This document shows positions 1-14,986 of a DNA stretch of 14,986 nucleotides, one piece after another (the stretch's first letter is position 1; every line of letters begins with the position of its first letter). The stretch is from an uncultured Bacteroidota bacterium (GTDB lineage: Bacteria > Bacteroidota > Bacteroidia > Chitinophagales > Chitinophagaceae): assembly GCA_946479055.1 (NCBI GenBank), contig CAMLEX010000024.1, positions 1 to 14,986 of the forward strand. The letters run 5' to 3'. Below the pieces are notes generated by a model that saw only the letters and a program-made list of their open reading frames with translations, was not told the DNA's origin and made no database searches. The position numbers and the translations under genes are program-made.

Positions 1-25
1 TCCCTACACGACGCTCTTCCGATCT
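1..25 (+). other. Illumina adapter remnant (not genomic)
   Basis: These 25 bases are identical to the 3' end of the TruSeq universal/read-1 adapter, ending in GCTCTTCCGATCT. They sit at the very first base of the window, so this is an untrimmed contig end. Genomic sequence starts at about base 26. The reading frame of the next gene happens to stay open through the adapter, so an automatic caller could add eight or nine false residues to that protein. Confidence 0.97.
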
Positions 26-609
26 CAAAAGAAGATTTTGTTTCTGATCTGTCTCAGGGGATTCTTCGGGTGGGGCTTACTTATTATCTGACTGATGATT
101 TAAAACTTACAGCAGGCTACGCTTATGTCAATCATTTTCCTGCTGAAAATCATAAAAATATTTCACAACCTGAACATCGCCCCTGGCAACAACTTCAATG
201 GCATACCCGCTATCCCAAACTCCGCCTGATGCAATGGTTTCGGTTAGAGGAAAGATGGCGCAGAAAAATTTTAAATGATGATAAACTGGCTGATGGTTAT
301 AGTTTCAATTTCAGGGCCCGGTACAACTTCTTTTCACAATTTCCATTAAGTAAAAAATCCTTTCAGTCAGGCACCTTCTCATTTGTTGTCAACGATGAAG
401 TTCATATCAACTTTGGGAAACAGATTATCAATAATTATTTTGACCAAAACCGGTTTTTTGTGGGTTTTGCTTACCATGTCAACAAGCATGATAATTTTCA
501 ATTTGGCTATATGAACCTATTTCAACAATTGGCTTCCGGGAACCGCTATCGGAGTAATCATGTGGCAAGGTTATTTTATTTTCATAACATTGATCTGAGG
601 AAAGAGTAA
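26..609 (+). CDS. DUF2490 family outer-membrane protein, 5'-truncated
   Basis: This is the C-terminal part (about 194 codons) of a DUF2490 protein, a Bacteroidota family of about 230 to 260 residues thought to form an outer-membrane beta barrel of unknown function. The family pattern is clear: the HRPWQQLQW motif, the QWFRLEERWRRK segment, an aromatic-rich RARYNFF strand, VNDEVHINFG, then FDQNRFFVGFAYHVN and a final strand near HVARLFYFH. Alternating hydrophobic and aromatic residues fit amphipathic strands. The start codon and signal peptide are lost at the contig end. GTG at 70 is inside the conserved region and is not the true start. The gene lies upstream of a separate promoter, so it is probably not part of the sulfatase operon. 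Confidence 0.82.
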
Positions 610-635
610 ATTTTTTTAAAACAATATCCTACAAT

Positions 636-667
636 TTTGGTAGACTACTAAAACTCTGATATTTTTG
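636..667 (+). promoter_or_regulatory. Bacteroidota-type promoter for the sulfatase operon
   Basis: TTTG at 636-639 is followed after 20 bases by TATTTTTG at 660-667. This fits the -33 TTTG and -7 TAnnTTTG elements of the Bacteroidota primary sigma factor with no mismatch at the conserved positions. Transcription would begin near 672-675, giving a 5' leader of about 355 bases before the SusC start codon and placing the cysteine-rich open frame about 70 bases from the transcript end. The assignment is by eye; no start site has been mapped. Confidence 0.6.
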
Positions 668-684
668 GTTTTCAAAGAGTTTAG
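648..684. repeat. Inverted repeat straddling the -7 element
   Basis: AAACTCT at 651-657 and AGAGTTT at 676-682 are perfect inverted copies separated by 18 bases. A further two pairs (648-649 with 683-684) form if A650 is bulged. The two arms flank the TATTTTTG element at 660-667 and the expected transcription start. It could be an operator for a dimeric regulator, a weak hairpin, or chance in AT-rich DNA. No T-run follows, so it does not look like a terminator of the DUF2490 gene. Confidence 0.3.
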
Positions 685-741
685 CAGGGAGTTCATAAAA
701 GTCAGGTATAATACGATTTCAAAAAAGAACAAGCTTCATCC

Positions 742-795
742 ATGTATTCGGGCAAGAAAGATATAATGAATTGTTGTAACGGCTGTTGTTGCTGA
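742..795 (+). CDS. Cysteine-rich leader peptide (candidate attenuator)
   Basis: An ATG-initiated frame of 17 codons encodes MYSGKKDIMNCCNGCCC and ends in TGA. Five of the last seven codons are Cys (TGT or TGC), and the run ends directly at the stop. It lies in the long leader between the predicted promoter and the SusC gene, about 233 bases before that gene's ATG. Short upstream frames ending in Cys runs are known in other bacteria, for example mycobacteria, where ribosome stalling on Cys codons couples sulfur-gene expression to cysteinyl-tRNA supply. All downstream genes here concern sulfate esters, which fits that role. The alternative is a thiol peptide that senses copper or another metal. 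There is no clear Shine-Dalgarno, as is usual in this phylum. The stretch is TGTTG-rich, so a chance frame cannot be excluded. Confidence 0.55.
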   Translation: MYSGKKDIMNCCNGCCC

Positions 796-918
796 TTTCC
801 ACCCTGTGAATAATTGCCTTGCCTTGTTAATTCTTTTTCCGTTAACTAACTTTTTTATCTCACATTCCTATTATGATCATTGATACTTCATAGGAGTAAT
901 ATCCTTTCTGAATAAAAT

Positions 919-948
919 GGCCGGAAACTGTTGACGCAGCTCCCGGCC
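919..948 (+). promoter_or_regulatory. GC-rich hairpin in the operon leader
   Basis: GGCCGG at 919-924 pairs perfectly with CCGGCC at 943-948, and CTG at 928-930 can pair with CAG at 937-939 inside the loop. It is much more GC-rich than the surrounding leader. No U-run follows, so it is not a standard intrinsic terminator. It lies between the Cys-rich leader peptide and the SusC gene, where an attenuating or ribosome-masking structure would be expected. Confidence 0.45.
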
Positions 949-978
949 TGAGTTAAACAAGGCTTCTCGCTAAAGAAT

Positions 979-998
979 GCAACCCATAAATGGGCTGC
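979..998 (+). promoter_or_regulatory. Hairpin just upstream of the SusC start
   Basis: GCAACCCA at 979-986 and TGGGCTGC at 991-998 form a stem of seven pairs with one A/C mismatch around a TAAA loop. It is followed by an AT-rich stretch up to the ATG at 1029. CGGCC at 998-1002 could instead pair with GGCCG at 919-923, so this hairpin and the one at 919-948 have a possible mutually exclusive fold. A role in gating translation of SusC is inference. Confidence 0.35.
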
Positions 999-1028
999 GG
1001 CCTATTATTTAATCACAAATCAAAGCTA

Positions 1029-4000
1029 ATGAAAAAACTTTTGAAGGACTGGGCAGTATGGATACTATTACTGGCGCCTTCTGCTGTATTGGCACAGCCA
1101 TCGACCGAACCTACTATCAATTCTATTGCCAACGGAAAGGTTTTTGATAGTAAAACACAATCAGCACTGGAAGGCGCAACTGTACAGATCAAAGGCACTA
1201 CCAACATCGCTACAACAGACAGCAAAGGAAAGTTCACCCTAAGAACAGGACAAAAACTTCCATTTACACTTGTGGTCAGTTATGTTGGTTATCAAACACT
1301 GGAAACGATAGCCAGCACATCAGACATCGAAATAAAATTGCAAACCGCAGAAAGCAATTTAAATGAAGTGGTGGTAGTAGGGTATGGTGTACAAAAGAAG
1401 TCAGACCTGACGGGGTCGGTAGCTTCCGTATCGCCCAACTTAATTAAACAATCACCGGTGAGTTCTTTCGACAGAATTCTGCAGGGTGCGGTTGCTGGTG
1501 TACAGGTAATTCAAACCTCGGGCCAGCCGGGCAGTGCCGTAAGTATTCGTATCCGTGGCGGCAATTCCATTACAGGTGGTAATGAACCATTGTATGTGAT
1601 AGATGGATTCCCGGTTTACAATGATAACTCAGATGCGAATGCGGGTGTAACCAGCGGACCAAGTATCAATGCACTCGCCAGTTTAAACCCGAGTGATATT
1701 GAAACTATTGATGTATTAAAAGATGCGTCTGCTACATCTATCTATGGTTCAAGAGGAGCCAATGGAGTTGTTATTATTACTACTAAAAAGGGAAAGGCAG
1801 GACAGAACATTGTTAGCTATGAAGGATATTATGGTCAGCAGGAAATTATCAAGACCATTGACGTACTCACCAGTTCAAAAGCATGGGCGCAATTAAAAAA
1901 TGATGCATTGGTGAATGCAGGAAAACCTGCTTTCTATACACAGGCGCAAATAGATGCGTTGGGTGAAGGAACGGATTGGCAAAAAGCTGCCTTTGAAAAA
2001 GCTCCTATACAAAGTCACCAATTTAATATTTCAGGTGGTGAAGAAAAAACCAGGTATGCTATCGCTTTAAATTATTTTAAGCAGGACGGTATTATCAGGA
2101 ATTCGGATTTCCAGCGTTTCTCCGCCCGTTTAAATCTCGACAGAACTATTTCTGAAAAATTTAAAGCAGGTACAAATCTTACTGCCAGCAGGATAGATGC
2201 TAATGAATCAAATGCCAACATAGTGAGCACTTTATTACTGTTACCACCAACAGTTTCCATTTATGATTCAGTGGGAAACTATACGTTACAAAGTCCTTTT
2301 GAAGTAGCATTAGGAAATCCTATTGCAACACTGGAAAAAGAAATCAACCAGACTAAAACATTTCGTTTACTGGGAAGTGTATATGGCGAGTATACGATCA
2401 TTCCAGGCTTAACAGCTAAAGTTTCTATTGGTGCTGATATCATCAACAACAAACAAAACAGGTATTTACCCTCCAGTTTATATGAAGCTTATACGGTAAA
2501 CGGCTCTGCATCGGTGGGAACAAAATCGGTTAATACTTTGCTGAATGAAAATACACTCACCTATACTCATAAGATCAAGCAACATAATCTAACTGTGTTA
2601 GCGGGTTATACACAACAATCTTATAAAAGTGAAAATGTTACAGCCAGTGCACAGGGGTTTGTATCAGACTTATTAACCTATAATAATCTTTCCAGCGGTT
2701 CTTTATCTGTTATACCTGTTTCTTCTGCAGCCGATTGGTCATTGAAATCGTTTATAGGTCGGGTTAATTATTCATTAGCATCAAAATATTATATCACTGT
2801 AACGGCAAGAGCTGATGGCTCATCCCGTTTTGGTAAAAATAATAAATGGGGTTATTTTCCATCAGCAGCTTTGGGATGGAATGCAGGAAGAGAAGATTTT
2901 CTGAAACACTCAAGGCTGATCAGTAACCTGAAATTAAGGGTTAGCGCCGGCGTAACCGGTAACCAGGAAATCGGGCAATACCAATCCCTGGCTGCACTTT
3001 CTAATAACGGCTACCTGATTGGAAATGTGTTATCAGTAGGCTTTTCTCCTAATCGTATTGCTAATGCGGATCTGAGTTGGGAAAAAACAGCACAGTATGA
3101 TGCAGGTATTGATATTGGTTTGCTAAAGAATCGCATCAGTATTGTATTGGATGCTTATTATAAAAGAACTTCTGCGCTTTTATTAACGGTCCCTATTCCC
3201 TATACAACCGGTTATTCAACTTCGTTACAAAACTATGGTACGGTTGCCAATAAGGGTATTGAACTATCGGTGAATACTCAAAACATTTCAGCAAAGAATT
3301 TTACATGGAATACCAGCCTGGTATTCTCGCTAAACAGGAATAAAATTATAAGTCTTGGCCAGGGTGTAGGCTATTTAATTTCTGATCCGCTTATTGCCAA
3401 GGTTGGCGAAGCGCTGGGTTCATTCTATGGGTATCAATCAAACGGACTATTTCAACTAGGTGATGATATTTCCAAATTACCTACTATTGATGCGACCACT
3501 ACCAAGCCTGGCGACAGAAGATATGCTGATATCAATGGCGACAGCAAAATCACACAGGCCGATGATAGAACAATTATTGGTTATGCCCAACCGAAATTTC
3601 TTGCAGGGTTAACTAATAATATTTCCTGGAAAAATTTTGATCTGACTGTTTTCCTGTATGGTTCATACGGAAACGAACTATTCAACCAGAACAGGCAGCA
3701 GCTTGAATTATTATCAGGCCAGCAAAACGCCGCTGCATCAGCCCTGGACAGGTGGACGACCACTAACCCAAGCAATGACGTACAAAAAGCAAAAGAAGAT
3801 CCCGCACCTGTTACTACCAGCCGCTATGTAGAAGACGCCTCGTATTTAAGATTAAAAAATCTGACTTTAGGATATTCCTTACCGCAAGCCATAGCAAGAA
3901 TTATCCGCTTAAAACAATTGCGGGTGTATGTAAGTGCTAACAACCTGGTCACCTGGACGAAATACACGGGCTACGATCCGGATGTAAGTAAGAATGAGCA

Positions 4001-4082
4001 GTCGACATTAACACAAGGGGTAGACTATGGCGCTTATCCAAATGCTAAATCTTTTTTAGCCGGTATCAACATTACTTTTTGA
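1029..4082 (+). CDS. SusC/RagA-type TonB-dependent outer-membrane transporter
   Basis: This 1017-residue protein is a SusC-type TonB-dependent transporter, the outer-membrane barrel that imports ligands delivered by its SusD partner. It has a Sec signal peptide cleaved after AVLA (residue 22), a carboxypeptidase-regulatory-like domain (about 35-105), a TonB-box region NEVVVVGYG (112-120), a plug (about 125-255) with the hallmarks IRGGNS, PLYVIDG and SIYGSRGANGVVIITTKKG, then a 22-strand barrel to the C-terminal phenylalanine. There is no N-terminal STN signalling domain, so it is not itself a sigma/anti-sigma transducer. I chose the ATG at 1029 over that at 990 because it begins directly with the signal peptide (MKKLLK) and the earlier one lies inside a hairpin. 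The SusD gene follows after 18 bases. The substrate is unknown; the sulfatases downstream suggest a sulfated compound. Confidence 0.95.
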   Translation: MKKLLKDWAVWILLLAPSAVLAQPSTEPTINSIANGKVFDSKTQSALEGATVQIKGTTNIATTDSKGKFTLRTGQKLPFTLVVSYVGYQTLETIASTSDIEIKLQTAESNLNEVVVVGYGVQKKSDLTGSVASVSPNLIKQSPVSSFDRILQGAVAGVQVIQTSGQPGSAVSIRIRGGNSITGGNEPLYVIDGFPVYNDNSDANAGVTSGPSINALASLNPSDIETIDVLKDASATSIYGSRGANGVVIITTKKGKAGQNIVSYEGYYGQQEIIKTIDVLTSSKAWAQLKNDALVNAGKPAFYTQAQIDALGEGTDWQKAAFEKAPIQSHQFNISGGEEKTRYAIALNYFKQDGIIRNSDFQRFSARLNLDRTISEKFKAGTNLTASRIDANESNANIVSTLLLLPPTVSIYDSVGNYTLQSPFEVALGNPIATLEKEINQTKTFRLLGSVYGEYTIIPGLTAKVSIGADIINNKQNRYLPSSLYEAYTVNGSASVGTKSVNTLLNENTLTYTHKIKQHNLTVLAGYTQQSYKSENVTASAQGFVSDLLTYNNLSSGSLSVIPVSSAADWSLKSFIGRVNYSLASKYYITVTARADGSSRFGKNNKWGYFPSAALGWNAGREDFLKHSRLISNLKLRVSAGVTGNQEIGQYQSLAALSNNGYLIGNVLSVGFSPNRIANADLSWEKTAQYDAGIDIGLLKNRISIVLDAYYKRTSALLLTVPIPYTTGYSTSLQNYGTVANKGIELSVNTQNISAKNFTWNTSLVFSLNRNKIISLGQGVGYLISDPLIAKVGEALGSFYGYQSNGLFQLGDDISKLPTIDATTTKPGDRRYADINGDSKITQADDRTIIGYAQPKFLAGLTNNISWKNFDLTVFLYGSYGNELFNQNRQQLELLSGQQNAAASALDRWTTTNPSNDVQKAKEDPAPVTTSRYVEDASYLRLKNLTLGYSLPQAIARIIRLKQLRVYVSANNLVTWTKYTGYDPDVSKNEQSTLTQGVDYGAYPNAKSFLAGINITF

Positions 4083-4100
4083 TTTTTAAAACGCATAACG

Positions 4101-5531
4101 ATGAAAAATTATTTATTCCGGCTAATATTCTTTTCAATTACCATACTATTTATTTCCTGTGAAAAATTGACGGAAGAACCTAAGGCCGTATTAACCACTG
4201 AACAATTTTATAAAACACAGGCGGATGCTATAGCTGCGGTAACCAGTGTATACAATGCATTGAATGCAAGCGGTCAAACTATATATAACAGCCTGTTCCA
4301 GATCGGGCTTGATATCGCTTCTGACGAAGCATTACCAGGGCCAAGGGCAAGAAATGCTAATGTGAGAGCATTCGCGGTATTATCGCACGCTACTACCAAT
4401 GATAGAGTCGAGGAGATCTGGAAACAACATTATGCCGCTATCAACAGGGCCAATGTTGCTATAGATCGTATTCCTGTTATTGATATGAATGAATCATTAA
4501 GAATAAGATTGGTAAATGAAGCTAAATTTTTAAGAGCCTTATATTATTTCAATCTTGCCCGGTTATATGGAGGGGTACCGCTTGTATTGCACGAGCCTTC
4601 CTCTCTCGGTAACGAAGAAGTACTTGTAAGCAGAAATACTTTGGAAGAAGTTTATCAGCAGATCATTACTGATTTAAAAGATGCTGAAAGCCTGCCGGCT
4701 ACCTACAGCAGCAGTGATATAGGACGGGCGACAGGTGGCGCAGCAAAAGCATTGCTTACAAGAGTATATCTGACCAGGAAGGATTGGGACAATGCAATTA
4801 CAAAATCATTAGAAGTCATTACTGGCTCTTACGGTTATGACCTCTTTGCAAATTTTGCTGATGTATTTAACAAGGCAAACAATAATGGTAAAGAACATAT
4901 TTTCTCCGCGCAATTTAAAAGTTTGACCAATGGGCGAGGCAATTCATTAGGTAGCCGCGGCACACCTACGGGCATACCGGGGATAGACGGTGGTGACGCA
5001 GACATTCCAACGACTAATTTATACGGCTTGTACCAGGCTGAAGATAAAAGAAGGGATGTTACATTCTTTACATCATTAGTTAGCCCGGTAAATGGTAATA
5101 CCTACACATTTACTCCTCATTTCAGAAAATATTACGACCCATCCGTAAATCCCAGTACAGGAGAGTCAGGAATTAATTTTCCCATCATCCGCTTTGCAGA
5201 TGTATTGCTGGAATATGCGGAAGCATTCAATGAAAAAAATGGACCCGCTAGTGAGGCCTATGATGCATTGAATAAAGTCAGGGTAAGAGCAGGGTTAACT
5301 CCTTTGAGCGGATTAACGAAAGAACAGTTTCGTGATTCAGTTTATCATGAACGCCGTTTGGAATTTGTGTATGAACATCAACGTTGGTTTGATTTGGTAA
5401 GAACAGGCAGATTAGTTGAAAGCCTTCATGCAGTAGGTAAAACAAACGCGGCGGAGAAACATTATCTCTATCCTATTCCGCAAAGAGAAATTGATCTCAA
5501 TCCCAATCTTACACAAAATCCCGGTTGGTAA
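4101..5531 (+). CDS. SusD/RagB-type substrate-binding lipoprotein
   Basis: This 476-residue surface lipoprotein is the partner of the SusC transporter just upstream and would capture the ligand as the lid of the complex. A lipoprotein signal peptide ends in FISC, with lipidation expected at Cys20, followed by the acidic stretch EKLTEE that resembles surface-export signals of Bacteroidota. The SusD-like N-terminal region begins at about residue 30 (TTEQFYKTQADAIAAVTSVYNAL), TPR-like helices follow (NEAKFLRALYYFNLARLYGG), and the family C-terminal signature is present (FADVLLEYAEAFNE, YHERRLEFVYEHQRWFDLVRTG, then YPIPQREIDLNPNLTQNPGW). The length is slightly below the usual 500 to 550. It lies 18 bases after SusC and 31 bases before the first sulfatase, so cotranscription is likely. 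Ligand identity cannot be read from the sequence. Confidence 0.95.
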   Translation: MKNYLFRLIFFSITILFISCEKLTEEPKAVLTTEQFYKTQADAIAAVTSVYNALNASGQTIYNSLFQIGLDIASDEALPGPRARNANVRAFAVLSHATTNDRVEEIWKQHYAAINRANVAIDRIPVIDMNESLRIRLVNEAKFLRALYYFNLARLYGGVPLVLHEPSSLGNEEVLVSRNTLEEVYQQIITDLKDAESLPATYSSSDIGRATGGAAKALLTRVYLTRKDWDNAITKSLEVITGSYGYDLFANFADVFNKANNNGKEHIFSAQFKSLTNGRGNSLGSRGTPTGIPGIDGGDADIPTTNLYGLYQAEDKRRDVTFFTSLVSPVNGNTYTFTPHFRKYYDPSVNPSTGESGINFPIIRFADVLLEYAEAFNEKNGPASEAYDALNKVRVRAGLTPLSGLTKEQFRDSVYHERRLEFVYEHQRWFDLVRTGRLVESLHAVGKTNAAEKHYLYPIPQREIDLNPNLTQNPGW

Positions 5532-5562
5532 TTCTAACACCGTTATTACAAACACTAAGACA

Positions 5563-7260
5563 ATGAAACAAACGAATCACATAAAAGTAAAGTTTGCATT
5601 TAATATCAAAGCTCTTTTTATATTTTTTTCACTAACCCTTTCCTATACACACGGATTTTCGCAAAAAAAATCCTCAGCAGCCAAACCCAATATCATCCTC
5701 ATTATGGTGGATGATTTGGGGTTCTCTGATTTTGGCGCTTACGGCTCAGAGATCAATACGCCCAATATTGACAAGCTTGCTTTTGGAGGAATAAGGCTTA
5801 GAGAATTTTATAATAATTCCATCTGCGCACCGACCAGGGCATCCTTGATAACCGGTCAGTATCCGCACAAAGCGGGAGTTGGTTATTTTAATGTCAACCT
5901 TGGTTTGCCCGCTTACCAGGGCTGGTTGAATAAAGAATCACTCACGTTTGGCGAGGTATTGAAACAGGCCGGGTACAATACTTTCATTACGGGTAAATGG
6001 CATGTTGGCAACGATAGTTTATACTGGCCAAAGCAAAGAGGATTTGATAAGTTCTTTGGTTTTATCGGTGGGGCCAGCAATTATTTTGATATTGGTTCTT
6101 ACCCGGAGAAAGCACCACCGGTGGAGTTGGTGGAAGATAATAAAAGAGTTAACCTCGAACCGGGTAAATACTTAACAGATGAAATTGCGAACCACGCCAT
6201 TTCATTTATCGAAGAAAAAAATAAAACAAAAAAACCTTTCTTTTTATACCTCGCCTTCAATGCGCCACACTGGCCTTTGCAGGCATTACCGGAAGACATT
6301 GCGAAGTACAAAGGCAAATATGAAATTGGCTGGGACTCATTAAGGAGCCAGCGTCTTGCCAAACAAATAGCATTAGGGATTGCAAACCCCCAGCAAGCAA
6401 TCGCTAAAAGAGATCCCGAAGTGCCTGAATGGGAAAGTTATACCTATGATGAAAAACAATTGTGGCAACGCAAGATGGAAGTATATGCAGCTATGATCGA
6501 CAGGGTAGATCAAAACATCGGGAGATTATTAGCTGAATTGAAAAAAATAAAGCAGGATGATAACACTTTAATTGTACTCATATCTGACAACGGTGGCCAG
6601 GGCGGCTTTTCTCCATTGGGCAGAAGAAGGCCAAGAAATTCCGGGCCAATTGGTACAGCGGGTTCCTATGATTATGTAGAACAAGGTTGGGCGCAGGTTT
6701 CCAACACTCCTTTCAGCAAACATAAAGCCAACGCTCATGAGGGAGGTATCAGTTCACCTTTCATTGCCTGGTATCCTAAAAAAATAAAAGCAGGAACTAT
6801 CACCAAGGGCACAGCACATTTAATTGACCTGGCTCCTACTTTTTATGAGGTGGCCGGTACAAAATACCCGGAAATATATAATGGTATAAAAACAAATCCG
6901 TTGGCAGGGATTAGTTTAACCAACTTGTTATTTAATGGAAATAAATTGTCAAGACAGCAACCCATTTTCTGGGAACGTGGCGGCGATCGAGCTGTAAGAA
7001 AAGGAAAATGGAAAATTGTTTCTACATATCCGGCTAAAGAATGGGAACTCTATGATATTGAAACGGACCGTGGCGAAACAACAGATATAGCCAAACAAAA
7101 TCCTGATGTAGTAAAAGAGTTGCAGGCGGACTATGATATCTGGGCAAAAATAAATGGCGTTGAAAATTATGATAAGTTAAGGCCCGCTGTACAAGGACAG
7201 CAGCAAGGAACAGGAAATAATAACAACCAACAGAGGAATAACAGCAGGCGGGCATTCTAA
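5563..7260 (+). CDS. Secreted Cys-type (S1 family) sulfatase, copy 1
   Basis: This 565-residue arylsulfatase-like enzyme hydrolyses sulfate esters. Its signal peptide runs to about residue 34 (cleavage near GFSQ), placing it in the periplasm or at the surface. The sulfatase signature CAPTRASLITG holds Cys88, which must be oxidised to formylglycine, and Arg92. Other expected active-site residues are present: Asp50-Asp51 (metal), Lys145 and His147 (GKWHVG), His236 (APHWP), Asp342-Asn343 (SDNG) and Lys388. The C-terminal subdomain carries WELYDIETDRGE. The last 25 residues are Gln/Asn-rich and likely disordered. I chose ATG 5563 because it opens a signal peptide; the frame extends upstream over the SusD end without a better start. 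The needed FGE is encoded downstream. It is a paralogue of the next gene. Its substrate is unknown. Confidence 0.93.
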   Translation: MKQTNHIKVKFAFNIKALFIFFSLTLSYTHGFSQKKSSAAKPNIILIMVDDLGFSDFGAYGSEINTPNIDKLAFGGIRLREFYNNSICAPTRASLITGQYPHKAGVGYFNVNLGLPAYQGWLNKESLTFGEVLKQAGYNTFITGKWHVGNDSLYWPKQRGFDKFFGFIGGASNYFDIGSYPEKAPPVELVEDNKRVNLEPGKYLTDEIANHAISFIEEKNKTKKPFFLYLAFNAPHWPLQALPEDIAKYKGKYEIGWDSLRSQRLAKQIALGIANPQQAIAKRDPEVPEWESYTYDEKQLWQRKMEVYAAMIDRVDQNIGRLLAELKKIKQDDNTLIVLISDNGGQGGFSPLGRRRPRNSGPIGTAGSYDYVEQGWAQVSNTPFSKHKANAHEGGISSPFIAWYPKKIKAGTITKGTAHLIDLAPTFYEVAGTKYPEIYNGIKTNPLAGISLTNLLFNGNKLSRQQPIFWERGGDRAVRKGKWKIVSTYPAKEWELYDIETDRGETTDIAKQNPDVVKELQADYDIWAKINGVENYDKLRPAVQGQQQGTGNNNNQQRNNSRRAF

Positions 7261-7296
7261 ATCAATTGCAATAAAGCAAATTATAACTTCAGAGAA

Positions 7297-8940
7297 ATGA
7301 AAAATATATTCCATAAACTTATACTGGCGGCGGTTGTATCAACTACCGTTATGACTTCGTTTGCACAACAAACTTCAAAGCCCAATATCATTTTGATAAT
7401 GGTAGATGATATGGGCTTTTCTGATCTCGGCGCTTATGGTTCCGAAATTCAAACACCGAATATTGACAAATTAGCTTTTGAAGGATTAAGGTTAAAAGAA
7501 TTTTATAACAATTCTATTTGCGCTCCAACAAGAGCTTCACTGATCACTGGCCAATACCCTCACAAAGCCGGTGTGGGCTATTTTGATGTGAACTTAGGTT
7601 TACCTCCTTACCAGGGATTTTTAAATAAGGAATCATTAACCTTTGGAGAAGTATTGAAGCAGGCCGGGTACAGCACCTTGCTTTCAGGCAAATGGCATGT
7701 AGGTAACGACAGTACATCATGGCCCAATCAAAGAGGGTTTGATAAATTCTTTGGTGTAATTGGTGGTGGTGCTAATTATTTTGATGCGGAACCGATGCCA
7801 TTGGGTGGAAGACAATATCCCGTTGTGCTGCTCGAAAATAATAAACGTATTCACCCCGGTGGTGATGGTAATTATTTCACTAATGAAATCACCAACCATG
7901 CCGTACAGTTTATTGATGAACAAAATAAAACAGGCAAGCCTTTCTTTCTTTACCTCGCTTATACTGCACCACATTGGCCTTTGCAGGCTTTGCCGGAAGA
8001 TATCGCCAAATACAAAGGCCGTTATGATATTGGCTGGGATTCATTACACGAAGAAAGATTAGCCAAACAAAAAAAATTAGGATTGTTTCAGGTCGGTGAA
8101 ACTATTGCAGCAAGAGATTCTGCCGTACCCGAATGGAATAACCTGACTTGGGATGAAAAACAATTGTGGAAATCGAAGATGGAAGTATATGCGGCTATGC
8201 TTGACAGGGTAGACCAGGGGATCGGCAAATTATTAAACAAATTAAAGGAGCTGAAAAAAGATGAGAACACCATCATCATTTTTATTTCTGACAATGGTGC
8301 ACCTGCGGAAGATGTAGCCCATATTGGCAGGAAAGCGGGAAGAAATACAGGCCCTGTTGGTACGGCTGGTTCTTTTGAATCACAGGGAAAGAACTGGTCA
8401 TATGCATCCAATACACCGTTCCGTTCATTTAAAGCAAACGCCTACGAAGGAGGGATCAGTTCTCCTTTCATAGCATGGTATCCTAAAAAAATAAAAGGGG
8501 GAACTATTGCGAAAGGCACGGCACACCTGATCGACCTGGCGCCTACATTTTATGAATTGGCTGGCACGGTTTATCCCACAAACTTTAATGGTGTACAAAC
8601 AAATGCATTGCCGGGTAAGAGCTTAACTAATTTATTATTTGAAGGCAAAGAGCTGCAAAGAGAACAACCCATTTTTTGGGAACGTGCGGGCAACAGGGCT
8701 GTTAGAAAAGGCAATTGGAAATTAGTCTCCATCTTTCCATCTTACCAGTGGGAGTTATATGATATAGAAAAAGACCGTGGCGAAACACAAAATGTCGCAT
8801 CCAGGAATCCATTGATAGTGGATGAGCTTTCAGCGGACTATTTTGAATGGGCCAAACAAAACGGCGTGGTGGATTATGATAAAATAAAACAAGCGGCTCC
8901 GGCTTCCATTATTAATCGCCGGCAACAGGCTTCTAATTAA
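7297..8940 (+). CDS. Secreted Cys-type (S1 family) sulfatase, copy 2
   Basis: This 547-residue enzyme is a close paralogue of the preceding sulfatase, with a signal peptide cleaved near SFAQ (residue 24). Active-site residues are Asp37-Asp38, Cys75 and Arg79 in CAPTRASLITG, Lys132, His134, His226, Asp332-Asn333 and Lys379. By eye about 19 of the first 134 aligned mature residues differ. Divergence is concentrated in two stretches likely to line the substrate pocket: residues 164-192, where this copy has extra residues (AEPMPLGGRQ region), and 334-368 after SDNG. The His at 392 of copy 1 is Tyr383 here. Synonymous positions differ widely between the two genes, so the duplication is old and both copies have been kept under selection. 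The gap to copy 1 is 36 bases. Likely different but related substrates. Confidence 0.93.
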   Translation: MKNIFHKLILAAVVSTTVMTSFAQQTSKPNIILIMVDDMGFSDLGAYGSEIQTPNIDKLAFEGLRLKEFYNNSICAPTRASLITGQYPHKAGVGYFDVNLGLPPYQGFLNKESLTFGEVLKQAGYSTLLSGKWHVGNDSTSWPNQRGFDKFFGVIGGGANYFDAEPMPLGGRQYPVVLLENNKRIHPGGDGNYFTNEITNHAVQFIDEQNKTGKPFFLYLAYTAPHWPLQALPEDIAKYKGRYDIGWDSLHEERLAKQKKLGLFQVGETIAARDSAVPEWNNLTWDEKQLWKSKMEVYAAMLDRVDQGIGKLLNKLKELKKDENTIIIFISDNGAPAEDVAHIGRKAGRNTGPVGTAGSFESQGKNWSYASNTPFRSFKANAYEGGISSPFIAWYPKKIKGGTIAKGTAHLIDLAPTFYELAGTVYPTNFNGVQTNALPGKSLTNLLFEGKELQREQPIFWERAGNRAVRKGNWKLVSIFPSYQWELYDIEKDRGETQNVASRNPLIVDELSADYFEWAKQNGVVDYDKIKQAAPASIINRRQQASN

Positions 8941-8961
8941 TGTCCCTTATAAAACTTAGTT

Positions 8962-9681
8962 ATGAAAAATAATATCATTACGGTATTTATACATTTATTT
9001 TTTATTACCGGAACACAAGCTCAAATAGTAAAAGACGAAAATCATCCGCCGCTGGGATTGGACTCTTTTGCAGCAAAAATAGACAGGCAGATAAAACCAC
9101 AGATCATCGATGCAAGAAGCGCTGATGAATTTGCATTGAATCATATTAAAGGTGCCATTAATTTTAATCTGCAAACTGAAGGGTATGAAACTTTGGTACT
9201 ATCTCTTCTAAACAACGAACCTGTATTCATTTACTCTATAGGAACTGGCCGCAGTGGACAGTTGGCGAAGGATTTAAGAGACAAAGGTTTTAAAGAAGTA
9301 TTTGAACTGAAAGGCGGTATTGCCAATTGGATAGGCGGAGGTAAGCCCTATTACACTTCTGCCAAAAAAAGTGTGACACTGCAGGACTATAAAACCATCC
9401 TTGCAAACAATCCACTCGTACTGGTGGACATCGGCTCACGTTATTGCGGGGCCTGCAAAAAAGTAAAACCAATTTTAGACAGCCTTCGTAGCGAAAATAG
9501 AAATACTATAAAAATTATAGAAATTGACCTGGAAGAAAGCCCGCAATTGATAAGTGAATTAAAAACAGTGGATGCTTTTCCTTATTTGATTTTATACAAA
9601 AAAGCAGAGGTAGTTTTAAAAAGAAGCGGACTTAGTGATTTAAAAAATACACTAGACTTAGCCATTGCAAAAGCAAAATAG
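8962..9681 (+). CDS. Secreted rhodanese-like/thioredoxin fusion protein
   Basis: This 239-residue protein has a signal peptide (cleavage after TQA, residue 20), a rhodanese-like domain (about 30-130) and a thioredoxin-like domain (about 138-239). Rhodanese landmarks are IIDARSADEF (48-57), HIKGAINF and ELKGGIANW. The catalytic loop reads YSIGTGRS (91-98), where the usual form is YCRSGxRS, so the catalytic Cys is Ser92 and sulfur transfer by this domain is unlikely. The thioredoxin domain has a CGAC redox pair (Cys162, Cys165) and the cis-Pro motif FPYLI (Pro207). The protein would act in the periplasm with the sulfatases and the FGE. It could reduce the FGE or protect the sulfatase cysteine before oxidation; this is inference from context. 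It starts 21 bases after the second sulfatase. Confidence 0.85.
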   Translation: MKNNIITVFIHLFFITGTQAQIVKDENHPPLGLDSFAAKIDRQIKPQIIDARSADEFALNHIKGAINFNLQTEGYETLVLSLLNNEPVFIYSIGTGRSGQLAKDLRDKGFKEVFELKGGIANWIGGGKPYYTSAKKSVTLQDYKTILANNPLVLVDIGSRYCGACKKVKPILDSLRSENRNTIKIIEIDLEESPQLISELKTVDAFPYLILYKKAEVVLKRSGLSDLKNTLDLAIAKAK

Positions 9682-9712
9682 TATTATCCTATCCCTATTC
9701 AAACAGTATTGT

Positions 9713-9976
9713 ATGCCAAAGTTTGTAACAACCATTCAACTTCATGATGCGGATGAGAGTGACTATAATAAATTATACAACGAGTTGACAAAAAAATCAA
9801 CTAAAAAAGGAAGACATGCAGTTCAAAGTAAAAGATATATTACAGGTAAAATTGAATATAAACAGGAAGGTGATGTGACAATACAGGAAGTTACTGATAC
9901 GGTTTTCAGGGCAGTTACCAAAACAGGAAAGAAATATTCATTTACTATTACCAGGAATAACACTATTGACGGTTAA
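9713..9976 (+). CDS. Small conserved-looking protein of unknown function
   Basis: This 87-residue soluble protein begins at ATG 9713 (MPKFVTTIQLHDADESDY); a TTG further upstream overlaps the previous gene and is not needed. It has no signal peptide, no cysteines and no membrane segment. A beta strand, then helix (SDYNKLYNELTKK), then alternating strands suggest a small ferredoxin-like alpha/beta fold. There is some resemblance to DUF2622/GhoS-type small proteins, but I cannot confirm it. It lies 31 bases after the rhodanese/thioredoxin gene and 46 bases before the YeiH-type transporter, so it is probably transcribed with them. Its function is unknown; a cytoplasmic accessory or regulatory role is possible. 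Confidence 0.7.
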   Translation: MPKFVTTIQLHDADESDYNKLYNELTKKSTKKGRHAVQSKRYITGKIEYKQEGDVTIQEVTDTVFRAVTKTGKKYSFTITRNNTIDG

Positions 9977-9998
9977 AGATCAATTGAAGGTAAATTTG
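9966..9998 (+). promoter_or_regulatory. Possible internal promoter before the YeiH-type gene
   Basis: TAAATTTG at 9991-9998 matches the -7 TAnnTTTG consensus. A TTG lies at 9966-9968, 22 bases upstream, slightly longer than the usual spacing. The transcription start would be about 20 bases before the ATG at 10023. It could let the transporter and the FGE be expressed apart from SusCD. The element is short and AT-rich, so chance is a real possibility. Confidence 0.3.
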
Positions 9999-10022
9999 TA
10001 ACACTAAAAAGAAAAATAAGCG

Positions 10023-11408
10023 ATGCCGTTCAACACCAATAAGAAAGTAAATACAGCCGGAGACGCATTGTCATTGTATGATGATAGTAAGTCAGAAGAA
10101 ATAGTAGCAAAACAAAACGTTTTAAATTTATCAGAAGATATATGGGCCGTAATCATCGGAGGTCTGTTGATTGCTACTGTGTTGGTCGCGGCATTGTTAT
10201 CGCCCGGATTTGAATTTAACACACCCGTATACCAGTGGGCTAACACAGAAGACTTATTTACAAAAGTACTTTCCGGCAACAACTTATTATTACTTACAGG
10301 TATTGGATTGGTATTCCTATTACTTTCATCCGTTGCTATCCGTTTATCCGGTGGCAGTATAAAAAAATACAGTACGGGTTTTATACTCATTTATATATTG
10401 GGTATTTTTTCTTTAATTATTGCCGGCAACAAATCAATCAACGCTTATGGTATCGAATATGTAGTATTCGCTTTACTACTTGGATTGCTGATTGGCAATC
10501 TTACTGTCATTCCGCCCTGGTTAAAAGAAGCGGCCCGTTCTGAATTTTTTATAAAAACAGGATTGGTAATTCTTGGCATCAGTGTGTTGTTTACGGATAT
10601 AATTAAAGCTGGGTTGCCGGGTATTTTACAGGCTGTATTGGTAGTAAGTGTAGTTTGGTTCTTTGCCTTGTGGTTGAGCCGTAAATTAAAAGTAGATGAT
10701 GAGTTTGGGGTAATACTCGCATCTGCAGTTTCCATCTGCGGTGTATCGGCTGCTATTGTTGCCAGTGGAGCTATTAAAGGAGATAAGAAAAAATTGTCTT
10801 ATATCACTACGCTTGTTCTGTTAGTAGCTATACCTATGCTGATCATTCAACCCTGGATAATAAAACAATTAGGCATTTCGGAAATAGTTGGGGGCGCCTG
10901 GTTGGGTGGTACATTAGACACAACAGCTTCCGTAACAGCCGCTGCTCAGTTAGTAGGCCCCGTTGCTGTTAAGGCTGGCGTAATTATTAAATTCTCTCAA
11001 AATGTTTTGATTGGCGTAGCCGCATTTTTTATCGCAGCCTGGTGGACATTGAAAAAGAATCCGGAACAAGCCACAGCGACAGAAGGCAAAGGATTAAAAA
11101 TTATCTGGGAACGTTTTCCAAAATTTGTACTGGGCTTTATCGCCGTCTCATTGCTTTTTTCTTTTTTGATTCCTGCAGACACTACTAAGCAAGTAAGTGG
11201 TTTCCTGAATGGCTTGCGTACTATTTGGTTTGCACTGGCATTTGTTGCAATCGGTTTGGAAGCCCGGTTTGTTGACCTGGTGAAGATACAGGGCGGCAGG
11301 CCTGCTCTCGCATTCATCGGTGCGCAGCTGTTTAACATACTATGGACATTACTTTGGGCTTATTTACTTTTTGGTGGAATTTTACTACCAACGCCTGGTA
11401 TAAAATAA
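10023..11408 (+). CDS. YeiH family putative sulfate exporter
   Basis: This 461-residue inner-membrane protein belongs to the YeiH/Cons_hypoth698 group (putative sulfate exporter family). Family features are the SICGVSAAIVASGAIKGDKK segment (about 236-255), GGTLDTTASVTAAAQ (about 294-308) and VKAGVIIKFSQNVLIG. I see roughly ten or more hydrophobic helices. The protein is longer than the usual 330 to 350 residues of E. coli YeiH: it has a hydrophilic N-terminus of about 38 residues and additional N-terminal helices. Members occur beside genes that release sulfate or sulfite, and YeiH has been linked to sulfite tolerance. Here it would handle sulfate freed by the sulfatases. The direction of transport is not established; uptake would fit a sulfur-scavenging locus as well as export. 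Start ATG 10023 gives the only sensible N-terminus. Confidence 0.85.
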   Translation: MPFNTNKKVNTAGDALSLYDDSKSEEIVAKQNVLNLSEDIWAVIIGGLLIATVLVAALLSPGFEFNTPVYQWANTEDLFTKVLSGNNLLLLTGIGLVFLLLSSVAIRLSGGSIKKYSTGFILIYILGIFSLIIAGNKSINAYGIEYVVFALLLGLLIGNLTVIPPWLKEAARSEFFIKTGLVILGISVLFTDIIKAGLPGILQAVLVVSVVWFFALWLSRKLKVDDEFGVILASAVSICGVSAAIVASGAIKGDKKKLSYITTLVLLVAIPMLIIQPWIIKQLGISEIVGGAWLGGTLDTTASVTAAAQLVGPVAVKAGVIIKFSQNVLIGVAAFFIAAWWTLKKNPEQATATEGKGLKIIWERFPKFVLGFIAVSLLFSFLIPADTTKQVSGFLNGLRTIWFALAFVAIGLEARFVDLVKIQGGRPALAFIGAQLFNILWTLLWAYLLFGGILLPTPGIK

Positions 11409-11474
11409 AACCTGGAGCCATTAATCATTTTGCAAACCTTAATATTGAGTAAGAACATAATTTCTAATGTACGT

Positions 11475-12572
11475 ATGCGATTCTTTAAAATAATAGCTGG
11501 TTGTTTTTTGATTTTGTTTGTAGCTGCATTCAATAAAAAAAAACAAGGAGGCAAATTACAATCTGTACCTGGTTCTATACGGGATAATGATACTGGCAAG
11601 CATATAGTATGCAGACCGCCTTCACGTTCTGTCGCTTTAACACCAGTTAAAAATAATGTTACGTCAATTGATAACGCCAATGCAGATATGGTATTGATTC
11701 CTGGAGGAAAATTTCAAATGGGCTCTGATGATTTTACTGATAGCAAACCTGTTCACCAGGTTACAGTAGATAATTTTTGGATGGATGTGCATGAAGTGAC
11801 CAATGCGCAATTTGCCGTTTTCGTAAAAGCAACGGGATATACAACCGTGGCAGAAAGAAAGTTAAACCCTGCTGATTTTTCGGGAGTGCCTGCAGATAAA
11901 TTAGTGCCCGGTTCTGCAGTATTTACACCACCTGCAAACCCTGTATCGTTGGACAATTCTTTGCAATGGTGGCAATATGTACCTGGTGCTGATTGGCGTC
12001 ACCCGCTTGGTCCGTCGAGTTCTATAAAAGACAAAGGAAATGAACCGGTAGTACAGGTATGCTATGAAGATGCGGCAGCCTATGCAAAATGGGCGGGGAA
12101 GAGATTACCTACTGAAGCAGAATGGGAATATGCGGCAAGAGCCGGTAAAATGAATTCAACATATTATTGGGGTAATGATTTGAAACCCGGTGGAAAATGG
12201 ATAGCCAATATTTTCCAGGGAAATTTTCCGGATAAGAATACAGTTGAAGATGGATTTAATGGCACAGCACCGGTAAAAAATTATTTACCCAATGCTTTTG
12301 GTTTATATGATATGGAAGGCAATGTATGGGAATGGTGCAGCGATCTCTACAGGCCTGATTATTATCAAAAAAGCCCGGCCAATAATCCAAAAGGCCCGGA
12401 TGATAGTTATGATCCGGAAGAGCCCGGCCTGGAGAAACATGTACAACGTGGTGGTTCTTTTTTGTGCAGCGATCAGTACTGTATCCGTTATAAGGCAGGT
12501 AGCCGGGGCAAAGGCGAAACCAGCAGTGCCAGTAATAATCTGGGTTTTCGTTGTGTAAAAGAATTGAGATAG
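11475..12572 (+). CDS. Formylglycine-generating enzyme (sulfatase maturation), exported
   Basis: This 365-residue protein is an FGE/SUMF1-type enzyme. With O2 and Cu(I) it oxidises the Cys in the CxPxR motif of sulfatases to formylglycine. The FGE-sulfatase domain spans about 69-363: MVLIPGGKFQMGSDDF, HEVTNAQFAVFV, GKRLPTEAEWEYAARAG, NAFGLYDMEGNVWEWCSD, and the C-terminal SFLCSDQYCIRYKAGSR with NNLGFRC. Cys331 and Cys336 match the copper-binding pair of true FGEs (Cys336/Cys341 in human), which FGE-fold proteins without FGE activity lack. Residues 1-20 form a signal peptide or anchor (hydrophobic 6-19), so it should work in the periplasm with the sulfatases. IAGC at 7-10 resembles a lipobox but is too near the N-terminus. 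ATG 11475 is chosen over an upstream TTG because it opens this segment. Last gene of the likely operon; 66 bases after the transporter. Confidence 0.88.
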   Translation: MRFFKIIAGCFLILFVAAFNKKKQGGKLQSVPGSIRDNDTGKHIVCRPPSRSVALTPVKNNVTSIDNANADMVLIPGGKFQMGSDDFTDSKPVHQVTVDNFWMDVHEVTNAQFAVFVKATGYTTVAERKLNPADFSGVPADKLVPGSAVFTPPANPVSLDNSLQWWQYVPGADWRHPLGPSSSIKDKGNEPVVQVCYEDAAAYAKWAGKRLPTEAEWEYAARAGKMNSTYYWGNDLKPGGKWIANIFQGNFPDKNTVEDGFNGTAPVKNYLPNAFGLYDMEGNVWEWCSDLYRPDYYQKSPANNPKGPDDSYDPEEPGLEKHVQRGGSFLCSDQYCIRYKAGSRGKGETSSASNNLGFRCVKELR

Positions 12573-12607
12573 AAAATCAAATGATAATCTTCTGATGCGT
12601 ATCTTAA

Positions 12608-12736
12608 TCAACTTTATATGGGAAAGAAAAAAATAGCTATTTGGTTATTACGCCTTATAAAAAGCAGGTTGTTTATCCTGATCTTGATAAACTCGCTAAA
12701 GACAAACAACACCGGTTTGAATTTACTATCGCATAG
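12608..12736 (+). other. Open fragment without start codon in the 12573-12816 gap
   Basis: The 244-base gap after the FGE gene holds no convincing gene. One frame is open from 12608 to a TAG at 12734-12736 and reads like protein (KNSYLVITPYKKQVVYPD, then LDKLAKDKQHRFEFTIA), with no ATG and a stop just upstream at 12605. It may be the remnant of a lost gene. A 51-codon ATG frame (12618-12773) in another phase looks like non-coding translation. I do not recognise a family. Confidence 0.2.
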
Positions 12737-12756
12737 GGACGTCATGGCAGAAAAAA

Positions 12757-12789
12757 TAATTTTGGATAAATAATAAACCGGTTATTTTG
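12757..12789 (+). promoter_or_regulatory. Possible promoter for the aldo/keto reductase gene
   Basis: TAATTTTG at 12757-12764 fits TAnnTTTG but has no TTG at the expected distance upstream. TTATTTTG at 12782-12789 has one mismatch and is preceded by TTTG at 12761-12764, with a short 17-base spacer. Either could drive the reductase gene starting at 12817, which the 244-base gap suggests has its own promoter. Confidence 0.3.
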
Positions 12790-12816
12790 CATTACCATAT
12801 AATTTGAATTTCAGTT

Positions 12817-13731
12817 ATGAATAAAATTTATCTCAGTGATTCCGGTCCCAAAGTTTCACCTGCCGTTTATGGTTTCTGGAGATGGGAAGATACCAGTGCA
12901 ACCGGTGTTGCAACAATGGAAAAAATTGTTAACCTCTGTCTTGAGCTTGATATCAATACTTTTGATCATGCGGATGTTTATGGCGGTTATCAATGTGAAG
13001 AGTTATTTGGTAATGTTATGAAGCAAAAATCTTTTAAGCGGGAAGATGTTGTTTTGTTTACCAAATGCGGTGTAAATATTCCGCACCCCAACCGCCCCGA
13101 AGTAAGAGTGAAATATTATGATACGTCATCCGCTCATATCCTGAAAAGCGTTGATAATTCATTACAAAAACTGAAAACAGATTATATAGATATATTCCTG
13201 TTGGATCAATTGGATCCTTTATCAAATCTTGAAGAAACAGCCCTTACCCTGGAGCGGTTAAGAACTTCCGGGAAGATCAGGAATATAGGAGTAGCTAATT
13301 TTTCAGTTTTTCAACACCAGTTACTGGCTTCTTATCTGCGGGTACCTATTGTTACCAATCATATTGAATTAAACCTGTTGAACACCGCATCATTGGACAA
13401 TGGTCAGCTTGATTATATCAAACAACGTTATATGCGTCCGCTGGCTGCCGCACCACTTGCCGGCGGAAGAATTGAAAATGGCACAGATCCTTTGGCGGTA
13501 AGAGTTCATTATAAGTTAGGAGAGATCGGAAAAAAATATGGAACCAATGTTGAATCAATCGCTGTTGCCTGGTTGATTAAATTAGGAGCATTGCCATTGA
13601 TCGGTACGCTAAATGAACAACGTATCCGCAATATTGTGAATGCATTTGATATTGATCTGGACCAACAAGATTGGTATGATCTGTATAATACTTCAAAAGA
13701 GGAAATTCATAAGGTGGATATGGAGGATTAA
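12817..13731 (+). CDS. Aldo/keto reductase, YdhF-like, catalytic His replaced
   Basis: This 304-residue cytoplasmic protein is an NADP(H)-dependent aldo/keto reductase of the YdhF-like branch, with a full-length TIM barrel. Catalytic Asp50 (FDHADVYGGY), Tyr55 and Lys83 (FTKCG) are visible. The fourth tetrad position, His in the usual LLIHRPDPL motif, is changed: the segment reads FLLDQLDPL, giving Asp130, with Arg to Gln and Pro to Leu next to it. Downstream landmarks are normal (GKIRNIGVANFS, PLAGGRI, LIGTLNEQRIRNI). The His normally orients the substrate carbonyl, so activity or substrate may be altered. It follows the sulfatase operon after 244 bases and is not clearly tied to it. The physiological substrate cannot be told. 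Confidence 0.85.
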   Translation: MNKIYLSDSGPKVSPAVYGFWRWEDTSATGVATMEKIVNLCLELDINTFDHADVYGGYQCEELFGNVMKQKSFKREDVVLFTKCGVNIPHPNRPEVRVKYYDTSSAHILKSVDNSLQKLKTDYIDIFLLDQLDPLSNLEETALTLERLRTSGKIRNIGVANFSVFQHQLLASYLRVPIVTNHIELNLLNTASLDNGQLDYIKQRYMRPLAAAPLAGGRIENGTDPLAVRVHYKLGEIGKKYGTNVESIAVAWLIKLGALPLIGTLNEQRIRNIVNAFDIDLDQQDWYDLYNTSKEEIHKVDMED

Positions 13732-13787
13732 TAGAGAATCCTTAGTTTACAAAACAAGATGTTGGGCAATGCAAGGAAACTTAATAG

Positions 13788-14357
13788 ATGTTGATATTAA
13801 TTTTATCTCCGGCTCTTGCTTTTGTCTTTGACTTCATCAGGCAAAAGCTTTTTATTTCAAAAAAATGGGTATTCCTGTTCATTTCTCTATTGACAATTCC
13901 TTCTTTGATAATATGGATGGCCGGCTATAATTACAGCGATATAAAATTCCTATGGTATGCAGAAATGTTTATCAGTACAAGTGGCCTTTTAGCATTCTAT
14001 TCCATAATTGGAAATAGAATTGGGCCAAAACTTGCAATTTCCATAGTAGCAACATTGTTTATTATAGCAATAACATTCTTAGGTGCTATGGGTGCTTCAT
14101 ACGGTGGCGGTGAAAGAGAAGTGATAAGTCAATCTAATTATAAAAACTATATAGCACTACAGCTTGAACCCCAACTCTATGAGGATGAAAAAACTTTAAG
14201 AATAAAAAGAACCCGGCTATTTGGATTTATTGAAAAAACCATTTTTGAAACCTGGTATACTGACACTTTGGCTACAAATAAGTGTAAATATTATGTTGAA
14301 GATAATAGCCTACAATTGGTCTATGACTTGTGTAAGCAAGAACTTACATCACGTTAA
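13788..14357 (+). CDS. Membrane protein of unknown function
   Basis: This 189-residue protein has about four hydrophobic helices in its first 105 residues (roughly 2-17, 27-45, 55-75 and 82-104), followed by a soluble C-terminal tail of about 85 residues starting at GGGEREV. The tail looks like a short alpha/beta segment (LQLEPQLYEDEKTLRIKRTR). A TAG stop lies directly before the ATG in frame (13785-13787), so this is the earliest possible start. It is 56 bases after the aldo/keto reductase. I do not recognise the family and see no catalytic motif. Base composition is AT-rich like its neighbours. Confidence 0.6.
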   Translation: MLILILSPALAFVFDFIRQKLFISKKWVFLFISLLTIPSLIIWMAGYNYSDIKFLWYAEMFISTSGLLAFYSIIGNRIGPKLAISIVATLFIIAITFLGAMGASYGGGEREVISQSNYKNYIALQLEPQLYEDEKTLRIKRTRLFGFIEKTIFETWYTDTLATNKCKYYVEDNSLQLVYDLCKQELTSR

Positions 14358-14456
14358 TAATTTGCAGAGGAAACCATATGTAAAGCTTATTTTTTTCGGT
14401 TCTGTAATTGAAATATTTGCCTTTATTGCTCAACAATGATTTTAAAATTCTGCTCG

Positions 14457-14464
14457 TATCTTCG
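14457..14464 (+). promoter_or_regulatory. Possible -7 element of the metZ-like gene
   Basis: TATCTTCG differs at one position from TAnnTTTG and is followed by CACTCC, a start-site context often seen in this phylum. It lies 31 bases before the ATG at 14495. No TTG is visible at the normal -33 distance, so the assignment is tentative. Confidence 0.35.
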
Positions 14465-14494
14465 CACTCCAATTAATAAAAGATATAGCAGCAT

Positions 14495-14986
14495 ATGTCA
14501 CAACATCCGGAAACAAAAGCCATCCGTCTTCAAACTGAGCAAACCAATCAAAAAGAACATGCTACTCCCTTGTTTTTGACAAGCAGTTTCACTTATGATT
14601 CAGCGGAAGAAATGGGAGCAGCATTTGCCGATGACACATTGGATGTAAATATCTATTCCCGTTTTTCCAATCCCACTGTTGATGAGTTTATCAATAAAAT
14701 AGCTGTATTGGAAGGAGCCGAAGATGGTGTAGCAACCGGTACCGGCATGGCGGCTATCTTTTCCACTTTCATGACATTTCTAAGCAAAGGAGATCATATT
14801 ATTTCCGCATCGGCTGTATTCGGATCTACGCACACCATTCTTACCAAATATTTACCGAAATGGGGAATTGACTATTCCTATTTTGATATGAGTAAGCCGG
14901 AAAGCATCTCCGCATTGATAAAAGCCACTACTAAGATGCTGTATGTGGAAACGCCTTCCAATCCCGGCCTTGATATTATAGATATT
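14495..14986 (+). CDS. metZ: O-succinylhomoserine sulfhydrylase-like enzyme, 3'-truncated
   Basis: The first 164 residues of a Cys/Met-metabolism PLP-dependent enzyme are present; the window ends before the PLP-binding lysine. The closest match by eye is MetZ, which makes homocysteine directly from O-succinylhomoserine (or the acetyl ester) and sulfide. Features: the EHATPLFLTSSFTY opening segment, YSRFSNPT (54-61) that contacts PLP phosphate from the neighbouring subunit, the GTGMAA turn (82-87), AVFGSTHTILTKY (107-119) and VETPSNP (151-157). A cystathionine gamma-synthase or gamma-lyase is the alternative, but the SAVFGST segment favours MetZ. ATG 14495 is at the expected position. It assimilates reduced sulfur into methionine, so it is functionally, if not transcriptionally, linked to the sulfatase operon upstream. 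Confidence 0.82.
   Translation, partial: MSQHPETKAIRLQTEQTNQKEHATPLFLTSSFTYDSAEEMGAAFADDTLDVNIYSRFSNPTVDEFINKIAVLEGAEDGVATGTGMAAIFSTFMTFLSKGDHIISASAVFGSTHTILTKYLPKWGIDYSYFDMSKPESISALIKATTKMLYVETPSNPGLDIIDI

What the first reader, a model, noticed from the sequence alone, without database searches (positions are those of the whole stretch)
636..1028. Poly-cysteine leader peptide in a long 5' leader ahead of a SusCD/sulfatase operon
Seen: a consensus TTTG-N20-TATTTTTG promoter (636-667), a 17-codon ATG frame ending CCNGCCC directly at its stop (742-795), then two GC-rich hairpins before the SusC start at 1029. Known: Cys-run upstream frames act as cysteine-responsive attenuators in mycobacteria. 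Inference: scarcity of cysteinyl-tRNA stalls the ribosome at 772-792 and relieves a block on the sulfatase operon. I know of no described case for a SusCD locus. Chance in a TGTTG-rich stretch is the main caution.
Basis: partly seen in the sequence, partly recalled or inferred. Interest (0 to 1): 0.85.

Follow-up and report, generated by a model that had tools for sequence, protein, structure and literature searches.

The report
Cysteine-sensing leader peptides of sulfur-scavenging operons
A tiny reading frame that ends in a run of cysteine codons sits in front of this sulfate-scavenging operon, and similar frames recur in front of related sulfur operons in many other Bacteroidota, so these bacteria probably gauge cysteine supply by how fast ribosomes get through the run.

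Summary
Window 742-795 encodes MYSGKKDIMNCCNGCCC-stop, the only intergenic frame of its kind in the window. Short frames ending in a Cys run at the stop recur upstream of SusC or first genes of sulfur clusters in other Bacteroidota: 18 of 43 SusC loci with a sulfatase homologue nearby, 1 of 56 without (p=3e-7). In a separate Chitinophagaceae set 16 of 28 loci have one (shuffle mean 0.2). In Dyadobacter the body drifts with in-frame indels while the Cys tail stays. Many leaders share a palindromic operator-like site; the window's best match, 621-650, overlaps its promoter. Best reading: a cysteinyl-tRNA-sensing leader peptide. No sense terminator or RBS pairing was found, so the expression platform is unidentified; Rho is inferred. 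Poly-Cys attenuators are known in actinobacteria; our searches listed none for Bacteroidota or SusCD. Against: the three closest loci I could read (67-72% SusC) lack the frame, as do nearly all cysD/cysH operons read.

The parts
621..650 (-). Operator-like imperfect palindrome (ATCCTAC..GTAGACT), overlapping the -33 box
   Evidence: Best match in the whole window to a PWM from 26 unique sites of other leaders, score 9.2, next best 1.7; 142 of 6,769,910 positions in all loci then held reach 9.2, leader loci included; close to the L484, L485, L487 sites
636..667 (+). Bacteroidota-type promoter TTTG-N20-TATTTTTG
   Evidence: Sequence; a full match at the same place relative to the operator in 10 of 17 leaders counted with the window, an eleventh (L489) elsewhere, a -7 box in 13 of 17; promoter consensus recalled
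742..795 (+). Leader peptide frame MYSGKKDIMNCCNGCCC*
   Evidence: class evidence
766..795 (+). Possible inner start, MNCCNGCCC*, with A-rich upstream AAGAAAGATATA
   Evidence: inference
772..792 (+). Cys codons TGT TGT (772-777) and TGT TGT TGC (784-792), directly before TGA; proposed stall site
   Evidence: Cys fraction at the last four codons .85 .86 .78 .60 over 43 groups, which were selected for Cys tails
919..948 (-). GC-rich hairpin, intrinsic-terminator-like on the minus strand only
   Evidence: comparable CCGG...CCGG hairpins with different stem pairs in other leaders, e.g. L487, L493-L498
979..998 (-). Second hairpin, terminator-like on the minus strand only
1029..4082 (+). SusC/RagA-type TonB-linked outer membrane protein
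4101..5531 (+). SusD-like protein
5491..7260 (+). Sulfatase (start codon not settled)
7297..8940 (+). Sulfatase
8962..9681 (+). Rhodanese-thioredoxin protein
10023..11408 (+). YeiH-like putative sulfate exporter family (below curated cut-off)
11430..12572 (+). GldK/EgtB-superfamily protein (below cut-offs), possibly an FGE-type sulfatase maturation enzyme
   Evidence: the FGE reading is recalled knowledge
14495..14986 (+). O-succinylhomoserine sulfhydrylase-like, runs off the window

Best explanation
The 742-795 frame is a translated leader peptide that senses cysteinyl-tRNA and controls the SusCD-sulfatase sulfur-scavenging operon. A promoter at 636-667, overlapped by an operator-like palindrome, makes a leader RNA. 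A ribosome translates the short frame. With cysteine plentiful it runs to the stop and leaves, and transcription or translation of the operon is cut down before SusC. With cysteine scarce it stalls on the Cys codons next to the stop and the block is relieved. Shown by comparison: the frame class, the Cys run at the stop, its link to sulfur clusters, the shared operator and promoter arrangement. Inferred: translation, stalling, direction of the response. Not identified: the block. Since no sense intrinsic terminator was found, I think a Rho-dependent, TnaC-like block near the stop most likely (about 45% for that step), a translational block next.
For: Cys-tail frames in 99 SusC loci: 22 sense, 2 antisense. 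18 of 43 sulfatase loci vs 1 of 56 others, p=3.3e-7 (17 of 33 vs 2 of 66 with a stricter sulfatase cut); 18 of 119 intergenic stretches vs shuffle mean 0.55 (max 4 in 200), antisense 0. Chitinophagaceae set: 16 of 28 sense, 1 antisense; 16 of 26 stretches vs shuffle mean 0.2, max 3 in 200. Dyadobacter, at 2 or more Cys in the last 5 codons: 16 of 30 SusC loci with a frame directly upstream, 9 of the other 14 with one before an upstream gene. Gaps of 9, 15, 21 and 24 nt between conserved start and conserved Cys tail in 11 aligned leaders. 17 of 71 intergenic operator sites followed by a frame, controls 1 and 0 of 71; 11 of the 17 were new. Next genes include SusC, cysE, cysH, cysteine desulfurase.
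Against: The three closest loci read (72, 71, 67% SusC: L379, L380, L479) have no such frame before SusC. 25 of 43 sulfatase loci had none. cysD: 2 sense vs 1 antisense frames in 40 regions; cysH regions in 18 genomes: 6 sense vs 9 antisense at the looser cut. At the looser cut the operator test weakens: 22 of 71 vs controls 7 and 9. No expression platform found: Cys run vs downstream mean z -0.14, vs RBS -0.31 over 17 leaders; C over G skew after the stop not above controls, p=0.15. Nothing measured on translation or response. Loci share ancestry, so counts overstate independence.
Confidence: 0.74

Rival explanations
1. Translational rather than transcriptional control: the leader RNA hides the SusC start region and a ribosome stalled on the Cys codons frees it, as reported for mycobacterial poly-Cys frames.
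For: Mycobacterial cys genes are described as under translation attenuation (PMC13236596 passages). Absence of sense terminators in 17 of 17 leaders fits. Some leaders fold better than shuffles (mean z -1.35 over 17, five below -2.5), though the antisense-terminator hairpins add to that.
Against: Cys run vs SusC start region duplexes hardly better than shuffles (mean z -0.31 over 17 leaders); window leader 670-1040 folds no better than shuffles (z -0.67); distances from stop to gene vary from 22 to over 500 nt.
Confidence: 0.3
2. The peptide itself matters: a Cys-rich small protein that binds metal or an Fe-S cluster, not a stall sensor.
For: Frames are conserved as frames; cysteine desulfurase genes are among the operator-marked genes.
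Against: Bodies look unrelated between groups while the Cys run at the stop is shared; several peptides have Cys only in one short terminal run, e.g. L012 ...FFPSCCC, which suits a codon sensor better than a metal-binding protein.
Confidence: 0.08
3. The window's own frame is a chance Cys-rich frame in a TGTTG-rich stretch, even though the class is real.
For: 14 of 2000 shuffles give 3 of 6; the three closest loci read lack it; its 90-92% relatives could not be checked at DNA level.
Against: Its stop lies 145-174 nt after the window's best operator match and behind the conserved promoter arrangement, within the 114-219 nt range from operator start to stop of the other 16 leaders, before a SusC-sulfatase operon; 0 of 2000 shuffles reach its 5 of 7 Cys (post hoc cut).
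Confidence: 0.08
4. Control is only by the operator/promoter and by a DonS-like antisense RNA; the leader peptide adds nothing.
For: Shared operator site and antisense terminators in 10 of 17 leaders; 54 of 71 intergenic operator sites have no Cys-tail frame; L479 has a palindrome but no frame.
Against: It leaves the recurrent Cys-at-stop frames and their in-frame indels unexplained.
Confidence: 0.08

Closest known systems
Poly-cysteine leader ORFs of cys operons in Mycobacterium and P. acnes and of cbs in B. longum (Seliverstov 2005, PMC1262725, passages read; Canestrari 2020 seen only as cited in PMC9031893 and PMC13236596)
   Same: Short frame with Cys codon run near the stop; no conserved sense terminator; upstream of sulfur genes; Rho considered by the 2005 authors
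   Different: Other phylum; here the frame seems not leaderless (by predicted promoter) and lies before an outer-membrane SusCD-sulfatase scavenging operon; an operator-like site is shared between leaders
uORFC-8-2 motif upstream of cysS in Rhodobacterales (PMC8632094, passages read)
   Same: uORF with tandem Cys codons, attenuation proposed
   Different: That motif ends in a U-run terminator and was found before cysS only; no sense terminator was found here
TnaC of E. coli (recalled; mentioned in PMC1262725 passages)
   Same: Proposed stall beside the stop with Rho-dependent block
   Different: TnaC senses free tryptophan (recalled); no rut site shown here
DonS-type cis-antisense RNAs of susC genes in Bacteroides (described in PMC7366714 passages; original paper not held)
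   Same: Terminators on the strand opposite susC, 31-50 and 81-110 nt upstream of the start codon in the window
   Different: No antisense promoter or transcript shown here; other organism
Leader-peptide attenuation noted in F. psychrophilum amino-acid operons (PMC9723704, passages read)
   Same: Same phylum, leader peptides
   Different: The passage names no Cys leader or SusCD operon

Membership tests
Poly-Cys leader-peptide attenuators (actinobacterial type) | Short frame with contiguous Cys codons near the stop | tested here: met
Poly-Cys leader-peptide attenuators (actinobacterial type) | Upstream of sulfur/cysteine genes more than of others | tested here: met
   18 of 43 vs 1 of 56; hisG control: no frame before hisG in 18 loci, one before a divergent neighbour. 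But rare before cysD and cysH
Poly-Cys leader-peptide attenuators (actinobacterial type) | Leaderless start (ATG at the transcript 5' end) as in mycobacteria | tested here: inconclusive
   Predicted -7 box at 660-667 lies about 75 nt before ATG 742, which speaks against; start site not mapped
Poly-Cys leader-peptide attenuators (actinobacterial type) | Expression responds to cysteine through the Cys codons | not testable with these tools
   no expression data
Classical trp-type attenuator | Sense-strand intrinsic terminator between leader and gene | tested here: not met
   0 of 17, window included; none in window; 1 of 29 leader loci in a wider look
TnaC-like Rho-dependent attenuator | C-rich G-poor rut region after the stop | tested here: inconclusive
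   window skew 0.38, 23 of 27 groups positive, controls 9 of 15 positive, p=0.15
DonS-like cis-antisense RNA | Terminator on the antisense strand upstream of susC | tested here: met
   two in window; 10 of 17 leaders vs shuffle mean 0.33; also 19 of 67 SusC loci without a frame directly upstream
DonS-like cis-antisense RNA | Antisense promoter and transcript of 78-128 nt | tested here: inconclusive
   -7-like TAGCTTTG on the minus strand at the start codon but no -33 box; full antisense promoter in 1 of 17; the -7 match could be the sense ribosome site
Rfam families | Match to a described RNA family | tested here: not met
   no match in the window at gathering or at E<=1; in L331, L369, L361 none over the leader (one L20_leader match elsewhere in L361)

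The most novel reading that the evidence does not exclude
Bacteroidota have a sulfur regulon, marked by a TTTGTCTA..TAGAC(T) palindrome, in which many operons carry a leader peptide that ends in Cys codons and reads cysteinyl-tRNA without any intrinsic terminator. In one branch (Dyadobacter and some others) a 5' hairpin loop AACCACC can pair with GGUGGUU inside the frame, about 52 nt before the stop, giving an RNA switch of a new build; in the window's branch this is absent and a DonS-like antisense RNA may meet the same leader.
Probability: 0.35. Interest if true: 0.85.

Novelty: new variant of a known kind. Interest (0 to 1): 0.75.

Why it matters
How Bacteroidota sense sulfur or cysteine is little described in the papers I could search. 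If true, cysteinyl-tRNA level would help decide when these SusCD-sulfatase systems are made, which would mean that they serve sulfur supply and not only carbon supply. It also gives a sequence handle (Cys-at-stop frame plus operator) to look for the regulon in related genomes, and a test case for attenuation without intrinsic terminators.

Tried and rejected
Sense intrinsic terminator: none in 17 leaders, 1 of 29 in a wider look. Cys run pairing with downstream RNA or the SusC start: null. Rho-like C over G skew: not above controls, p=0.15. Cys leaders as a general feature of assimilatory cysD/cysH operons: not supported. CCC-stop pattern genome-wide: too noisy, 43-82 hits per genome against 13-31 for the reversed control; I put the excess down to TGC/TGT runs in coding sequence, not tested. 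Loop/partner element in the window: AACCACC and GGTGG not seen between the promoter and the stop by eye. Rfam: nothing over the leaders. Structure prediction was not used; a 17-residue peptide would not gain from it.

For this I lowered the novel case from 0.4 to 0.35. The operator pattern as such is close to chance outside a few genera: 28 hits against 17 for the reversed control in the class, 74 against 23 in the order.

Dropped rows: the window was left out of the 99-locus count and of the operator PWM. L019 and L006 were missed by the gene-overlap or 3-of-6 rule though they end SCSCC and WCC. Of 47 over-cut-off cysD hits 40 were fetched. Of 34 listed SusC places, 28 new loci were read; 2 were known already, 4 had no locus. 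Of 102 operator hits 97 were read, giving 94 distinct sites; 23 inside called genes were left out of the 71; 6 of the 17 positive sites were leaders already known. The one search count (20 of 29 sites with a frame at the looser cut) is partly circular, since the PWM came from leader-bearing sites.

Full report
What is in the window. The sequence described is there. The frame 742-795 reads MYSGKKDIMNCCNGCCC-stop, after a TTTG-N20-TATTTTTG promoter at 636-667 and before SusC at 1029. The operon carries SusC, SusD, two sulfatases, rhodanese-thioredoxin, a YeiH-like transporter, an FGE-like protein and a Met/Cys sulfhydrylase-like gene: a sulfur cluster. The window's genome is not held.

Is it more than chance. 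In the window it is the only frame with at least 3 Cys in its last 6 codons outside genes; 14 of 2000 shuffles of 610-1028 make such a frame and none makes 5 Cys in the last 7 (a cut chosen after the fact). The stronger test is comparison. In 99 SusC loci (79 and 20) 24 such frames lie outside genes, 22 on the sense strand and 2 on the other. Of loci with a sulfatase homologue 18 of 43 have one upstream, of the rest 1 of 56 (p=3.3e-7); that one, L214, precedes a gene weakly like PstS. In 119 intergenic stretches of the sulfatase loci 18 have a frame, shuffles give 0.55 on average and at most 4 in 200, the opposite strand 0. In some loci (for example L002) the frame precedes the first gene of the cluster, not SusC itself.

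A separate set. In 334 genomes of the family of G002 (Cnuella takakiae by its record title; Chitinophagaceae by recall) 34 SusC places were listed and 28 new loci read. 16 of 28 have a frame upstream, ending for instance CCCCCC, ECCCCC, GCCC or FCCCC; 1 has one on the other strand. Of 26 usable stretches 16 are positive, the opposite strand 0, shuffles 0.225 on average, at most 3 in 200. The cut was fixed before this set was seen. Leaders are related by descent, so all such numbers overstate independence.

Conservation of the frame. In Dyadobacter (48 genomes, 30 loci read) 16 of 30 SusC loci have a frame directly upstream and 9 of the other 14 have one before an upstream gene, with 2 or more Cys in the last 5 codons as the cut (in the 20 wider regions read there, 17 sense and 2 antisense frames in all). 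In 17 leaders the length varies from 33 to 53 codons and the ends read CCSCC, SCSCC, CCPCC, CCPRC, CCQPCC, CCCQRC and the like. In 11 aligned leaders the gaps between the conserved start and the conserved Cys tail are 9, 15, 21 or 24 nt, so both ends stay in one frame, whereas gaps after the stop are of other lengths too. That is the pattern of a translated frame whose Cys end is kept. Across 43 groups the Cys fraction falls from 0.85 at the last codon to 0.01 at the tenth before the stop, with a small second rise (0.12-0.19) at codons 11-13; leaders were picked for Cys tails, so this is partly built in.

Genes served. Besides SusC, frames precede cysE (L208), cysH (L162, ending AACCCCQKFAACCCKC), PstS-like and fatty-acid-hydroxylase-like genes in SusC clusters, a cysteine desulfurase (L461) and a TlpA/AhpC-type gene (L411). 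hisG in 18 genomes had none upstream. The link is not to every sulfur gene: 40 cysD regions gave 2 sense and 1 antisense frames, 18 cysH regions 6 and 9 at the looser cut, and 30 cysE-family loci one.

Shared promoter site. Of 46 leaders listed, 38 have TTTGTCTA, the left half of a palindrome TTTGTCTAT-N5-TTAGTAGACT, within 420 nt upstream; many of these are Dyadobacter. A PWM from 26 unique sites, without the window, finds its best window match at 621-650, minus orientation, score 9.2 against 1.7 for the next; 142 of 6.77 million positions in the loci reach 9.2, leader loci included. It overlaps the -33 box. In the Chitinophagaceae set plus the window, TTTG-N17-23-TANNTTTG lies at the same place relative to the site in 10 of 17. 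A fixed pattern for the site hits 24 of 395 genomes of the class and 33 of 291 of one order. As a pattern it is near chance in the class (28 hits, 17 for the reversed control) and above it in the order (74 against 23), where some Dyadobacter genomes have up to 6. Of 102 hits 97 were read, 94 distinct sites, 71 intergenic. 17 of 71 are followed within 360 nt by a Cys-tail frame, against 1 and 0 of 71 in two control stretches; at the looser cut 22 against 7 and 9; 11 of the 17 were new leaders. Genes after such sites include SusC, sulfatase, O-acetylhomoserine sulfhydrylase-like, cysteine desulfurase and redoxin genes. 54 of 71 sites have no Cys-tail frame.

The two hairpins. Between leader stop and SusC no intrinsic terminator was found on the sense strand in 17 of 17 leaders (the window and the 16), while 10 of 17 have one on the opposite strand (shuffles 0.33, at most 2 in 100); both window hairpins are of that kind. 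In a wider look 14 of 29 leader loci have an antisense and 1 a sense terminator, and of 67 SusC loci without a frame directly upstream 19 and 6, so antisense terminators belong to SusC genes in general more than to the leader. Passages in PMC7366714 describe DonS, a family of 78-128 nt antisense RNAs that act against susC genes in Bacteroides. I take the hairpins as ends of such an RNA; an antisense promoter was not established.

Mechanism. Best reading: ribosome stalling at Cys codons beside the stop when cysteinyl-tRNA is scarce relieves an unknown block. Intrinsic termination is unlikely as far as the scan goes. Pairing of the Cys run with the downstream RNA or the SusC start is no better than shuffles on average (mean z -0.14 and -0.31; the window's downstream z is -1.59). 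C over G skew after the stop is high in the window (0.38) but the class does not exceed controls (p=0.15). A Rho-dependent block, as in TnaC and as considered for mycobacterial cys leaders (PMC1262725 passages), remains the likeliest by elimination; it is not shown.

A side element. Of 54 leaders checked, 38 have a 5' element after the operator with an (A/G)CCACC or TCGCC(A/G) loop, in several cases in the loop of a visible hairpin; 34 of these 38 have the complementary GGTGG or TGGCGA in the frame, mostly 46-65 nt before the stop, against 1 of the 16 without the loop (12 of 13 groups). L009 and L407 differ on both sides. Most groups carry the partner in one reading frame, so a peptide-level cause is not excluded; group C and L407 have it in another. 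The window lacks it.

Known or new. Poly-Cys leaders are known in actinobacteria (PMC1262725 passages; Canestrari 2020 seen only through PMC9031893 and PMC13236596) and a Cys uORF before cysS in Rhodobacterales (PMC8632094 passages). Eight full-text searches listed no Cys leader in Bacteroidota or before a SusCD operon; subscription papers are mostly not in that library.

Against. The three closest loci read, at 72 and 71% (L379, L380; L379 is taken as Haliscomenobacter because its contig length equals that given for P0006) and 67% SusC identity (L479), lack the frame; L380 shows only about 650 nt upstream. 25 of 43 sulfatase loci showed none. The 90-92% relatives of the window are known to me only as proteins. 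No expression data exist here.

Noticed in passing
window 1-25: The first 25 bases match the end of a common Illumina adapter (recognised from memory), so the contig start is probably adapter remnant.
   Followed up: no
L331-L342 leaders, e.g. L331:1040-1233: 5' hairpin with loop AACCACC complementary to GGTGGTT inside the leader frame; over all leaders checked 34 of 38 with such a loop have the partner, 1 of 16 without. L009 and L407 differ on both sides.
   Followed up: partly
L366, L369, L373-L376, L378, L486, L502, 67-111 nt after the leader stop: A second GGTGG beyond the stop could compete for the same loop, hinting at a two-state switch.
   Followed up: no
L331-L342, about 120 nt after the leader stop: Conserved CGTATATGCATGAAGGT-like block before SusC in Dyadobacter, function unknown.
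   Followed up: no
L316:2090-2170: Frame MNNTVVNKMMMCCKMPMCIPIYCCRK 345 nt before a 436-codon gene, rich in Met and Cys, possibly a Met/Cys leader.
   Followed up: no
operator sites such as L430, L461: The palindrome precedes cysteine desulfurase genes (both identified); genes of like size follow near-identical sites in L440, L447, L468 but were not identified. Only L461 of these has a Cys-tail frame.
   Followed up: partly
SusC loci in general: Antisense terminators upstream of SusC in 33 of 96 loci against 7 with sense ones, suggesting DonS-like antisense RNAs outside Bacteroides.
   Followed up: partly
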